From Streptomyces sp. RPT161 (GTDB lineage Bacteria > Actinomycetota > Actinomycetes > Streptomycetales > Streptomycetaceae), in NCBI RefSeq assembly GCF_027533845.1, contig NZ_JAPZVN010000007.1:186001-250000 (forward strand): a stretch of DNA of 64,000 nt, given 5' to 3'. The notes under the pieces were generated by a model, which saw only the letters and a program-made list of their open reading frames with translations, was not told the origin of the DNA and did no database searches. This document shows, piece after piece, positions 1 through 64,000 of the stretch. The position numbers were made by a program, and so were the translations under genes. The stretch's first letter is position 1, and each line of letters opens with the position of its first letter.

Positions 1-444
1 CGCCTCGGCGATCCGGTCCGGCTCCGCCCAGGTCACCTCGGTGCCCAGCAGGCCGGTGGCCAGCAGGTGGTCGGTGCCGCCGTACAGCGGCCTTACCGCG
101 ACCACATGGCCCCTGCCCTCGGCGCGCGCGGCGAGCAGACAGGCGGTGATGGCGGCCATGCCGGAGGAGAACGCCACCGCCTCGGCACAGTGCTCCACCT
201 CGGCCAGCGCCTGCTCGAAGCGGGCGGTCGTCGGATTCCACAACCGCTGGTAGACATGGCTGCCGCCGTCGAACGGCGTGCCGCCGGTCGCCAGTGCCTC
301 GTAGCTTTCACCGCCGATCTCGACGTCCGGCAGCGGATTGGTCGTCGACAAGTCGACGGGCGGCACATGCACGCCCAGCGTGCGCAGGTCCCCGCGTCCG
401 GCGTGTACGGCGGCGGTGTCCGGACGAAGTGCGGTCGGCTGCAT
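1..444 (-). CDS. Cystathionine gamma-synthase/lyase or methionine gamma-lyase family PLP enzyme (3' end outside window)
   Basis: Only the N-terminal 148 residues are present; the gene runs off the left edge. The reading frame opens with ATG at 444 and contains SSGMAAI and RPLYGGT, the PLP phosphate-binding and substrate-pocket motifs of the Cys/Met metabolism (trans-sulfuration) fold-type I enzymes, after the typical VHAG and PPV(D)LSTT start. The PLP lysine lies beyond the edge. Substrate (cystathionine, methionine or homocysteine) cannot be fixed from this fragment. It diverges from an Lrp/AsnC gene, a common arrangement for an amino-acid enzyme and its regulator. Family call is strong, exact reaction uncertain. 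Confidence 0.87.
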   Translation of the reverse strand, partial: MQPTALRPDTAAVHAGRGDLRTLGVHVPPVDLSTTNPLPDVEIGGESYEALATGGTPFDGGSHVYQRLWNPTTARFEQALAEVEHCAEAVAFSSGMAAITACLLAARAEGRGHVVAVRPLYGGTDHLLATGLLGTEVTWAEPDRIAEA

Positions 445-599
445 TGACGGCCCCTATCTGTGATGCGCGGCCTGCGGTGGCTCGTGGCTGGCGCCATGGT
501 GAAGAATCCGATGCCCGAACTGGTGAGTAGCCGCAGATAATTCGCGGACCGGCCGAAGGGCCTTGGCAATGTGCGGTGTCAAGAGTCATTCTCGGCCGT

Positions 600-1079
600 A
601 TGCCGAAGAATCAGCAGGCCGATGACCTCGGGCCGGTCGACCGTTCGATCCTGGACCTGCTGGCCCAGGACGCCCGGATGCCGAACAGCGCCATCGCGGC
701 GGCTGTCGGCGTCGCGCCGTCGACCTGTCTGTCCCGCATCCGCTCACTGCGCGAGCGAGGGGTGATCCGTGGGTTCCGGGCGGAACTCGATCCCGCGGCG
801 CTCGGGCTCGGCATCCAGGCGATGATCTCCGTGCGGCTGCACTCGCACCGCAGGGACCAGGTGGACCGCTTCGTTCGGGAGGTGCCGCGGCTTCCCGGTG
901 TGGTGGAGCTGTTCCATGTCTCCGGGGCAGACGACTACCTGCTGCGGGTGGCGGTGCGGGACTCCGACGCCTTGCGGGACTTCGTGCTCGATCACCTCAC
1001 CACTCACCCGGCGGTGCAGCACACCGAGACCAGCCTGATCTTCGGGCACATACGGGGGCGGCTGCTGCCGCCCGACTGA
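600..1079 (+). CDS. Lrp/AsnC family transcriptional regulator
   Basis: 159 residues from ATG at 600. The N-terminal helix-turn-helix (about residues 10-55, with DRSILDLLAQDAR, AIAAAVGVAPSTCLSRIRSL and GVIRGFRAELDP) is followed by the RAM/AsnC ligand-binding domain (VVELFHVSGADDYLLRVAV, about residues 95-115). Length and order match Lrp-family feast/famine regulators, which bind amino acids as octamers. An in-frame GTG at 576 would add eight residues; the ATG places the conserved N-terminus normally. It diverges from the PLP trans-sulfuration gene, so control of that gene in response to an amino acid is the likely role (inference). Confidence 0.9.
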   Translation: MPKNQQADDLGPVDRSILDLLAQDARMPNSAIAAAVGVAPSTCLSRIRSLRERGVIRGFRAELDPAALGLGIQAMISVRLHSHRRDQVDRFVREVPRLPGVVELFHVSGADDYLLRVAVRDSDALRDFVLDHLTTHPAVQHTETSLIFGHIRGRLLPPD

Positions 1080-1095
1080 CCTGGGTGACCGGGCA

Positions 1096-1160
1096 TTGAC
1101 GTTGACGCTGGGACGCTGGGAAAATCCGCTGTGCGGATTGGGTATTTCGGTTTGCGGAAT
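1096..1160 (+). promoter_or_regulatory. Promoter with palindromic operator upstream of the aldolase-like gene
   Basis: A TTGACG hexamer (1096-1101) is 18 bases from GAAAAT (1120-1125), a plausible sigma70-type pair. The -10 end overlaps an exact palindrome AATCCGC-TGT-GCGGATT (1123-1139), and its half-site TGCGGATT recurs as TGCGGAAT at 1153-1160, two helical turns on. The layout is that of a repressor operator; the cognate regulator is not identified. Confidence 0.5.
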
Positions 1161-1174
1161 CTGGAGGGTGTCGG

Positions 1175-2440
1175 ATGGGCTCGGACGATATGCCGGTGGC
1201 GACCAGCCTGTCGGGGGCGGTACGGGACGGAGTGGCCGCATCCCTCGCCGGGGTCGACGCGGAGCTGGCCCGGCGCTATCCGGGGGATCCCGGCACCCGG
1301 CAGCCGGTGCACACCGTCTACGTGCCTGCCGATGCCTTCGCGGCCGACACCGTGCGGGTCTGGGGGGAGCAGGCGCTGGACCTGCTCGATCGGCATGCGC
1401 CTGATGCCGGGTCCTTCGCCGCGGCGCTCGGGCTGCCCGACGGGCTCGCCGGGCAGGTCTACGAGCGGGTGCGGGGCAAACTGCGCAGCGAGCCCGTCGA
1501 GGATCTGCGGATCGACTTCGAGGACGGGTACGGTCCGCGCTCCGACGCGGAGGAGGACGCCGCCGCGGTCCGCGCGGCGCGGCTGGTGGCCGCCGCGGTC
1601 GCCGACGGGAGTGCGCCGCCGTTCATCGGCATTCGCATGAAGTGCATGGAGGCCGCCGTGCGGGACCGTGGCATCCGCACCCTGGACGTCTTCCTGACCG
1701 GGCTCATGGCGGCCGGCGGGCTGCCGGACGGGCTGGTCCTCACCCTGCCCAAGGTGACCTTTCCCGAGCAGGTCTCCGCGATGGTGCGGCTGTGTGAGGA
1801 GTTCGAGAAGGCGCACGGGCTTGAGGCGGGACGGGTCGGCTTCGAGATCCAGATCGAGACCACCCAGGCGATCCTCGGGCCGGACGGCACCGCGACCGTG
1901 GCGCGGCTGATCGACGCGGCCGAGGGGCGCGCCACCGGGCTGCACTACGGGACGTTCGACTACAGCGCGGCGTGCGGGGTGAGCGCGGCGTACCAGTCCA
2001 TGGACCATCCCGTCGCCGACCATGCCAAGGCCGTGATGCAGGTCGCCGCCGCCGGTACCGGGGTGCGGCTGTCGGACGGTTCCACGAACGTGCTGCCGGT
2101 CGGCGGAAGCGAACAGGTGCGGGCGGCTTGGCAGTTGCACTACGGGTTGGTGCGCAGGTCGCTGGCGCGCGCCTACTACCAGGGGTGGGACATGCATCCG
2201 GGGCACCTGCCGACCCGGTACGCGGCCGTCTACGCCTTCTACCGTGAGGGATTCACGGCCGCGGCGGAGCGGCTCGCCGCGTACGTCGCTCGGGCCTCCG
2301 GTGATGTCATGGACGAGCCCGCTACGGCTCGGGCCCTCAGCGGGTACTTGCTGCGGGGGATCGAGTGCGGGGCCGTCGACCTTGCTGAGGTCACGGCTGT
2401 GGCGGGGGTGGGGCGGGAGGTGCTGCTCGGGTTGCGGTGA
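1175..2440 (+). CDS. DUF6986-like / HpcH-HpaI (CitE-type) aldolase-fold protein
   Basis: 421 residues; ATG preceded by GGAGGG five bases upstream. The TIM-barrel lyase hallmarks are visible: DFEDGYG near residue 114, RMKCME, LTLPKV, and FEIQIET near 229, whose acidic residues correspond to the metal ligands of CitE/HpcH enzymes, then GTFDYSAACGV and a conserved substrate-lid region. These proteins are longer than CitE (about 300) and carry a C-terminal helical extension. In streptomycetes the family is annotated as DUF6986 or a putative aldolase/kinase; no reaction is established that I can name. It stands alone behind its own palindromic promoter and is followed by an empty 277-base gap. Confidence 0.75.
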   Translation: MGSDDMPVATSLSGAVRDGVAASLAGVDAELARRYPGDPGTRQPVHTVYVPADAFAADTVRVWGEQALDLLDRHAPDAGSFAAALGLPDGLAGQVYERVRGKLRSEPVEDLRIDFEDGYGPRSDAEEDAAAVRAARLVAAAVADGSAPPFIGIRMKCMEAAVRDRGIRTLDVFLTGLMAAGGLPDGLVLTLPKVTFPEQVSAMVRLCEEFEKAHGLEAGRVGFEIQIETTQAILGPDGTATVARLIDAAEGRATGLHYGTFDYSAACGVSAAYQSMDHPVADHAKAVMQVAAAGTGVRLSDGSTNVLPVGGSEQVRAAWQLHYGLVRRSLARAYYQGWDMHPGHLPTRYAAVYAFYREGFTAAAERLAAYVARASGDVMDEPATARALSGYLLRGIECGAVDLAEVTAVAGVGREVLLGLR

Positions 2441-2717
2441 GCGGGCTTTCCCGCCCGCCCGCCTGTTGGGCCCGCAGGGGTGCGGCCGCTTGTGGCTCGC
2501 TGCTCCTTGGGCCTCGTATCCGTCACCGACCAGCTGCGGGCGCGGAGGATGGCGTGCCGGGGCGCCCCCGCAGCGACCTCGCGTGTACCGCGAGTGTGAG
2601 GCGGTGGTTGGAGTGAGGAGACGACCCGGCGCGCCTTCGACCTCCAACAGGCTGTGCGCAACGGTGAGATACGGGCGCCGGTGATCGGGTCTGCGGGGAA
2701 ATGCCCTCAACGCACCG

Positions 2718-3797
2718 TCACTGGGGCGGGGGCAGCTCCCCGGACCCCCGGGGAATGAGCCGCCCGGGCAACTCGACGCGTCGGGGCTCCGCCGTCTCCC
2801 CGTCGAGGCGGCGGAACAGCATTTCCGCCGCGGTCCGGCCCAGCCGGGCCGGGTCCTGCGCTATCACCGTGACTCCCGGCCGCAACAGATCCGCGAGTTC
2901 GAAGTCGTCGAAGCCCACCAGCGCGATCGGACGATCGCGCTCGGACAGCACCCGCACCGCGGTGACCGTCACCCGGTTGTTGCCGGAGAACAGTGCGGTG
3001 ATGGCGTCCGGCCCGGACGCCATGCGCTCCAGTTCGGCCCGAACCCGATCCGGCGCGGTGCCGCCCATCGACACCCAGTCCTCGCGCACGGCGAGGCCGT
3101 GCGCGGCCATCGCCTCGCGATAGCCGCGAACGCGTTCGTCCGCGGTGTGGATGTGCGGGCGGTCGCCGATGAAGCCGATTCTCCGGTGACCGTGCGCGAT
3201 CAGGTGGGCCACACCGTCTCTGGCGCCCCCCGCGTTGTCGGTGAGTACCGCGTCCGCGTCGATCCGGCTAGCGGGGCGGTCGACGAAGACAGTGGCGATG
3301 CCCGCGGCGATCTCCGGTTCGAGGTAGCGGTGGTCATCGCTGGCCGGAACGATCACGAGTCCGTCCACCCTGCGGGCGCACAGCGCCAGCGCCAACTCCT
3401 CTTCGCGTTCCGGTACTTCGGCGCTCGATCCGGCGAACAGCAGGCTGCCGTTGGTCCGGGCCACCTCCTCGACAGCGCGGCTCAGCGGGGAGTAGAAGGG
3501 GTCGGCCAGATCCTCCAGGACCAGGCCGATACTGGCTGTGCGGCCCTTGCGCAGGATGCGGGCGCTGTCGTTCCGCCGGAAGCCGAGTGCTTCTATCGCG
3601 GCGCGAACCCGCGACTCGGTGTCGGCGGTGACACCGGGCTCGCCGTTGACGACGCGGGAGACGGTCTTCAGGCCGACGCCCGCCCTGGCGGCCACGTCCT
3701 TCATCGTCGGGCGGCTGCCGTACCGTACGGCGGTGGCGGTGGGGCGGGGGACGTGCTGGGAGTCGGGCACGGGCGGCAGTCCTGTCGTCGAGCGCAC
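2718..3797 (-). CDS. LacI family transcriptional repressor
   Basis: 359 residues from a GTG at 3797; the conserved core begins at PTMKDVAARAGV (residue 31), so an ATG at 3704 is a less likely alternative. The LacI HTH plus hinge (KDVAARAGVGLKTVSRVVNGE) is followed by a periplasmic-binding-protein-like domain (SIGLVLEDLADPFYSPL, DGLVIVPA, VFVDRPA, VGFDDFELADLLRPGVTVIAQDP). Sugar ligand unknown. It diverges from a ROK kinase, and a decayed alpha-galactosidase lies beyond that, so a galactoside or other hexose-derived effector is plausible. A perfect palindrome lies 24 bases upstream of the start, consistent with autoregulation. Confidence 0.92.
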   Translation of the reverse strand: MRSTTGLPPVPDSQHVPRPTATAVRYGSRPTMKDVAARAGVGLKTVSRVVNGEPGVTADTESRVRAAIEALGFRRNDSARILRKGRTASIGLVLEDLADPFYSPLSRAVEEVARTNGSLLFAGSSAEVPEREEELALALCARRVDGLVIVPASDDHRYLEPEIAAGIATVFVDRPASRIDADAVLTDNAGGARDGVAHLIAHGHRRIGFIGDRPHIHTADERVRGYREAMAAHGLAVREDWVSMGGTAPDRVRAELERMASGPDAITALFSGNNRVTVTAVRVLSERDRPIALVGFDDFELADLLRPGVTVIAQDPARLGRTAAEMLFRRLDGETAEPRRVELPGRLIPRGSGELPPPQ

Positions 3798-3818
3798 GGG
3801 GTAACGTGAGCCTAGGGC

Positions 3819-3834
3819 TAGACAACGTTGTCAA
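3819..3834. promoter_or_regulatory. Palindromic LacI-type operator between divergent lacI-like and ROK kinase genes
   Basis: The sequence GACAACGTTGTC (3821-3832) is a perfect 12-base palindrome with the central CG typical of LacI-family operators, and near-symmetry extends two bases to each side. It lies between the repressor start (3797) and the kinase start (3920), so one site could control both directions. Confidence 0.7.
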
Positions 3835-3919
3835 CAAGGGCCAGACTACTCTGGCTCGCCACCGCCCAGGGGTCGCCCCCGTACGGGACGCCAACGTGGA
3901 CAAGGGAGACACCGTACCG

Positions 3920-4915
3920 ATGCACAGCGAAGGCGCCGCAGTGCGGGTCCCGGCCGTCGAAGGGCCGGTCGTGGCCCTCGATATCGGCGGAACGAAGATC
4001 GCGGGAGCGCTGGTCGACAGCACCGGGCGGCTGCTCGTACGCGCTCAGCGGCGCACCCCGGCCGCGGAGGACGGTGAGACGGTGATGCGCGCGGTCGCGG
4101 AGGTGCTGCGCGAGCTGGCCGTCGACCCGTCCTGGGCGCGGGCGAGCGCCGTCGGTATCGGCAGCGCCGGGCCGGTCGATGCCTCGACCGGTACCGTCAG
4201 CCCGGTCAATGTCCCGGGGTGGCGCGGATTCCCGCTGGTCCAGCGGGTCCGGGAGATGACCGGAGAGCTGCCCATCACCCTTTCGGGGGATGGGGTGGCC
4301 ATCGCAGCGGCGGAACACTGGCAGGGCGCCGCCCGCGGCTATGACAACGCGCTGTGCATGGTGGTGTCCACCGGTGTCGGCGGCGGATTCGTACTGGGCG
4401 GTGCGCTGCACCCGGGGCCCACCGGGAACGCGGGGCACATCGGGCACATCAGCGTCGATCTCGACGGGCCGCCGTGCCCCTGCGGTGCGCGCGGCTGCGT
4501 GGAGCGCCTGGCCAGTGGCCCCAACATCGCCCGACGTGCGCTGGAGGAGGGCTGGAAGCCGGAGGACGGCGCCGAACCGACCGCCGCGGCGGTGGCCGCC
4601 TCGGCGCAGGCCGGGGATCCGATAGCCCGCGCCTCCTTCGAGCGGGCCGCGCAGGCGTTGGCCGCCGGGATAGCGGCCTGCGCGACCCTGGTGGAAATCC
4701 AAGTGGTGGTGATCGGCGGGGGAGTGGCGGGGGCCGGTGAGGTGCTGTTCGGTCCGCTTCGCGAACAGTTGCGGCGCTACGCCACGCTGTCCTTCGCCTC
4801 GGGGGTTGAGGTGGTTCCGGCCCAACTGGGCACGGACGCGGGCCTGGTGGGGGCCGCCGCCGCGGCCTACGGTGCGGCGGCGGCGGCAACTGCTGGGGCG
4901 GCGGATGCCGGTTGA
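3920..4915 (+). CDS. ROK family sugar kinase (glucokinase-like)
   Basis: 331 residues from ATG at 3920, with a purine-rich ribosome site (AAGGGAG) upstream; the frame stays open further upstream through the operator, but that part lacks family similarity. Features: ATP-binding DIGGTKIAGALVD near the N-terminus, sugar-binding NAGHIGHISV, and the ROK zinc motif CPCGARGCVE with cysteines at 186, 188 and 193. A second phosphate loop (VVVIGGGVAGAGE) precedes an alanine-rich C-terminus. It phosphorylates glucose or a related hexose with ATP in the cytosol. Divergent from the LacI gene and probably repressed by it. Confidence 0.9.
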   Translation: MHSEGAAVRVPAVEGPVVALDIGGTKIAGALVDSTGRLLVRAQRRTPAAEDGETVMRAVAEVLRELAVDPSWARASAVGIGSAGPVDASTGTVSPVNVPGWRGFPLVQRVREMTGELPITLSGDGVAIAAAEHWQGAARGYDNALCMVVSTGVGGGFVLGGALHPGPTGNAGHIGHISVDLDGPPCPCGARGCVERLASGPNIARRALEEGWKPEDGAEPTAAAVAASAQAGDPIARASFERAAQALAAGIAACATLVEIQVVVIGGGVAGAGEVLFGPLREQLRRYATLSFASGVEVVPAQLGTDAGLVGAAAAAYGAAAAATAGAADAG

Positions 4916-5289
4916 CGTTCGGGGACTCGGCTTCCGGGGGGCGGGGGCTGGCACTCGTCGGCGTTGGAGGCCGGGGTGGCGGGCGCGGGGTTTGCGGAAA
5001 CATCTGAGGCGGCTGCTGGTCGCGGTGCCAGTTTGTCTGGTGTTGATGGGGCGTGGCGCTAACCGCTGTTGGTGCTTGGCTGGTTGATGTCGGTGGTGGC
5101 GTGAGCGCCTACGCCTCTGCGCTGGCGCGCTGGCCGAGCGGGAACTGGCTGCGGCGGCCAGCGTCAGGGCGTGGCGTTCGACGGCGGTGTCCGAGGGGCA
5201 CGTGGCCTGGCAGGTGGGGGCTGGGCGGCGGCCGTTCGGGTGTGTGAAGCGCTGAGTCGTTGGGGTGGCGGCCGCGATGATTGGGCGGT
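4916..5289. other. Gap without a supported gene
   Basis: No frame here has recognisable protein similarity. The stretch sits where the C-terminal half of the adjacent decayed alpha-galactosidase would be expected, but I could not match it to that family, so the missing part appears deleted or decayed beyond recognition. Confidence 0.5.
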
Positions 5290-5914
5290 CGGTGGCCTTC
5301 GGTGCGTCGCGCATCGTGGTGTAGCGGTGCTTGGCGTCCACGCTTTGGGTGTTGCAGTTGTCGTATTTCAGGTAGTCCACTCCCTGGTCGGTGAACTGCC
5401 GTGCGTAGGGGTACTCATGGCCAGAGCGCCTGGGAAGCCTTTGCTGTGGCAGGTCTTTGTGCCCGCGCTGGTGTAGACGTTTGAGTCCCTTGGCGTGCAC
5501 ATAGTCAGCGATTGCCTTGAGGCCGTACGGGAGCTGGGCGGAGTCAGGCGCCCAGTGGCCGTTGGCGTCGCGGTTCGGGACCGCCCAGCACTCGTTGAGG
5601 TTGACCTAGCGGTAACCGGCCACTTTGAGGCCCTTGCTGACGAAGAGGTCAGCGGTGCCCTTGACCATCGCCTCGTTGAGGTAGGGGCCGCCGTGCGTGC
5701 TGTTCCAGTTGTTGAAGCCCATGGGCGGGGTGCGGGCCAGCCCGTTGTTGAGCAGCGGGTTGGGGGTTCTCGCGCGTCGGAGGGGAGGGGGCGGTGGTTT
5801 GGCGCTGGTGGGTTGCGGCGGTGGCGGGGTGGCCAGCCCGGCGGAGCACAACAGGGCTGTGCCCAGCGCCGCCAGGGCTTTGTGGTGTGCGGTGCCGGTG
5901 GCGAGGGGGTGCAT
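5290..5914 (-). pseudogene. Decayed GH27 alpha-galactosidase (N-terminal third only)
   Basis: Reading from ATG 5914, a signal-peptide-like N-terminus (ALAALGTALLCSAGLA) leads to NGLARTPPMGFNNWNST and VSKGLKVAGYR, the opening of glycoside hydrolase family 27. The next codon is TAG at 5606-5608, where the family normally has Tyr (GYRYVN). Beyond it the same frame gives VNLNECWAVPNRDANG and DYVHAKGLK. A shifted stretch follows, encoding VYTSAGTKTC and GFPGAL in another frame, before the first frame returns with VDYLKYDNCN, the catalytic-nucleophile motif. Family resemblance ends after about YTTMRDAPKATDRPI. At least one stop, two compensating small deletions and loss of the C-terminal two-thirds make it non-functional. 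Confidence 0.88.
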
Positions 5915-6234
5915 GGCTGCGGTGTCTCCTTCCGGTCGGTCGACGTGCCGCTGGTGCTGTTGAGCCGACCTGTGAGTGCGTCATGTTCCCGTCAGGCTCG
6001 ATCGGTTACGTTGGATGGTGTTTGGGATTGGTGGGAGGCGGTGAGTGGCGGGTTGTGTTGTGCCGCTTTTGTCTGAGTGGGCGGCGTGCGAGGCTGTTTG
6101 GTGGTGGTGAGTTTCGATGATGGCTGGATGAGGGTGGGCGGCATTGGGTTCCATTGCGGTCTCGCCGCGCCCCGCGCGTTTGCCCGACCGTGCCGCCCGG
6201 GCACTTCTTAGGGGGCTACGGAGGAGGGGGCACC
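5915..6234. other. Gap without a supported gene
   Basis: This holds the upstream region of the dead alpha-galactosidase (minus strand) and the leader of the P-loop/Nudix gene (plus strand). It is less GC-rich and T/G-skewed in its middle (about 5990-6130). A strong GGAGGAGGG ribosome site at 6221-6229 belongs to the next gene. No ORF is supported. Confidence 0.5.
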
Positions 6235-7284
6235 GTGATCGTCTGGCTGAACGGCGCGTTCGGTGCGGGAAAGACCAGCGCCGCCCGCGAACTGATCGAC
6301 CTGATACCCGGAAGCACCCTGTACGACCCCGAACTGATCGGCAGCACACTGCGGTTACTGCTGCCGGAGAAGCGTCTCGGTGAGATCACCGACTACCAGG
6401 AGCTGCCCTCCTGGCGGCGGCTCGTCGTCGACACCGCGGCCGCTTTGCTGATGGAGACCGGCGGGCCGCTGGTGACGCCGATGGCGCTGCTGCGTCAGGA
6501 CTACCGGGACGAGATCTTCGGTGCGCTGGCCGCCCGGGGCATTCCGGTGAGACATGTGCTGCTGCGGGTTGAGGAAACGATCCTGCGGGAGCGCATCGCG
6601 CACCGCGAGGAGGTGCCCGGCGACCCGGAGGCCAGCGCCTCGGTGCGCCGCTGGTGCCTTGACCATCTCGCCGCCTACCGTGCGGCGCTGCCCTGGCTCA
6701 CTCGGGACGCCCATGTCCTCGACGTCGGTGGCGCACCGCCGCGCGAGATCGCGGAGCGCGTCGCGGTCGCCGTGGGAGAGGGCGCTGGCGCCTGTGGCAT
6801 CGTGCAGACGCCCGAGCCGACCCGGGAGACGCTGGCGGCCGGGGTGCTGCTGTTCGACGAACGCGACCGCGTGCTGCTCGTCGACCCAACCTACAAACCA
6901 GGCTGGGAGTTTCCCGGTGGCGTGGTCGAGCGCGGTGAGCCGCCGACGCGGGCCGCGCTGCGCGAGGTCGCCGAGGAACTCGGCGTCGACCTCGGGACCG
7001 GCGCGGGTCTACGGCTGCTCGTTGTCGACTGGGAGCCGCCACGGCCGCCGGGCTTCGGCGGGCTGCGGCTGCTGTTCGACGGCGGCCTGCTGACCGCCAC
7101 CGATGCCGGGCGGCTGCTGCTGCCCGCGGCCGAGTTGCGCGGCTGGCGCTTCGTCACCGAGGACGAGGCGTCCGTTCTGCTGCCGGCCGAGCGGTTCGCC
7201 CGCCTCCACTGGGCGCTACGGGCTCGCGCCCAGGGAAAGGCGATAGACCTCGAAGCGGGCGAACCGATCGCGGCGGTCGACTAG
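6235..7284 (+). CDS. TmrB-like P-loop ATPase fused to a Nudix hydrolase
   Basis: 349 residues from GTG 6235, behind a strong GGAGGAGGG. The N-terminal half begins IVWLNGAFGAGKTSAA (Walker A, residues about 6-14), as in TmrB-type tunicamycin-resistance ATP-binding proteins and related AAA_33 kinases. The C-terminal half contains a full Nudix box (GGVVERGEPPTRAALREVAEELGV pattern, residues about 228-250; G, REVAEE and LGV all present). The Nudix part would hydrolyse a nucleoside-diphosphate-linked substrate; the P-loop part may phosphorylate or bind a related small molecule. A leucine TTA codon at 6355-6357 (residue 41) suggests dependence on the bldA tRNA for translation. Substrate unknown. 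Confidence 0.82.
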   Translation: MIVWLNGAFGAGKTSAARELIDLIPGSTLYDPELIGSTLRLLLPEKRLGEITDYQELPSWRRLVVDTAAALLMETGGPLVTPMALLRQDYRDEIFGALAARGIPVRHVLLRVEETILRERIAHREEVPGDPEASASVRRWCLDHLAAYRAALPWLTRDAHVLDVGGAPPREIAERVAVAVGEGAGACGIVQTPEPTRETLAAGVLLFDERDRVLLVDPTYKPGWEFPGGVVERGEPPTRAALREVAEELGVDLGTGAGLRLLVVDWEPPRPPGFGGLRLLFDGGLLTATDAGRLLLPAAELRGWRFVTEDEASVLLPAERFARLHWALRARAQGKAIDLEAGEPIAAVD

Positions 7285-7327
7285 CTGTCGAACGGCACGA
7301 TTCACCGCTGGACGGTCACCATGCGCT

Positions 7328-8701
7328 TCAGCCGCGCTTGCTGTGTGCGTAGTTGGCCAGGAACAGTGCCTCGGTGAGCGACATCCGCTCCAACTCCTGC
7401 GGTGAGACGCTCTCGTTCACCGCGTGGATCTGGGCCTCCGGCTCGCTCAACCCGATCAGTAGGATCTCCGCCCCGGGGTAGAGCGCGGCCAGGGTGTTGC
7501 ACAGCGGAATCGAGCCGCCCTGCCCGGCGACCTGCATCTCGGTGCCGTCGTAGGCCGCGCGCATCGCCTCCGCCATCGCGGTGTACGCCGGGCTGGAGGT
7601 GTCCGCGCGGAACGGCTGGCCCTCACCGCGCTGGGTGACCTTGACCCGCGCGCCCCACGGTGCCGCCGACCGAAGGTGGGCGCTGAGCGCATCCTGGGCC
7701 TTGCTGGCGTCGGTGCCCGGCGGCACCCGAAGGCTGACCAGGGCACGGGCGCTGGCGTGCACCGACGGGGTGGCGCCCACCACCGGCGGGCAGTCGATTC
7801 CCAGCACGGTGACCGAGGGGCGCGCCCACAGGCGGTCGGCGATGGTGCCGGTACCGACCAGGCCGACACCGTCGAGCACCTTGGCGTCCGCGCGGAACTC
7901 CTCCTCGCCGTACTGCAGCCCCTGCCAACTCGCGTCCGGCTGCAGGCCGTCCACGGTCGTGGAACCGGACTCGTCACGCAGCGAGTCGAGTATCCGGATC
8001 AGCGCGGCGAGCGCGTCGGGCGCGGCGCCACCGAACTGGCCGGAGTGCAGATTGCCTTCCAGCGTCTCGACGCTGACCTCGGCCAGCGTCATCCCGCGCA
8101 GCGTCGCGGTGACGGTGGGCAGCCCGACCCGGAAGTTCCCGGTGTCGCCGATCACGATGGTGTCCGCCGCGAGCAGCTCGGGGTGTGCCTCGGCGTACTG
8201 CTGGAGCCCCCCGGTGCCCTGCTCCTCGGAACCTTCGGCGATCACCTTCACCGAGACCGGGACACCGCCGTGCTCGCGCAGTGCCCGCAGCGCGGTCAGA
8301 TGCATCACCAGACCGCCCTTGCAGTCGGCCGCGCCGCGCCCGTACCAACGGCCGTCGCGTTCGGTGAGCTCGAACGGCGGGCTGATCCACGCTGATTCGT
8401 CCAGAGGCGGCTGCACATCGTAGTGCGCGTACAGCAGGACCGTGGGCGCTCCCTCGGGCCCGGGCAGGAAGCCGTAGACGGACTGGGTGCCGTCCGGGGT
8501 GTCGAGCAGCGCCACGTCCTGGAAGCCTTCCACGCGCAGTGCGTCGGCCACCCAGCGCGCGGCCTTCTCGCACTCGCTCTTGGGGAACTGGCGCGGGTCG
8601 GCGACCGAACGGTAGGAGACCAACTCGGCGAGTTCGGCCCTGGCTCGGGGCATCAGTGCGGCGACCGCCTCGGCGAGTGGGGCGTGCGAGGCCTGCGACA
8701 T
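7328..8701 (-). CDS. M20 family dipeptidase / metallopeptidase
   Basis: 457 residues. ATG at 8701 with AAGGAG upstream fits the family start (ALMPRARAELAELVSYRSVADP). Zinc-site motifs appear in the usual order: YAHYDVQPP (His about 93), GRGAADCKGG (bridging Asp), EGSEEQGT (catalytic Glu pair), IGDTGNF, and the C-terminal IHAVNESV. A dimerisation (lid) domain lies between GLPTVTATLRG and PFRADTSSP. M20 dipeptidases of this type hydrolyse dipeptides such as carnosine-like or cytosolic peptides with two zinc ions. It diverges from the flavoprotein gene at 8831. Confidence 0.92.
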   Translation of the reverse strand: MSQASHAPLAEAVAALMPRARAELAELVSYRSVADPRQFPKSECEKAARWVADALRVEGFQDVALLDTPDGTQSVYGFLPGPEGAPTVLLYAHYDVQPPLDESAWISPPFELTERDGRWYGRGAADCKGGLVMHLTALRALREHGGVPVSVKVIAEGSEEQGTGGLQQYAEAHPELLAADTIVIGDTGNFRVGLPTVTATLRGMTLAEVSVETLEGNLHSGQFGGAAPDALAALIRILDSLRDESGSTTVDGLQPDASWQGLQYGEEEFRADAKVLDGVGLVGTGTIADRLWARPSVTVLGIDCPPVVGATPSVHASARALVSLRVPPGTDASKAQDALSAHLRSAAPWGARVKVTQRGEGQPFRADTSSPAYTAMAEAMRAAYDGTEMQVAGQGGSIPLCNTLAALYPGAEILLIGLSEPEAQIHAVNESVSPQELERMSLTEALFLANYAHSKRG

Positions 8702-8830
8702 GGGCGCTCCTTGTGGGTGCGGTGGTTGGTGGGTGCGGGTGACCGCGCAGCCGATGGTCCCATAGCGGACCAATTCGCGCCGCGCCATAGGATGCGGGAG
8801 ACCGGCAGACGAAGCGGGAGCGGAACACAC

Positions 8831-10057
8831 GTGAGCAGCGACTACGCAGCGCGGGGCGGGGAGACGGCGGACGGCGGGCACCCGGAGGTGTGGGACGTCG
8901 TCGTGGTGGGCGCCGGGCCCGCGGGCGCCAGCGCCGCGCACGCCGCGGCCTCCGCCGGGCGACGGGTGCTGCTGCTGGAGAAGGCCGAGCTGCCGCGCTA
9001 CAAGACCTGCGGGGGCGGCATCATCGGCCCGTCCCGCGACGCCCTGCCGCCCGGCTTCGAACTCCCGCTGCGCGACCGGGTGCGCGCGGTCACCTTCAGC
9101 CTCAACGGCCGGATGGCCCGCACCCGCCGCTCCCGCCGGACGCTGTTCGGACTGATCAACCGGCCCGAGTTCGACGCGCAGCTGACCGAGGCCGCCCAGC
9201 GTGCCGGTGCCGTACTGCGCACCGGTACCCAGGTCTCCCGGGTCGAGCAGCACGGCCCCGCCGTGCCCGATCGCCGGACGGTGGCGGTCGTGCTCAGCAC
9301 GGGTGAGACGCTGCTGGCTCGCGCTGTCGTCGGCGCCGACGGCAGCGCCAGCCGGATAGGCGCTCATGTCGGGGTCAAGCTCGACCAGGTCGACCTCGGC
9401 CTGGAGGCTGAGATCCCGGTGCCCGCCTCCGTGGCGGAGGACTGGGCGGGCCGGGTGCTGGTCGACTGGGGCCCGCTGCCCGGTAGTTACGGTTGGGTCT
9501 TTCCCAAGGGCGACTCCCTTACGGTCGGGGTGATTTCAGCGCGTGGGCAGGGTGAGGCGACCAAGCGGTACTTCGAGGACTTCATCGCCCGGCTCGGTCT
9601 GGCGGGCTTCGAACCCAGCGTGTCCTCCGGCCACTTGACCCGCTGCCGGGCCGATGACTCCCCGCTCTCCCGCGGGCGGGTGCTGGTCTGTGGTGACGCG
9701 GCCGGGCTGTTGGAGCCGTGGACCCGCGAGGGCATCTCGTACGCGCTGCGCTCGGGGCGGATGGCGGGTGAGTGGGCGGTCCGCATCGCCGAGGCGCAGG
9801 ACGCGGTGGACGCGCGGCGCCAGGCGCTCAACTACGCGTTCGCTGTGAAGGCCGGTCTGGGTGTGGAGATGGCGGTGGGCCGCCGGATGCTGTCCGTCTT
9901 CGAGCGCCGCCCGGGTCTGCTGCACTCGGCGCTGATCTCGCTTCCGCCCGCCTGGAACGCCTTCGCCGGGATCACCAACGGTTCGACGTCGCTGGCCGAG
10001 ATCGTGCGCAACCACCCCATGGCCGGGCGGCTGCTCTCCGGCCTGGGCCGCCCGTAA
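8831..10057 (+). CDS. Geranylgeranyl reductase family FAD-dependent oxidoreductase
   Basis: 408 residues from GTG 8831. The FAD-binding Rossmann motif DVVVVGAGPAGASAAHAAA is followed by LLLEKAELPRYKTCGGG (the geranylgeranyl-reductase subtype signature), ARAVVGADGSASRIG and LVCGDAAGLLEPWTREGISYALRSG (second FAD motif). Enzymes of this family saturate double bonds in isoprenoid chains (menaquinone side chain, archaeal-type lipids, some secondary metabolites). No prenyl-biosynthesis neighbours are present, so the substrate is unassigned. Starts 129 bases from the divergent M20 peptidase. Confidence 0.87.
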   Translation: MSSDYAARGGETADGGHPEVWDVVVVGAGPAGASAAHAAASAGRRVLLLEKAELPRYKTCGGGIIGPSRDALPPGFELPLRDRVRAVTFSLNGRMARTRRSRRTLFGLINRPEFDAQLTEAAQRAGAVLRTGTQVSRVEQHGPAVPDRRTVAVVLSTGETLLARAVVGADGSASRIGAHVGVKLDQVDLGLEAEIPVPASVAEDWAGRVLVDWGPLPGSYGWVFPKGDSLTVGVISARGQGEATKRYFEDFIARLGLAGFEPSVSSGHLTRCRADDSPLSRGRVLVCGDAAGLLEPWTREGISYALRSGRMAGEWAVRIAEAQDAVDARRQALNYAFAVKAGLGVEMAVGRRMLSVFERRPGLLHSALISLPPAWNAFAGITNGSTSLAEIVRNHPMAGRLLSGLGRP

Positions 10058-10212
10058 CGTCTTCTGGGGCGACGGAGCCGTGGCCCCTGGGTCGCGGGGT
10101 TCGGCGGCATCGAGTGGGCCGCTGGTGTCGACGGGTGGTGAAGGGGCGGGTCAACTTGCCGCTGCTTCGTCCTATTGAGAGTTCGCGGCCGGTGGCGTCC
10201 TGGGTGCCCGGG

Positions 10213-10665
10213 TCAGGCTTGCTCGGTTATGCGGAAGACCGGGTGGTCGGGGGCTATGCGCAGTAGCTCCTCGTCCGAGGAGTTGGGATTGACTCCCTTG
10301 AAGAACGCTCCGACCTGCCACTGCCATCGGGCGAGGTAGGTGCGGAGCAGTTCTGGCTTCTCCGCGTCGGGCACCTCCTGTGCGGTGAACCGCTCGATGT
10401 GGTTGCCCAGCCGCAGTTCGCCGCCTCCGGCCGCGCGCAGGTTGCGCACCCACTGGGTCTGGCCGCGGGGCGCGACCAGGAAGCGCTGTGCTCCGACGGT
10501 CACCGGGTTGACCGGATTGCGCCGCCACTCACCGCTTTTGCGTCCGCGCACCGCCAGTTCGCGGGAGCCCGCGATGCTGATGCCGTGCCGCGTCAGCCAG
10601 CCGACGGCGTTGTGCAGGAGCTGGACCTGGATCCGGCCCGGCTTGAGATAGCGCTGCTCAGTCAC
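10213..10665 (-). CDS. Deazaflavin (F420)-dependent nitroreductase family protein
   Basis: 150 residues from GTG 10665, preceded by GGGGAA; an ATG at 10683 is possible but has no ribosome site. The split beta-barrel family motif is visible: ELAVRGRKSGEWRRNPVNPV, QRFLVAPRGQTQWVRNLRAAGGGEL and a C-terminal HPVFRI. Ddn-like proteins bind F420 through this fold and reduce quinones or nitro compounds. It diverges from a TetR gene across two matching palindromes, so it is the probable TetR target. Confidence 0.85.
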   Translation of the reverse strand: MTEQRYLKPGRIQVQLLHNAVGWLTRHGISIAGSRELAVRGRKSGEWRRNPVNPVTVGAQRFLVAPRGQTQWVRNLRAAGGGELRLGNHIERFTAQEVPDAEKPELLRTYLARWQWQVGAFFKGVNPNSSDEELLRIAPDHPVFRITEQA

Positions 10666-10687
10666 GGCGGTTCCCCATCGCATTGGT

Positions 10688-10702
10688 GAGAGCGGTGCTC
10701 TC
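10688..10702. promoter_or_regulatory. TetR-type operator, copy 1
   Basis: Perfect palindrome GAGAGC-GGT-GCTCTC just upstream of the F420-family gene start. The motif recurs at 10741-10754 with centres 52 bases (five helical turns) apart, as expected for two dimers on one DNA face. Confidence 0.75.
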
Positions 10703-10740
10703 GTTCCAGATCAGTCTGGCATCGTCGACGCACCCGCGCA

Positions 10741-10754
10741 AGAGCACTGCTCTC
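10741..10754. promoter_or_regulatory. TetR-type operator, copy 2
   Basis: AGAGC-ACT-GCTCT, the same half-site as the site at 10688-10702, located 58 bases before the tetR-like start. It would let the regulator control itself and the divergent gene. Confidence 0.72.
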
Positions 10755-10812
10755 ATTTATGTCCTCCGATCCGGTTGTTGGCTGCCGCTCCGTGAACTGG
10801 CAGACTGTGGCC

Positions 10813-11505
10813 ATGAGTGTGATCCGAGGGGCCAGGGAACGCGCGCGCATCGAGGTAACCGCCGCCATCAAGGACGAGGCCAGGCGCCAGCTGGCCGCCG
10901 AGGGCGCCGCCCGGCTGTCCCTGCGGGCCGTGGCGCGGGAGCTGGGCATGGTCTCCTCCGCGCTCTACCGTTACTTCCCGAGCCGGGACGAGTTGCTGAC
11001 GGCGCTCATCATCGACGCCTACGACGCCGTCGGCGAGGCCGCCGAAGCCGCCTTGGGCGAGACCGCCGGTGACGCTCCCGTCGCACGCTGGACGGCGGTG
11101 TGCCGTGCGGTGCGAGCCTGGGCGCTGGCGCATCCGCACGAGTACGCCCTGCTGTACGGCTCGCCCGTGCCCGGATACACGGCTCCGCAGGACACCGTCG
11201 CGCCCGCCTCCAGAGTCGGTCTGGCGCTGGTGGCCATCGCCCGCGACGCCCAAGCCGCGGGCGAGTTGACCCCACCTGCCGACGAACCGCTGCCCGATGA
11301 ACTGCGCACCGATGTGGAACGGTTCGCTGCCCTGCTGGCGGCCGATCTGCCGGAGCCAACGCTGGCCGGGCTGACAGCCGCGTGGTCGCAACTCTTCGGC
11401 CTGATCGGCTTCGAGGTCTTCGGTCACTTCCATCGCGTGGTGGAAGCCCGCGACGCGTTCTTCGACCACTCGTGCGCCGTGCTCGCCCGGCAGGTGGGGC
11501 TGTAG
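10813..11505 (+). CDS. TetR family transcriptional regulator
   Basis: 230 residues from ATG 10813. N-terminal HTH: IEVTAAIKDEARRQLAAEG, then LSLRAVARELGMVSSALYRYFPSRDELLTALI (about residues 12-65). The C-terminal domain (TAVCRAVRAWALAHPHEYALLYGSPVPGY) matches the TetR C-terminal group often annotated WHG/TetR_C_13-like in actinomycetes. Ligand unknown. Two copies of a GAGAGC-N3-GCTCTC palindrome lie in the divergent promoter region shared with the F420-dependent family gene, so it very likely represses both. Confidence 0.92.
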   Translation: MSVIRGARERARIEVTAAIKDEARRQLAAEGAARLSLRAVARELGMVSSALYRYFPSRDELLTALIIDAYDAVGEAAEAALGETAGDAPVARWTAVCRAVRAWALAHPHEYALLYGSPVPGYTAPQDTVAPASRVGLALVAIARDAQAAGELTPPADEPLPDELRTDVERFAALLAADLPEPTLAGLTAAWSQLFGLIGFEVFGHFHRVVEARDAFFDHSCAVLARQVGL

Positions 11506-11597
11506 GGCGCCGGGCCGCCACCTACTTCCCCGGGAGTACGGACGATCACCACGTGCGAGGGACGCCGCGGCGGCCCCGCCCGGTCTAGCGTTGCGGC

Positions 11598-12860
11598 ATG
11601 AGCGACGATCAGGTGCCCCGGCGCGAGTGGCCCGGTGGCGCCGCACTGCGGGGTGGCCCGCCATGGGGCGTTGGCCCCTGGATGCGGAACGGGCCGGACT
11701 CGCCGCTCCGCTGGCCCGTGCGGTCCTCGCTCGCCGTCGCCTTCATCCAGGTGATGGCCTCGACGTTCGCCAGCCGCCACGCTGTCGACCAGGTCCACCT
11801 CAACGCGCTCGGCTATGCCCTGCTGCTCGCCGGGCCAGCACTGCTCGTGCTGCGACTACGGCTGCCGCAGGTCGCGGTGTACGGAACGATGGTCACGACC
11901 CTTGGCTATCTGGCCGGCGGTTTTGCCCGGGGGCCGTTCTTCCTCTGCTTCCTGGTCGCCTTCTGCTCCGCCGTCGTCCACGGCCGCCGCCGGGATGCCT
12001 GGGCCGCCGCGACCGGGCTGTACGCGGGTCACCTGCTGGTCGGCCACTGGCTCTACCGCTGGCTGCCGCCCGCCGGCCAACCTGCCCAGGGCTGGGGCCA
12101 GGAGTTCGGGATCGCGGCCTCGCTGCTGGCGTTGGGCGCCGTCGCCGAACTGATCAGAGTGCGCCGGGAACAGTTCGTCCGGGCCCGCCGGGAGCGCGCC
12201 GAGGCCGAACGGCACCGGGCCGACGAGGAGCGGCTGCGGATCGCCCGGGAGCTGCACGATGTGATCGCGCACAGCCTGTCGGTCATCAACGTCCAGGCTG
12301 GCGTGGGCCTGGCGTTGATCGACGAGCGCCCGGAGCAGGCGCGGATCGCGCTGACCACCATCAAGGCCGCGAGTAAGGAGGCGCTCGGCGAGGTGCGGCA
12401 GGTGCTCGGGACGCTGCGCTCCCCGGGCTCGGCGCCACGTACCCCCGCACCGGGCCTGGACCGGATTCCGGAACTCGCCGGGCAGGCGGCGGCTGCTGGG
12501 CTTCAGGTCAGCGTTGACATCGACGGAAGGGCACGGACGCTGCCGCCAGGCGTGGACCTCGCCGCGTTCCGGATCGTTCAGGAGGCGTTGACCAACGTGG
12601 TGCGGCACTCGGGCGCCCGTACCGCTCGGGTGCGGATCGGCTACCGGCCGCGGGAGGTGGAGTTGCGGATCGACGATGATGGGCCCGCCACCGCGGGCGG
12701 CGACTCCGGAGGCGGCAACGGACTGATCGGCATGCGCGAGCGGGCGGCGGCCCTCAGCGGCGGCGTCGAGGCCGGTCCGCGCGGTGACGGCGGATTCCGG
12801 GTGGTCGCCACGCTTCCGGTGACCGGGCTGGACGGCGTGGTGACGGAGGAGGACCGATGA
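11598..12860 (+). CDS. NarL-type sensor histidine kinase
   Basis: 420 residues. N-terminal membrane region with about four to six hydrophobic helices (SLAVAFIQVMAS, ALLLAGPALLVLRL, FFLCFLVAFCSAVV, IAASLLALGAVAEL), a short charged linker, then HisKA_3 with ARELHDVIAHSLSVINVQAG (phospho-His at residue 220) and a HATPase_c domain (EALTNVVRHSG N-box, DDDGP, GNGLIGMRERAAAL G-boxes). It overlaps the response regulator gene by ATGA. The stimulus is unknown; lack of a large extracellular loop suggests a membrane or intramembrane signal. Confidence 0.93.
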   Translation: MSDDQVPRREWPGGAALRGGPPWGVGPWMRNGPDSPLRWPVRSSLAVAFIQVMASTFASRHAVDQVHLNALGYALLLAGPALLVLRLRLPQVAVYGTMVTTLGYLAGGFARGPFFLCFLVAFCSAVVHGRRRDAWAAATGLYAGHLLVGHWLYRWLPPAGQPAQGWGQEFGIAASLLALGAVAELIRVRREQFVRARRERAEAERHRADEERLRIARELHDVIAHSLSVINVQAGVGLALIDERPEQARIALTTIKAASKEALGEVRQVLGTLRSPGSAPRTPAPGLDRIPELAGQAAAAGLQVSVDIDGRARTLPPGVDLAAFRIVQEALTNVVRHSGARTARVRIGYRPREVELRIDDDGPATAGGDSGGGNGLIGMRERAAALSGGVEAGPRGDGGFRVVATLPVTGLDGVVTEEDR

Positions 12861-13522
12861 CACGGGTGGTGCTGGCGGACGACCAGGTGCTGGTGCGTGC
12901 CGGATTCCGTGCGCTGCTGGACGCGCAACCCGATATCGAGGTGGTCGGCGAGGCTGCCGACGGTCAGGAGGCGTTGCGTCAGGTCGCCCGGCTCAAACCA
13001 GATGTCGTGCTGATGGACATCCGCATGCCGGTGCTCGACGGGCTCGCCGCCACCCGCCGGATCACCGGCGACCCGGCGCTGACCGACGTCAAGGTCGTCA
13101 TCCTCACCACCTTCGAACTGGACGAGTACGTCTTCGAGGCGATCCGCTCCGGCGCCACCGGGTTCCTGGTCAAGGACACCGAACCGGACGAACTGCTGCG
13201 GGCGGTACAGGCCGCGGTGGCCGGGGACGCCCTGCTGTCGCCCGGCGTGACACGGCGGCTGATCGCCGAGTTCGCCGCCCGCTCCAAGGAGCCGGCGGCG
13301 GCCGAGGGCATGGAGCAACTCACCGAGCGCGAGCGTGAGGTGATGGCGCTGGTCGGCATCGGGCTGTCCAACGACGAGATCGCCCGCCGCCTGGTGGTCA
13401 GCCCGCTCACCGCCAAGACGCATGTGAGCCGGGCCATGGTCAAGCTCGGCGCCCGGGACCGCGCCCAACTCGTCGTGCTGGCCTATGAGTCCGGCCTGGT
13501 GCGGCCCGGCTGGCTTGGCTGA
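12857..13522 (+). CDS. NarL/LuxR family response regulator
   Basis: 221 residues. Receiver domain VVLADDQVLVRAGFRALLD with phospho-acceptor Asp54 in DVVLMDIRMPVLDG and the conserved Lys in GFLVKD. The LuxR HTH (LTEREREVMALVGIGLSNDEIARRLVVSPLTAKTHVSRAMVKL) is at about residues 153-200. Start codon overlaps the kinase stop, so the pair is translationally coupled. Target genes are not evident; such systems often regulate unlinked or neighbouring efflux genes. Confidence 0.95.
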   Translation: MTRVVLADDQVLVRAGFRALLDAQPDIEVVGEAADGQEALRQVARLKPDVVLMDIRMPVLDGLAATRRITGDPALTDVKVVILTTFELDEYVFEAIRSGATGFLVKDTEPDELLRAVQAAVAGDALLSPGVTRRLIAEFAARSKEPAAAEGMEQLTEREREVMALVGIGLSNDEIARRLVVSPLTAKTHVSRAMVKLGARDRAQLVVLAYESGLVRPGWLG

Positions 13523-13533
13523 GCCGACAAGGC

Positions 13534-14298
13534 TCAGGTGACCGACGAGTTGTCGCGCAACAGCTCGGCCAGCGAGCCGTCGCCGGTCACCTCGATGCCG
13601 TCATACGGTCCCCGGTTCCACAGTGCGAGGTAGAGCGCGGTGGCCGGGCCGCTGAAGGCGCAGTCGGGCGTTCCGATGCCGACGGGCGGCGCGCCGTCCG
13701 TACGCTCCACGCGCGGCGGGTCCTGGGACAGCCGAAGCCACCAGTCGACCGGGCCGGAGGGGCCGTCCGCCGCTTGTATTCGCAGCACCCGCGGCGTCTG
13801 GCAGCGCAGTCGGCTGCGGGATCCGGCCAGGAAGCCGGTCAGCAACTCGTCGATGCCATCGAGGGCGAAGTCGGTGCGGTACGGGGAGTGGCCCTTGCCC
13901 AGCGCGGCCTCCGCGTCGAAGCGGTGGATCGCCGTCTCGTGCGCCTGGCGACGGGCCCAGAACTCCAGCGGGGAGGGGGCGGGCAGGAAGGCCCAGCACT
14001 CCAGGTCGGCCGGGGCCGCGGTGAGCCGGTCCAGCAACTGCCGGTGGCCGTCCCTGTACCAGGAGGCGAGCGCCTCGTCCGGCGGGGCGTCGACCACCAG
14101 CCGCGCGGGCTGCGTCGCCCCCGCGACGAAGCCGGTCGCCCAACGGTGCACGCCGCCCAAGTGCGCGACCAGATCGCGTACCCGCCAGTCGGGGCACGGC
14201 GGCACGGGCGCGTCCCACCCGGCCGCCTCCGCCGCATCCGCCAACAACTCGCCGTCCTGGCGGAGGATTTCGATGAACTCGGCTGTTTCCATGACCAC
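13534..14298 (-). CDS. Maleylpyruvate isomerase-type mycothiol-dependent (DinB-like) protein
   Basis: 254 residues (ATG 14298; an ATG at 14292 is equally plausible). The N-terminal DinB-like four-helix bundle contains PPCPDWRVRDLVAHLGGVHRWATG with the metal-binding His, and RRQAHETAIHRFDAEAALG with the second His/Glu set, as in mycothiol-dependent maleylpyruvate isomerases. The C-terminal SCP2-like/MDMPI_C part runs from LRIQAADGPSGP to the end. It uses mycothiol as thiol cofactor; substrate unknown. Converges tightly (11 bases) with the response regulator gene. Confidence 0.85.
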   Translation of the reverse strand: MVMETAEFIEILRQDGELLADAAEAAGWDAPVPPCPDWRVRDLVAHLGGVHRWATGFVAGATQPARLVVDAPPDEALASWYRDGHRQLLDRLTAAPADLECWAFLPAPSPLEFWARRQAHETAIHRFDAEAALGKGHSPYRTDFALDGIDELLTGFLAGSRSRLRCQTPRVLRIQAADGPSGPVDWWLRLSQDPPRVERTDGAPPVGIGTPDCAFSGPATALYLALWNRGPYDGIEVTGDGSLAELLRDNSSVT

Positions 14299-14338
14299 AT
14301 GGTGGCACCGGGGTCTGACAACGGCCCTCGGGGTGGCG

Positions 14339-15553
14339 TCACGCCGTGCGTGGCTCCGCGTTGCGCACCGTGAAGGCGATCAGCGCGGCGGCCGCCGCCA
14401 GCAGCGCCACCGTGGTCAGCGCCAGTGGCAGCCCCACCGCCTCGGCGAGGAAGCCGATCGAGGGCGGCCCGAGCAGCATGCCGCCGTAGCCGAGCGTGGA
14501 CGCGGCGGCGACCCCGCCGGGTCCGGCCAGTGCCCCGGCCCGAGCGATGGCGACCGGGAAGATGTTGGCCAGGCCCAGGCCGGTCACCGCGAATCCGGTC
14601 AGCGCCAGCCACGGCAGTGGGGCGAGCGCTCCCAGCAGCATCCCGGACGCGGCGGTCAGCCCGCCGAGGACCAGGGTGCGGGTTTGACCGAAACACTCCA
14701 GCAGTGCGGTGCCCGACAGCCGTCCCACGGCCATGGCCAGCGCGAACGGCGCGTAGGCCGCCGCCGCGAGACCTGGTCCGCTGTCCAGGTCCTGGGTCAG
14801 GTGCAGCGCGCTCCAGTCGGCCAGCGCTCCCTCCCCGTACGCGGTGCACAGGGCGATCAGGCCGAACACGCCGACGAGCCAGCGGGTTCCGGTACCGGCG
14901 CGCGGGCGCACAGGCGCCGATTCCACCGTCTGGGTGCGGGGCGCCGCGTGCCGCAGCAGTACCCGGCCCGCGACCGCCGACACCACCAGGGCGACCGGGG
15001 TGAGCAGGAGCAGGTGCCGGGTCGGTGACAGGTGCGGCGCGACCAGTCCGCCGAGCCCGGCGCCCACCAGTCCGCCGAAGCTGAACGCCGCGTGGAAGCC
15101 TGGCATGACCGGGCGCCGTAGCGCCCTGACCAGGTCGACGGCGGCACTGTTCATGGCGACGTTCAGCCCGCCGTACGCGGCGCCGAAGACCAGCAGGACC
15201 AGTCCCAGGGCCAGCGCCGAGTGGGTGAGCGGCGGCAGCGCTACGCTGAGCGCCAGCAGCGCCGCGCACCCCACGGTGACCGGATGGCTGCCGAACCGGT
15301 GGCACAGCCGCCCGGTGATGACCATCGTGGCGACCGCCCCGGCGGACACGCCGAGCAGCGCGAGGCCCAACGCGCCTGAGGAGGCGCCCACTTGGGCCTT
15401 GATGGCAGGGATGCGGACCACCCATCCGGCGAAGACGAATCCGTCCACGGCGAAGAAGGCGGTGAGCGCGGTGCGCAGGGCGGTCAGAGGGGTACCGGAC
15501 GGCCTGTGGGCGGTTCCAGTGAGGGCCGTCCGTATTTTGTTTAGCGTCGGCAC
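14339..15553 (-). CDS. MFS transporter (FucP/YbjJ-like)
   Basis: 404 residues from GTG 15553 (VPTLNKIRTALTG). Twelve hydrophobic segments are readable (ALTAFFAVDGFVFAGWVVRIPAIK, GLALLGVSAGAVATMVITG, LALGLVLLVFGAAYGGLNVAMN and on to TTVALLAAAAALIAF). GLNVAMNS and the DGFVFAGWVVRIP start resemble the YbjJ/sugar-transport branch of MFS. It shares a very short (17-base) divergent promoter with a ROK repressor, which suggests that the repressor controls this transporter and that the solute is a sugar or sugar-like compound. Confidence 0.87.
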   Translation of the reverse strand: MPTLNKIRTALTGTAHRPSGTPLTALRTALTAFFAVDGFVFAGWVVRIPAIKAQVGASSGALGLALLGVSAGAVATMVITGRLCHRFGSHPVTVGCAALLALSVALPPLTHSALALGLVLLVFGAAYGGLNVAMNSAAVDLVRALRRPVMPGFHAAFSFGGLVGAGLGGLVAPHLSPTRHLLLLTPVALVVSAVAGRVLLRHAAPRTQTVESAPVRPRAGTGTRWLVGVFGLIALCTAYGEGALADWSALHLTQDLDSGPGLAAAAYAPFALAMAVGRLSGTALLECFGQTRTLVLGGLTAASGMLLGALAPLPWLALTGFAVTGLGLANIFPVAIARAGALAGPGGVAAASTLGYGGMLLGPPSIGFLAEAVGLPLALTTVALLAAAAALIAFTVRNAEPRTA

Positions 15554-15557
15554 AAAG
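15535..15557. promoter_or_regulatory. A/T-rich imperfect inverted repeat in the MFS/ROK divergent start region
   Basis: TTTTGT (15535-15540) and ACAAAG (15552-15557) form an imperfect A/T-rich inverted repeat spanning the transporter start. ROK repressors such as XylR and NagC use A/T-rich operators of this general type. With only 17 bases between start codons, at least one transcript is probably nearly leaderless. Confidence 0.4.
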
Positions 15558-15570
15558 TAAGAATAGGACC

Positions 15571-16794
15571 GTGACGCAGACTCGGACAAGGCTTGAGAGG
15601 GGGCGCGCGGCGCTGGGCCCCGCGCTGGCGCTCGTACACACCGGGCGCGCGCCCACCCGTGCGGTGCTCACCGCGGAGCTGGGGGTGACCCGGGCGACCG
15701 CCGGTGCGGTGGCCGCCGAACTCGAAACCCTCGGGCTGATCCGGGTGGACACCCGCCCCACCGTGGAGGCCGGTTCGCAGGGCCGCCCCTCGCACCGGCT
15801 CCAGGTCGCCCCCGACGGGCCGGTGGTCCTTGCCGCCCAGGTGCACGCCGACGGCTTCCGGGCAGCCCTGGTCGGCCTCGGCGGGCGCATCATCGCCACC
15901 ACGCCCGGCTGCATGACGGTGCCCGCCGACCCGGCACACGTACTCGGTCTGGTCGTCGAGGCCGGGGTGGAACTGCTGAAGTCCTCCGGACGCGACTGCG
16001 TCGGCGCCGGACTCGCGGTGCCGTCCGCGGTGGCCGAGCCCGAGGGCACCGCGCTCAACCCGCTCCACGTCGCCTGGCCCGCCGGTGCGCCGGTGAGAGA
16101 TGTCTTCGCCGAGCAGATCAGGGCACACGGTGTCACCGGCCCGAGCGGCGCTCCGGTGGCTTCCTTCGTGGGCAACGACGTCAACGTGGCCGCGCTAGCC
16201 GAGCACCGGCACGGCGCGGGACGCGGTGCCCAGCACCTGCTCGTGGTCGCCACCGGGCACCGTGGTGTGGGCGGCGCCCTGGTGCTCGACGGCCGGCTGC
16301 ACACCGGCAGTTCAGGCCTCGCCCTGGAGGTCGGCCACCTCACCGTCAACCCCGAGGGACGCCCCTGCCACTGCGGCAGCCGCGGCTGCCTGGACGTCGA
16401 GGTCGACCCGGTGGCCTTCCTTGAGGCCGCCGGACGGCCGACGAGCCCCGAGGTGTCGCTGCTGGACAGCTCGGCCCGACTGCTGCGCACGGAGTACGAC
16501 GATCCGCTGGTGCGCTCCGCCGCCGAGGCGCTCATCGACCGGCTCGGTTTGGGACTCGCCGGACTGGTTAATGTGCTCAACCCCGACCGCATCGCCCTGG
16601 GTGGACTGCACCGGTACCTGTTCGAGGCCGATCCGGAGCGGCTGCGCGCCGTCGTCGCCGACCGAAGCCTGTGGGGGCGCAGCGGCTCGGTGCCGATCCT
16701 GAGCTGCTCGCTGGACCACAACAGCCTGGTCGGCGCCGCGGAGCTGGCCTGGCAGCCGGTGCTCGATGACCCGCTGGAGGCACTCGCCGGGTAG
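15571..16794 (+). CDS. ROK family transcriptional repressor
   Basis: 407 residues from GTG 15571. An N-terminal winged helix (TRAVLTAELGVTRATAGAVAAELETLGLI, residues 30-58) precedes a ROK domain with VGNDVNVAALAEHRHGAGRG, a degenerate phosphate region, LALEVGHLTVNPEGRPCHCGSRGCLDVE (zinc CXCGXXGC motif), and VNVLNPDRIALGG. The helix-turn-helix distinguishes it from ROK kinases. Sugar effector unknown. Divergent from the MFS transporter, its probable target. Confidence 0.9.
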   Translation: MTQTRTRLERGRAALGPALALVHTGRAPTRAVLTAELGVTRATAGAVAAELETLGLIRVDTRPTVEAGSQGRPSHRLQVAPDGPVVLAAQVHADGFRAALVGLGGRIIATTPGCMTVPADPAHVLGLVVEAGVELLKSSGRDCVGAGLAVPSAVAEPEGTALNPLHVAWPAGAPVRDVFAEQIRAHGVTGPSGAPVASFVGNDVNVAALAEHRHGAGRGAQHLLVVATGHRGVGGALVLDGRLHTGSSGLALEVGHLTVNPEGRPCHCGSRGCLDVEVDPVAFLEAAGRPTSPEVSLLDSSARLLRTEYDDPLVRSAAEALIDRLGLGLAGLVNVLNPDRIALGGLHRYLFEADPERLRAVVADRSLWGRSGSVPILSCSLDHNSLVGAAELAWQPVLDDPLEALAG

Positions 16795-16962
16795 CAGCCG
16801 CAGCCGATGCCGGTACTTCTGGCGAAGTACGCACACTGGCGCCTGCCATACGACGACCAGAACTGCCCGACGCGCGACGCTCGATGGTGTCCGCGACCAC
16901 CCATGGCCGCGGACCGGAAACCGGTCAACGAACGGACCGGTGGCATCGAGGAGTTGAACGTC

Positions 16963-17244
16963 ATGAACCTCCTGGCAGCCCCCTGGCACGAGGGTGGACC
17001 CGGCCCCTGGATCCTGCTGTTCCCACTGGTGTGGACGGCGGGGGTTATCGGCGTGGTGACCGTGCTGCGGCGCACCGTGTGGCGGGGCCGGGGCGGCCCT
17101 TGGGCGCGGCCGTTCCCGCCGCGGTCGGACGAGCAGTCACCGGTGGCCGTGCTCGGGCGCCGGTTCGCGGGCGGTGAGATCGACGAGGACGAGTACTGGC
17201 GCAGGCTGTCCGTGCTGGACGAGCGGTTCGGCGGTGCGCGATGA
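16963..17244 (+). CDS. SHOCT domain membrane protein
   Basis: 93 residues from ATG 16963 (GAGGAG nine bases upstream). One transmembrane helix (WILLFPLVWTAGVIGVVTVL, about residues 16-36) is followed by a C-terminal SHOCT motif (VLGRRFAGGEIDEDEYWRRLSVLDE). In streptomycetes such genes commonly precede an ABC-type ATPase and FtsX-like permease. Here the stop codon overlaps an ATG (ATGA, 17241-17244) of exactly such an ATPase gene, but that gene and the permease are decayed, so this is the only intact member of the operon. Confidence 0.82.
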   Translation: MNLLAAPWHEGGPGPWILLFPLVWTAGVIGVVTVLRRTVWRGRGGPWARPFPPRSDEQSPVAVLGRRFAGGEIDEDEYWRRLSVLDERFGGAR

Positions 17245-17704
17245 CCGCCGCCAGCGCGGTACGTACCGTCGCGCACGCCGCCCAAGTTCGCGACGGGTGA
17301 AGGTTTAAGGGCATCGGCGACACAGAGGCGCGGGCACTCGACGGAGTGATCGTGGGGCTTCCCCGGATGCGCTTCACCACGACCACGGGACCCTCGGGCT
17401 CCGGCAAGTCCACGCTGATGCGCTGCGCGGCCGGGGCTCGGCACCCTCACCTCCGGTTCCGGGTACATCGGCGACACCGAGCTGGGGGGTCGCTGATCGA
17501 CGGCCAGTTGACGCTGCTGCGGCGGGAACACGTCGGGTTCGGCTTCCGGTCGTTCAATCTGGTGGCCCGCCCTCACTGTCGTCGAGAACGCGACGCCGCG
17601 CACAAGTTGGGCCGCACCGTGATGGTGGTCACCGCGCCCCCGGTGGCCACCGGTCAGGCGACGTGATGTTCCTCGCCGACGGACGGCTGGTCGAGCGCAT
17701 GTAA
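17241..17704 (+). pseudogene. Decayed ABC transporter ATPase (MacB/LolD type)
   Basis: The ATG overlapping the SHOCT stop gives MTAASAVRTVAHAAQVRDG and then a TGA. The same frame continues as GDTEARALDGVIVGLPR and GPSGSGKSTLMRCAAG (intact Walker A at about 17391-17420). A frameshift leads to SGYIGDTELG, LTLLRREHVGFGF and SFNLVA. The segment that should hold the signature motif and Walker B is missing, and the sequence resumes with GRTVMVV and FLADGRLVERM to the stop at 17704. So there is a premature stop, at least one frameshift and a deletion of roughly 100 residues. Confidence 0.87.
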
Positions 17705-17774
17705 CGCCCCACCTCGGCCGGGTAGTTGACCGGATGAGGGCGTTTGACGGGCGGGCGCGACAGAAGGCACGCTC

Positions 17775-19425
17775 ATGACCGTCACCAACGGCGGCCGGGT
17801 CGGCCTGAGGCTGGGCCTCGCCTCGTTGCGGACGTACAAGCGCCGGTTCGCCGGAACGCTCCCCGCGGTACTGCTCGGGGTGTCGGTCCACTGGGGCCGG
17901 GGGGCGGGACGCCACGTCCGCAGTTCGAACGTCGTCGCCGTGTCCGGCAAGAGCCAGGGTGTTCGGCAGCCGGTGGACACCGCGCCCGTGCGCACGGTCC
18001 TCGGTGTGCCAGGGGTCGCCGCCGAGCCCCGCATTGAGGGCGCCGGGTAGCTGACCGGCGATATGCGCTTGGCGCGCAGCAGCCAGGTCATCGGCTCGAC
18101 GCTGGCTGAGCCGCTGGACGTCGCCGTGGTCGCGTCAACCGCCGGGCTGTTCGGCGGAACCGCAGCGTGGCCGAGCTGCAGGCACTGTTTCCTGGTCACC
18201 GCGGTCGGGGCGACGATCACGGGGGAGGGGGCCGCGTTCATCGTCGTGATATCCGGTAGCGGTCGGATACGCCGTTCGGGTACTCGGCGCCCCGCTCGCC
18301 CGGCTGCGCGGGGTCACGTGGGCGCTGGTCCGGGGCAACGCTCTGCGCGGCCCCAAACAGACGGCAGCCACCGCGACCGCGCTGATGACCGGGGTGGCTG
18401 TGGTGACCTGTTCATGGCATTCGGCGCCTCGCCGAATGCCACCTTGCACCAGACCGTCTCGCGGTCCTTCGCGTGCGATGTGGCGGTCAGCGCACCGGCG
18501 TTCGGCGCGGGCGGCAGCGGACTGAGCCCGCGGCGGGCCCCGCCCTCGCGAGGCTTCCGCAGGTGGCCACCGCCGTCGGGCTCGGCAAGGGAACGGCCCA
18601 GGTGAACGGCGCCGGTGCGCAGTTGACGGTCGCGGATACGGCCGGGCTCAGGCGGGCGGCGGACTTCGGGAAGGCCGACGGCGCGCCCCACGCGATGGGT
18701 ACGTGGAGCACCGCGCTATGTGGCGATCAGGCCGTCAAACATGGTTGGCGGGTCGGTTCCAGCACGAAACCGCTGTTCACCGACGGCAGCGCGCAGCGGT
18801 TCACGGTCGGCGCGATCTACCAACACGCCGATCGCATGGGCGACTACGTGATCCGACGCCAGGCATGGGAGCCGCACCGAACTCAGGACAGCGTCACGCT
18901 AGTCGCGGTCTCCCTCCGGCCCGGGGCGTCCGTGTCCGACGGCAAGGCCGTGGTGACACGCGTCGCCGCCGGGCACGGGAACCCCACGGTACGGACCCGC
19001 GCCGAGTACGCCAAGTCCTCGGCGTCGGGCATCGACACCACGCCCATCCTCGTCTACGCGCTGCTGGCGCTGGCCGTCCTCATCGCGCAGCTCGGCATCA
19101 CCAACGCGCTCACCCTCGCGGTCCACGAGCGGACACGGAAAGGGGGGCTGCTGCGCGCGGTCGAGCAGACCCGGGCGCAGCTGCGGGCGGTGGTCCGCTG
19201 GCAGTCGGTGCCGGTGGCCGCGTTCGGCACGGTCGGCGGTCCGGGGCTCGGCGCGTTCCTGCGCCGGGCGCTGGTGCGTGGCGCCGACTCCTCGGGAGTC
19301 AGCGCCTTTTCGGTACCGCCGGTGCGGTCGGTGGTGGTGCCGCTGGTCGGGCTGATGGCCGGGCTGGGGCCAACGCGGCGGGCGGCCCGGCCCGATGTGC
19401 GCCGGGCGGTCGCCGCGGAGTCAGC
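17775..19425 (+). pseudogene. Decayed FtsX-like ABC permease
   Basis: Starts MTVTNGGRVGLRLGLASLRTYKRRFAGTLPAVLLGVS, the usual opening of large FtsX-type permeases, then breaks down at a stop near 18048. Later pieces are scattered over frames: VRVLGAPLARLRGVTWALVRGN (about 18270), TLHQTVSRSFACDVAVSAPAFG (about 18445) and a long continuous piece from LARLPQVATAV to LVYALLALAVLIAQLGITNALTLAVHERTRKGGLLRAV (18560-19180). The family-typical C-terminus VSAFSVPPVRSVVVPLVG follows. Intact homologues are about 850 residues; large N-terminal portions are lost here. Together with the dead ATPase this is an inactivated exporter operon. Confidence 0.85.
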
Positions 19426-19597
19426 GGGGCCGGGGCGCGCGAGGGCGGGGCCGGACCGCAGGCTTCTTCGCCGGTCGTGCTGCCCGCCGTCGAAGGCCGC
19501 TGAGCCCCTGCACGCGTGCCCCGACGCCCCCGCGTGCCTCCTGCGAGCCTCCTGGACCTGCCCCCGTCCGCGCCACCCGCGGCCCCGTCGGTGGCCT

Positions 19598-20101
19598 CTA
19601 CGCCAGCGAAGCCGCGATCGGCACGCCGCGTTTACCGATCGGTAGCACCGTTGCGGTGTGGACCGGTGCCGCCGTGCGGACCCGTGGGGTGGTGGGGGCG
19701 CGTTTGGCGAGGGTGAACCAGACGACCTTGCCGCCGCCTTCGCCGTTGGGCCGTGTACCCCAGCCGTCGCTGAGGGCGGCCAGCATGGCCAGCCCGCGGC
19801 CCGAGGTGTCCAACGCGTCCGCCCCCAGGGCGATCGAGGGCGGGCGCGGATCGTTGTCGGTGACCGACACGGTCAGTCGGCCCCGGTCGTAGGACAGCTC
19901 TACGGTGCACTGCTTGTCGGGCTGGGCATGGCGGTGCACATTGGCCAGCAGCTCGGTGATGCCGAGCAGCGTGGTGTCGAGGAGCGGTTCCAGATCCCAG
20001 TACCGAAGCTGTGCTGAAACGATTCGGCGGACCTGTCCGATCCGATGCGGCAGTGCCTCCAGTCGTACGGCGCACCGCAGGCTGTGCTGGGTAGAGATCA
20101 C
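19598..20101 (-). CDS. RsbW-like ATP-binding protein (HATPase_c_2)
   Basis: 167 residues from GTG 20101, with GGAGGG upstream. Features of the anti-sigma/GHKL ATPase fold: [21 protein letters not shown] (N box), [14 protein letters not shown] (G1-like DxD), and [16 protein letters not shown] (G2). Streptomycetes encode many such stand-alone ATPases that act as anti-sigma factors or regulators by partner switching. No cognate sigma or STAS gene is adjacent (the STAS gene at 49237 is 29 kb away). Partner unknown. Confidence 0.87.
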
Positions 20102-20427
20102 GGCTGCGACTCCCTCCGCGGTGGGGCCGACCTCCGGGACCGTGCCCCGTCCCGCTCGATTGGGAAAGCCTGTGCGGGAACACCCAGAGTGACCGTTTCT
20201 GTACTCCGTGTGCGGGACCAGGTTCGCCCCGGGAGGCGCATTCCGCAACTCCCGCAGCGCGCTCCCTCGCCATTCCGGTGGCGTGCACCCCGTATGGTGC
20301 GTACCCCGGACCACCCGGCGCCGTCGCGTCGATGTGCCGCGGCGCGCCCGTCGGTCAGCGGCTGCCTATGATCGACGAGTGCCCGGCAGCGTGGCCGGGA
20401 ACGGCTACGAGCGGGAGGCGGAGGCCA

Positions 20428-21579
20428 GTGGACACCGTCGAACACACCGGCAGCGGTGGTGCCGACAGCCCCCGCGAGCCCCTTCCCACCATGGACGTGG
20501 ACCGCTCCGACCAGCAATACCGCATCTGGCTCAAAGAAGCCGTCCGCCAGGTCCAAGCCGACGCCAACCGCAGCGCGGACACCCATCTGCTGCGCTTCCC
20601 GCTCCCCGAACACTGGGGAATCGACCTGTACTTGAAGGACGAGTCCACCCACCCCACCGGCAGCCTCAAGCACCGGCTGGCCCGCTCGCTTTTCCTGTAC
20701 GGGCTGTGCAACGGCTGGATCCGGCCCGGCCGTCCGGTGATCGAGGCGTCCAGCGGATCCACGGCGGTCTCCGAGGCCTACTTCGCCAAGCTGACAGGCG
20801 TGCCGTTCATCGCGGTGATGCCGCGTACCACCAGCCGCGAGAAGCAGCGGCTCATCGAGTTCCATGGCGGCCGGTGCCATCTGGTGGACGACCCGCGCAC
20901 GATGTACGAGGTCTCCGCGCGGCTCGCGCAGGAGACCGGCGGCCACTACATGGACCAGTTCACCTACGCCGAACGCGCCACCGACTGGCGGGGCAACAAC
21001 AACATCGCCGAATCGATCTACCAACAGCTGCGCAGGGAACGCTATCCGGAACCCGCCTGGGTCGTGGCCACCGCGGGCACCGGCGGCACCTCGGCGACCA
21101 TCGCCCGCTATGTGCACTACATGCAGTACGACACCAGGGTGTGCGTCGCCGACCCGGAGAACTCCTGCTTCTTCGACGGCTGGGTCAGCGGCGACCCCGA
21201 CGTCTCCTGTGAGCGGGGCTCCCGCATCGAGGGCATCGGCCGTCCCCGGATGGAGCCGAGTTTCGTACCGGGCGCGATCGACCGGATGATGAAGGTGCCC
21301 GACGCCGCCTCGGTGGCGGCGGTACGCGCGCTGGAGCAGGCGATCGGCCGGAAGGCGGGCGGCTCCACCGGAACCGGACTGTGGGGCGCGCTGCGCATCG
21401 TCGCCGAGATGCTGGCCGAGGGCCGCACCGGAAGCGTGGTCACGCTGCTGTGCGATCCCGGTGACCGCTACCTCGACAAGTACTACTCCGACGACTGGCT
21501 CGCCCAAGAGGGCCTGGACATCCTCCCGTACACGGCGGCGATCGACACCTTCCTGGCCACCGGCGCCTGGCCGAGCTGA
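20428..21579 (+). CDS. PLP-dependent cysteine synthase-fold enzyme (Cds1-like)
   Basis: 383 residues from GTG 20428 with GGAGG just upstream; ATG 20491 is an alternative. Fold-type II PLP enzyme: [17 protein letters not shown] (PLP lysine in GSLKHR), [15 protein letters not shown] (phosphate and substrate loop), [18 protein letters not shown] (PLP phosphate loop). A C-terminal extension ([23 protein letters not shown]) is shared with the mycobacterial Rv3684/Cds1 group, an L-cysteine desulfhydrase. Likely turns over cysteine or a related beta-substituted amino acid. No sulfur-metabolism neighbours. Reaction inferred from family resemblance only. Confidence 0.83.
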
Positions 21580-21676
21580 ACTCCCGCCGCCTCCGGGGCG
21601 GTTCCGTGACATGCGGGACATCCGGAGCCCCCAGGAACGTCACCCTCCGTACGACCGGCGCCCCTAGCGTCCCGGC

Positions 21677-22996
21677 ATGACTCACGGCCGAAGGCGACTG
21701 TCCCGGCTGACCGGGCCAGTGCGACTGGTCGTCCAGGCCGTGGCGGCGCTGCTCGCCGTCGGCGCCCTGTGCGCCGCCGCCGTGCTCGGCTTCGGCACGG
21801 CGCGCGACGGCACCGCGGCGCTGCGCCGGGCGGTGGTGGACCGGGCCGCGGCCGCCGCCGAACTCCACTTCGCGCTGGCCGATCTGGACGCCGAGCGCGC
21901 CGACGAACTCATCCCCGGTCACGCTCCCGGCCAGCCCGACGTCCCGGTCGGCGACCAGGTGCTGGCGCTGATCACCGCCAATCAGCGGCGCACCGAGATC
22001 AGCGGACTGCTGCGGCAGCTCGGCGGTGATCCCGCCCAAGCCGCCAGGGTGCGGGCGGTGTTCGACGCACTGGGCCGGTACGACGAACTCAGCGGGCAGG
22101 TGGAGTACGCCGACGACCAGGACGCCGACCCGGCGGCGGGCCATCCGCCGACCCCGGCGGTCGACCTGTCCGCGCAGGCGGGCGCGGTGATGCGGGACCA
22201 ACTGCTGCCCGTAGTCGATGAGTTGAGTCAGACCTACCAACGGCAGGCGGCCACACTGCGCGTCCGGGCGCGGGACGCGCAGCGGTGGTACGCCGTCGCG
22301 CTGAGCGTCTTCGGGGTGCTGGCGCTGGTCGTGCTGGTGTGGTGGCAGCGCGACCTGGCCGTGCGGTACCGGCGACGGATCAACCCGGCACTGGTGGCGG
22401 CCTCGCTCGCCGTACTGACCGTCACGGTGGTCGGGGCGACGGGTTTGCTGGCGGCCGCGGGCGAACTGGGCCGGGCGGCCGAACAGGGCTTGGGGCCGTG
22501 GGCGCGGCTCGCGGAGGCCCGTACGGCGGCGGCCGACGCGGTGGCCGCGGAAAGCCGCTGGTTCGTCCAGGACCCCGGAGCGGGCACCGCCTACCGTGAC
22601 GACTACGAGGCCCAGATGCGGCGCCTTGACGGCCTGCTCAGCCCCGACACGGGCACCAGCGCGGCCGAACTGCCGCAGTACGCGGCGGCCTTGAAGCCGT
22701 TGGCCGCCTTCCGGTCCGATGACGCGACGCTGCGTCGGCTGCTCGCCGCCGGGCGACTCGACGAGGCGGCCGTCGTCCTCACCGATGTGGGACGCGACCA
22801 TGTCGCCTTCGACTACTGGGACTTCGCCACCCGTCTCGACGGCCTGGAGCAGGCCCGGCGCGCCGACTTCGAGACGCGGATGGCGTCCGCCGGGCACGCG
22901 CTGGACGGCTGGCCCGCGATCCCGACCGGAACGCTGGCGGGCGCCGCGGCACTCGTCCTGGTCGGGGTACGGCCGCGGCTCGCCGAGTACCGGTAG
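21677..22996 (+). CDS. Membrane protein with two hydrophobic pairs (no recognised family)
   Basis: 439 residues. Hydrophobic segments: AVAALLAVGALCAAAVLGFG (about 24-43), YAVALSVFGVLALVVLVWW (about 198-216), ALVAASLAVLTVTVVGATGLLAAAG (about 235-259) and a weaker C-terminal TLAGAAALVLVGV. Two similar-sized soluble helical segments follow the first and third helices, both rich in Ala/Asp/Glu, giving an internally duplicated look typical of extracytoplasmic four-helix sensor loops. No kinase, HAMP or effector domain is present. I cannot assign a function; a signal-sensing or scaffolding role is a guess. Confidence 0.6.
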   Translation: MTHGRRRLSRLTGPVRLVVQAVAALLAVGALCAAAVLGFGTARDGTAALRRAVVDRAAAAAELHFALADLDAERADELIPGHAPGQPDVPVGDQVLALITANQRRTEISGLLRQLGGDPAQAARVRAVFDALGRYDELSGQVEYADDQDADPAAGHPPTPAVDLSAQAGAVMRDQLLPVVDELSQTYQRQAATLRVRARDAQRWYAVALSVFGVLALVVLVWWQRDLAVRYRRRINPALVAASLAVLTVTVVGATGLLAAAGELGRAAEQGLGPWARLAEARTAAADAVAAESRWFVQDPGAGTAYRDDYEAQMRRLDGLLSPDTGTSAAELPQYAAALKPLAAFRSDDATLRRLLAAGRLDEAAVVLTDVGRDHVAFDYWDFATRLDGLEQARRADFETRMASAGHALDGWPAIPTGTLAGAAALVLVGVRPRLAEYR

Positions 22997-23000
22997 CGGT

Positions 23001-23483
23001 TCAGGCGGTGGTCCGGGTGACCGCCAGCCGTCGGTCCAGGGTGCGCATCGCGTCCCGGAAGGCATGGCCGAACCCTGGGCGCGCGTACCGCAGCAGCACG
23101 CGCACGGACGCCGGCGCGTCCACGGCGAAGGTCCACTGCACCCTGGTGCCGCCGGAGGCCAGCGGAGCGACCCGCCACTCCTCGACCATCGCCTCGACGG
23201 CGGGCACGTTCGTCTCGTCCACGCGGTACACGTACCGCTCGTCCGGCCGTGCCTCCAGTATGGTCTCGGCGAAGCGAACGCCGCCGATCAGCCTGATGTT
23301 CCGCCCGCCGTCGGTCGGCAGCGCCGAGACCACCGAACGGAACCAGCTCGTCCAACCCTCGGTGTCCTCCGCCAACGCCCGGTAGACGGCCGGGGTCTCG
23401 GCCTTTGTTCCGGCCGCGAAGACCAGCCGCACCTGGGCCGAAGCGATGAAGTCCAGCCCCACGGGACGGAGTCGGCGCGCCAT
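23001..23483 (-). CDS. SRPBCC (polyketide cyclase/dehydrase-like) protein
   Basis: 160 residues. Pattern of a START/Bet v1-like small-molecule-binding fold: N-terminal strand with VRLVFAAG, AVYRALAEDTEGWTSWFRSV, IRLIGGVRFAETILEARPDERYVYRV, GGTRVQWTFAVDAP and a long C-terminal helix (FRDAMRTLDRRLAVTR). Such proteins bind hydrophobic ligands; catalytic function cannot be told. Converges with the membrane protein gene (four bases between stops). Confidence 0.8.
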   Translation of the reverse strand: MARRLRPVGLDFIASAQVRLVFAAGTKAETPAVYRALAEDTEGWTSWFRSVVSALPTDGGRNIRLIGGVRFAETILEARPDERYVYRVDETNVPAVEAMVEEWRVAPLASGGTRVQWTFAVDAPASVRVLLRYARPGFGHAFRDAMRTLDRRLAVTRTTA

Positions 23484-23540
23484 GGCGGTACCTCCAGACG
23501 GGAAGCGGTCGTTGGCCCCGACACGATACCTGACGCGATA

Positions 23541-24416
23541 TCACATGTCTGGTCGGTCCCTCGCGTCCGGACCGCCCGCGAACACCAGGTCCGCCAGATG
23601 CTCGGAGAGCTCGGCGCGCAGCACCTCCGGTATGCCGGCGTCCGTCACCAGCGTGTCGACCTCCTCCAGGGTGGCGAACGAACTCAGGCCCACCGTGCCC
23701 CACTTGGTGTGGTCCGCGATCACCACCACCCGGCGCGCCGACCGGACGAACTGCCGGTTGGTCTCGGCCTCCGCAAGGTTCGGCGTGGACAGGCCCGCCT
23801 CCACCGACAGCCCGTGCACGCCCAGGAACAGCACGTCGAAGTGGAGCGACCGGATCGCCCGGTCCGCCACCGGCCCCACCAGCGAGTCCGACGGAGTGCG
23901 CACCCCGCCGGTCAGCACCACCGTCGCGGCGCCCGGGCGCGCCGCCGACTGGGCGCCGCCGCCGACCCGGCGCTGACCGGAGTGGAACACGTCCGCCACC
24001 CGCACCGAGTTCGTCACCACGGTCAGGTCCGGCACGTCCAGCAGATGGTGCGCCAGCGCGTACGTCGTCGTGCCACCGGACAGGGCGATCGCGCTGCCCG
24101 GCACCACCATGGCGGCGGCCGCCCTGGCAATGGCCTCCTTGGCGCCCTGCTCCAGACCGGACTTCGCCTCGAACCCCGGCTCGTGGGTGCTCGCCTCGGC
24201 CACCGGGACCGCGCCGCCGTGCACCTTCTCCACCACGCCCTGGTGGGCCAGCGCGTCCAGATCACGGCGCACGGTCATGTCCGAGACGTTCAGCTTGCGG
24301 GTCAGCTCGTTGACCCGCACCCCGCCGCGCCGCCTGACCTCGTCAAGGATCAGGGCGCGCCGCTGCTCGGCCAGGAGGTTCTGGTTGTCGCCCACCTGTT
24401 CCCCCGTCCCTTCCAT
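23541..24416 (-). CDS. DeoR/GlpR family transcriptional regulator
   Basis: 291 residues. N-terminal DeoR HTH (AEQRRALILDEVRRRGGVRVNELTRKLNVSDMTVRRDLDALAHQGVVEKVHGGAV, about residues 16-70), then the DeoR C-terminal sensor domain with SGGTTTYALAHHL, VVTNSVRVADVF, VVLTGGVRTPSDSLVGP and VVVIADHTKWG. Effector is expected to be a phosphorylated sugar or polyol intermediate. No sugar genes flank it, so the regulon is elsewhere. Confidence 0.92.
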   Translation of the reverse strand: MEGTGEQVGDNQNLLAEQRRALILDEVRRRGGVRVNELTRKLNVSDMTVRRDLDALAHQGVVEKVHGGAVPVAEASTHEPGFEAKSGLEQGAKEAIARAAAAMVVPGSAIALSGGTTTYALAHHLLDVPDLTVVTNSVRVADVFHSGQRRVGGGAQSAARPGAATVVLTGGVRTPSDSLVGPVADRAIRSLHFDVLFLGVHGLSVEAGLSTPNLAEAETNRQFVRSARRVVVIADHTKWGTVGLSSFATLEEVDTLVTDAGIPEVLRAELSEHLADLVFAGGPDARDRPDM

Positions 24417-24475
24417 AGACCCGCTGTTCCGCCGACCCGCGGCAGGGCCATCTTCGCACGTGGCGGGTACCGGGC

Positions 24476-26917
24476 TCAGGGCAGTTCCGGGAGATCTTCC
24501 GCGTAGAGCAACTGCAGGTCGTCGTGGGTAGGGGCGGCGAGCTGGGCCACCCGTCCGGCGTGCCGCTCGACCATCGCCTCGAAGGTCAGCCGGGCGGTGC
24601 GGCCGTTGCCGAACGTCGGCCCCTTGGGCAGCGCGGTGAAGTACTTCAGCAGCGCCTCGTCGGCGCCCTCGGCCAGCCGGTACTCGTGCTCGTCCGCCTG
24701 TGTGCCGACGATCCGCAGCAGTTCCTCAGGGGTGTAGTCGCCGAACGCGATGGTGCGCGAGAAGCGCGAGGCCACACCGGGGTTGGCGGCCATGAAGCGC
24801 TCCATCTCGGCGGTGTACCCGGCGACGATCACCACCACCGCGTCACGGTGGTCCTCCATCAGCTTGACCAGGGTGTCGATGGCCTCCCGGCCGAAGTCGC
24901 GTCCGGCGTCCTCCGGCGCGAGCGCGTAAGCCTCGTCGATGAACAGCACTCCGCCACGGGCCCGCTCGAATGCCTCCTGGGTGCGGATGGCCGTCGACCC
25001 GATGTGCTCGCCGACCAGGTCCACCCGGGAGACCTCCACCAGGTGCCCGGTCTCCAGCACCTCCAAGGCGGCCAGGATCTCGCCGTACAGCCGGGCGACC
25101 GTGGTCTTGCCGGTGCCGGGGGAGCCGGTGAAGACCAGATGGCGGCGGAGCGACGGGGCCTTGAGGCCCGCCTCCTGGCGGCGGCGGCCGACCGCGATCA
25201 GATCGATCAGCGCCCGTACCTCCCGCTTGACGCTCTCCAGGCCGACCAGAGCGTCGAGTTCGCCGAGCACGTCCTGCGAGGGGCGGGTGCTGGCCCGCGG
25301 CGCGGGTGGTTCCGGCCGGCGCGGTTCGGGGATGCCGCCGAGCAGCCCGTAAGAGCGTACGGCGGTCGCCGGTGCGGTGGCCGGGGGTGTGGCGGGGTGC
25401 GGGGGGAGGCCGTCGGCGGTGCCCGCGGCGGCGTCCGGGGCGGGGCGCCGTTCGGCGCTCTCGTCGCTGGTGCAGCCCTCGGCGACCGGGCCCGGCTCGG
25501 AGAACTCGTAACCGCCACGGGCGCAGCGCTCGGTGCGGCACCGGGTCACGGTGGACCGGCAGCCGTCGATGACGTGGAACCCGTAGCCCCGGCTGCCGGT
25601 GACGGTGCAGCCGGTGAAGGTGCCGCGGCCGCCCGCCGAGACGTAGAAGCCGGACTCCGCGGGGCTGTTCACGGTGCACCGCTCGATGACCGGGTCGGCG
25701 CCCTTGGTGACGATCACGCCGGTCGCCGTCTCGTCTATGGTGCACGCGGCGAGCGTGCCCCCGCTGCCGTGGTCGCGGAACCAGGCGCCGGTGGCGGCCT
25801 CGCGGATCCGGCAGTCGTCCAACTGGACCGTCGCGCCGTCGCTCACCGACACCGCGGTGTTGCGGACCTGCGAGATATCACTGTCGACAACATCGGCGCG
25901 GGAACCGCGGTCCAGCACGAACAGGGCGTCCGGCACGTCACGCACCCGGCAGGAGTCGAAGACCGCGGCGGCCCCGTCGCTGATCCACACCGCCGGATAG
26001 TCGCCGGTGCTGTCGTGGATCTCGCACCGGTTGGCGTCCGCCCTGGTGCCCGGATCCCACACCGACAGGCCGTTGCGGCCGAAGCGGCGCACGGTGGAGC
26101 GGGTCAGCGTGAGCACCGAGCGGGAGCGCAGGTCGATCGCGTTCTCCGGCACGTCGTGCACATCGCAGTCGGCCATGGTGAGCACCGCGTCGGTGTCCAG
26201 CGTCACTCCGTCGCCGGTGGTGCGGTGCACCTGGCAGTCGGTCAGATGGCCGGTGGCGCGGGCGGCGACCTGGACACCGGTGCCCTTGATCTCGTAGACC
26301 TCGCAGCCGACGGCCTCGACCGTGGTGCCGTCACCGGTCACGGTCAGGCCCGCGCCGGTGGTGTGGTGCACCCGGCAGCGCTCCAGGCGCGGCGAGGCGC
26401 CACCGCGCACCGAGAAACCGGACTGCCCGGCCGCGATCACCTCGCACTCCTCGAACACCCCGCCGGAGCCGTCGAGCACGCTCACCCCGAGCCCGGCCGG
26501 ATTGTCGACCGTGCAGCGTTTGACCGTCGGCCGGGCGCCGTCCCGCACCTCTATGCCGACCGCGGAGTGGGTGACCACCCGCAGGTCCTGCAACTCCGGT
26601 GCGGAGCCCTCGACCAGCAGCGCGGCGGCGGAGCTGTCCTGGCCCTCGATGTGCAGGTCCTGCACCGTGGCGGAGGCACGGACGGTCAGGGCGACACCGC
26701 CGGGCGGGGCGATCCGCACCGAGCCGGGCCCCTCGGCGCCGCGCAGCGTCACCGCCCTCTGGACCACCAGGTTCTCCCGGTAGGTGCCCGGGGTGATTGC
26801 CACGACGTCGCCGTCGCCCGCCGCCTCCAGGGCCGCGGCGAGGGTCTCGTACTCGCCGGTGCGGCGCCGCCACCGCGACGTGCTGGTGTGCGTCACCTGA
26901 GCCACGCCCTGTGCCAT
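24476..26917 (-). CDS. Right-handed beta-helix protein fused to a CbxX/CfqX-type AAA+ ATPase
   Basis: 813 residues. From about residue 20 to 470 runs a parallel beta-helix built of roughly 23-residue turns (repeated patterns such as VEDC, IEVRDGARPTVKRC, GVTLDTDAVLTMADCDVHD, GSGGTLAACTID), beginning with the DUF1565-like DGDVVAITPGTYRENLVV. A Pro/Ala-rich linker (about 480-545) leads to an AAA+ domain of the CbxX/SpoVK/EccA class: DVLGELDALVGLESVKREVRALIDLI, Walker A GSPGTGKTT (598-606), Walker B VLFIDEAYAL (Asp661), sensor and ASRFSRTIAF arginine-finger region. Probably a cytosolic remodelling machine whose beta-helix recognises the client; the client is unknown. Confidence 0.85.
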   Translation of the reverse strand: MAQGVAQVTHTSTSRWRRRTGEYETLAAALEAAGDGDVVAITPGTYRENLVVQRAVTLRGAEGPGSVRIAPPGGVALTVRASATVQDLHIEGQDSSAAALLVEGSAPELQDLRVVTHSAVGIEVRDGARPTVKRCTVDNPAGLGVSVLDGSGGVFEECEVIAAGQSGFSVRGGASPRLERCRVHHTTGAGLTVTGDGTTVEAVGCEVYEIKGTGVQVAARATGHLTDCQVHRTTGDGVTLDTDAVLTMADCDVHDVPENAIDLRSRSVLTLTRSTVRRFGRNGLSVWDPGTRADANRCEIHDSTGDYPAVWISDGAAAVFDSCRVRDVPDALFVLDRGSRADVVDSDISQVRNTAVSVSDGATVQLDDCRIREAATGAWFRDHGSGGTLAACTIDETATGVIVTKGADPVIERCTVNSPAESGFYVSAGGRGTFTGCTVTGSRGYGFHVIDGCRSTVTRCRTERCARGGYEFSEPGPVAEGCTSDESAERRPAPDAAAGTADGLPPHPATPPATAPATAVRSYGLLGGIPEPRRPEPPAPRASTRPSQDVLGELDALVGLESVKREVRALIDLIAVGRRRQEAGLKAPSLRRHLVFTGSPGTGKTTVARLYGEILAALEVLETGHLVEVSRVDLVGEHIGSTAIRTQEAFERARGGVLFIDEAYALAPEDAGRDFGREAIDTLVKLMEDHRDAVVVIVAGYTAEMERFMAANPGVASRFSRTIAFGDYTPEELLRIVGTQADEHEYRLAEGADEALLKYFTALPKGPTFGNGRTARLTFEAMVERHAGRVAQLAAPTHDDLQLLYAEDLPELP

Positions 26918-27109
26918 GGTGCTGCTCTGCCCCCACCTTCTTGCCCTGGGATCCGTCCCCGCAACCGGTGCTCCACCGTAGCGCGCGCCGGAGGTGCCGA
27001 CGTACGCGGAGAGGCTTGGGAATCAGCACAGTTGGGCGGGTTCGGGTGGACAACGTAGGTCCTCTTCCGCCCTCGAAACGCATGTGATCGCGACGACGTT
27101 CCCGTCGCG

Positions 27110-27712
27110 TCAACCGCCCGCGCCCGCCCGGCCCCAGTCCTCGCTCACCCGGGTCCACTCGCGCGCCCAGTCGGCCAGCCGTCTGCGCATGATCCGCCAG
27201 CCCAGCAACTGCCGTGCCCCGCAGACGAGCGCCGCCGCAGCGCCGGCCACGCCGAAGCCCGCGGCGACCGCGTTGGTGGTCGCCGTCGACTCGTCCATCG
27301 GGCGCTCGGTGAGCCGCCCGCGCCGATCGGTCCACACCGCCAGCGGATCTCCCACCACGTGCCGGGCCTCGATCCGCACCACACCGGTGCGCGACTCCCC
27401 GTCAGGCGTTCGCCAACGCACCAGCGCCACGCGGGTGCCGTCCTGCCCGTGCGCGGCCTCGGAGTCGACCACCGGGGCGCGGTGCCGGTCGACGCTGACC
27501 ACATGCGCGGTGGTGCGGTGCCGCTCGGCCCGCTGCCGCTGCACGGTGCGCTGGAGGTCGGAGCCCACGCTCTGACCCGCCGCCAGCCCGGCCAGGGGCG
27601 CACCGACGACCACCAGGCCCACGGTGACCAGGCTCGCCCACGCCTCGACCACATCGCTGCGGCGCCGTAGCGGATTGCGCCGCCAGCGCCACAGTCCCGG
27701 AACCGATCGCAT
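27110..27712 (-). CDS. Rv1733c family membrane protein
   Basis: 200 residues from ATG 27712 with AAGGGGG-type ribosome site. N-terminal WRWRRNPLRRRSDVVEAW is the family opening. Two transmembrane helices flank an extracytoplasmic domain (SLVTVGLVVVGAPLAGLAAG at about 21-41; AVAAGFGVAGAAAALVCGARQLL at about 147-170), the layout of the Rv1733c family. The middle contains a HRAPVV...VRWRTPDG...WTDRRGRLT beta-rich segment. Function unknown; in mycobacteria the namesake is dormancy-associated. Confidence 0.8.
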   Translation of the reverse strand: MRSVPGLWRWRRNPLRRRSDVVEAWASLVTVGLVVVGAPLAGLAAGQSVGSDLQRTVQRQRAERHRTTAHVVSVDRHRAPVVDSEAAHGQDGTRVALVRWRTPDGESRTGVVRIEARHVVGDPLAVWTDRRGRLTERPMDESTATTNAVAAGFGVAGAAAALVCGARQLLGWRIMRRRLADWAREWTRVSEDWGRAGAGG

Positions 27713-27832
27713 CGCACCACACCCCCTTCGCACGTCCAAGTACCGCACACGGCACGGCGTACGCGCGGGGCGGGCCGCAAGTCGGCCGAAACAACCCACT
27801 AAGGGGCGTGACCGCAGCACCGCCTTGACGCG

Positions 27833-28657
27833 TCACTCCAGCACCGAGAACGGGTCATCCACCCGAACGGTTCCGGGGTGCTCCGGGATCAGGTTCTGTC
27901 CGAAGACCAACTTGTCGCCGAACCTGCGGTGTTCGGCGAGGGTGCGCAGCGGTTCCCGGCCGCGCCTCGCGGTCCGCTGGTCGGTGGTGGTCACGATGCA
28001 GCGCGAGCACGGTTTGACGACGCGGAAGGAGACCTCGCCGATCCGCACCCGGCGCCAGCCGTCCTCCGCCCAGGGCTCGGTGCCGGTCACGACCGCGTTC
28101 GGCCGGAACCGGTCCATGGGCAGCGGCCCCTCGTCGGGGAACCGGCCCCCGGATATGAGCGTGTTGAGGGCGTCCAGCGACGCGGTCGAGGTGAGCAGCA
28201 GCGGGTAGCCGTCCGCGAAGCTCACCGTCTCGCCGGGGCGTGCGTAGTCGGGGTCGATCGGGCGGCGGCGCGCCGGATCGTCGAGGTGCACCAGCGCCAC
28301 CTGGCTGTCCAGGAACGTGCTGAACCAGGCGCCCGCCTCCGGTGCGGCGGGCACCGCCTCCACCTTGTCGCGCCAGATCTGCACCGCGGCGGTGCCGACC
28401 GGCTCGGGCACGGCGACCTCCAGCGGCGCCATGCCGGGCGCGCTCACCCGGATCCCGCCGTCCGGCAGCGACTCGGCCTGGATCAGCGTCAGCCGCGGTA
28501 GCTGGCGCTGGGTGAGGAACCGGCCCGTGCCGTCGACCAGCAGCCATCGCCGGTCACCGGCGAGCCCCCACGGCTCGACGGCCGCTTCGCCGAGGGTCAG
28601 CCCACCGACCGACTTGACCGGGTAGATGTGCAGGGCGCTCAGGTGTGGTCTCCTCAT
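27833..28657 (-). CDS. MOSC domain protein with N-terminal beta-barrel
   Basis: 274 residues. The MOSC_N domain (LSALHIYPVKSVGGLTLGEAAVEPWGLAGDRRWLLVD) precedes the MOSC sulfur-carrier domain with RFRPNAVVTGTEPWAEDGWRRVRIG and FRVVKPCSRCIVTTTDQ, where the cysteine of KPCSRC is the proposed persulfide carrier. Related to the C-terminal domain of molybdenum cofactor sulfurase and to mARC N-reductive enzymes, so it probably binds a Moco or handles sulfur for it. No Moco genes nearby. Confidence 0.9.
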   Translation of the reverse strand: MRRPHLSALHIYPVKSVGGLTLGEAAVEPWGLAGDRRWLLVDGTGRFLTQRQLPRLTLIQAESLPDGGIRVSAPGMAPLEVAVPEPVGTAAVQIWRDKVEAVPAAPEAGAWFSTFLDSQVALVHLDDPARRRPIDPDYARPGETVSFADGYPLLLTSTASLDALNTLISGGRFPDEGPLPMDRFRPNAVVTGTEPWAEDGWRRVRIGEVSFRVVKPCSRCIVTTTDQRTARRGREPLRTLAEHRRFGDKLVFGQNLIPEHPGTVRVDDPFSVLE

Positions 28658-28721
28658 GCGGCCATGGTGCCAGCAGCCGCCGACAGTACGGATGCCACCC
28701 GAGCGTGTTCGTGGGACGGGT

Positions 28722-29207
28722 TCAGTACCCCTGACCGTTGTACGGGCGGCGGTACTGGTACCCGTCGTCCCCGAAGCCGCCGGGAACCTGACGCGGAGGC
28801 ACGGGGCGCGGTACGACCGGCCGCACCGCCTCGTACCCGGTCGGGGCGGGACCCTGCTGCGGGCCCTGGGCCGGATATCCGCCGGGGTACCCGCGCGGGG
28901 CGGTCGCCTGCTGCGGGATGTACGGCGCCGGCGCGGGCTGCTGGGGCTGGTACGCGGCGGGCGGCGTGTTCGGCACGTAGCCGGTGTACGCGCCCTGCGG
29001 GGGTGTGTGGGTGGACGGCCCGGAGGGAAGGGCCGGGAGTGCCGTGAGCGCGGGCAGGTAACTGCCGGAGTCGTACGGCGACGGGACCCGGATGGGTGCG
29101 ATCTGAGGGGTGCCCCGCTCTGCGACCAGGCTGTCGTAGATGGGGGTGTCCGGGAAGGACGACGAGGCGTAGTAGCCGCCGCCGTAGGTGCCGCGGGGGG
29201 TGGTCAT
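28722..29207 (-). CDS. Proline/tyrosine/glutamine-rich low-complexity protein (DUF6643-like)
   Basis: 161 residues from ATG 29207. No signal peptide or membrane helix. A conserved-looking N-terminus (TYGGGYYASSSFPDTPIYDSLVAERGTPQIAPIRVPSPYDS) is followed by a Pro/Gln/Gly/Tyr-rich tail (QPQQPAPAPYIPQQ and similar). The N-terminal part fits small streptomycete proteins annotated DUF6643. Function unknown; composition suggests a disordered scaffold or condensate-forming protein. Divergent from the terD-like gene. Confidence 0.72.
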   Translation of the reverse strand: MTTPRGTYGGGYYASSSFPDTPIYDSLVAERGTPQIAPIRVPSPYDSGSYLPALTALPALPSGPSTHTPPQGAYTGYVPNTPPAAYQPQQPAPAPYIPQQATAPRGYPGGYPAQGPQQGPAPTGYEAVRPVVPRPVPPRQVPGGFGDDGYQYRRPYNGQGY

Positions 29208-29267
29208 GCTCCATAAGTTAAGCCCACGATGTGCTGGATGGGGAGTCCGGTAAGAGGGTTGTTTGAG

Positions 29268-29327
29268 GCTCCGCGAGTGAACGTTGATCCCCAATGCGAT
29301 CGAAACTGTGAAAATCGGTCGCGGAGC
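29268..29327. promoter_or_regulatory. Long-spaced inverted repeat in the DUF6643/terD divergent promoter
   Basis: GCTCCGCGA (29268-29276) and TCGCGGAGC (29319-29327) are exact reverse complements, 42 bases apart, in the intergenic region between two divergent genes. They may be paired half-sites or a stem in a leader; this cannot be decided from the sequence alone. Confidence 0.35.
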
Positions 29328-29403
29328 GGCGTTCTGATCGTGTAAACGCCAGCCTTTAAGGGGAGTTGCCGGGGGTGTCCCGGGCTGTACGAAGGGGGAG
29401 TTC

Positions 29404-30651
29404 ATGTCCATGCCCAAGGGGTCCAACGTGCCCGTGCCCGCGCGGCCGCTGCGGGTGGAGTTCGGTTGGCGCACGGGCCCCGGTGCGCCGCGCACCGAAG
29501 CCTGCGCGCTGCTGCTGGCCGACGGGCGGGCGGACGTCGTCGGGTACGGCCGGGCGCATCCGTCCGGAGGTGTCCGCCACGAGGGCGCGCGGCCGGTGGA
29601 CGGGGAGCGGGTGGACAGCCTGCTGGTGGATCTGACACGCGTTGAGCAGGGGCTGGACAGGGTCGTGCTGGTCGCCTCCGTGGATGGCGGAACGTTCGGC
29701 CAGCTGCCCGGAGCGCGCGTCCGGGTGACGGACGCGGTGGCGGGCGACGAGGTCGCGCACTTCGAGTGCGCCGACACCACCGTGGAGTCAGCGCTGGTGC
29801 TGGGGGAGTTGTACCGGCGCGCCGGGCAGTGGCGCTTCCGGGCCGTCGGCCAGGGGTACGACACCGGGCTGGCCGGGCTGGCGGCCGACTTCGGGATACC
29901 GGCGGACGCGTTCGTGCCGTCCGAGCCCCAGGCGGCGCCCGAGCCTGTGCCCGCGCCCCCCGCCACCGCTCCGCAACCCCTGACGCCTCCCGCGCCCTCC
30001 GCGCCCCCCGTGCGGCTCACAAAGGTCACCCTGACGAAGGACGCCCCCTCCGTCTCCTTGACCAAACAGGGCGGTACCTCGGGCGCCATGCGGGTCAATC
30101 TCAACTGGCGGATGCGCGAGCAGCCGAGGGGCTGGCTGCGCAAGGCCGGGCTGATGGGCTCACAGGCCGCCGAGATCGACCTTGACCTGTGCGCCCTGTA
30201 CGAACTCACCGACGGCACCAGGGGAGTTGTGCAGGCGCTGGGGAACGCCTTCGGCGCGGTCGACCGACCCCCGTACATCCAGCTGGACGGAGACGACCGC
30301 ACCGGCGCGGTCGACAGCGGCGAGAACCTCACCATCAACCTCGACCACCGGCACGCCTTCCGGCGGATCCTGGTCTTCGTCACCATCTACGAGGGCGCCC
30401 GCAGCTTCGCGGGGCTGCACGCCACCACCACGCTGCGGCCGGAAGGCGGCGCGCCGGTCGAGTTCTTCCTGGACGAGTGCACGGTGCCGTCCACCGTCTG
30501 CGCCCTGGCCCTGATCAGCAACGATGGCGGGGAACTGGTGGTGCGTCGGGAGGCCCGGTACCTCGTGCCGCGACCGGGCGTGAGCCCGCAGCGCACCGTC
30601 GACCAGGCGTACGGATGGGGCATGAACTGGACCCCGGGACGCAAGCACTAG
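29404..30651 (+). CDS. TerD family protein with N-terminal extension
   Basis: 415 residues, GGGGGAG upstream. Two TerD-type beta-sandwiches: a divergent N-terminal one (EFGWRTGPGAPRTEACALLLADGRADVVGYGRAHPSGGV, residues 15-185) and a canonical C-terminal one (NLNWRMRE, AEIDLDLCALYELTDG, DRTGAVDSGENLTINLDH, FVTIYEGA, residues about 235-412), joined by a Pro/Ala linker. The GDDRTG...GENL segment is the Ca2+-binding site of TerD. TerD proteins are linked to tellurite resistance and calcium-dependent stress and development in streptomycetes. No other ter genes are here. A hairpin terminator follows. Confidence 0.9.
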   Translation: MSMPKGSNVPVPARPLRVEFGWRTGPGAPRTEACALLLADGRADVVGYGRAHPSGGVRHEGARPVDGERVDSLLVDLTRVEQGLDRVVLVASVDGGTFGQLPGARVRVTDAVAGDEVAHFECADTTVESALVLGELYRRAGQWRFRAVGQGYDTGLAGLAADFGIPADAFVPSEPQAAPEPVPAPPATAPQPLTPPAPSAPPVRLTKVTLTKDAPSVSLTKQGGTSGAMRVNLNWRMREQPRGWLRKAGLMGSQAAEIDLDLCALYELTDGTRGVVQALGNAFGAVDRPPYIQLDGDDRTGAVDSGENLTINLDHRHAFRRILVFVTIYEGARSFAGLHATTTLRPEGGAPVEFFLDECTVPSTVCALALISNDGGELVVRREARYLVPRPGVSPQRTVDQAYGWGMNWTPGRKH

Positions 30652-30663
30652 TCCATCTGGTGT

Positions 30664-30687
30664 GCCGTCAGAGAAATTTCTGACGGC
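30664..30687 (+). terminator. Hairpin terminator after the TerD gene
   Basis: GCCGTCAGA and TCTGACGGC form a 9-bp perfect stem around a 6-base loop, 13 bases after the stop codon. Only a short T run follows, as usual for high-GC actinobacterial terminators. Confidence 0.75.
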
Positions 30688-30791
30688 GCTTTAGTGCGCC
30701 CTTGAGCAGGGGAAATGTCATGTTTTAGAGGTGAGTGTCAGATCTTCTTCACTCTTATGCCGATCTTAAGTGGCGGGTCGTCAGGTGCCTA

Positions 30792-30807
30792 CATATCGTC
30801 AGATATG
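30792..30807. promoter_or_regulatory. Palindrome upstream of the secreted His/Gly-rich gene
   Basis: CATATC-GTCA-GATATG, a perfect 6-4-6 inverted repeat in an AT-richer promoter region 70 bases before the start codon. A candidate operator; no adjacent regulator gene. Confidence 0.4.
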
Positions 30808-30877
30808 ACGGGGCGTAGTTATCTGGCTACGCAGGCGGTATGGGTCTGCGGCTGCGCCCGGGAATCGGAGATCACAC

Positions 30878-31669
30878 ATGCGCACTATGCGCCTGGCAAC
30901 CGCAGCCCTCGTGGGCGCGGCCTCAGTCATCAGCCTCACGGCTCCCGCGTCGTTCGCAACCGGCGGCGACAACGACCATCACCGGCGTGCTCACATCCGG
31001 GTCCACCCCAAGGTCGCGTGGTCGGGCGAGCGGGTCCACGTCCGGGTCCGCTGCCCCAGGGCCCAGGCCGACGACGTCCGTACCATCCGCGCCTTCTCCG
31101 AGGCGTTCCGTCGCGACCACATCACGCTCCACCGCGACGGCATCTTCCGCGACCGCGACCACCGCGACGGGCGCAACCGCGACGAGCGGCTGTACGTGGG
31201 GTCCGGCAAGGTCGAGTACAAGCACTGGGGCCACCGTCGCGAGGCCGACCGCGACGACCGCTGGGGCGGCTGGACCGGCCCCAAGCGGCACCACCGTCAC
31301 CACCGTCACCACCGTCGTCACCGCAGGCACTTCCTGATCACCGGTCGGTGCCCGCACGACGGCTTCTTCCGCACCCACATCCAGGTCATCGAGCGGCGTC
31401 ACCACCGTCGTCACCACCACCACCACGGCGGTGGCGGTTACGGCGGCGGCTACAACGGTGGCGGCTACAACGGTGGCGGCTACAACGGTGGCGGGTACAA
31501 CGGGGGCAAGCGCAGTGGCGGCAGCTACCCCAGCGGCGGCGTCAAGGCCGGTGAGGGTGGCTCGGTGAACAACGGCAACGCGCTGGAGACCGGTGCGGGC
31601 GGTGCTCTCGCCGCCGCGGCCATCGGTGGTGGCGCCTGGGCGCTGCGCCGTCGCCGTACAGGCGAGTGA
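30878..31669 (+). CDS. Secreted, membrane-anchored His/Arg- and Gly/Tyr-rich protein
   Basis: 263 residues; ATG with GGAG upstream. Signal peptide MRTMRLATAALVGAASVISLTAPASFA, a beta-rich segment (IRVHPKVAWSGERVHVRVRCP), His/Arg-rich tracts (KRHHRHHRHHRRHRRH; RHHRRHHHHHGGG) and four to five NGGGY repeats encoded by 15-base tandem repeats (about 31443-31505). A C-terminal hydrophobic helix (AGGALAAAAIGGGAWAL) with an RRRR tail would anchor it in the membrane, like sortase substrates but without a clear LPxTG. Metal or cell-wall polymer binding is a reasonable guess. Own palindromic promoter and terminator. Confidence 0.72.
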   Translation: MRTMRLATAALVGAASVISLTAPASFATGGDNDHHRRAHIRVHPKVAWSGERVHVRVRCPRAQADDVRTIRAFSEAFRRDHITLHRDGIFRDRDHRDGRNRDERLYVGSGKVEYKHWGHRREADRDDRWGGWTGPKRHHRHHRHHRRHRRHFLITGRCPHDGFFRTHIQVIERRHHRRHHHHHGGGGYGGGYNGGGYNGGGYNGGGYNGGKRSGGSYPSGGVKAGEGGSVNNGNALETGAGGALAAAAIGGGAWALRRRRTGE

Positions 31670-31727
31670 GTCCTGGGTAACGACAGGACCGCACGCCTGA
31701 CGAACCGTTTCCTCCGGCATCCATGAA

Positions 31728-31767
31728 ACGTGGCCGCCCCGGACCCCCGGTCCGTGGGCGGCCACGT
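31728..31767. terminator. Bidirectional terminator between convergent genes
   Basis: A 12-bp perfect stem, ACGTGGCCGCCC (31728-31739) with GGGCGGCCACGT (31756-31767), around a 16-base loop, located between the convergent secreted-protein and glycosyltransferase genes. Confidence 0.8.
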
Positions 31768-31781
31768 GCCGTGTTCCGGCC

Positions 31782-32966
31782 CTATCCCCGCTGGTCGGGT
31801 ACCGCGGCGGGGTCGGGGCGCGGATAGGTACGGCCCTTCCAGGCGGCGCCCCGCCCCCGGTAGTGCTGCACCGCCGAGTCGGCCGTCATCGCCGCGTACA
31901 GCAGCGCCGTCAACGGCAACAGCGGTGCCAGCCACAGCGGTTGCCGGTAGTAGCGCAGCATCGGCAGATAGCTGGCCGTCATCAGCACCCACGCCCCGAG
32001 GCCCGCCGCGCACACCGCCGCGTTCCCCGCCGCCGCGCCGCCGACCGCCGCGACCGGCGGCACCAGGTAGACCAGCAGCAGACCGGCGAGCGTGCCGACC
32101 AACAGCAGCGGGTTGTGCCGCAGTTGGGCGTACGCGCTGCGGGAGACCATCCGCCACAGCTGCGACAGCCGCGGATACGGGCGTACGCTGTCCACCCGGT
32201 CGGCCAGCCCCAGCCAGATGCGGCCACCCGACCGCTTCACCGCGCGGGCCAGCGCCACGTCGTCGATCACCGCCTGGCGGATCGCCTCCGGGATCCCCGC
32301 CCGCTCGGCCGCGGCGCGCCGGACCAGTACGCACCCCCCGGCCGCCGCCGCGGTGCGTCCGGACCGGTTCACCCAGCGGAACGGGTACAGCTGGGCGAAG
32401 AAGTACACGAACGCCGGAACGATCAGCCGTTCCCAGGCCGTCGCCACCCGCAACCGTGCCATCTGCGAGACCACGTCCAGGTCCGAGCCGACCGCACCGG
32501 CCACCAACTCCCTCAGCGAGGACGGCTCATGGGCGATGTCGGCGTCCGTCAGCAGCAGGTACTCCGCCCGGTACGCGGCGGACGCGGTCGCCATCCCGTG
32601 CCGTACCGCCCACAGCTTGCCGGTCCAGCCCGCGGGCGGCTCGCCCGGCGAGGTCACGGTCAGCGGCAGCCCGCCGTGCTCGTCGGCGAGGGCGCGGGCC
32701 AGCGCGCCCGTGCCGTCCGAGCTGCCGTCGTCGACCAGGAACACCTCCGCCCGGCCCGGATACTGCTGCGCGAGCAGCGAGGGCAGGCTGACCGGCAGCA
32801 CATGGGCCTCGTCCCGGGCCGGCACCACCACGGCCACCGTCGGCCAGGTGTCCGGTTCCGCGGCGGGTGGCAGGCGCACGTCGGTGCGCCAGAAGAATCC
32901 CTGTGCGAGCAGTAGCCACAGCCAGCAGAGCAGTGAGACAACAGCGATCACGGTCCACAAGGTCAC
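31782..32966 (-). CDS. HpnB-like family 2 glycosyltransferase
   Basis: 394 residues from GTG 32966 (upstream of the canonical start the frame runs on without similarity). N-terminal membrane helix (VIAVVSLLCWLWLLLAQGFFW), GT-A domain with VAVVVPARDEAHVLPVSLPSLLAQQ, FLVDDGSSDGTG, GWTGKLWAVRHG, LLTDADIAHEPSSL (DxD) and QAVIDDVALARAVKRSG. C-terminal helices (LLLVGTLAGLLLVYLVPPVAAVGG; PLLPLTALLYAAMTADS) complete it. The pattern is that of hopene-associated HpnB glycosyltransferases, yet no hopanoid or squalene genes are in the window. Membrane-bound; substrate inferred only. Confidence 0.83.
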   Translation of the reverse strand: MTLWTVIAVVSLLCWLWLLLAQGFFWRTDVRLPPAAEPDTWPTVAVVVPARDEAHVLPVSLPSLLAQQYPGRAEVFLVDDGSSDGTGALARALADEHGGLPLTVTSPGEPPAGWTGKLWAVRHGMATASAAYRAEYLLLTDADIAHEPSSLRELVAGAVGSDLDVVSQMARLRVATAWERLIVPAFVYFFAQLYPFRWVNRSGRTAAAAGGCVLVRRAAAERAGIPEAIRQAVIDDVALARAVKRSGGRIWLGLADRVDSVRPYPRLSQLWRMVSRSAYAQLRHNPLLLVGTLAGLLLVYLVPPVAAVGGAAAGNAAVCAAGLGAWVLMTASYLPMLRYYRQPLWLAPLLPLTALLYAAMTADSAVQHYRGRGAAWKGRTYPRPDPAAVPDQRG

Positions 32967-33147
32967 CGGCGCAGTCTGCCGCACTCCGGTCCGCTCCCGC
33001 GCCCACGGCGGGCGGACCCGCGCCTGCGAGGCGGGCCAAGAGCAGACAAGACGATCTATTAGAGTTGCCGGGGCGCTGTCCGGCCGGACGGCCCCTGATG
33101 GCCAGGTCGGACCGCAGCGACAACACGACACCGGGAGGCACGCCGCA

Positions 33148-33933
33148 GTGAAGATCGCGCTCATGGACTCCGGTATCGGTCTGCTGGCGGCGGCCGCGGC
33201 GCTGCGTCGACTGCGTCCCGACGCCGACCTGGTGCTGTCCTCCGCCCCCGCGAGCATGCCGTGGGGTCCGCGCACCCCGCAATATGTCACCGAGCACGCG
33301 CTGGCCTGCGCGAAAGCCGCCGCCGCGGAGCGGCCGGACGCGTTGATCGTGGCCTGCAACACCGCTTCCGTGCACGCCCTGCCCGCGCTGCGGCAGCACC
33401 TGGAGCCGGACATTCCGGTGATCGGCACGGTTCCGGCCGTCAAGCCCGCCGCCGCGGCGGGCGGTCCGGTGGCGATCTGGGCCACCCCGGCCACCACCGG
33501 CAGCGACTACCAGCGCGCTCTGATCGCCGAGTTCGCCGACGGGGTACGGGTCACCGAGGTGGCCTGCCCCGGCCTCGCCGACGCCCTGCAGGACGCCGAC
33601 GACGCCGCCATCGACGCCGCCATCGCCTCCGCCGCCCAGCACACCCCCGGCGACGTGCGCTCCGTCGTGCTCGGCTGCACCCACTACGAACTGGTCACCG
33701 ACCGTATCCGTGCCGCCGTCCAGCCGCCGACCGCGCCCGAGATCGTCATGTACGGTTCGGCCGACGCGGTCGCCGCCCAGGCGCTGCGCCGGATCGGTGC
33801 CACCCCCGCGCCCGACGCCGAGCCCACCGGCGGCCTCACCGTCCTCCTCAACGGCCGCCCGGAACCGCTGGAGGCCGCGGCACTGGCCTACGCCGAGGGC
33901 CGCGAGCTCGCCGGGGCGGCCGCCACTCACTGA
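33148..33933 (+). CDS. Glutamate racemase-like protein (Asp/Glu racemase family)
   Basis: 261 residues from GTG 33148 with GGGAGG upstream. N-terminal MDSGIGLL corresponds to the DSGxGG motif (last Gly replaced by Leu). Catalytic cysteines are in VACNTAS (Cys70) and LGCTHYEL (Cys177), both conserved. The substrate-loop region GTVPAVKPAAAAG is present. Glutamate racemases make D-glutamate for peptidoglycan. The DSGIGL and MPWGPRT variations, where MurI has DSGxGG and an (F/Y)PYG-type motif, suggest a second racemase rather than the housekeeping MurI. No cell-wall genes adjoin it. Confidence 0.83.
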   Translation: MKIALMDSGIGLLAAAAALRRLRPDADLVLSSAPASMPWGPRTPQYVTEHALACAKAAAAERPDALIVACNTASVHALPALRQHLEPDIPVIGTVPAVKPAAAAGGPVAIWATPATTGSDYQRALIAEFADGVRVTEVACPGLADALQDADDAAIDAAIASAAQHTPGDVRSVVLGCTHYELVTDRIRAAVQPPTAPEIVMYGSADAVAAQALRRIGATPAPDAEPTGGLTVLLNGRPEPLEAAALAYAEGRELAGAAATH

Positions 33934-33988
33934 GCGCGGTTCCGCACACTGAGTGCCGAACCGCCGCACTCCGAGTACGCTCCGAGAC

Positions 33989-34543
33989 ATGGACGACTCC
34001 CGCAGCGCAGGGGCCGCTGGCCCCGTGCCTGAGGTGTGGACCGGACACGCCACCAACCGGGTCCAGTGGCTGCTCGCCGCCGCGGGCGCCGGGTGCGTGG
34101 CGCTGGGCATCGAGCTGGCCGTCGACTCGGCCTGGACCTCGGGGATCGCACCGCTCGCCATGTCGGTGGTCGGCTGCCTGGCGGCCGGGCTGCTGGTGCT
34201 GTTCGGGACGATCGCGTTCACCCATGTGCGGGTACGGGTGGACCGCGAATGCCTTGAGGTGCGGTGCGGCCACATCGGCCTGCCGCGCCGCCGCATCCCG
34301 CTGGACCAGGTGGACTCCGCTCATCTCGCGCCGTCGATCAGCCCGCGGCACTGGGGCGGCTGGGGGTACCGCTGGCGGCCCGAGATGGGCACCGCCGTAG
34401 TGGTGCGGCGCGGGCCCGGCCTGGTGCTCGATCTCGGCGACGGCCGCCGGTTCACCGTGACGGTGGACCACCCGGAAGACGCGCTGCTGGCGATCCGGGC
34501 CCGGTTGCGGAACCGCGCCTCGCGGGCACTCGGCGACGTCTGA
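33989..34543 (+). CDS. Two-helix membrane protein with a PH-like C-terminal domain
   Basis: 184 residues from ATG 33989. Two transmembrane helices (VQWLLAAAGAGCVALGIELAV; APLAMSVVGCLAAGLLVLFGTIAF) are followed by a soluble beta-rich domain (VRVRVDRECLEVRCGHIGLPRRRIPLDQVDSAHLAP ... WRPEMGTAVVVRRGPGLVLDLGDGRRFTVTVDHPEDALLAIRARL). The domain pattern looks like bacterial PH-like (YdeH/DUF304-type) modules. Function unknown. It sits between a racemase and a Nudix gene, all on the plus strand. Confidence 0.65.
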   Translation: MDDSRSAGAAGPVPEVWTGHATNRVQWLLAAAGAGCVALGIELAVDSAWTSGIAPLAMSVVGCLAAGLLVLFGTIAFTHVRVRVDRECLEVRCGHIGLPRRRIPLDQVDSAHLAPSISPRHWGGWGYRWRPEMGTAVVVRRGPGLVLDLGDGRRFTVTVDHPEDALLAIRARLRNRASRALGDV

Positions 34544-34609
34544 ACCGCCACCACCCGTCGGCCATCCGCATGTCGGCTTCCTGACAGCTACCCCTCTTAT
34601 GCTCGGCGG

Positions 34610-35086
34610 GTGGCCATACCTGAATTCCTGCGCGAACTGAGGGCCAGCATCGGCCAGAAGCTGGTTTTCCTGCCCGGCGTCTCCGCCGTTGTCCTGGACG
34701 ACCGGCGGCGGGTTCTGCTGGTGCGCCGATCGGACAACGGTCAGTGGACGATCGTCGGCGGCATCCCCGAGCCCGGTGAGCAGCCCGCCCAGGCGGTGGT
34801 GCGCGAGGTGTACGAGGAGACGGCGGTGCACGCGGTGCCCGAGCGGGTGATCAGTGTCTTCGCCGAGGAACCCACCGTCTATCCGCACGGCGACCAGGTG
34901 CAGTTCATGACGATCTCGTTCCGCTGCCGCGCGGTGGGCGGCGAGGCGAGGGTCAACGACGACGAGTCCATCGACGTCGGCTGGTTCGGCCTCGACGAGC
35001 TGCCGCCGCTCGGCGACGGATGCCTCACGCGCATCCGGATGGCGTTGGGCGACGAGCCGACGTGGTTCGACAAGCCGGTCGGCTAG
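34610..35086 (+). CDS. Nudix hydrolase
   Basis: 158 residues from GTG 34610. Nudix box GGIPEPGEQPAQAVVREVYEETAV (about residues 47-70), preceded by VSAVVLDDRRRVLLVRRSDNGQWTIVG and followed by the family's C-terminal helix region (VGWFGLDELPPL). It hydrolyses a nucleoside diphosphate linked to another group; specificity not deducible. Converges closely (10 bases) with dhaM. Confidence 0.9.
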   Translation: MAIPEFLRELRASIGQKLVFLPGVSAVVLDDRRRVLLVRRSDNGQWTIVGGIPEPGEQPAQAVVREVYEETAVHAVPERVISVFAEEPTVYPHGDQVQFMTISFRCRAVGGEARVNDDESIDVGWFGLDELPPLGDGCLTRIRMALGDEPTWFDKPVG

Positions 35087-35096
35087 CGGTCGTCCG

Positions 35097-35501
35097 TCAC
35101 GTCTTGCGGTAGCCGTAGGCCTCCTCGGCCGCGGCGGTGACCGCCGCGCTGTCACCGCCCGCCGAGGCGGTGACCACGGCGCCCACCGCGCCCTCCAGGA
35201 AGGGCGCGTCGGCCAGCCGGGTGCCGTCCGGCAGCTCCTTGTCCTCCAGCAGGGCCTTGACGGTCAGTACCGCGCTGCCCAGATCGGCGACGACCACCAC
35301 GCCCGCGCCCGTGTCGACCGCGCGGACCGCCCGCTTGATCAGCTCGGCGCTGGTTCCGATGCCGCCGTCCTCGGTGCCGCCCGCCGCGGCCACCGCGGCC
35401 GTGGCGCCACCTGTCGCCAGACAGCGGGCCATCTGCGCGACCGACGTGGCGACCTCGGCGCTGTGCGACACCAGGACCACACCCACCTGTCGCTCCGTCA
35501 T
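35097..35501 (-). CDS. dhaM: PTS-dependent dihydroxyacetone kinase phosphotransferase subunit DhaM
   Basis: 134 residues, the EIIA-Man-like domain alone (no HPr or EI-like extension as in E. coli DhaM). N-terminal VGVVLVSHSAEVA places the phospho-accepting His at residue 13; VVVADLGSAVLTVKALLED is the second family motif. It receives phosphate from HPr and passes it to DhaL-bound ADP. The start codon overlaps the dhaL stop (ATGA, 35498-35501), so dhaL and dhaM are translationally coupled. The general PTS proteins must be encoded elsewhere. Confidence 0.92.
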   Translation of the reverse strand: MTERQVGVVLVSHSAEVATSVAQMARCLATGGATAAVAAAGGTEDGGIGTSAELIKRAVRAVDTGAGVVVVADLGSAVLTVKALLEDKELPDGTRLADAPFLEGAVGAVVTASAGGDSAAVTAAAEEAYGYRKT

Positions 35502-36169
35502 GCCGCCCCCGCCTCCGCCGCCTCGGCGAACGCGGCGATGAGCAGCGCCGCCGACGTCGCACCGGGATCCTGGTGGCCGATGCTGCGCTCGCCCAGGTAG
35601 CTCGCCCGCCCCTTGCGCGCCAGTAGCGGCACCGTCGCCGCGGCGCCCTCGTCCGCCGCCGTACGGGCCGCCGCCAGCGCCGCCAGCAGCCCGGCACCGG
35701 AACCGAGTGCGAACCCCATCGCCTCGACCGCCGGGTACAGCGAGTCCAGCATCGTCTTGTCACCCCGCTCGGAGCGGCCGAGCTGGGCCACCGCGTCCAC
35801 CCCGGACCGCAGGGCGACGCACAACTCCTCGGGGGTGGCGGTCGGTTGGTCGCCCAGAGCCTTGCCCGCCCGGCGCAGCAGCGTGCCGTACAGCGGACCG
35901 GCGGCGCCGCCCACCGAGCTGATCAGCTGCCGCCCCACATGGGTGAGGACCTCGCCGGGGGTGTTCGACGGCTCCTTCTCGACGGCGGCGGACGCGGCGG
36001 CGAAACCGCGCTGCATGTTGGTGCCGTGGTCGGCGTCGCCGATCGCGGAGTCCAGTTCGGTGAGCCAGCCGGACTTGCGCTCGATCGCCGACGTGGCCAG
36101 GCTCAGCCAGCGTCGTACGAACGCGGTGTCGATCAGCGGATCGGGGGTGCCAGCTGCGGATGTGTTCAT
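35498..36169 (-). CDS. dhaL: Dihydroxyacetone kinase subunit DhaL
   Basis: 223 residues from ATG 36169. ADP/Mg-binding motifs: LDSAIGDADHGTNMQRGFAA (Asp residues holding two Mg2+), SSVGGAAGPLYGTLLRRAG and RSERGDKTMLDSLYPAVEA. DhaL keeps ADP permanently bound and transfers the phosphate from DhaM to dihydroxyacetone on DhaK. Middle gene of dhaK-dhaL-dhaM. Confidence 0.95.
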   Translation of the reverse strand: MNTSAAGTPDPLIDTAFVRRWLSLATSAIERKSGWLTELDSAIGDADHGTNMQRGFAAASAAVEKEPSNTPGEVLTHVGRQLISSVGGAAGPLYGTLLRRAGKALGDQPTATPEELCVALRSGVDAVAQLGRSERGDKTMLDSLYPAVEAMGFALGSGAGLLAALAAARTAADEGAAATVPLLARKGRASYLGERSIGHQDPGATSAALLIAAFAEAAEAGAA

Positions 36170-36219
36170 TTCCGGGTGCGTCCCTCCTGTTGTACGGGAT
36201 CGGTCGTGCCAGAGGTGTC

Positions 36220-37212
36220 TCAACAGCCCCAGCGCAGCGCGGGCGTACGCACCGGCGAGTCCCACAGCCGCAGCAACTCGTCGTCGGCACGGCACAGGGT
36301 GACCGAGGCGCCCGCCATGTCGAGCGAGGTGACGTAGTTGCCGACGAGGGTACGCACCACCGGCACCCCGCGCTCGCCCAGCGCCCGCCGCACCTCGGCG
36401 TTGAACCCGTACAGCTCCAGCAGCGGGGTTCCACCCATCCCGTTGACCAGGAGGAACACCGGGCCGTCCGGCCGTAGGTCGGTCACCACGGCGTCGACGG
36501 CGGCGTCCGCGATCTCCCCCGAGGTCATCATCGCGCGCCGCTCGCGGCCCGGCTCGCCGTGGATGCCGATGCCCAACTCCAGCTCGCCGGGCGGCAGATC
36601 GAAGGTCGGTCCGCCCTTGGAGGGGGTGGAGCAGGCGCTCAGCGCCACGCCGAAGCTGCGGCAGCCGTCGTTGACCCGCTGGGCGAGGGCGGCCACCCGG
36701 TCCAGCGGCGCGCCCTCCTCGGCGGCGGCGCCCGCCAGCCGCTCCACGAACAGCGTGCCGCCGGTGCCGCGCCGCCCCGCCGTGTAGAGGCTGTCGGTGA
36801 CCGCGACATCGTCGTTGACGATGACCTTGGCGACCTGTACGCCCTCGTCCTCGGCGAGTTCCGCGGCCATGTCGAAGTTGAGCACGTCACCGGTGTAGTT
36901 CTTGATCACGAACAGCACCCCGGCACCGCTGTCCACGGCCGCCGCGGCACGCGCCATCTGGTCGGGGACCGGAGAGGTGAAGACCTCGCCGGGGCATGCG
37001 GCGTCCAGCATCCCCCGGCCCACGAACCCCGAGTGCAGCGGCTCGTGCCCGCTGCCCCCACCGGAGACGAGCGCCACCTTGCCCTCGACGGGCGCGTCCC
37101 GCCGGACCACGACGCGGTTCTCCACGTCCACCGTCAACTCCGGATGCGCCGCGGCCAGTCCCCGCAGCGCGTCGGTGACCACCGTCTCCGGCACGTTGAT
37201 CAGCATCTTCAT
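36220..37212 (-). CDS. dhaK: Dihydroxyacetone kinase subunit DhaK
   Basis: 330 residues from ATG 37212, GGAGG upstream. Contains VALVSGGGSGHEPLHSGFVG and the substrate-binding GIGIHGEPG, with His218 in exactly the position of the covalent hemiaminal His of E. coli DhaK. Also KNYTGDVLNFDMAAELA and LVNGMGGTPLLELY. The PTS-type enzyme phosphorylates dihydroxyacetone to DHAP with phosphoenolpyruvate as donor, feeding glycolysis during glycerol or DHA use. First gene of dhaK-dhaL-dhaM (50-base gap to dhaL). No dedicated regulator or glycerol dehydrogenase is adjacent. Confidence 0.95.
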   Translation of the reverse strand: MKMLINVPETVVTDALRGLAAAHPELTVDVENRVVVRRDAPVEGKVALVSGGGSGHEPLHSGFVGRGMLDAACPGEVFTSPVPDQMARAAAAVDSGAGVLFVIKNYTGDVLNFDMAAELAEDEGVQVAKVIVNDDVAVTDSLYTAGRRGTGGTLFVERLAGAAAEEGAPLDRVAALAQRVNDGCRSFGVALSACSTPSKGGPTFDLPPGELELGIGIHGEPGRERRAMMTSGEIADAAVDAVVTDLRPDGPVFLLVNGMGGTPLLELYGFNAEVRRALGERGVPVVRTLVGNYVTSLDMAGASVTLCRADDELLRLWDSPVRTPALRWGC

Positions 37213-37894
37213 GTGGGCCTCCAGCCTAGCTCGGGGACCGCGGCCGTGACTAGCGTCTTCGCAGGTCGTGGTCTGTTTTTGAGGTTCGTGGTCTTGGCGG
37301 TCCGCCGTGCCCCGACGCGCCCTCCGGCGGGGCCGGTGCTGACTGCGTGCCTGACTTGCCGACAATCCATCAGGTACTGGTGTGCGGTCAAGGAACCTTC
37401 ACACGTGTGGCTACAGGCAGGGGCGGCACGTGCTCTCCTCCAGGGTAGGCAGGGAGTGCCGGGGAGCACGCTCCGCGGACCCGCGTGCACCGGTTGGACG
37501 ACGAGGGGAAGCCAGGGCGGAGCTGACGATGAGGTGGCCGTGACTCTCGGACCACTGCCGCTCCCTGGTGGTGAGGAACAAGATCCACGAACCGGATGCC
37601 GCCGTTCGCCCCTACAGGTCCACCACCTCCGGGGCGCTGCGGGTGGCGGATACGAACAACCGGCGGCAGATTGTTCCGCATACGCGGGTGCAGCCCGGCC
37701 GCTTTGAGGAGGGCCAACTCCAGCCCGTGCCGGGGACTATGGCCACCATCTGACCCTGAAAGCGCAGGGCCGGAGCAACTCCTGCATGCGCGGGAGAGCC
37801 CCTGCGACTCCCTCCATCGGATGCCCTCGTCATTCGCAGGCAGGTCCCGTAGCCGAGGGCGCCGTGCGCAAGAAGTCGGCATTCTGCCGACCCC
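37213..37894. other. Gap without a supported gene
   Basis: Short frames on both strands show no family pattern, and their composition is less codon-like than in neighbouring genes. It lies between the dhaK promoter side and the next minus-strand operon. It may contain eroded sequence, but I could identify no fragment. Confidence 0.45.
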
Positions 37895-38041
37895 TTACCG
37901 GCGTTGGGGGTGTGGCTGGGCAGCGCCATGCGCAGAGGTGGACGCCTCGACGCCGAGGTCCTCGGTGGCGTCAAAGTTCCGGGAAGACTGCCTGACCTGC
38001 TCCCAGAAGGTGTGGACCTCGACGCCCCAGCGGTTCGCCAT
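37895..38041 (-). CDS. Possible truncated small ORF downstream of an SDR gene
   Basis: 48 residues from ATG 38041, with GAGGAG six bases upstream, starting 24 bases after the SDR stop, as a second gene of that operon would. The product (MANRWGVEVHTFWEQVRQSS...) matches nothing I recognise. The good ribosome site with a very short frame suggests the 5' end of a larger gene that has been cut off. Real translation is plausible; function is unknown. Confidence 0.35.
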   Translation of the reverse strand: MANRWGVEVHTFWEQVRQSSRNFDATEDLGVEASTSAHGAAQPHPQRR

Positions 38042-38065
38042 GATCGCTCCTCGGCTGTGGCTGAC

Positions 38066-38833
38066 TCACGAGCCCGCGATCACGGGTCCGCCCGCCATGA
38101 GGCCGCCGTCGACGACCAGGACATGGCCGGTGATGTAGCTTGCCTTGTCAGAGCCCAGGTACTGGATGGCCTCGGCGATCTCGTCGGGGGTACCCGCCCG
38201 GTGAAGGGGCAGCACCGAATCGACCGCGTCCCGCGCGGTGTCGTCGCCGGTGAATCGGTCGTACATCGCGGTCCGGGTGTAGCCGGGGGCCACGGCGTTG
38301 ACCCGGATCCCGTGCGCGGCGCCCTCGAGTGCGGCCGCCTTCGTGATGCCGGTGACCGCGTGCTTGCTGCCGACGTACAGGGTCGCGCCGGGGTAACCCA
38401 TCAAGCCGAAGGTGGAGCTGACGTTGACGATGCTGCCACTGCCCTGTTCCCTCATGACCCGGAACTCGTGCTTCAGACACAGCAGCGTGCCCTTGACGTT
38501 CGTGTCGAAGGTGGCCTGGTAGCTCTCGTCGGTCACCTCGGTGACCGGGCCGGGCGTTCCTTCGGTGCCGGCGTTGTTGAGGGCGACATCGAGTCGCCCG
38601 AACCGCTCGACCGCACGGTCGACGAGGTTCTCCACATCGCCGTCCGAGCGGACGTCGGCACGCACGAACTCGGCTTGGGCGCCGAGGTCGCCAAGCTCCC
38701 CGGCGAGTTGCTCGCCGGCGTCATCGTGGCGGCCGGAAACGACGAGGTTCGCGCCCTGACGGGCATAGGCCAACGCAGTTGAGCGGCCGATACCGGTGAG
38801 CGCGCCCGTAATGAGGACGACGGGAACAGGCAC
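38066..38833 (-). CDS. SDR family oxidoreductase
   Basis: 255 residues. NAD(P)-binding ITGALTGIGRSTALAYA (TGxxxGIG), NNAG, catalytic Ser in IVNVSSTFG and YVGSKHA (Tyr-x-x-x-Lys), then IRVNAVAPGYTRTAM and a C-terminal YITGHVLVVDGGLMAGG. Classical SDR of the FabG/glucose-dehydrogenase-like type. Substrate not deducible. The first gene of a possible two-gene unit with the small ORF at 37895. Confidence 0.9.
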   Translation of the reverse strand: MPVPVVLITGALTGIGRSTALAYARQGANLVVSGRHDDAGEQLAGELGDLGAQAEFVRADVRSDGDVENLVDRAVERFGRLDVALNNAGTEGTPGPVTEVTDESYQATFDTNVKGTLLCLKHEFRVMREQGSGSIVNVSSTFGLMGYPGATLYVGSKHAVTGITKAAALEGAAHGIRVNAVAPGYTRTAMYDRFTGDDTARDAVDSVLPLHRAGTPDEIAEAIQYLGSDKASYITGHVLVVDGGLMAGGPVIAGS

Positions 38834-39203
38834 GTGCGAAGGTCCTTCCTGCGAGCAGACAAGTGAACGGCAGTCGAGCGGTCAGCGGCCCGCACCGGGG
38901 CTCTCTTCCGGCCGGGGCGTACCCCTGTGAGGAAGCTGTCCCCGCCCGACGGCAGTCATAGGGGAGGCGGCTATGGCACCCCTCGAAAGGCCGCACTTGA
39001 TGCCCCATATGCCCCATGGGGGCCACACTTTGTTCGCCGTGCAACCAAGCGGGGAGCAAGAGCACGTGCGGCCGATTGCCACCACGCTTGGCCCCGCCAG
39101 CGAGGTCGAGGTCCGCCACCGCACGCCACCGTGTGTAGGGGTGGCCGCGTGCCGCGCCGGTGCCTCCTCGCGCGCCGTGGTGCCGGGCGTCGTACCGGGG
39201 GAG
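38834..39203. other. Gap without a supported gene
   Basis: Region upstream of the SDR gene (minus strand) and downstream of the antiporter gene. It contains a short tandem of the phrase TGCCCCATATGCCCCATGG-like (38999-39019). No frame has recognisable similarity. Confidence 0.45.
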
Positions 39204-40775
39204 TCAGCCGCCGAGGCTGGCTTCTTCCAGGTCGAGTGCGCGTTGGAGGCGGCGACGGGTGGTGTTGCTGATCTTGTTCGCCTCGTACAGGCGCTGGAGT
39301 TCGGCCGTTTCGACGGCGATCAGGGCGCGGCGTATCTCACGGTAGGCGTCGGCGGGTCGGGTCGCTGTGTCGTCGGTGTCGCCGTCGGTGCTGCTGTCGT
39401 CGTTGGCTTGTTGGATGCGGGCTTCGAGGTGGCGATGGAGTTGTTTGAGGGCGATCTGCGGTGCGGCGTCGGCGGTTTCGATCTGTTCCAGCTCCGCGAG
39501 GGCGGCCTGGGCGAGGTGGTGTCGTGCCTGGGCTTCTTCGCGAGCGGTGTGTTGGGGCTCCAGGGCGATGCCGGAGCGGCGGACGACGGGCGCGAGCGTG
39601 AAGCCCTGCACGACAAGGGTCAGCGCGATGGTGCCGGTGGTCAGTGTCAGGATCAGCGCCCGGTGCGGCAGCGGGGCGCCGGAGTGGGTGGTCAGCGGGA
39701 TGGACAGCGCCGCGGCCAGGGGCATCACGCCGCGGGTGCCGGCCCAGGACAGGACGGCCGGAACCCGCCAGGAGATGCGATTGTTGCCGCGCCGGTACTG
39801 CATGAGCGCGGAGAGCGGGAAGACCCACAGCAGGCGCAGTGCCAGCACGGTGAAGGCCACGGCGGGCACCCACAGCGGCCAGCCGCGCTCATCGGCGGCG
39901 AGCTCACGCACCTGGGTGGGAAGTTGCAGGCCGATGACGGCGAAGACGACGCTCTCCAGCAGGAAGACGACGGTGTCGTAGACGGCGTGGATCTGCAGCC
40001 GTATGGGGGCGTTGGTGAGTTTGTGGCCGGTGCTGCCGAGTATGACCCCGGCGACGATGACCGCGGTCACCCCGGAGGTGTGCAGGTCCTCGGCCAGCAC
40101 GTACGACGCGTACGGAGTGACCAGTGCGATGACCGTCTCCAGCACCGGGTCCTCGGTACGCCTGCGAACGAGCACCACCACCGCGGCGACGGCGCCGCCG
40201 AGGAGGGCCCCGCCACCGCCGAGCACGACGAACTGCCCGGCGGCCGAGGGGATGGACACCGCACTCGCGGTCACCGCCGTGGCCACCGCGACCTTGTACA
40301 GCACCAGCGAGGTGGCGTCGTTGAACAGACTCTCGGCCTGCACCATCGCCTGAACACGCGGCGGCAGCGACAGACGGCGCCCCAGCGCCGTCACGGCCAC
40401 GGGGTCCGTGCTGGCCAGGATCGCGCCCAGGACGAACGCGGTCGCGGGGGACAGCGGAGTGAGGGCCGAGGCGATCATGCCGACCGCTGCCGCCGAGGCC
40501 AGGACGAGGCCGAAGACCAGCACGGTCACCGGCCGCCACACCGCCCGCAGCTCCCGGCTGGACATCTCCTCGGCCGAGGCGTACAGCAGCGGCGGCAGCA
40601 CCAAGACGCTGATCACTTCGGGCGCGACGTGGATGTTCGGCACCCACGGCAGGAGTCCGATCCCGAGTCCGGCGACGACCAGCAGTGACGGGGCGGGAAG
40701 CCTCCAGTGCCGGGCCCCGGTCGCGACCGCCGTGGCCAGCACCACGAGCAGCAGGACGATGGTCAGGCCGGTCAT
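39204..40775 (-). CDS. Na+/H+ antiporter, CPA1 (NhaP) family
   Basis: 523 residues; GGGGGAG ribosome site. About twelve transmembrane segments from LTIVLLLVVLATAVATG onward. Ion-site motifs of CPA1: LPPLLYASAEEMS, GAILASTDPVAVTALGRR (the S/TDP motif) and VQAESLFNDATSLVLYKVAVATA (the ND motif). A gating helix with WAGTRGVMPLAAALSIPL is also present. A soluble cytoplasmic tail of about 110 residues follows. It exchanges Na+ or K+ for protons in pH and salt homeostasis. Confidence 0.93.
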   Translation of the reverse strand: MTGLTIVLLLVVLATAVATGARHWRLPAPSLLVVAGLGIGLLPWVPNIHVAPEVISVLVLPPLLYASAEEMSSRELRAVWRPVTVLVFGLVLASAAAVGMIASALTPLSPATAFVLGAILASTDPVAVTALGRRLSLPPRVQAMVQAESLFNDATSLVLYKVAVATAVTASAVSIPSAAGQFVVLGGGGALLGGAVAAVVVLVRRRTEDPVLETVIALVTPYASYVLAEDLHTSGVTAVIVAGVILGSTGHKLTNAPIRLQIHAVYDTVVFLLESVVFAVIGLQLPTQVRELAADERGWPLWVPAVAFTVLALRLLWVFPLSALMQYRRGNNRISWRVPAVLSWAGTRGVMPLAAALSIPLTTHSGAPLPHRALILTLTTGTIALTLVVQGFTLAPVVRRSGIALEPQHTAREEAQARHHLAQAALAELEQIETADAAPQIALKQLHRHLEARIQQANDDSSTDGDTDDTATRPADAYREIRRALIAVETAELQRLYEANKISNTTRRRLQRALDLEEASLGG

Positions 40776-41134
40776 TGAACTCCCCCGTCGGTTACGCCGT
40801 ATAGCTCTTTACCGACCAGACTTCCCGGCACACCGATAAGAACCTTATAGGACTTTAACGGCCCTGACCTCTCGTGTTCCCGAAAGCACGTATCCGCACG
40901 TAGGTCCGGTCAAGCTGCGACCAAGGTCCTTGACGGGCGGCTGTGGGCCGGAAGGCGCGGCGGGTGGGGGCGGGGCATCCGGGGGAGCGTCGAACGCCCG
41001 AAGGCCGATGCCGCACTTGCCAATACATGCAGACGTAGCTATATGCTTACTCATGAATCCGCAGCGCGCCGCCATGTCGCCGTTGGGCCTACGTCTCACG
41101 GTCGGTGTGGCGCATATAGGAGAGGGAGTCCCCG
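40776..41134. other. Promoter gap of the antiporter and the His-rich gene
   Basis: Contains GATAAG-AAC-CTTAT (inverted repeat at 40836-40848) on the antiporter side and ATATGCTTAC (41041-41050) about 85 bases before the His-rich gene. A 22-codon frame at 41053 lacks similarity or a good ribosome site and is not called. Confidence 0.45.
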
Positions 41135-41437
41135 ATGTCTGCCGCAACGCTGCACCGCACCCACGAAGACCACCCCCACGCCCACGGAGAGGGCTGCGGG
41201 CACGTCGCCATCCCCCACGGCGATCACGTGGACTACGTGCACGACGCCCACATCCACCGGGTGCACGGTGATCATGTCGACGAGTGCGCGTCCGCTGAGC
41301 ACGCCGTCCACGAAGGCCACGAACACCGCCACGAGGCGGGGTGCGGTCACGTGGCCGTGCCGCACGAGGACCACGTCGACTACATCCACGATGGGCACCG
41401 CCACGCCAGCCACGGCGACCACTGGGATGACCACTGA
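41135..41437 (+). CDS. Histidine-rich small protein with internal duplication (candidate metal-binding protein)
   Basis: 100 residues, of which about 27 are His and many Asp/Glu. Two tandem copies of a unit of about 40 residues: GEGCGHVAIPHGDHVDYVHDAHIHRVHGDH and EAGCGHVAVPHEDHVDYIHDGHRHASHGDH, each with one Cys-Gly-His. No signal peptide or membrane helix, so cytosolic. The composition suits zinc, nickel or cobalt buffering. A GGAG ribosome site precedes the start and a strong terminator follows. The next gene is an ArsR/SmtB regulator with a zinc-type site, so the two probably form a metal-responsive unit. Confidence 0.8.
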   Translation: MSAATLHRTHEDHPHAHGEGCGHVAIPHGDHVDYVHDAHIHRVHGDHVDECASAEHAVHEGHEHRHEAGCGHVAVPHEDHVDYIHDGHRHASHGDHWDDH

Positions 41438-41454
41438 CGGACACAGCACGACAG

Positions 41455-41487
41455 GGGCGGGCCGGGGTCGATCACCCCGGCCCGCCC
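41455..41487 (+). terminator. Strong hairpin terminator after the His-rich gene
   Basis: A 14-bp perfect GC-rich stem (GGGCGGGCCGGGGT with its complement at 41474-41487) around a 5-base loop, 18 bases after the stop. It separates the His-rich gene from the arsR-like gene. Confidence 0.85.
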
Positions 41488-41542
41488 TCGTGTCATCTGG
41501 GCCTCGCCGAAGGGCAACTGAACTCCATTGCCATGTACTAAG

Positions 41543-41552
41543 GTATGCATAT
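41543..41552. promoter_or_regulatory. Candidate ArsR/SmtB half-operator overlapping the arsR start
   Basis: GTATGCATAT, whose complement ATATGCATAC nearly matches ATATGCTTAC at 41041-41050 upstream of the His-rich gene. The shared element on both promoters fits common zinc control; a full 12-2-12 repeat is not obvious. Confidence 0.4.
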
Positions 41553-41859
41553 GGCGATGGATCCGGACTTCGGGGAACCGCTGGCCGATCTGCGGGCGGC
41601 CAGCGAACTGCTGCGCGCGCTGGCCGCCCCCGTCCGCCTGGGGATCGTGCGCGAACTCTCCACCGGCCACCGGCGGGTCCACGAACTCGTCAACGCTCTC
41701 GGGGTGAGCCAGCCCCTGGTATCCCAGCACCTGCGGGTGCTGCGCACCTCGCGGATCGTCACTGCCCACCGCAAAGCCCGTGAGATCGAGTACTCCCTCA
41801 CCGACGAACACATCGCCCACATCGTCCTGGACGCCATCCGCCACGCCGCCGAGAACTGA
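41545..41859 (+). CDS. ArsR/SmtB family regulator with an alpha5 zinc site
   Basis: 104 residues from ATG 41545 (ATG 41551 is better spaced from TAAGG). Winged helix: LRALAAPVRLGIVRELSTG, VHELVNALGVSQPLVSQHLRVLRTSRIVTAHRKAREIEYSL. The C-terminal helix DEHIAHIVLDAIRHAAE has Asp, His(+2), His(+13) and Glu(+16), exactly the spacing of the SmtB/CzrA alpha5 zinc site (D104, H106, H117, E120 in SmtB). It lacks the CxC alpha3 site. So it should release DNA on Zn(II) or Co(II). TATGCATA overlaps the start codon and may be part of its operator. Confidence 0.88.
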   Translation: MHMAMDPDFGEPLADLRAASELLRALAAPVRLGIVRELSTGHRRVHELVNALGVSQPLVSQHLRVLRTSRIVTAHRKAREIEYSLTDEHIAHIVLDAIRHAAEN

Positions 41860-42105
41860 AGCGCTCCCGGTCCTCGATCCGCCTCGCCGCAGGCGCACGC
41901 CAGGGAGTAGGCGACCGACGGGATTCGCTGACCTGCTGAAACGCTTCTCACGCCGTGCGGGAATCCCGTGTTGAGGTGTGCGGATTCCCCGTGAGGACGC
42001 GAGGACGTTTCCATCGGATACGGCGACGCCGCGCGGAGGGCCTCGACGGCAGCGGTTCCACCCTCGCCTCTGGGCGGCCATCGTCGACCGCCTCGGCTCT
42101 CCCTT

Positions 42106-42888
42106 TCAGGCGCCGGCGCCGCCGTCGACCGGCACGATCGCGCCGGTCACCATCGAGGCACGGTCGCTGAGCAGCCACGCGGCCACCTCGGCCACCTCGC
42201 GGGGCTTGGCCATGCGGCCGAGTGGGGTCGCCGCGTTGTTGCGCTCGATGATGCCCGGGGATACGGCCTCCCACGCGTCGATCATCTCTGTGGCGGTTCC
42301 GCCGGGGGTTATGCCGTTCACTCGGATGCCCTGACGGCCCCAGGTCACGGCCGCGGTCTCGGTGATGCTGTTGAGCGCGCGCTTCATGGCGCCGTATGCG
42401 GGGAGGGCGGGGTTCGCGCGGCGGCTGCCGATGCTCGAGGTGTTGACGATCGCCCCGCCGCCGTTGCGTCGCATGAGTGCGGCCTCGGCGGTCATGGCGG
42501 TCCAGTGCGAGCGGAAGTTCACGGCGAACTGCTCGTCGATGTCCTCCTCGCTCGTGGTGTCGAGCGGGCCGGGCTGCTGGATCGCCGCGCCGTTGTTGAA
42601 GGCGCCGTCGAGCCGTCCGTGCAGCTGCTCGACGCGGTCGACCGCCGCGCGGATGCTCGCACGGTCGGCGAGGTCCAGGGCGACGGCGTCGGCGACGCCT
42701 CCGTCGGCGCGGACCTCGGTGACGATCCGCTGGAGGGCGTCCGTGCTGCGGGCGGCGAGCACGACGGCGGCGCCCTCGGAAGCGAACAGCCGGGCCGCGG
42801 CCGCCCCGATGCCGCGGCTGGCGCCGGTGATGAACACAACCTTGCCGGTGAGCAGGCCGATGGGTGCGCTGTCGATGTCGTTCGTCAT
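42106..42888 (-). CDS. SDR family oxidoreductase
   Basis: 260 residues from ATG 42888 (ATG 42903 adds five residues and would overlap the operator). TGKVVFITGASRGIGAAAARLFASEG, NNGA in place of NNAG, IVNTSSIGS (Ser), AYGAMKRALN (Tyr-x-x-x-Lys), IRVNGITPGGTATEM and IVPVDGGAGA. Classical SDR; substrate unknown. It diverges from an XRE-family regulator across a clear inverted repeat and is its likely target. Confidence 0.88.
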   Translation of the reverse strand: MTNDIDSAPIGLLTGKVVFITGASRGIGAAAARLFASEGAAVVLAARSTDALQRIVTEVRADGGVADAVALDLADRASIRAAVDRVEQLHGRLDGAFNNGAAIQQPGPLDTTSEEDIDEQFAVNFRSHWTAMTAEAALMRRNGGGAIVNTSSIGSRRANPALPAYGAMKRALNSITETAAVTWGRQGIRVNGITPGGTATEMIDAWEAVSPGIIERNNAATPLGRMAKPREVAEVAAWLLSDRASMVTGAIVPVDGGAGA

Positions 42889-42898
42889 GCCGACACTG

Positions 42899-42924
42899 TG
42901 CATCCGGTCTCCAGGCCGGATGCA
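42899..42924. promoter_or_regulatory. Inverted repeat operator between SDR and XRE-type regulator genes
   Basis: TGCATCCGG (42899-42907) and CCGGATGCA (42916-42924) are exact 9-base complements separated by 8 bases, placed 11 bases upstream of the SDR start and 51 bases before the regulator start. Confidence 0.75.
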
Positions 42925-42974
42925 GGCACAGGCGGTACCAGGATCCGTCGCCTCGCAGCGTGCAGACTTGGGCT

Positions 42975-43826
42975 ATGGACAAGCAGGAGCTCGGGGCGTT
43001 CCTCCGGAGCCGCCGTGAGCGGCTCCGGCCGGAGGACGTCGGCCTCCCCTCCGGACCGCGACGCCGGACACCGGGTCTTCGCCGTGAGGAGGTCGTGGTC
43101 CTCGCGCACATCTCCACGGAGTACTACGTGCGGCTCGAACAGGGCAGGGCGCCGCGGCCGTCGGGCGAGGTCCTCGCCGGGATCGCACGCGCGCTGCGGC
43201 TCACCGACGCCGAATCCGACCACCTCCACGTCCTCGCGGGTACCGCTCCGACCCGTACCCGGGTGCACCGGCGCGACGTCCGCCCGAGCATTCTCGCGCT
43301 CCTCGAGCGGCTGCCGCAGACGGCCGCTTTGGTCACGTCCGCCGCTTTCGAGGTGCTCGCGTGGAACGACCTGGCAGCCGCGCTCCTGGAGGACTTTGGC
43401 GAGCTCGCCCCCAAGGACCGCAATCTCGCGCGCCGGGCATTCCTCGGGCCGAGGCGACCTGACGCGACGCAGTACGGGATCTCCGACGCCGCCGAGTTCC
43501 AGCACCATGTCGTCATGGAGCTCCGTGCCACCCTCGCCCGCTACCCGACGGACCCGGCGGTAACCGGCCTCGTCGACGAACTCCGCGACACCAGCCCCGA
43601 CTTCGCCCGCCTCTGGGAGCGGCATGACGTGCAGGCCGCGCCGATGCTCACGAAGACCTTCCGCCACCCGGTCGTCGGGGAGATCACCGTCGACTGCGAC
43701 GCGCTCGCGCTCACGGACCGCGACCAGCACCTCGTGCTCTACAGCGCGCCGCCCGGATCCCCCGCCGCCGAGGCTCTGGCACTTCTGAACGTACTTGGAG
43801 CCGAGGCTGGTGATTGTCTGCGGTAG
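42975..43826 (+). CDS. XRE family regulator with MmyB-like ligand domain
   Basis: 283 residues from ATG 42975. N-terminal XRE HTH (LGAFLRSRRERL, RRTPGLRREEVVVLAHISTEYYVRLEQGRAPRPSGEVLAGIARALRL) with the PGLRREEVA signature of MmyB-type regulators. A PAS-like MmyB ligand-binding domain follows (VTSAAFEVLAWNDLAAALLEDF, ELRATLARYPTDPAV, FRHPVVGEITVDCDAL). These proteins often bind fatty acids or other hydrophobic ligands and regulate a divergent oxidoreductase, which is the arrangement here. Confidence 0.9.
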   Translation: MDKQELGAFLRSRRERLRPEDVGLPSGPRRRTPGLRREEVVVLAHISTEYYVRLEQGRAPRPSGEVLAGIARALRLTDAESDHLHVLAGTAPTRTRVHRRDVRPSILALLERLPQTAALVTSAAFEVLAWNDLAAALLEDFGELAPKDRNLARRAFLGPRRPDATQYGISDAAEFQHHVVMELRATLARYPTDPAVTGLVDELRDTSPDFARLWERHDVQAAPMLTKTFRHPVVGEITVDCDALALTDRDQHLVLYSAPPGSPAAEALALLNVLGAEAGDCLR

Positions 43827-44347
43827 CGCCGCAGTCAGCCACGGCGAACTGTCGTGAGCCCGGGGTGACTTGCTGATCCGGTCGGCCGGGGACTCCTCGC
43901 CCAGCACCGGTCCTGCGGGTCGCGCAGTCACCGGAGGCGTCGTCGACCCATCGTTCCAAGGCGACGCGGTAGACGGCAACGCCGGCCTCGGCGGCCGGAC
44001 TCGCCTCCGGGCCACCGACACCACGCCGCCAGCGTTCCCCGGCCACAGGCCGAACCCACGCTGGGTCAACTTCCACTTCGCGCGCCCGCGATCTGCTTGA
44101 CCACCGGGTGGCCCTCCGGCAGACGCAGAGAGCGGCGCTGCTCGTGGTCCTACAGGCGCTCCGGCAGGCCGAGTTCCACGTCCACGCGGTGAACGCGATC
44201 AGCGGGTCGGAGTCCTTGCCGTAGCGGTGCAGGCGCGGCGCACCGAGACCTGCCGGGCCTCCGGCGTCAAGACCGTATGCTCCCGTCTTGCCCGATAGTG
44301 CCAACGCCCATGACGCCCGGACGGGCCGTTGCATAGAATTCGATCTC
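43827..44347. other. Gap without a supported gene
   Basis: 520 bases. Minus-strand frames carry short protein-like pieces (LRLPEGHPVVKQ, VAVYRVALERWVDDASG) in different frames, which could be relics of a lost gene, but no family could be assigned. No strong palindromes seen. Confidence 0.4.
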
Positions 44348-44707
44348 ATGCCGAAGCCTGACGAGCTGATCGTTGACATCGCCGCCCTTGTGGAGTCCGG
44401 GCGGAGCAGTCAGATGTCCCTGACCGTGGTCACCGGTGGTGCTGTCATCACCGGTCGCCTGGCTCCCGAAGCCGTGTGGAGGCAGAGGGTGTCGGAGGTG
44501 CTGGCGGATTCCGCCCGCCTGGGCGAGTTCTCCGCTGTCTTCGACCCTCCCGCAAAGAAGGACGGCCCGCCCACGCATCTGCACTTCCATGTCGCCCGGA
44601 TCCTGCAGGGCACGGTGGGGATCCCGGGGACGGGCGGGATGTACCGCGTCGCGATCGAGGACGTAAGTGCCTGGACTGTGGGGGACTTCAGCTACTCCGA
44701 CCACTGA
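44348..44707 (+). CDS. Small hypothetical protein (weak GvpU-like pattern)
   Basis: 119 residues from ATG 44348. Pattern: MSLTVVTGGAVITGRLAPEAVWRQRVSEVL, then THLHFHVARILQGTVGIPGTGGMYRVAIEDVSAW. No signal or membrane segment. The beta-hairpin TVVTGGAVITGRL resembles the start of gas-vesicle accessory GvpU-like proteins, but the match is loose and no gvp genes are near. The last 16 bases overlap the convergent SCO5918-type gene. Confidence 0.6.
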   Translation: MPKPDELIVDIAALVESGRSSQMSLTVVTGGAVITGRLAPEAVWRQRVSEVLADSARLGEFSAVFDPPAKKDGPPTHLHFHVARILQGTVGIPGTGGMYRVAIEDVSAWTVGDFSYSDH

Positions 44708-45072
44708 CCCACGACTCGCCGCGCCGAGAAACCGCCTTGTTCGGCTCGCGCCTGTTCCGTCGGCCCGACGGACAGGGGAGTGCCGAGCATCGCGGAAGCC
44801 CGCTGGTATGGGCTGGCCATGGGCGCAGGTGTGGCTTCGGGGCTGGTGCGGCAGGTGAAGCCGAGTTGGGCCATGGCCCTCAGGACTTCGCCGGTGGTGA
44901 AATCACGCCGGTCCTGGCGGGTGATGACCTGGCCGACTTGCTTGGCGGGGTAGTGGCGTCGTCCGATGATGACGCACTCACCGGTGACCGGCTCGGGCTT
45001 GACGCCCTTCATGGATTCCAGCACGCCGCTCTTGGTCAGGTCGAACGGGAAGCGGGCGATGACGCAGCGCAT
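44692..45072 (-). CDS. SCO5918 family protein
   Basis: 126 residues. The N-terminal MRCVIARFPFDLTKSGVLESMKGVKPEPVTGECVIIGRRHYPAKQVGQVITRQDRRDFTTGEVLRAMAQLGFTC block is characteristic of the streptomycete SCO5918 family; the remainder is poorly conserved. Function unknown. Third gene of a minus-strand run helicase-CBS-SCO5918 (gaps of 46 and 50 bases), next to cspA; this order suggests a role in cold or RNA-related stress. Confidence 0.8.
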   Translation of the reverse strand: MRCVIARFPFDLTKSGVLESMKGVKPEPVTGECVIIGRRHYPAKQVGQVITRQDRRDFTTGEVLRAMAQLGFTCRTSPEATPAPMASPYQRASAMLGTPLSVGPTEQARAEQGGFSARRVVGQWSE

Positions 45073-45122
45073 GATGCCTCACAGGGAGAAGGGAAGTCGG
45101 GGCCGGGTGTACTGAGGGCGGT

Positions 45123-45527
45123 TCAGCGGGAGAGGGCGAGCACATCCGGAGCGGTGCTGTGTTCTTCGGCCACGGGCAGGGTCCCGGGCGGCCGGTGGCG
45201 CATCGTGTGCTCGGCCTCGGCCGTCGTGTTCAGCGGGGATGCGAAGGGCTCCAAGCCGTCGGCGATGTCGCGCAGGCGGAGCCGGTCCGTGTATCTGGAG
45301 CTGTCACGGACGGCGGTAAGCCGGGCCAGGGTGACCAGGCCGGTGCACTGGCCGTCCTCGTCGCAGATGACCAGGTGCCCCGTACGGGCGGCGGCCATGA
45401 GGGACAGCGCCACCTCGACGGTCATCGCGTCCCAGACCTGCGGGCCGACCGCTTCCGTGGCGTCGACTGCCGTCCTGTTCATGGGGCTCGTGTCCGCCGA
45501 GCTGGGGTGCGTCTGGACCAGCGTCAA
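45123..45527 (-). CDS. CBS domain protein
   Basis: 134 residues from a TTG at 45527, chosen because AGGAGG lies six bases upstream; a TTG at 45554 lacks this. Contains one clear CBS unit (VWDAMTVEVALSLMAAARTGHLVICDEDGQCTGLVTLARLTAVRDSSRYTDRLRLRDI) and a C-terminal part with GTLPVAEEHSTAPDVLALSR that resembles a truncated second unit. CBS pairs bind adenosine nucleotides. Between the DEAD-box helicase and the SCO5918-type gene. Confidence 0.78.
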   Translation of the reverse strand: MTLVQTHPSSADTSPMNRTAVDATEAVGPQVWDAMTVEVALSLMAAARTGHLVICDEDGQCTGLVTLARLTAVRDSSRYTDRLRLRDIADGLEPFASPLNTTAEAEHTMRHRPPGTLPVAEEHSTAPDVLALSR

Positions 45528-45573
45528 GAGGTGCCTCCTACAGTGATGGGTCAACTTCCTGATGACGAAAGTT

Positions 45574-47070
45574 CTAGGCTGCCGCGTCGGAGGCGGACCG
45601 CCGTACGGGCGAGCGCCGGGACGCCGAAGCGGGGCGGCCTCGGCCGCGTGAGGCGGCGCCGCGCTTCTTGGGACGTTCGGCCACCGGTGCGGCGATGACG
45701 ACCGGGATGCCGGAGGGGGCCTGGGCTCCGGTGATGCGGTGCAGGACCTCTTCGCCGGAACGGACCTGGGTGGTCTGCGGGACGATGCCAGCCGCTGCCA
45801 TGAGGCGGGTCATACCGCGCCGCTGGTTCGGGGTGACCAGGGTGACGACGCTGCCGGACTCGCCGGCGCGGGCCGTGCGGCCGCCGCGGTGGAGGTAGTC
45901 CTTGGCGTCAGTCGGTGGATCGACGTTGACGACGAGGTCGAGGCTGTCGACGTGGATCCCGCGCGCAGCGACGTTGGTCGCCACCAGCACGGTGACGTGC
46001 CCGGTCTTGAACTGCGCCAGCGTGCGGGTGCGCTGCGGCTGCGACTTCCCGCCGTGCAGGGCGGCGGCCCGCACCCCGCTGCTCAGGAGATGCTCAGTGA
46101 GGCGGTCGACGGCGTGTTTGGTGTCGAGGAACATGATCACGCGGCCGTCGCGCGCGGCGATCTCGGTGGTGGCCGCGTGCTTGTCGGCGTCATGGACGTG
46201 GAGCACATGGTGCTCCATCGTCGTGACCGCGCCAGCCGAGGGGTCGACGGAGTGCACGACGGGATCGCTGAGGTAGCGGCGCACGAGCAGGTCGACGTTG
46301 CGGTCGAGGGTGGCGGAGAAAAGCATGCGCTGCCCGTCGGGGCGGACCTGGTCGAGCAGCGCGGTGACCTGCGGCGTGAAGCCCATGTCAGCCATCTGGT
46401 CGGCCTCGTCGAGGACGGTGATGGCGACCTGGTCCAACTGGCAGTCAGCGCGGTCGATAAGGTCCTTCAGACGCCCGGGCGTGGCGACGACGACCTCCGC
46501 GCCGCCGCGCAGCACGCCCGCTTGCTTGCCGATCGACACCCCGCCCACGACCGTGGCCAGCCGCAGCTTCACGGAGCGGGCGTACGGAGCGAGCGCGTCA
46601 GTGACCTGCTGCGCCAGCTCACGCGTCGGTACGAGGATCAGCCCCAGCGGCTGCCTGGCCTCGGCACGCTGCCCGGCGGTGCGGGCCAGGAGCGCCAGCC
46701 CGAAGGCGAGGGTCTTGCCGGAGCCGGTGCGCCCGCGGCCCAGGACGTCGCGGCCGGCTAGGGAGTTCGGCAGCGTCGCGGCCTGGATCGGGAACGGCAC
46801 GGTCACGCCCTGCCAGCCGAGCGCGGCCAGCAGTTCCCTGGGCATGTCGAGATCGGCGAAGCCCTCCACAGCGGGAAGCGCGGGGGTGATCGTCCTGGGG
46901 AGTGCGAACTCACCGTGCACTGCGGCGCGTCGGCGGCTGTAATCGCCGGAACGCGCCTGTCCGCCGGAGCGACTGGAGGCCGACGAGCCCAATCGGCTGC
47001 CGCTCCTTCCGGAGCCAGCACTGCTGGTACGGGTGCGGGCGAAGCGGTTGTTCGCGCGTGTGCGGTTCAT
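45574..47070 (-). CDS. DEAD/DEAH-box RNA helicase
   Basis: 498 residues from ATG 47070 with GGAAGG upstream. An Arg/Ser/Gly-rich disordered N-terminus precedes the Q motif (PFPIQAATLP) and motifs I (GRTGSGKT), Ia (VPTRELAQQV), Ib (TPGRL), II (VLDEADQM), III (FSATL), IV (VIMFLDTKHAVDRL), V (VATNVAARGIHV) and VI (HRGGRTARAG). A basic Arg/Lys/Ser-rich tail follows. Motif II is DEAD. It probably remodels RNA, and with cspA upstream and the SCO5918-type gene downstream forms the cold-shock neighbourhood of streptomycetes. Confidence 0.95.
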   Translation of the reverse strand: MNRTRANNRFARTRTSSAGSGRSGSRLGSSASSRSGGQARSGDYSRRRAAVHGEFALPRTITPALPAVEGFADLDMPRELLAALGWQGVTVPFPIQAATLPNSLAGRDVLGRGRTGSGKTLAFGLALLARTAGQRAEARQPLGLILVPTRELAQQVTDALAPYARSVKLRLATVVGGVSIGKQAGVLRGGAEVVVATPGRLKDLIDRADCQLDQVAITVLDEADQMADMGFTPQVTALLDQVRPDGQRMLFSATLDRNVDLLVRRYLSDPVVHSVDPSAGAVTTMEHHVLHVHDADKHAATTEIAARDGRVIMFLDTKHAVDRLTEHLLSSGVRAAALHGGKSQPQRTRTLAQFKTGHVTVLVATNVAARGIHVDSLDLVVNVDPPTDAKDYLHRGGRTARAGESGSVVTLVTPNQRRGMTRLMAAAGIVPQTTQVRSGEEVLHRITGAQAPSGIPVVIAAPVAERPKKRGAASRGRGRPASASRRSPVRRSASDAAA

Positions 47071-47407
47071 GCGGAACCTTCCTCGATGCGGCACGTATAA
47101 AGGAATTCCCGCAGCGATGATCCGTGCGGAGAATTGCAAGAATGGGCCGAATGGAACGAGAGAGAGAATCTGGTCGCGTGCAGTCTGTGCAGGCGCCGGT
47201 ATCGAGAAGGGCGACCGCGATGTGGATGCAGTATTCGGAGCCTCGGCCGCGGCGCGGCCAGTACGTGCACCTGCGTCCCTGATCCCAGTACGGCGAGTAC
47301 GGATTCCTCGGGGTTTCCCCAGTTGAAACCGTCACCGTGAGGGGTATGCGGCTGGGGCCCGCACCCCGAAGGATGCGGGCCCCAGCTACGAGTGCGCGTC
47401 AGTCGCG
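47071..47407. other. Helicase leader and cspA terminator region
   Basis: Minus-strand region between cspA and the helicase, about 280 bases of untranslated sequence before the helicase start after the cspA terminator. AT-richer stretches (around 47090-47150) fit a promoter and long leader as seen for cold-induced genes. No ORF supported. Confidence 0.5.
47351..47386 (-). terminator. cspA terminator
   Basis: A 13-bp perfect stem GCTGGGGCCCGCA/TGCGGGCCCCAGC around a 10-base loop, 22 bases after the cspA stop in transcription direction. Confidence 0.85.
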
Positions 47408-47611
47408 TCAGGCAGGAACGATGTTCTCGGCCGTCGGGCCCTTCTGGCCCTGCGCGATGTCGAAGTTCACCTTCTGGCCTTCGAGCAGCTCGCGGAAGCC
47501 CTGGGCGGCGATGTTCGAGTAGTGGGCGAACACGTCAGCGCCGCCACCCTCCTGCTCGATAAAGCCGAAACCCTTTTCCGCGTTGAACCACTTCACGGTG
47601 CCAGTAGCCAT
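47408..47611 (-). CDS. cspA: Cold shock protein (CspA family)
   Basis: 67 residues, full family length. RNP1 GFGFI and RNP2 VFAHYS motifs, with the family start [16 protein letters not shown] and end [17 protein letters not shown] ribosome site. Single-stranded nucleic acid chaperone. A terminator follows and a long AT-richer leader (47612-47880) precedes it, compatible with post-transcriptional cold control. Confidence 0.97.
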
Positions 47612-48299
47612 GTCATTTCTCCTTCGGGGCAGTGCACCGGTATCCGCACCGTGCGGACGCCGTGTCGCCGCGATGATTACCCCGCCCGGAGAAGACCGGA
47701 ATTACAAAAGTACTTCCAGTGGCACGGAAGCCGACCGGAACGCACGAAGTTTCGGGAACCACAACCGCAACCGGGATCGACAGTAGCACGTCGCAACGGC
47801 CTGTGCGTGTTGAATAATTCCACTTCGGTCCTTGCGGCAATAAATCTGGGTGGAGGTCGCGTTGAACTCTCACTCCGCGGGCACAGATATTGATGCCGTC
47901 TGAGCGCAGTATTGCGGGAAGTGCGTTGCTGCGCTCCGGCGCGGTCTTGCTGAGACAGAACCACCGGCGAACAACGCCTCCAGGCCACCGCGAACGTCGC
48001 GCTGCCGACGCACCATCGCGGCCTGGGCCCGCCACAACACGACCAGCCTCCGACGACCGCCCACCCGGGTTGAGGTCGCTGACGGCGACGGTCACCGCCT
48101 CGACGGCGGCGGCGAGTTCGAGGGGCGCGCCGCCCCCCGCTCTGGATCGGTTGTGCCCCCAGGCCCAGCGTGTGCCCCGCCGGGCCGGGCTTCGCCCCCG
48201 GGAAGCACTACTTCCGAGGGCAGCGGCGACAGAAGTCCACGCATCGGTAGTGGAGAAAAACTGTCACGGCGACAGTAGACATTGCCCCGTCGCAGGGTT
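47612..48299. other. Long leader/intergenic region of cspA without a supported gene
   Basis: The cspA upstream region (minus strand) is AT-richer than its surroundings between 47690 and 47900, likely promoter and untranslated leader. Frames on either strand from 47890 to 48240 show only low-complexity Arg/Ala/Pro products and no family match. Confidence 0.45.
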
Positions 48300-48652
48300 A
48301 CTGTTTAGTCGTACCCAGGAAGTCGAGAGGGCACGGCAGACACGAACTGCCGTGCAAGCAGGTCAAGTAGGACGTCCCCACGGGGACCGCAAGCAGTACC
48401 CGCGGTATCCAGCAGTACATCCAAGTAACCGAAGGTAAGGAGCAGAACGCCATCAGGATCGCCCGGGCGAGGAAGCCAGTCCGCCCGGGTACCGCAGGCC
48501 CCGGATTGGAAGGTGGTCCCCGGTCACGCATCCGCGATCCCCGCAGTCCCGCCCTCCCAGGCGGAACCTGCGGACAAAGAAGGCCGGCACAGATAGCCGG
48601 TAGATGGTGTTGAAAGCTCGGGGCCCGGGTGCCAGACGGCACCCGGGCCCCC
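48300..48652 (+). ncRNA. Hairpin-rich leader or small RNA upstream of the MerR-type gene
   Basis: Several strong stems occur in order on the plus strand: GCACGGCAG/CTGCCGTGC (48331-48355), a CCGCAG..CCGCC/GGCGG..CTGCGG composite (about 48539-48572), CCGGC/GCCGG (48583-48600), and finally a 14-bp terminator-like stem (48620-48651). No frame is coding-like. This could be a structured 5' leader with an attenuator, or a separate small RNA ending at the last hairpin. Confidence 0.4.
48620..48651 (+). terminator. Terminator-like hairpin 28 bases before the MerR-type start
   Basis: GGGGCCCGGGTGCC and GGCACCCGGGCCCC form a perfect 14-bp stem around a 4-base loop, placed directly before the ribosome site of the next gene. 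Position suggests attenuation or the end of an upstream transcript. Confidence 0.65.
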
Positions 48653-48678
48653 CGACGCGTCCCCGAAAGAAGAGGTCT

Positions 48679-49023
48679 ATGCCCCCTGCCAGTTCCCGAG
48701 CCGTCGACAACCTCGACGACGACGACTACCCCGCCTACACCATGGGGCGGGCCGCCGAGATGCTCGGCACCACCCCCGCCTTCCTCCGCGCCCTTGGCGA
48801 ACACCGCCTGATCACCCCCCTGCGCTCGGAAGGCGGCCACCGCCGCTACTCCCGCTACCAGCTGCGCATCGCCTCACGCGCCCGCGAGCTCGTCGACCAG
48901 GGCACCCCAATAGAGGCCGCCTGCCGCATCATCATTCTCGAAGACCAGCTCGAAGAAGCCCAGCGCATCAACCAGCAACTGCGCACAGCAGGCCGCCAGT
49001 CGCCGCCGAAGACCTCAGCCTGA
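48679..49023 (+). CDS. MerR family regulator (short, BldC/WhiB-like small size)
   Basis: 114 residues from ATG 48679. HTH plus wing: [82 protein letters not shown]. The MerR start ([11 protein letters not shown]) and the dimerisation coiled coil are there, but no effector domain follows, so ligand-free DNA binding is likely. A long hairpin-rich leader precedes it. Confidence 0.83.
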
Positions 49024-49236
49024 TCAGAACGCCGGCCCCGAGGTGAACCGACCGCCCTGACGCCCGGCCCGCCGCGATAGTGACCGGAGCATCCAAGCCC
49101 CGCTGCCGCGCGGGCCCTGCCGGACCGGCTGCCGGGCCCGCTCGGTCCGCGCCCACGGGCTTGACGTGGGTGGACACTGCGGCTGGTACCGGCGTTTCCT
49201 GGAGAGAAGGCGCACCGCACCTGTGAGGGAGCGCGC

Positions 49237-49560
49237 GTGCTCGACGCATTCCGCGTCGAGGTCCAGGATTCTGGGCCCGACGACTGCCAGGTGTTCGTGA
49301 CCGGGGAACTGGACATCGCCACCGCCCCGGATCTGCGCATGACCTTGTACTCGGCGGTTACCACGTACCGGCGGATCAGCGTCGATCTGTCGAACCTGCA
49401 GTTTTGCGACTGCGCCGGGCTCAATGCCTTGATCGGCGCGGTTCGCCGCGCTCAGGCCCACGGCTGCGACCTGCGCCTTCGCGCCGTTCCGCAGGTCCTT
49501 GCCCGACTTCTCCGGCTGACCCACACGCGCGGCGCCTTCACCCTCGAAACGAACCCTTGA
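49237..49560 (+). CDS. STAS domain anti-sigma factor antagonist-like protein
   Basis: 107 residues from GTG 49237. STAS fold: VQDSGPDDCQVFVTGELDIATAPDLRMTLYSAV, ISVDLSNLQFCDCAGLNALIGAVRRAQAHGCDLRLRAVPQVLARLLRL. The site that in SpoIIAA/RsbV-type antagonists carries the phosphorylatable Ser (DSxG or DCSG) reads DCAG, so the residue is replaced. No anti-sigma or sigma gene is adjacent. Either a constitutively active antagonist or a scaffold protein. Confidence 0.87.
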   Translation: MLDAFRVEVQDSGPDDCQVFVTGELDIATAPDLRMTLYSAVTTYRRISVDLSNLQFCDCAGLNALIGAVRRAQAHGCDLRLRAVPQVLARLLRLTHTRGAFTLETNP

Positions 49561-49699
49561 CCAGTCGCCGAGGAACACGAGCCCGCCCGTGCCCATCTCC
49601 CTTCCGGGGCGATTCACGGCTGCCAGCGGGCCGCCTACCAGGCCCGCTGGACCGCCGCGCCAGCCTGCGACGGCCACCCGCTGGGCGCACGATGGGTCC

Positions 49700-49903
49700 A
49701 TGGAGAACGCGCCTCTCGTGGTGCACCCGCTCCAGGACGCCGGGCGGCTGATGACGATCCTCAACGAGCCCGTCGGAGTCGCCCGGTCGCTGCGTGATGT
49801 CGAGGACGTCCTACAGCGGGCCGGGCTCAACCCGGACGAGATCGCCATGGATGACCCGGACCTGATCGAATGGCGCGGCGGCGGACCCGACGTGTGGGCG
49901 TAG
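49700..49903 (+). CDS. Small hypothetical protein
   Basis: 67 residues from ATG 49700: MENAPLVVHPLQDAGRLMTILNEPVGVARSLRDVEDVLQRAGLNPDEIAMDDPDLIEWRGGGPDVWA. Acidic C-terminus, no signal or membrane segment. The SLRDVEDVLQRAGL element has an echo (SLGDVEGLLRRAGV) on the minus strand near 51840. Looks like a conserved small actinobacterial protein; function unknown. Confidence 0.6.
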   Translation: MENAPLVVHPLQDAGRLMTILNEPVGVARSLRDVEDVLQRAGLNPDEIAMDDPDLIEWRGGGPDVWA

Positions 49904-49962
49904 AGAAGCCCCGACCAGCGCCTGAGCCGCTCGATGCCGGTAGCTGAACGACCGCACGCGGT

Positions 49963-50424
49963 TTATTCCCCTGGCCGGATCCGGCCTCGCCAGGCTCCCG
50001 TCTCGCCACCGCGGTGCTCGATGTACTCCTTGAAGCGCCGCATGTCGCCCTTGACGCGCCGGTCGATGGTGCCGGTCAGGTCGGCGGCCTTCTCCGCGGC
50101 CCCGCTCGGCTCGACGTCCATCACCAACTCCACGCGCGTGTGCACCTCGTCCACGGGCTGGAAGCGCACCATGCCCTTCTGCTGGGTGTCGCCGCCGACC
50201 GTTCGCCAGGTGATCCGCTCGTCGGGGAGCTGGTCGACGATTTCGGTGTCGAACTCCCGCCGTACGCCACCGATCTTGGTGGTCCAGTGATTGTGGCGGT
50301 CGTCGACCTGCCGGACCTCCTCGACGCCTTCCATGAAGTTCGGGAACTCCTCGAACTGCGTCCACTGGTTGTAGGCGGTGTGGAGGGGCACGTCGACCTC
50401 TACCGACTCTTTCACCGTGGTCAT
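49963..50424 (-). CDS. SRPBCC family protein (cyclase/dehydrase-like)
   Basis: 153 residues from ATG 50424 with GAGGAG upstream. START-like pattern: VKESVEVDVPLHTAYNQWTQFEEFPNFMEGVEEVRQVDDRHNHWTTKIGGVRREFDTEIVDQLPDERITWRTVGG, then MVRFQPVDEVHTRVELVMDVEP and a C-terminal helix (VKGDMRRFKEYIEHRGGETGAW). This subfamily (COG5637-like cyclase/dehydrase) is common in streptomycetes, often beside stress genes. Ligand unknown. Confidence 0.85.
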   Translation of the reverse strand: MTTVKESVEVDVPLHTAYNQWTQFEEFPNFMEGVEEVRQVDDRHNHWTTKIGGVRREFDTEIVDQLPDERITWRTVGGDTQQKGMVRFQPVDEVHTRVELVMDVEPSGAAEKAADLTGTIDRRVKGDMRRFKEYIEHRGGETGAWRGRIRPGE

Positions 50425-51258
50425 CAGGGGCTCCTCACTGTCGTCCCGGCAGCGCGGCGGTGCGGCCGCCGCACTGGACACACACTGGTGCGGGTACCCG
50501 TTCACGCTCGTTTATGCGCGAGATCCGACAGGCGATCAGGTGACCCGGAGGACGGTGCGGACGGCTTCCGCGACCGGCGGAGCGAAGGCGCCCAGGAGGT
50601 GCGGGATAAGCGACGGCGAGACTGGCTGTGTCAGTCGAAGGCACTCTCGACAGTTCCTCGGCGTCGGCCGCCGCACAGGCCATCTCGAAGTTGCGCTCCA
50701 TGCTCGAACGCAGCCAGACCGACACGCCCACAGGGCGGGCCGTTGTCAGCCCCGTCGCCTCAGTCAGCTTCTCCTGCGTGAGCAGTCCTCGATGCTCACG
50801 CAGCACCCGCACGATGCGGCCCGCCCGCCCCTACGCGCTCGGCCGCCCGCGCGGGTCAGCCGAGCGGACGACCGCCTGACAGCGGGAAGCACAATCCGGC
50901 CGCCAGCCGGACCCGCAGGGAAGCCAAGACCTCCTGAGAGGTCATGTCACCCTGATTGGCCGACCGTCACCGCGGTCCGTCCCCGGATCCCACCGTGAGA
51001 GGTGTCCGGTGATTTTCGGGCGCAGCCACAACCGGACGGCAGCAGCGGTCACGGTGCCTGGTAGACATACGCCCGCTTGTCAAAGCGCGTGATCGTCACA
51101 TACTTGATCCACTCTCGCTCCTTCTAGGAGACGTCTCACCCATCCGGTCGATTGCTGGTGGCGCCACCAACCGGGACATTGGAATGGCCATCGAGGTAGG
51201 CATGGCACGGGGTGGCGGGGTCTTCCCCGCCGCCCCTCCTCCTGCACAGCCGACAGAG
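50425..51258. other. Gap with only weak frames
   Basis: No supported gene. Minus-strand frame pieces such as VLREHRGLLTQEKLTEATGLTTA (about 50740-50812) look protein-like but lack a start, ribosome site or family match. A perfect palindrome TGGTGGCGCCACCA lies near 51155-51170. Otherwise nothing recognised. Confidence 0.4.
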
Positions 51259-51285
51259 GGCCGACACCGTAGACGGGTGTCGGCC
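51259..51285 (-). terminator. Terminator after the SPOR-like gene
   Basis: GGCCGACACC and GGTGTCGGCC form a 10-bp stem around a 7-base loop, beginning three bases after the stop at 51289 in the minus direction. Confidence 0.75.
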
Positions 51286-51288
51286 TCG

Positions 51289-51516
51289 CTATGCGCAGGA
51301 GCCGACCCCGGACGAGGGCACCTGGAGGCGGTCGATCTTCTCGATCGCGTAGAGCTGCGTATCGCCGCACGCTTCGAGCGCCTTGCGAACTTGCTCAGCC
51401 TCCCCATGGGTTGCATACCGGCCCACGCGGTAGCCGCTGCCGTTGCTCTCCTGCCGGATGAGGGCCCACCTCAGTTCTAACCATCCGCTGCTATCCGAGG
51501 ACGAGGCGATTCGCAT
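51289..51516 (-). CDS. SPOR-like small protein
   Basis: 75 residues from ATG 51516. WALIRQESNGSGYRVGRYATHGEAEQVRKALEACGDTQLYAIEKI matches the short stand-alone SPOR-like proteins of streptomycetes (typical length about 60 to 80). In SPOR domains this fold binds denuded peptidoglycan glycans, but these proteins lack a signal peptide. An immediate terminator supports it as a real gene. Confidence 0.75.
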   Translation of the reverse strand: MRIASSSDSSGWLELRWALIRQESNGSGYRVGRYATHGEAEQVRKALEACGDTQLYAIEKIDRLQVPSSGVGSCA

Positions 51517-51928
51517 ATGCCGGAGGGTACGCCGCGGCAGGGTCCTCGTTGCCATCTGCGGAACCAATCCCCTCGATCCGGTGGACTGTTGGCGAAGCAG
51601 ACCTTGCCCGCACGCCCCGCCGGACACGGGCGGGTGGAGTAAGTGCGGTGCATGGCGCGGACGTTGCTGACCGTGGTGGACGAACGGCCAGGCCGTCCAA
51701 GCGCCGGGGCAGCCAGGTGCGCTCGGTCGGTGTCTTGACGATCCATGACATGCCACGGGCCGCCGACTGAAGCGGACGTCAAAGTCGACGATGGGCGGTG
51801 AGTTGACGCGCCAGCGGGCTGACGCCAGCGCGGCGCAAGAGCCCCTCGACATCGCCCAGCGACTTCGCGACGTCGACCAGCTCCCTGGTGGGGCGCCGCC
51901 CCGCCGCCCCGGTACTTTCCCCGGGCGA
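51517..51928. other. Gap without a supported gene
   Basis: Minus-strand pieces after the SDR stop read LVDVAKSLGDVEGLLRRAGV and then lose frame. They may be relics of a deleted downstream gene. No start or complete frame could be supported. Confidence 0.4.
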
Positions 51929-52708
51929 TCACCCGGCCGTGATCGGACCGAGGTAGGTGCCACCGGAGACGTCGATGATCTGGCCGGTCACCCAGCGGCC
52001 CTGCGGACCCGCCAGGAAGCCCACCACGTCCGCGATGTCCTCCGGCTCGCCGAGCCGTCCGAGCGCGGTGAGCGACTCCAGTCCGGCCACCGCCTCGGGA
52101 ACGTTGGTGTAGCCGGCGGTCATGTCGGTCCGGACCACTCCGGGGTTGACCGTGTTCACGGTGATCCCGCGCCGACCGAGCTCGTTGGCGAGCGATGCGC
52201 CAAGAGCCGCCAGCGCCGTCTTGGTGACGGTGTAGCCGATCTGGCGCGGGTCCGCGATCCGGGTGGCCGCCGAGGCCATGTTGACGATCCGCCCGCCGTC
52301 CCGCAGTAGTGGCAGCGCCCGCTGGATCACAAAGATCGGCGTGCTCACGTTGACCGCGAGCAATCGTTCGAACTCCTCCTCGGTTAGCTGTCCGATCGAA
52401 CTTGCCGAGTGGATGCCCGCGTTGTTGACCAGGATGTCCAGGCCGTCCGCGCCGTGGCTCCCCAGCCCAGCGGTGAGCCCCTCGAACAACCGGTCCACAG
52501 CACCGCTCTCGCCGAACCTGGCCTGCACCGCGAACGCCCGGCCGCCGACCTTGGCGATCAGCGCCACGGTCTCCTCGGCGGCGGCGTCGTTGCCGCCGTA
52601 GTGGACCACGACCAGCGCCCCCTCGGCGGCGAGCCGCAGGGCGACCGCGCGCCCGATCCCACGCGAGCCGCCCGTCACCAGTGCGGTTCTGCCGTCCAGT
52701 TCCCCCAC
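51929..52708 (-). CDS. SDR family oxidoreductase
   Basis: 259 residues. LDGRTALVTGGSRGIGRAVALRLAAEG, VVHYGGNDAAAEETVALI, ILVNNAGIHS, IVNMASAATRI, GYTVTKTALA (Tyr-x-x-x-Lys), ITVNTVNPGVVRTDM and WVTGQIIDVSGGTYLG. FabG-like classical SDR, substrate not deducible. Third independent SDR gene in the window; the three are not close copies. Confidence 0.9.
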   Translation of the reverse strand: MGELDGRTALVTGGSRGIGRAVALRLAAEGALVVVHYGGNDAAAEETVALIAKVGGRAFAVQARFGESGAVDRLFEGLTAGLGSHGADGLDILVNNAGIHSASSIGQLTEEEFERLLAVNVSTPIFVIQRALPLLRDGGRIVNMASAATRIADPRQIGYTVTKTALAALGASLANELGRRGITVNTVNPGVVRTDMTAGYTNVPEAVAGLESLTALGRLGEPEDIADVVGFLAGPQGRWVTGQIIDVSGGTYLGPITAG

Positions 52709-53374
52709 GATCGCCTCTCCCCTCGTGTTGCCCCGGTCGATTCCGGACTGATCTCGAGTAGATCCGAAGTTCCGCCCTTGCCAAAGGGATGGAGGTGTCC
52801 AAAATCAGTTTGTGGCGGCCAACCCGTAGTACGCGGACTCATCCGCCACCGTGCCGGTGCTGTACCCCGGCGACAGCCGCGGCCACGTTGGGCACCGACT
52901 GCTGGACGCATAGGGTGTCGCTGGCGCGCTCGGCTTGTGCGGCACGCGCGCCCGAACCGACGATCGAGAACGCTGCGAACTCCGCTGCCCAAGCACGCTT
53001 GCTGCTGTTGACCAAAGCAGTCATCCCCCTGTCCTGACGCGATTCCCACACCGGGCAGCTCCCCGGTGGTGCAGCGTCAGGAGCCCCACAGCCTAGGAAA
53101 TCAGCCGAACCAGCTTCCACGGGTTTCACAGGTACGGCCGAAACCCATCGCCGCCCAGTAGCGCGCAACCGCCCCGCCGAGCCCAATATCACCGCCACAA
53201 CGCACAGCGCGCGGTCATCAGCCTCATCTGGGTGGCACAGGCGGGCGGCGGGTGGGTCGCGATGCAGGTCCAACTGCCCGATCTTCGCGGGGGAGGCGAC
53301 GGTGGCCGCGAGGCCCGGCCACCGGTCCAGCACCGTGCCGCCAGCAGCCGGGCCCCGAACCCGGTTCCTGGCGG
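52709..53374. other. Gap with one doubtful small frame
   Basis: A minus-strand frame from ATG 53024 to 52839 (61 residues, MTALVNSSKRAWAAEFAAFS...) has AGGA seven bases upstream but no family match; a second frame gives an abrupt SAYYGLAATN end nearby. I do not call a gene. The rest holds nothing recognised. Confidence 0.4.
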
Positions 53375-53650
53375 TTACGCCGACATGGTCTGGTCGCCGC
53401 CTTCGGCGTCTTCCGCGCAGGCGGCGGCGAGGTCGTCCAGGGACAGGTTCAGTGCGTGGGCCAGGGCTGCCACGGTGAAGAAGGCCGGGGTCGGGGCCCG
53501 GCCAGTTTCGATCTTGCGGAGGGTTTCAGCGGATACCCCGGCGGCTGCTGCCACGTCGACCATGCTGCGGTCACCGCGTGCCTGGCGAAGCAGGAGCCCG
53601 AAGCGCTCTCCGCGTTGCCGCTCCTGCGGACTCAAGGGAACTCTCACCAT
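53375..53650 (-). CDS. XRE family HTH regulator (small)
   Basis: 91 residues from ATG 53650. Single HTH: FGLLLRQARGDRSMVDVAAAAGVSAETLRKIETGRAPTPAFFTVAALAHALNLSLDDLAAACAED, with a short acidic tail. No ligand domain. It diverges from a type I methionine aminopeptidase gene; a near-perfect palindrome of 22 bases lies in the 61-base gap, so it probably controls itself and that enzyme. Confidence 0.87.
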   Translation of the reverse strand: MVRVPLSPQERQRGERFGLLLRQARGDRSMVDVAAAAGVSAETLRKIETGRAPTPAFFTVAALAHALNLSLDDLAAACAEDAEGGDQTMSA

Positions 53651-53657
53651 GCCTGTG

Positions 53658-53679
53658 ATACTAATACCGGTATAAGTAT
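53658..53679. promoter_or_regulatory. Long palindrome between XRE-like and map genes
   Basis: ATACT-A-ATACC / GGTAT-A-AGTAT: two 11-base arms symmetric about CCGG with one mismatched pair, in an AT-rich stretch eight bases upstream of the regulator start. The cleanest operator candidate in the window. Confidence 0.8.
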
Positions 53680-53711
53680 TGGATAGCGTCGCATGGCAGG
53701 GAGTCACCAAC

Positions 53712-54479
53712 ATGGTGGAGATCAAGACCGACACGGCACTGGAGGCGATGCGAGAAGCTGGACGCGTCGTGGCCCACGCACTCGCGGCCGCCCGCGCGGC
53801 GGCAGCTGTGGGAGTTCGCCTGCGCGAGCTCGACGAAGCCGCTCGCGCCGTTCTCGCCAAGGCCGGAGCACGTTCTCCGTTCCTGGGCTACAAGCCCTCC
53901 TTCGCCCCGATCCCCTTCCCCGCCGTGATCTGCGCGTCCGTCAACGACGCCGTCTCGCACGGCATCCCCGACGACTACTGCCTGCGCGACGGCGACCTGG
54001 TCAGCATCGACTGCGGAGCCGAACTCGACGGCTGGACCGGCGACGCCGCGATCAGCTTCGCCGTCGGCACCCCTCGCCCCGCCGACCTCGAACTCATCGC
54101 CGCCACCCAGCAGGCCCTGGACGCCGGCATCGCAGCCGCCACCGTCGGCCACCGGATCGGCGACATCTCCCATGCCATCAGTACGGTCGCCCGCAAGGCC
54201 GACTGCGGCATGCCGGCCGACTTCGGCGGCCACGGCATCGGCCGCCAGATGCACGAAGACCCCCATGTCCCCAACCATGGACGTCCCGGCCGCGGCTTCC
54301 CCCTGCGCCACGGCCTCGCCCTCGCCATCGAACCCATGCTCATGGCCGGAGGGCGCAACGACTACTACACCGATTCCGACGGATGGACCCTGCGCACGAT
54401 CGACGGCAGCCGAGCCGCCCACATCGAACACACCATCGCCATCACCGAGGACGGCCCCCGCATCCTCACCCTGCCCTGA
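53712..54479 (+). CDS. map: Type I methionine aminopeptidase
   Basis: 255 residues from ATG 53712 (GGGAG upstream). M24 fold: VNDAVSHGIPDDYCLRDGDLVSIDCGAELDGWTGDAAISF, GHGIGRQMHEDPHVPNHG, LALAIEPMLMAGG, HIEHTIAITEDGPRIL. All five metal ligands are present (Asp100, Asp111, His174, Glu207, Glu239). Removes the initiator Met from nascent proteins. Streptomycetes have a housekeeping map in the ribosomal cluster; this copy sits beside a dedicated HTH gene, so it is likely an inducible or resistance-type paralogue (inference). Confidence 0.93.
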   Translation: MVEIKTDTALEAMREAGRVVAHALAAARAAAAVGVRLRELDEAARAVLAKAGARSPFLGYKPSFAPIPFPAVICASVNDAVSHGIPDDYCLRDGDLVSIDCGAELDGWTGDAAISFAVGTPRPADLELIAATQQALDAGIAAATVGHRIGDISHAISTVARKADCGMPADFGGHGIGRQMHEDPHVPNHGRPGRGFPLRHGLALAIEPMLMAGGRNDYYTDSDGWTLRTIDGSRAAHIEHTIAITEDGPRILTLP

Positions 54480-54775
54480 CCTCGGATCCTGTCCCGCCCG
54501 GCAGCCAGACGCATCAGCCAAACCCTTGAACGCGGAGCGGACGGCGCGTGGGCGCGGGGTGGTTGACCGTCCCGAACCAATCACCCCGAGATCGGCCGTG
54601 CCCCTTCATGCCGACAGCCGCCGTATCGCTCACCTTGAACGCCTGGGAGCGCCGGCTTGTTCTCTATAACGGGCACCCGCTGGAAATCGACTTCGGCCCA
54701 CTTCGGCAGCGTCACCGGATGTCGCGCCTGGGCGCGTCCTCCCTACGTCGCTCGACGACCGCTCGTGCTCCTTCG
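54480..54775. other. Short gap without a supported gene
   Basis: Converging region after map and before the DUF6131-like gene's stop. No recognisable frame or clear terminator. Confidence 0.4.
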
Positions 54776-54931
54776 CTACCAGTAGTGCCGTCGGCCGCCG
54801 ATAGCGTGCCCAACGGATCCCAGGAGCCAAAGGATCGCCCCGATCACCACAAGGATGATCCCGATCGTCCACAGAATGGCGATCTTGAGCAAGAATCCAA
54901 CGATGAGGCAAATGATGCCGAGGATGATCAC
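54776..54931 (-). CDS. DUF6131 family small membrane protein
   Basis: 51 residues from GTG 54931, with GGAGG six bases upstream. VIILGIICLIVGFLLKIAILWTIGIILVVIGAILWLLGSVGHAIGGRRHYW is two transmembrane helices with the typical RRHYW end of DUF6131 proteins. Too short for a standard minimum-length gene call. Function unknown; neighbours are small stress-type or envelope genes. Confidence 0.8.
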   Translation of the reverse strand: MIILGIICLIVGFLLKIAILWTIGIILVVIGAILWLLGSVGHAIGGRRHYW

Positions 54932-55092
54932 AGCAACCTCCGACCTCTCGGACAAGCCCTTTATCCCACGATGATCCCGCGGACTTTCACCGGCAACCTT
55001 CGCCAGGTGGCACCCGCTCCGGCCGCGCCCGAACGAGCGCTGTCAGAGGGCGGCCACGTGCACCGCGGCCGGAGGCGCCGACCATCATTCCG

Positions 55093-55569
55093 CTACGTGC
55101 CGAGGAGGCGGTTGAAGAACGCACGGTAATGCCGCAGGGCAAGGCGTAGGTCTTCCGTGCCCACCTCTCCGCCTCGGTGCCACTGCTCCTCCAGACCCTC
55201 CTTGTGTTTGGCGAAGCGCGCGGCGAGCGTTCGCATGACATCGGCGACCAGCCCGTCGGCCGCGTGTACGGCGTCACGCGGGTCGTCGACGAAGTCCCCC
55301 TGGATTTTCTGCCAGCGGTCGCGGAATTCCTCCGCGTCCTCGCCGGTGAGCAGCGCAGGGGTTTCCTCCTCTGCTGCGGTAGTGGTCTCCGCCTCTTCGT
55401 TTTCGGTGCGTCCTGCCTCCTCCGTTTCGGCGGTCCCCGGCGTCGCTCCCGTGCTTTCGCCAGGAAGCGTGGGAGCCTCCGCCTCGGTCTCATCGCCTCC
55501 CGCTGGGGCGCGGACAAGATCCTCGGTCGACAGTTCGCCGCCGGACTCGGATGGTCCTTCGCGCTGCAT
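55093..55569 (-). CDS. Acidic hypothetical protein, paralogue A
   Basis: 158 residues. A Glu/Thr/Pro-rich disordered N-terminus (residues 1-75) leads to a helical C-terminal domain: FRDRWQKIQGDFVDDPRDAVHAADGLVADVMRTLAARFAKHKEGLEEQW ... LRLALRHYRAFFNRLLGT. The same domain is in the next gene upstream (55598): W/Q, FVDxPxxAV, AD, M and HYRxxF positions match. No signal or membrane helix. Function unknown; a small adaptor or stress protein is possible. Confidence 0.68.
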   Translation of the reverse strand: MQREGPSESGGELSTEDLVRAPAGGDETEAEAPTLPGESTGATPGTAETEEAGRTENEEAETTTAAEEETPALLTGEDAEEFRDRWQKIQGDFVDDPRDAVHAADGLVADVMRTLAARFAKHKEGLEEQWHRGGEVGTEDLRLALRHYRAFFNRLLGT

Positions 55570-55597
55570 GCCTTCTCCTCCTTCCCGTTGTGATCAC

Positions 55598-56155
55598 TCA
55601 GGCTCGGGCGTGCCGGGTCTGGCCGCCGTCGGAGAGCAGTTCGTCGAAGAGGGCGCGGTAGTGCACCATGGCGCTACGCAACTGCTCGGTGGTCGCCTGG
55701 TGCCGAGTACTGAGTTCGTCGACCTTGTGGGCGGCTCGGTAGTGCTCAAGCGTCTGGCTGTGCTCTACGGAGAGGTCTTTGAGTTGTTGCTCGAAGTCTT
55801 CGGTGGGGTAGCCGCGCTCATGCATCAGCGAGGTCACGAGGCGATCGGCGTCATGCACGGCGTTTTCGGGCCGGTCGACGAACTCTTCCTGGACGCTGCC
55901 CCATTCTCGCGCGTAGCGGTCCCGGACGTCGCTCGGCAATGGCTTGATGTCCAATGCGTCGTGGCGCTTTTCACGTGCGCTGAGTTCGCGCTCTGCCGCC
56001 ATGCGGCTGTCGGCCCTTTCAACCGTCCGGTCGTACTCCGGGCCGAAGCGCTCGCGTAGACGGCGGCGGCGTAGGGCGAGTGATGAGGCCACCGCGATCA
56101 AGGCGATCACCACCACAACGGGGATGATGATCGCTAGAAGCGTCCCTGTCGACAT
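55598..56155 (-). CDS. Membrane-anchored hypothetical protein, paralogue B
   Basis: 185 residues from ATG 56155. An N-terminal transmembrane helix (LLAIIIPVVVVIALIAVASSLAL) is followed by an RRRRLRERFGPEYDRTVERADSRMAAERELSAREKRHDALDIKPL charged helix. The domain shared with the gene at 55093 is next: YAREWGSVQEEFVDRPENAVHDADRLVTSLMHERGYP ... QLRSAMVHYRALFDELLSD. It sits 28 bases upstream of paralogue A, same strand, so likely one operon. Cytoplasmic domain by the positive-inside rule. Function unknown. Confidence 0.7.
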   Translation of the reverse strand: MSTGTLLAIIIPVVVVIALIAVASSLALRRRRLRERFGPEYDRTVERADSRMAAERELSAREKRHDALDIKPLPSDVRDRYAREWGSVQEEFVDRPENAVHDADRLVTSLMHERGYPTEDFEQQLKDLSVEHSQTLEHYRAAHKVDELSTRHQATTEQLRSAMVHYRALFDELLSDGGQTRHARA

Positions 56156-56707
56156 CAGGTCAACCCCTTGCTCTACATAACATCCAATAAGCCGTTTACC
56201 CGTATTAATTGCCTGGAAACGACCAACGTAAGGCCGCCGAGCTGACCGAGCCGTCGGCGCGGCCGCAATTTCGTTACGGATCTTGGAGGGGATTCCATGT
56301 GGCCCGGCTGAGGTGCGCCCCGCCGCGCCCCCGCCAGGGTCTCTCGCGCGATGGTCATAACCGATCGTCCCCCACAGCGGGTGCACGCAGCAGCGTTGTC
56401 GGCCTGGTGCCCCGGGTGGGGACGTGGGCTCCGGCTTGTTGATCGAGACAGGGATCTTCGGGCGGGGGAACACAGAACGTGGTGCCCCGTTGCCGGGTGT
56501 GCTCAGGTGGGGCTGGGTGGCAATGCTCCGGTGTCGATTGTCGTGACGTGTATGGCGTTACGCCACGGGGCTGTAACAGGCGCTGACTTGGACTGTTGTA
56601 CATGCCAAAGTCATTGCAGCCGCTGGTGGTTGCGTCCGCCCAGGGGCTAAATCGGAGTCATCGCCACCGGATGCGGGGCGACATCGTCGAAGTGAAAGAG
56701 GGACACC
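56156..56707. other. Divergent promoter gap
   Basis: Holds the promoter regions of paralogue B (minus) and the lipoprotein (plus). AT-richer stretch at 56160-56215. No frame with similarity; the plus side ends in a GAAAGAGGG ribosome site for the lipoprotein. Confidence 0.45.
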
Positions 56708-57367
56708 ATGCGTACCAGGGCTGCTCGTTGGGGCCTGTCGACTGCCGTGCTCGTCGCCGCAGGTCTGGCACTGACCGCGTGCGGACCCAACGACGCGACC
56801 TCCGCCGCTGGATCCTCCACCAGTTCGTCCGCCCCCACGAGTTCCGCACAGCCCGGCACCCAATCCACCGCCAAGGGCAGCCAAGGCTCCGCCCACGGCA
56901 CGCCGTCGGGCACTCCCAAGAAGCATGGGGTGCGCTGCACCGACCAGATCAACTACGCGGGAGACCCGCGGTCCAACGCCGAAATCAACAGCATCGGCGA
57001 GCAGACCGGCTACTGCCCGCCGGTGTCCGCCTCCGGCGGGAGCGGCGTCGCCAACGCGGGTGACCACCGCACGGTCGTCGGTAGGCTGGGGTACCTCGCG
57101 CCCGGCAAGCTGATAGTCAAGCCCCAGGGCGGCGGCACGGAGCAGGCATTCCTGGTCTCCAACGCCACGCAGATCCTCGGCGCGGCCGCGATCTGCTCCG
57201 ACAACACCGAAGGCCGTGTGACCATCGGCCACGACGGCTACGGCACCTCGAAGTGCACCGTGGACCAGCTGGAGACGGCTGCGAAGACCAACAGCGTGAC
57301 TGTCCGCGTCACCATGAACCCCAAGTCCGGCGGTGCCGAGACGGTCGAGGAGAAGTACCACCCGTAA
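56708..57367 (+). CDS. Secreted lipoprotein of unknown function
   Basis: 219 residues. Signal peptide with lipobox (WGLSTAVLVAAGLALTAC, lipidated Cys about 25), then a Ser/Thr/Gly-rich linker (to about residue 72) and a globular domain with four cysteines (RCTDQINYAG, GYCPP, ICSDNTEG, KCTVDQLE) that could form disulfides. VVGRLGYLAPGKLIVKPQGGGTEQAFLVSN is the longest conserved-looking block. Exported and membrane-anchored; ligand unknown. Confidence 0.78.
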   Translation: MRTRAARWGLSTAVLVAAGLALTACGPNDATSAAGSSTSSSAPTSSAQPGTQSTAKGSQGSAHGTPSGTPKKHGVRCTDQINYAGDPRSNAEINSIGEQTGYCPPVSASGGSGVANAGDHRTVVGRLGYLAPGKLIVKPQGGGTEQAFLVSNATQILGAAAICSDNTEGRVTIGHDGYGTSKCTVDQLETAAKTNSVTVRVTMNPKSGGAETVEEKYHP

Positions 57368-57611
57368 GCCCCCGGCACGCCGTGCCGTGCGCGCCCGCTG
57401 GACCTTTCCCCGACCTGCCGGGAGCCGGGGGAGCCGTCCTGGGTGAGCGATGTTCAGCGCGCAGCGCCGCCGTAGGCGATCTTGGCAACTCGGCGCGGGC
57501 CGCCCACTCCATGAGCGGGCGGCCAGGACGCGCTGATGGCGGCCCGAAGGGGGGGTGGTCAGGGAGCCCTCACGCGCGGCGGCGATTCGATGCCGCATGA
57601 CCCTCGATTCG

Positions 57612-57628
57612 TACTACCCGTTGTAGTA
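57612..57628. promoter_or_regulatory. Palindrome resembling a BlaI/MecI-type operator
   Basis: TACTAC-CCGTT-GTAGTA, exact 6-base arms, 10 bases upstream of the Pr6Pr start codon. It recalls the TACTACA-NN-TGTAGTA operator of BlaI-family repressors but has a one-base-longer centre. No blaI-like gene is in the window. Confidence 0.5.
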
Positions 57629-57638
57629 GCGTGCGCTC

Positions 57639-58310
57639 ATGTCGGCCATGACGCGGGGCCTTGGGGCAGCCAGGGTGGCGTTCGCGCTGCTCGCGGTGAG
57701 CGCGCTCGCCGTGACGTTCGACCAGGCGTTGCACATCGGTGAGGGTGCGGCCAACTGGTTCTCCTACTTCACCAACCTGTCCAACCTCTTCGGTGCCGCG
57801 GTGCTGTTGGTCGGCGGCCTGGCGCTGTTGACCGGCCGCGGCCCGATCGGTGACGCGTGGCGGGGTGCCGCGGCGCTGTACCTGGCGGTGACGGGGATCG
57901 TCTACTGGACGCTGCTGGCCGGCCAGGAACGCGGCGATGTGATCGTCTGGGCCAATGTCGTGGTGCACGCCGTGATGCCGGTGGCGGCGCTGACCGACTG
58001 GCTGGCGGGGCCTCCCGCCCGTCCGATCCGCTGGGTGCGCGGACTGCCCTGGCTCGCCTTCCCGTTGGCCTACCTCGCCTACTCGCTGTTGCGCGGTCCG
58101 TTCGCGCACTGGTACCCGTACGACTTCCTGGACCCGCGCCAGCCGGGCGGCTACCTGCATGTGACGACCTGGGCGTTGGCCGTCACGGCGGCGTTCGTCT
58201 TCCTCATGTCCCTGATCGTCGGTCTGGGCAACCGCCTCACGGGACCTGGCCCGATGCCTGTCGAGGAACTGGTGAGCGGCACCCTCACGCCGATCGATCC
58301 CCGGCCGTAG
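57639..58310 (+). CDS. Pr6Pr family membrane protein
   Basis: 223 residues. Six transmembrane segments from ARVAFALLAVSALAVTF onward, with the family marker NWFSYFTNLSNLFGAAVLLVGG near the N-terminus and LLRGPFAHWYPYDFLDPRQPGGYLHV before the last helix. Described as Pr6Pr, a six-helix family of unknown function. Likely plasma membrane. A palindromic promoter precedes it; its end overlaps by 26 bases with the convergent hypothetical gene. Confidence 0.87.
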   Translation: MSAMTRGLGAARVAFALLAVSALAVTFDQALHIGEGAANWFSYFTNLSNLFGAAVLLVGGLALLTGRGPIGDAWRGAAALYLAVTGIVYWTLLAGQERGDVIVWANVVVHAVMPVAALTDWLAGPPARPIRWVRGLPWLAFPLAYLAYSLLRGPFAHWYPYDFLDPRQPGGYLHVTTWALAVTAAFVFLMSLIVGLGNRLTGPGPMPVEELVSGTLTPIDPRP

Positions 58311-58986
58311 GCGAGGCGAGTCGGCCGCACAGGGTGGGGCCGGGGCGGGGGATGCGACCGAAGTCGCCCTCGGCGCAGTCGGCCTGGAGGCGGGCGATGG
58401 CGCCGCGCAGCGCCGCGGGCAGTCGCGGGGTGAGGCCGCGGTGCCACTGCACCAGTAGGTCGCGGCAAGCCGACTCCGACAGCGGCAGCGGCCCGTTGGC
58501 CCGCGCGGGTTCGCGGTTGGGCTGGGCCGCGCCCGGCGGCCGGGTGGCCTGCCCGCGCCAGTGGTCGGCGTCGCGGAACTCGCCGCGGCGGCGGTGGTCG
58601 AGGAAGAGGCAGTAGGCCGCGGTACGGCTGCCGCCGCCGGCCGCGAACCGCCACCAGAACTCGGCCGCCTCACCGTGCCCGGCCAGGTGCAGCAGGGCGG
58701 CGAAGACCAGGGCGCCCTCCGGGTCGATCCGGTCGTGGTCGACCAGCCGGTCCAAACTGGCCGCCGCTTCCGGTGCGTTGAGCACCAGCGCGCAGGCCAG
58801 GTCGAGTTCGTGCCGGGCCTGCTCGTGCGCGGTGGGGCACGGCGCGGCGCCCGCGGTGGTGCTGCCCAGGCTGCGGGCCACCGCCTCCCGGGCGGCGACC
58901 GGATCGTAGTCCTCGTACTCGTGCGCCAGCACCTCGGCCGTGCCGAGCAGCGCCTCTATGCTGTCGCCGTCGCGGCGTGGACGCAT
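58285..58986 (-). CDS. Hypothetical cytoplasmic protein paired with a sigma-like factor
   Basis: 233 residues. Helical, Ala-rich, with EALLGTAEVLAHEYEDYDPVAAREAVARSL, ARHELDLACALVLNAPEAAASLDRLVDHDRIDPEGALVFAALLHLAGHGEAAEFWWRFAAGGG, and a C-terminal WHRGLTPRLPAALRGAIARLQ. No cysteine zinc site, membrane helix or recognised domain, so it is not a classic ZAS anti-sigma factor. 13 bases downstream of the sigma-like gene, same strand, so a partner or regulator is plausible. Confidence 0.65.
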   Translation of the reverse strand: MRPRRDGDSIEALLGTAEVLAHEYEDYDPVAAREAVARSLGSTTAGAAPCPTAHEQARHELDLACALVLNAPEAAASLDRLVDHDRIDPEGALVFAALLHLAGHGEAAEFWWRFAAGGGSRTAAYCLFLDHRRRGEFRDADHWRGQATRPPGAAQPNREPARANGPLPLSESACRDLLVQWHRGLTPRLPAALRGAIARLQADCAEGDFGRIPRPGPTLCGRLASPTAGDRSA

Positions 58987-58999
58987 CCGTCCGGCCCCC

Positions 59000-59581
59000 T
59001 CACTCCCGCCACGGAATCCCTAGCCGTGCGGCCAGTTTCCTCCTCGCGATGCTCACATGCGACCGTACGGTGCTCTCCTCCACGCCCAACAGCGCGGCGA
59101 TGAACGGGTCGTCGTAACCCAGTGCGAAGCGCAGCACGATCACGTCGCACTGCCGCTCGGGTAACTCGGCGATGGCCGAGTACAGTCCGATCCTGCTCTC
59201 CAGGACCGCGAACTGCTCCTGGGCCTCGCGCAGTGCCCGGGAGACGGCGTCGAAGGCGGCGGTCTCGGTGAGCGCCACCGGGCGGTCGTGTGCGCTGAGC
59301 CAGTTCGCCACGTGTTCCTTCAGCACGGTCCAGGCGTAGAACGGCACCGACTCCTGGCGCAGCACATGCGGCCACGACGTGGCGAGTTGGCGCGATATGG
59401 CGCCCTCTATGCGCAGGGCGGCGGCCCGGCTTCCGGTGTGCAGATGGGCGTAGCGCAGCCACAGCAGGTGGTGGGTGTCGTGGAAGGCCTCGAAGGTGAG
59501 GGCGAGGCGGCGCACGGGCTGCCGCAGCGGAGGGCCGGACGGGCCGTCGGGCGCGGATGGGTGCGGGGGATTGGTGTTCAC
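59000..59581 (-). CDS. Sigma-70 family factor (ECF-like, weak region 2)
   Basis: 193 residues. Region 4 is clear: IAELPERQCDVIVLRFALGYDDPFIAALLGVEESTVRSHVSIARRKLAARLG (about residues 137-190). Region 2 is divergent (FEAFHDTHHLLWLRYAHLHTGSRAAALRIEGAI ... WTVLKEHVANWL); the family core appears degenerate, so core-binding is uncertain. Such SigK/ECF-like genes in actinomycetes often accompany an unknown second gene, as here (58285). No autoregulatory promoter motif was recognised. Confidence 0.77.
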   Translation of the reverse strand: MNTNPPHPSAPDGPSGPPLRQPVRRLALTFEAFHDTHHLLWLRYAHLHTGSRAAALRIEGAISRQLATSWPHVLRQESVPFYAWTVLKEHVANWLSAHDRPVALTETAAFDAVSRALREAQEQFAVLESRIGLYSAIAELPERQCDVIVLRFALGYDDPFIAALLGVEESTVRSHVSIARRKLAARLGIPWRE

Positions 59582-59781
59582 ACGGTCCTCTGCTGGATTT
59601 CACGACCGCGCCCGTGGCTGACGGACGGCGGCGTCGGAGCGGGGGCGTTGTGCCCTCGCCTGTCAGCGAATCGGACAAACGGCCCTGGTGTGTAACGCGG
59701 CCCCGTAAAAATCTTCCGCAGCGTAATGGTATGACTACTGCAACTCCGGGTTCCCATCGGTCCGGCACGGGGAGGGTGGTC

Positions 59782-60609
59782 ATGGACGAGTACGAACACG
59801 GCGCGTCCGGCGTGGACCTGCGGCTGGACCGGGCGCATTCGGCGCGCATCTACGACTACTTCCTGGGCGGCAGGACCAACTTCGCCGCCGACCGGGAGGC
59901 CGCGGCGAAGGTCCTCGGCGTCTTCCCCGCGGCCCAGCTCGCCGCCCGGGTGAACCGCGAGTTCATGCACCGCGCCACCCGTGCCCTGGCCCGTGCCGGA
60001 ACGCGTCAGTGGCTGGACATCGGCACCGGCATCCCGACCTCGCCCAACCTGCACGAGGTCGCTCAGGAGGTCGCGCCCGAGGCGCGGGCCGTCTACACCG
60101 ACAACGACCCGATCGTCCTCGCCCATGCCGCCGCGCTGCTGCGCAGCCATCCCGAGGGCCGTACGGCCTATGTGCAGGCCGATGTCACGGATCCGGCGGC
60201 GGTGCTGTCGGCGCCGGAACTCCTCGGCACCCTGGACCTGTCGCGACCGGTGGTGCTCAGCCTGAACGCCCTGCTGCACTTCGTCGACGACGAGCGGGGC
60301 GGCGGAGCGCACGCCGTCGTCGAGCACTTCAAGCGGGCGCTGCCGCCCGGCAGCGTACTGGCCGTCACGCACGCCACGGCGGACTTCGCCCCCGAGGCGC
60401 TGGCCGAGGTGACCGCCATCTACCGTGCGGCGGGCACCCCGGTACGGCTGCGCGACCGGGCGGAGTTCGCACGGTTCTTCGACGGCTGGGAGCTGTTGGA
60501 GCCGGGCATCACCCTCTCCCACCGGTGGCGCCCCGACGACCCGCGCGATGTCGCGGCGGTCAGCGCGGCCGAGGCGTCCTGCTACGCCGCGGTGGCCCGC
60601 AAGCCATAG
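59782..60609 (+). CDS. SAM-dependent methyltransferase (PF04672, DUF574)
   Basis: 275 residues from ATG 59782 with GGGGAGGG seven bases upstream; an ATG at 59731 would add 17 non-conserved residues. Family motifs: VDLRLDRAHSARIYDYFLGGRTNFAADREAA (PF04672 start), RQWLDIGTGIPTSPNLHEVAQEV (SAM motif I), ARAVYTDNDPIVLAHAAALL, AYVQADVTDPAAVL and VVLSLNALLHFVDD. The family is very common in actinomycetes; methyl acceptor unknown. Divergent from the sigma-like gene. Confidence 0.88.
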   Translation: MDEYEHGASGVDLRLDRAHSARIYDYFLGGRTNFAADREAAAKVLGVFPAAQLAARVNREFMHRATRALARAGTRQWLDIGTGIPTSPNLHEVAQEVAPEARAVYTDNDPIVLAHAAALLRSHPEGRTAYVQADVTDPAAVLSAPELLGTLDLSRPVVLSLNALLHFVDDERGGGAHAVVEHFKRALPPGSVLAVTHATADFAPEALAEVTAIYRAAGTPVRLRDRAEFARFFDGWELLEPGITLSHRWRPDDPRDVAAVSAAEASCYAAVARKP

Positions 60610-60722
60610 CGCCTGTCCCGCGGATCCCGCGTCGTGGGCCGCGGCAGCGGCCAGTCCACCGGGCCGCGTAATCCACCCGGCAGGCGCCAAGTCGCCCTCG
60701 CCGTGCGCCCCTTCCAGGTTTC

Positions 60723-60736
60723 TGCAACGCGTTCTA
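60723..60736. promoter_or_regulatory. KstR-type operator upstream of the acyl-CoA dehydrogenase
   Basis: TGCAACGCGTTCTA matches the KstR consensus TNNAACNNGTTNNA exactly, with the core AACGCGTT (60726-60733) a perfect palindrome. It lies 54 bases before the start codon. KstR is the TetR repressor of sterol catabolism genes in actinobacteria. Confidence 0.6.
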
Positions 60737-60789
60737 CTCTGTGCGCCGACACCGCGGGACCGCCGGGACACCAGACCTCAGGAGGGGCC

Positions 60790-61968
60790 GTGCACCTGGA
60801 CTACACCCCCGAGCAGCAGCGCCTGCGCGACGAACTGCGCGCTTACTTCGGCACGTTGGTGCCCGACAACGCCTACGCCCGACACCGCGACCCGGCGGGC
60901 CAGAAGACCTTCTACCGGGAGACCGTCCGCCGCCTCGGCGCGGACGGCTGGCTGGGCGTGGGCTGGCCCGTGGAGTACGGCGGGCGCGGTCTGACCCCCA
61001 TGGAGCAGTTCGTCTTCTTCGACGAGGCCGCGCAAGCCGGCGTGCCGCTGCCACTGATGGCGCTCAACACCGTGGGACCGACGATCATGCAGTTCGGCAC
61101 GGACGAACAGAAGGCGTACTTCCTGCCGAAGATCCTCTCCGGGGAGATCGACTTCGCCATCGGCTACAGCGAACCCGACGCCGGGACCGACCTGGCCTCG
61201 CTCAGGACCCGCGCCGTTCGCGACGGCGACGGCTACCTGGTCAACGGCCAGAAGATCTGGACCACCAACGGCGACACCGCCGACTGGGTGTGGCTCGCCG
61301 TGCGCACCGCCCCGGACGCCCCGCCGCACCAGGGCATCAGCATCCTGCTCGTGCCGACCAGCGACCCCGGCTACTCCTGCACCGTCATCCACACCCTCGC
61401 CGGGCACGACACCACCGCCAGCTACTACGAGAACGTCCGGGTGCCCGTCACCCGCCGGGTCGGCGAGGAGAACAAGGGCTGGCGGCTGATCACCACCCAG
61501 CTCAACCACGAACGCGTCACCCTCGCCGCACACGGCACGATGGCCATCCGCGCGCTGCACGACGTACGGCGCTGGGCCGCCCTGACCAAGCTCGGCGACG
61601 GCCGCCGGGTCATCGACCTCGGCTGGGTGCGCGCCCGGCTGGCCCGCGCACACGCCAGGCTGGACGCGATGAAGCTGCTCAACTGGCAGATGGTGGACGC
61701 CCTCCAGCGCGGCACGCTCACCCCGCAGGACGCCTCCGCGGTCAAGGTCTACGGCTCGGAGGCACGACGCGACGCCTACGCCTGGTTGATGGAAGTGGCC
61801 GCGGCGGCGGGCCCGTTGAAGGAGGGCTCCGCCGGGGCGCTGCTGCACGGGGAGTTGGAGCGAGGCTACCGAAGTGCGGTGATCTTCACGTTCGGCGGCG
61901 GTAACAACGAGATCCAGCGGGAGATCATCTCGTGGATCGGCCTGGGCATGCCGAGGGTCCGCCGCTGA
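60790..61968 (+). CDS. Acyl-CoA dehydrogenase
   Basis: 392 residues from GTG 60790 with GGAGGGG four bases upstream. LDYTPEQQRLRDELRAYF start, GWPVEYGGRGLTPMEQFVFFDEA, IGYSEPDAGTDLASLRTRAVRDGDGYLVNGQKIWTTNGDTADWVWLAVRT (FAD and substrate region), and LNHERVTLAAHGTMAIRAL. C-terminal flavin-binding part FTFGGGNNEIQREIISWIGLGMPR. FAD enzyme oxidising acyl-CoA to enoyl-CoA. With the KstR-type box upstream, a role in sterol side-chain breakdown is plausible but the subunit type is not resolved. Confidence 0.93.
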   Translation: MHLDYTPEQQRLRDELRAYFGTLVPDNAYARHRDPAGQKTFYRETVRRLGADGWLGVGWPVEYGGRGLTPMEQFVFFDEAAQAGVPLPLMALNTVGPTIMQFGTDEQKAYFLPKILSGEIDFAIGYSEPDAGTDLASLRTRAVRDGDGYLVNGQKIWTTNGDTADWVWLAVRTAPDAPPHQGISILLVPTSDPGYSCTVIHTLAGHDTTASYYENVRVPVTRRVGEENKGWRLITTQLNHERVTLAAHGTMAIRALHDVRRWAALTKLGDGRRVIDLGWVRARLARAHARLDAMKLLNWQMVDALQRGTLTPQDASAVKVYGSEARRDAYAWLMEVAAAAGPLKEGSAGALLHGELERGYRSAVIFTFGGGNNEIQREIISWIGLGMPRVRR

Positions 61969-62124
61969 CCGGCCTTTCCCCAACGCCGCTCCCGCGAAAC
62001 ACGCGCTGCGCGGAGGCGGATGCGCGAACCCGGCCGTGATGCGCCGTGCCGTACCCTGCACGGCGCGGCCATACTGGAAAACGCCGGGTGACAGAAGCGA
62101 AACAACGGGGGGCGGCGGCTTGCG

Positions 62125-64000
62125 ATGGGGGAGAACAGGCTGATTCGGGAGCGATACCGGCTGATCGAACTGATCGGTCGCGGTGGCATGGGCGAGGTGT
62201 GGCGCGCCGAGGACGAGGCGCTGGGCCGCAAGGTCGCCGTCAAGTGCCTCAAGCCGATGAAGAGCTCAAGCGATCCCGCGCACACACGGGCGATGGAACT
62301 GCGGTTCCGCCGCGAGGCGCGGGTCGCCGCCTCGCTGCAACACCGCGGCATCACCGTGGTGCACGACTTCGGCGAGGACGACGGGGTGCTCTACCTCGTG
62401 ATGGAACTGCTGGACGGCCGCAACCTGCTGCAACTACTGGAGGACGGACAGCGCATCCCGCTTCCGGTGCCCGACCTGCTGGACATCGCCGAGCAGGTCG
62501 CCGCGGCGCTGGCGTACACCCACGCCCAGGGGGTGGTGCACCGGGACCTGAAACCGGCCAACATCATCCGCGTGCCCGACGGCACCGTGAAGATCTGCGA
62601 CTTCGGCATCGCCCGGCTCGGCCATGACATCGGCTTCACCTCCCGGCTGACCGGCACCGGCATGGCGATGGGCACCCCCCACTACATGTCGCCGGAGCAG
62701 ATCGCCGGGGGCGAGATAGACCACCGCAGCGACCTGTACTCGTTCGGCTGCGTGCTCTACGAACTGGCCACCGGTGCCCCGCCGTTCGACATGGACGACG
62801 CCTGGGCGGTGCTGGTACGGCACCGGGACACCGCGCCGGAGCCGCCGCGCGAGCACCGCCCCGAACTGCCCGAGGCGCTGGAGCGGCTGGTCCTCGACCT
62901 GCTCGGCAAGGAGCCGGACGACCGCCCGCAGGACGCCCAGGTGATCGGCAAGCGGCTGGCCGCCATCCAGGCCAGTGCGGAACGCGCGGGCGAACTGCCC
63001 TTCTGGGCCCGGGCACTGACTCTCGGCCCGCTGGCGGTCGGCCGCCGCGCGCTCCGGCCGGACGCCGGGGGCGGCATACCCGCCGGGGCCTGGTACAACG
63101 CGGCCTGGGCGGCCCGGCCGCGGCACACCGTGGATCCCGAGCTGCTGTCCGTGCTGGCCAGTCGGTACAACGCGGCCCTCAGCCTGGGCAGGCTCGGCCG
63201 CTGGGCCGAGGCGGTGGAGGTGCACCGCGCCGTCGCCCAGGCCCGCGAGGACGCGCTGGGCGCCGAGCACCCCGAGACCCTGGCCAGCCGCTACGAACTG
63301 GGCTTCGCCCTCAGCCGACTGGGCCACGCGCAGGAGGCGCTGGCCGAGTACGAGCAGGTGGTCGCGGCCCGCAGCCGGACGCTGGGCGCCGACCATCCGC
63401 AGACGCTCGCCGCCCGGCAGGAGACCGCGTTCGCCCTCGGCAGGCTCGGCCGCCACGAGGACGCCCACCGGGTCTACACCGACGTGCTGGCCGCCCGGCA
63501 GCGCACCATGGGCGCCGACCACCCCGACACCCTGCGCTGCCGGCACAACCTCGCCTTCAACCTCGGTCGGCTCGGACGGCTCCAGGAGTCCTACGAGACG
63601 GCCCGCGAGGTGGCCGCGGCCCGGGCCCGGACGCTGGGCGCCAGTCACCCGGACACCCTGGTCACCCGCTTCGAAGTCGCCTACACACTCGGCCAGTTGG
63701 GCCACTGGGAGGACGCGCTCGCCGAATACCGGGACGTGGCCGCGGCCCGCTCCGGCAGCCTCGGCCCCGACCATCCGGACACCCTGGCCGCCCGCTACGA
63801 GGTCGGCATCTGCCTGGGCCGGCTCGGGCGCAGCGAGGAGGCGCTCAAGCTCTACCGGGAGCTGGCCGCGGTGCGCGCCCGGGTCCAGGGAGCCGACCAC
63901 CCGGAGACGCTGCGGGCCCGGCACGGCATGGGCGTCAACCTCGGCAGGCTCGGGCGCTGGAAGGAGGCGCTCGCCGAGGCGCGCCAGGTGTACGGGATCC
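62125..64000 (+). CDS. Ser/Thr protein kinase with tetratricopeptide repeats (3' end outside window)
   Basis: Open to the window edge, 625 residues present. Kinase domain about residues 8-285: GRGGMGEVWRA (glycine loop), VAVK (Lys40), HRDLKPAN (Asp141), DFG (Asp159), MGTPHYMSPEQ (activation loop), DLYSFGCVLYEL. From about residue 345 run seven or more TPR units of 42 residues with the kinesin-light-chain-type pattern (LGADHPDTLAARxELGxALGRLGRxxEAL). No membrane helix before the cut. Cytosolic kinase whose TPRs likely bind partner proteins. The last unit is broken by the edge. Confidence 0.95.
   Translation, partial: MGENRLIRERYRLIELIGRGGMGEVWRAEDEALGRKVAVKCLKPMKSSSDPAHTRAMELRFRREARVAASLQHRGITVVHDFGEDDGVLYLVMELLDGRNLLQLLEDGQRIPLPVPDLLDIAEQVAAALAYTHAQGVVHRDLKPANIIRVPDGTVKICDFGIARLGHDIGFTSRLTGTGMAMGTPHYMSPEQIAGGEIDHRSDLYSFGCVLYELATGAPPFDMDDAWAVLVRHRDTAPEPPREHRPELPEALERLVLDLLGKEPDDRPQDAQVIGKRLAAIQASAERAGELPFWARALTLGPLAVGRRALRPDAGGGIPAGAWYNAAWAARPRHTVDPELLSVLASRYNAALSLGRLGRWAEAVEVHRAVAQAREDALGAEHPETLASRYELGFALSRLGHAQEALAEYEQVVAARSRTLGADHPQTLAARQETAFALGRLGRHEDAHRVYTDVLAARQRTMGADHPDTLRCRHNLAFNLGRLGRLQESYETAREVAAARARTLGASHPDTLVTRFEVAYTLGQLGHWEDALAEYRDVAAARSGSLGPDHPDTLAARYEVGICLGRLGRSEEALKLYRELAAVRARVQGADHPETLRARHGMGVNLGRLGRWKEALAEARQVYGI

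Follow-up and report, generated by a model that had tools for sequence, protein, structure and literature searches.

A histidine-rich repeat protein and an SmtB-type regulator in Streptomyces sp. RPT161: a candidate zinc-homeostasis module

The two genes and their products

The window (the whole 64,000-nucleotide stretch of DNA that was analysed) contains on its forward strand a gene for a histidine-rich protein (P0001) followed by a gene for an ArsR/SmtB repressor (P0002), with both reading frames at the coordinates given in the initial annotation. The features of the locus, numbered from the first base of the window, are as follows:

41025–41050, + strand: operator-like element of the histidine-rich gene (ACATGCAGACGTAGCTATATGCTTAC), 84 nt upstream of the start codon
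41041–41050, + strand: ATATGCTTAC of the initial annotation, located by pattern match
41120–41128, + strand: likely ribosome-binding site of the P0001 gene (GAGAGGGAG), from the sequence
41135–41437, + strand: histidine-rich gene, P0001 (100 aa, 27 His and 3 Cys, two 45-residue copies)
41153–41287, + strand: repeat copy 1 of P0001 (residues 7–51)
41300–41434, + strand: repeat copy 2 of P0001 (residues 56–100)
41455–41487, + strand: strong GC hairpin between the P0001 and P0002 genes, a probable terminator, from folding
41519–41533, + strand: position of a Zur-box-like sequence, placed from relatives, with a weak match in the window (8 of 11 specified positions)
41528–41557, + strand: imperfect inverted repeat TTGCCATGTAC-N8-GCATATGGCGA over the arsR start, a probable SmtB operator (autoregulation)
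41545–41859, + strand: ArsR/SmtB repressor, P0002 (104 aa; alpha5 site D87, H89, H100, E103)

The initial annotation described a protein of about 100 residues with about 27 histidines directly upstream of the regulator, and the predicted product has 100 residues and exactly 27 histidines, with cysteines at positions 21, 51 and 70. The duplication noted at that stage is clear, with 28 of 45 positions identical between residues 7–51 and 56–100, although the unit is not 40 residues long as then proposed; it spans about 45 residues and recurs at an offset of 49. In both copies a run of histidines comes first and is followed by CGHVA.PH..H.D, so the CGH reported for each copy is indeed present as part of CGHVA.PH. 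Amongst 42 relatives of P0001, 26 of the 27 histidines and all three cysteines are invariant, as are seven of the 50 other residues and five of the 20 acidic ones, and dN/dS against relatives ranges from 0.11 to 0.34. Because the histidines and cysteines hold fixed positions, unlike those of a loose histidine tail, P0001 likely possesses a defined set of ligands.

P0001 has no match at an E value of 1 in Pfam, NCBIfam, PHROGs, or the PDB, and belongs to no curated family of histidine-rich nickel or zinc storage proteins in these collections. Nor does it resemble an SmtA-type metallothionein, having three cysteines to 27 histidines and no match in Pfam, NCBIfam, or the PDB. The predicted structure (pLDDT 58) displays only a beta pattern and is too uncertain for use; the top Foldseek match to this model has an E value of 0.9. 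Literature searches yielded no account of the repeat sequence, and no description of P0001 was found in the open-access publications searched, a scope that excludes most subscription journals. Papers on CobW proteins of Cupriavidus were considered as a possible description and rejected, since no passage on histidine was found in PMC11340326, and histidine stretches are treated in PMC2770081 solely within COG0523 and related GTPases.

P0002, for which 41545, 41551, and 41557 are candidate start codons, passes the cut-offs of the ArsR family (PF01022, 50.6 bits versus 22, 1.7e-13; NF033788, 80.1 bits versus 55, 7.7e-23). The zinc site recognized in the initial annotation is supported both in its residues and in its place: Asp87, His89 (+2), His100 (+13), and Glu103 (+16) have the exact SmtB spacing, and in an AlphaFold2 model (pLDDT 86, 23 aligned homologues) the last helix comprises residues 88–103 with D87 just before it, so that the ligands do not fall outside alpha5. 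In 24 aligned regulators D87, H89, and H100 are invariant and E103 is retained in at least 90%. The closest match is SmtB of Mycobacterium smegmatis (8qkf; sequence E value 1.8e-27, Foldseek 5e-10), ahead of NmtR, CzrA, and the SmtB of Synechococcus. P0002 resembles the SmtB of M. smegmatis and M. tuberculosis (Rv2358), with 57% identity over the fold and the same alpha5 ligands. It is also like CzrA of Staphylococcus aureus in its fold and alpha5 metal site, although only 32% identical; CzrA, which controls exporters, has a histidine at the position where P0002 and SmtB have a glutamate.

Control elements in the two promoters

The initial annotation had found ATATGC(A/T)TAC in both promoters, and the pattern matches exactly twice in the 64 kb, at 41041–41050 (+) and 41543–41552 (−), with 0.00 matches expected in shuffles. 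Its presence therefore stands, while its register does not: the two matches lie on opposite strands, and comparison of 33 orthologous loci demonstrates that the promoters share a longer element, TTGYCAYATGYTAATGT, in the same orientation. Across these loci the mean number of mismatches to TTGYCAYATGYTAATGT is 2.1 in the promoter of the histidine-rich gene and 1.3 in the arsR promoter, compared with 7.6–7.7 in shuffles. In the arsR promoter, TTGYCAYATGYTAATGT makes up the left-hand side of an inverted repeat, and the right arm (GCATATGGC) contains the reverse-strand match of the earlier pattern. The consensus of this promoter, TTGYCAYATGC-N8-GCATRTGRCAA, overlaps the start codon, so that the promoter of the regulator gene holds a putative operator in the form of an imperfect inverted repeat. 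One position co-varies between the two arms (T-A in 14 loci, C-G in 12, with seven exceptions amongst the 33; Fisher p = 0.001, a value that ignores the relatedness of the loci).

Upstream of the histidine-rich gene, CATGCNNNNATYGCYATATGYTRA occurs with at most three mismatches in all 33 ArsR-linked loci and in five of 49 unlinked loci (L004, L007, L011, L018, and L036), while none of 820 shuffles comes under five mismatches. As the consensus was built from the linked loci, some of its fit to them is by construction. More independent evidence comes from the five unlinked loci, all of which lie within the clade that holds nearly all of the ArsR-linked proteins. The idea of an operator-like element common to both promoters is borne out in this longer form. 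The copies in the window itself are less regular, with 6 and 3 mismatches out of 17. The element of the histidine-rich gene and the inverted repeat of arsR each occur once in the 7.7 Mb genome, and since a search of the whole genome at three mismatches found no further operator for either element, no wider regulon can be drawn.

The stretch holding the intergenic hairpin folds at −45.1 kcal/mol (z −6.5) and has no U tract; as the hairpin separates the two genes, each probably has its own transcript. Locus L004 carries a histidine-rich gene in a genome whose regulator seems to lie elsewhere (G007, L101), about 290 kb away on what seems to be one contig, as both loci are on contigs 727573 nt long, and the retention of the element in this promoter with the regulator apparently distant suggests action in trans. 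At about 4.4 kb in L103, a regulator that lacks a neighboring histidine-rich gene has a sequence resembling the element of that gene (ACATGCAGAGGTCACTATATTC) upstream, possibly the remnant of a lost gene.

Recurrence of the pair and a proposed mechanism

In 200 Streptomycetaceae genomes, the histidine-rich protein is found in 61 and the regulator (E value of 1e-20 or better) in 18, at 20 places. At 16 of these 20 places the regulator gene lies within approximately 0.5 kb downstream of the histidine-rich gene on the same strand, for which a rough binomial calculation that ignores the common ancestry of the pair gives a probability far below 1e-50; the functional pairing suggested in the initial annotation thus gains support. 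Three of the four solo regulators (L102, L103, and L104) instead adjoin a Fur/Zur-like gene, an assignment made by eye from similarity to scanned proteins. Given this company and the closest match to M. smegmatis SmtB, P0002 is well described as an SmtB. Plasmid records from Pantoea ananatis and Pediococcus damnosus, few in number, place an ArsR gene directly upstream of a histidine-rich gene, so that the regulator comes first, unlike in the window; these regulators are 35–38% identical to P0002 and keep D, H+2, H+13, and E+16. Many relatives of the histidine-rich gene lack a P0002-type regulator. A second, more distant ArsR protein (~40% identical where measured) is encoded directly upstream of the histidine-rich gene in L014, L021, L027, and L058, where it follows COG0523, WD40, and ferredoxin-like genes.

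From the sequence evidence we infer that P0002 binds DNA and responds to zinc and that P0001 binds and buffers zinc. It is very probable that the SmtB-type regulator controls both itself and the histidine-rich gene. A cytosolic zinc buffer would be the best reading of the composition, conservation, and genomic company of P0001, and a fairly probable one; the reading of the whole pair as a two-gene zinc-homeostasis module, an SmtB-controlled zinc buffer, is likewise probable. When cytosolic zinc is low, a P0002 dimer would bind the operators over its own promoter and that of the histidine-rich gene. As zinc fills the alpha5 sites (D87 and H89 of one chain, H100 and E103 of the other), the loaded repressor would leave the DNA and the histidine-rich protein would be made, which could then bind several zinc ions through its fixed histidines and cysteines and buffer or store them. 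Copies of P0001 type encoded in zinc-starvation clusters probably play a similar part there, as zinc buffers or reservoirs.

The nearest known system is smtB-smtA of Synechococcus PCC 7942, which encodes the zinc-responsive repressor SmtB and the metallothionein SmtA. In both loci the gene for a small cytosolic protein rich in metal ligands adjoins that of an ArsR/SmtB repressor whose alpha5 ligands are the same, and both have operator-like elements. P0001 differs from SmtA in being rich in histidine (27 His, 3 Cys) and in having no solved or annotated family; moreover, the two genes are arranged in tandem and not divergently, and relatives of P0001 are also present in zinc-starvation clusters. 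The pair is a locus of the smtB-smtA type in which a histidine-rich partner replaces the cysteine-rich one. To our knowledge, the storage of zinc by cytosolic proteins is well known from few bacteria, and a small soluble protein with near-invariant histidines and cysteines, linked to SmtB in one clade and to zinc-starvation clusters in others, would be a tractable subject for the study of bacterial zinc storage and release.

Zinc-starvation neighborhoods and alternative readings

A gene of a type associated with zinc starvation (COG0523 GTPase of the ZigA/MRF-like kind, type-B L31, paralogues of L28, S14, or S18, Znu-type ABC transporter, or Fur/Zur-like regulator) lies within four genes of the histidine-rich gene at 41 of 81 loci, a rough count based on a home-made gene finder and on labels for recurrent clusters alone. 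COG0523 genes are near 25 of about 80 loci and L31B near 10. Zur regulons are composed of genes of these types (PMC7174638, PMC5472717). The genome of the window contains a second copy of the histidine-rich gene (G000:C129, L109 5308–5607), for which no SmtB element is present at three mismatches and whose surroundings comprise a Fur/Zur-like gene, L31B, a COG0523 GTPase, and an S18 paralogue. This second copy and the relatives without a regulator do not by themselves fit a sponge for excess zinc; rather, their place amongst zinc-starvation genes ties the P0001 family to zinc homeostasis in both directions, beyond excess.

In M. smegmatis, SmtB is a zinc sensor that represses the zinc exporter ZitA (zitA), and the smtB-zur operon is repressed by SmtB jointly with Zur (PMC7174638). 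The present family is similar in that solo regulators adjoin Fur/Zur-like genes and the promoters of relatives contain a Zur-box-like sequence, and dissimilar in that the gene after P0002 is not zur, P0002 is coupled to a histidine-rich gene, and the Zur-box-like sequence of the window is degenerate. Relative to the motif obtained by ChIP for Zur of S. coelicolor (tGaNNatSatNNtCa; PMC5472717), the arsR promoters of relatives contain sequences such as TGGAAATCATTGTCA or CGAAAATCATTGTCA, with one to two mismatches, which overlap the operator or immediately precede it. At three mismatches or fewer, such a sequence is found in 31 of 33 relatives versus ~6% of shuffles, although part of this match (ATTGYCA) also belongs to the SmtB element and is to that extent not independent. 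The arsR promoter of the window has three mismatches (8 of 11 positions matching) and is a poor match to the Zur box. For the relatives it is plausible that Zur co-regulates the regulator gene as it does in M. smegmatis; for the strain of the window such control is not supported.

These neighborhoods also underlie an alternative in which P0001 is a zinc reservoir or chaperone for times of scarcity, when it would mainly supply COG0523 GTPases and zinc-dependent enzymes, and in which SmtB control, found in one clade, would only let it load in good times. The company of the family and of the second copy favors this idea, as do four unlinked genes preceded by a Zur-box-like site that has a single mismatch (L024, L045, L056, and L076; within 151 nt of the start, against a background of 1.2% of shuffles at two mismatches) and the precedent of the Zur-regulated CobW2 of C. 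metallidurans, described as a zinc-storage protein (PMC11340326). However, when up to two mismatches are allowed, no Zur box occurs in any of the 33 ArsR-linked promoters of histidine-rich genes, and some of the four sites may serve divergent neighbors; the reservoir is less likely than the SmtB-controlled buffer. Across the family, the genomic context speaks for the importance of both uptake of excess and a reserve for scarcity.

Storage of nickel or cobalt is improbable. Under this proposal P0002 would sense these metals as NmtR does and P0001 would hold nickel in the manner of Hpn-type proteins; histidine-rich proteins elsewhere do store nickel, and NmtR is the second-best relative of P0002 with a structure and has the D-H-H core of alpha5 in common with it. 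The zinc sensor SmtB is nevertheless closer (1.8e-27 versus 1.2e-13), the glutamate at +16 is an SmtB ligand, and the recurrent neighbors are zinc genes, with no nickel family recognized amongst the recurrent clusters. The cobalt option of the initial annotation likewise finds no specific support, as every neighbor that can be named indicates zinc. Mere chance adjacency with a coincidental shared element and no common control, to which the hairpin dividing the two transcripts might lend itself, is scarcely credible against the adjacency at 16 of 20 places and an element present in all 33 linked and five unlinked loci of the ArsR-linked clade.

Within the preferred reading of the pair as an SmtB-controlled zinc buffer, we raise one broader proposal, more tentatively: P0001 may represent an undescribed, widespread family of zinc-buffering "histidine metallothioneins" with some 30 fixed histidines and cysteines in two repeats, which would span Actinomycetota, Pseudomonadota, and Bacillota and be governed by opposite zinc regulators in different lineages, SmtB (excess) in a Streptomyces clade and Zur (starvation) elsewhere, with both kinds of regulation in this genome.

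Beside the pair, the window shows neither a zinc exporter nor a zinc importer, a point against the module. The gene divergent from the pair (39204–40775, −) encodes a CPA1 Na+/H+ antiporter (TIGR00831) with no visible link to zinc. A four-gene cluster recurs beside zinc-starvation genes at L109 7523–12355 (G000:C129) and at L046, L048, L053, L070, L102, L107, and L108, encoding a PLP decarboxylase, a cysteine-synthase-like protein whose C-terminal part is rhodanese-like, a class V aminotransferase, and a SAM methyltransferase; it is possibly a pathway for a zinc chelator.

Proteins annotated by PGAP as "zinc transporter permease" (CGH...HGDHVDY) have the same repeat unit as P0001 in a single copy and are about 50 residues long, and one-repeat proteins of this length and name are encoded in plasmid records H4, H5, H13, and H17. 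This name seems wrong for a protein that short and hydrophilic, and if the zinc role is correct, proteins now called "zinc transporter permease" or "hypothetical" would acquire a real function. A histidine-rich protein with 70% identity is also encoded in a human faecal sequence recorded as "Bacteriophage sp." (MT836058.1, 11448–11591, hit H18), possibly a bacterial contig mislabelled as phage.
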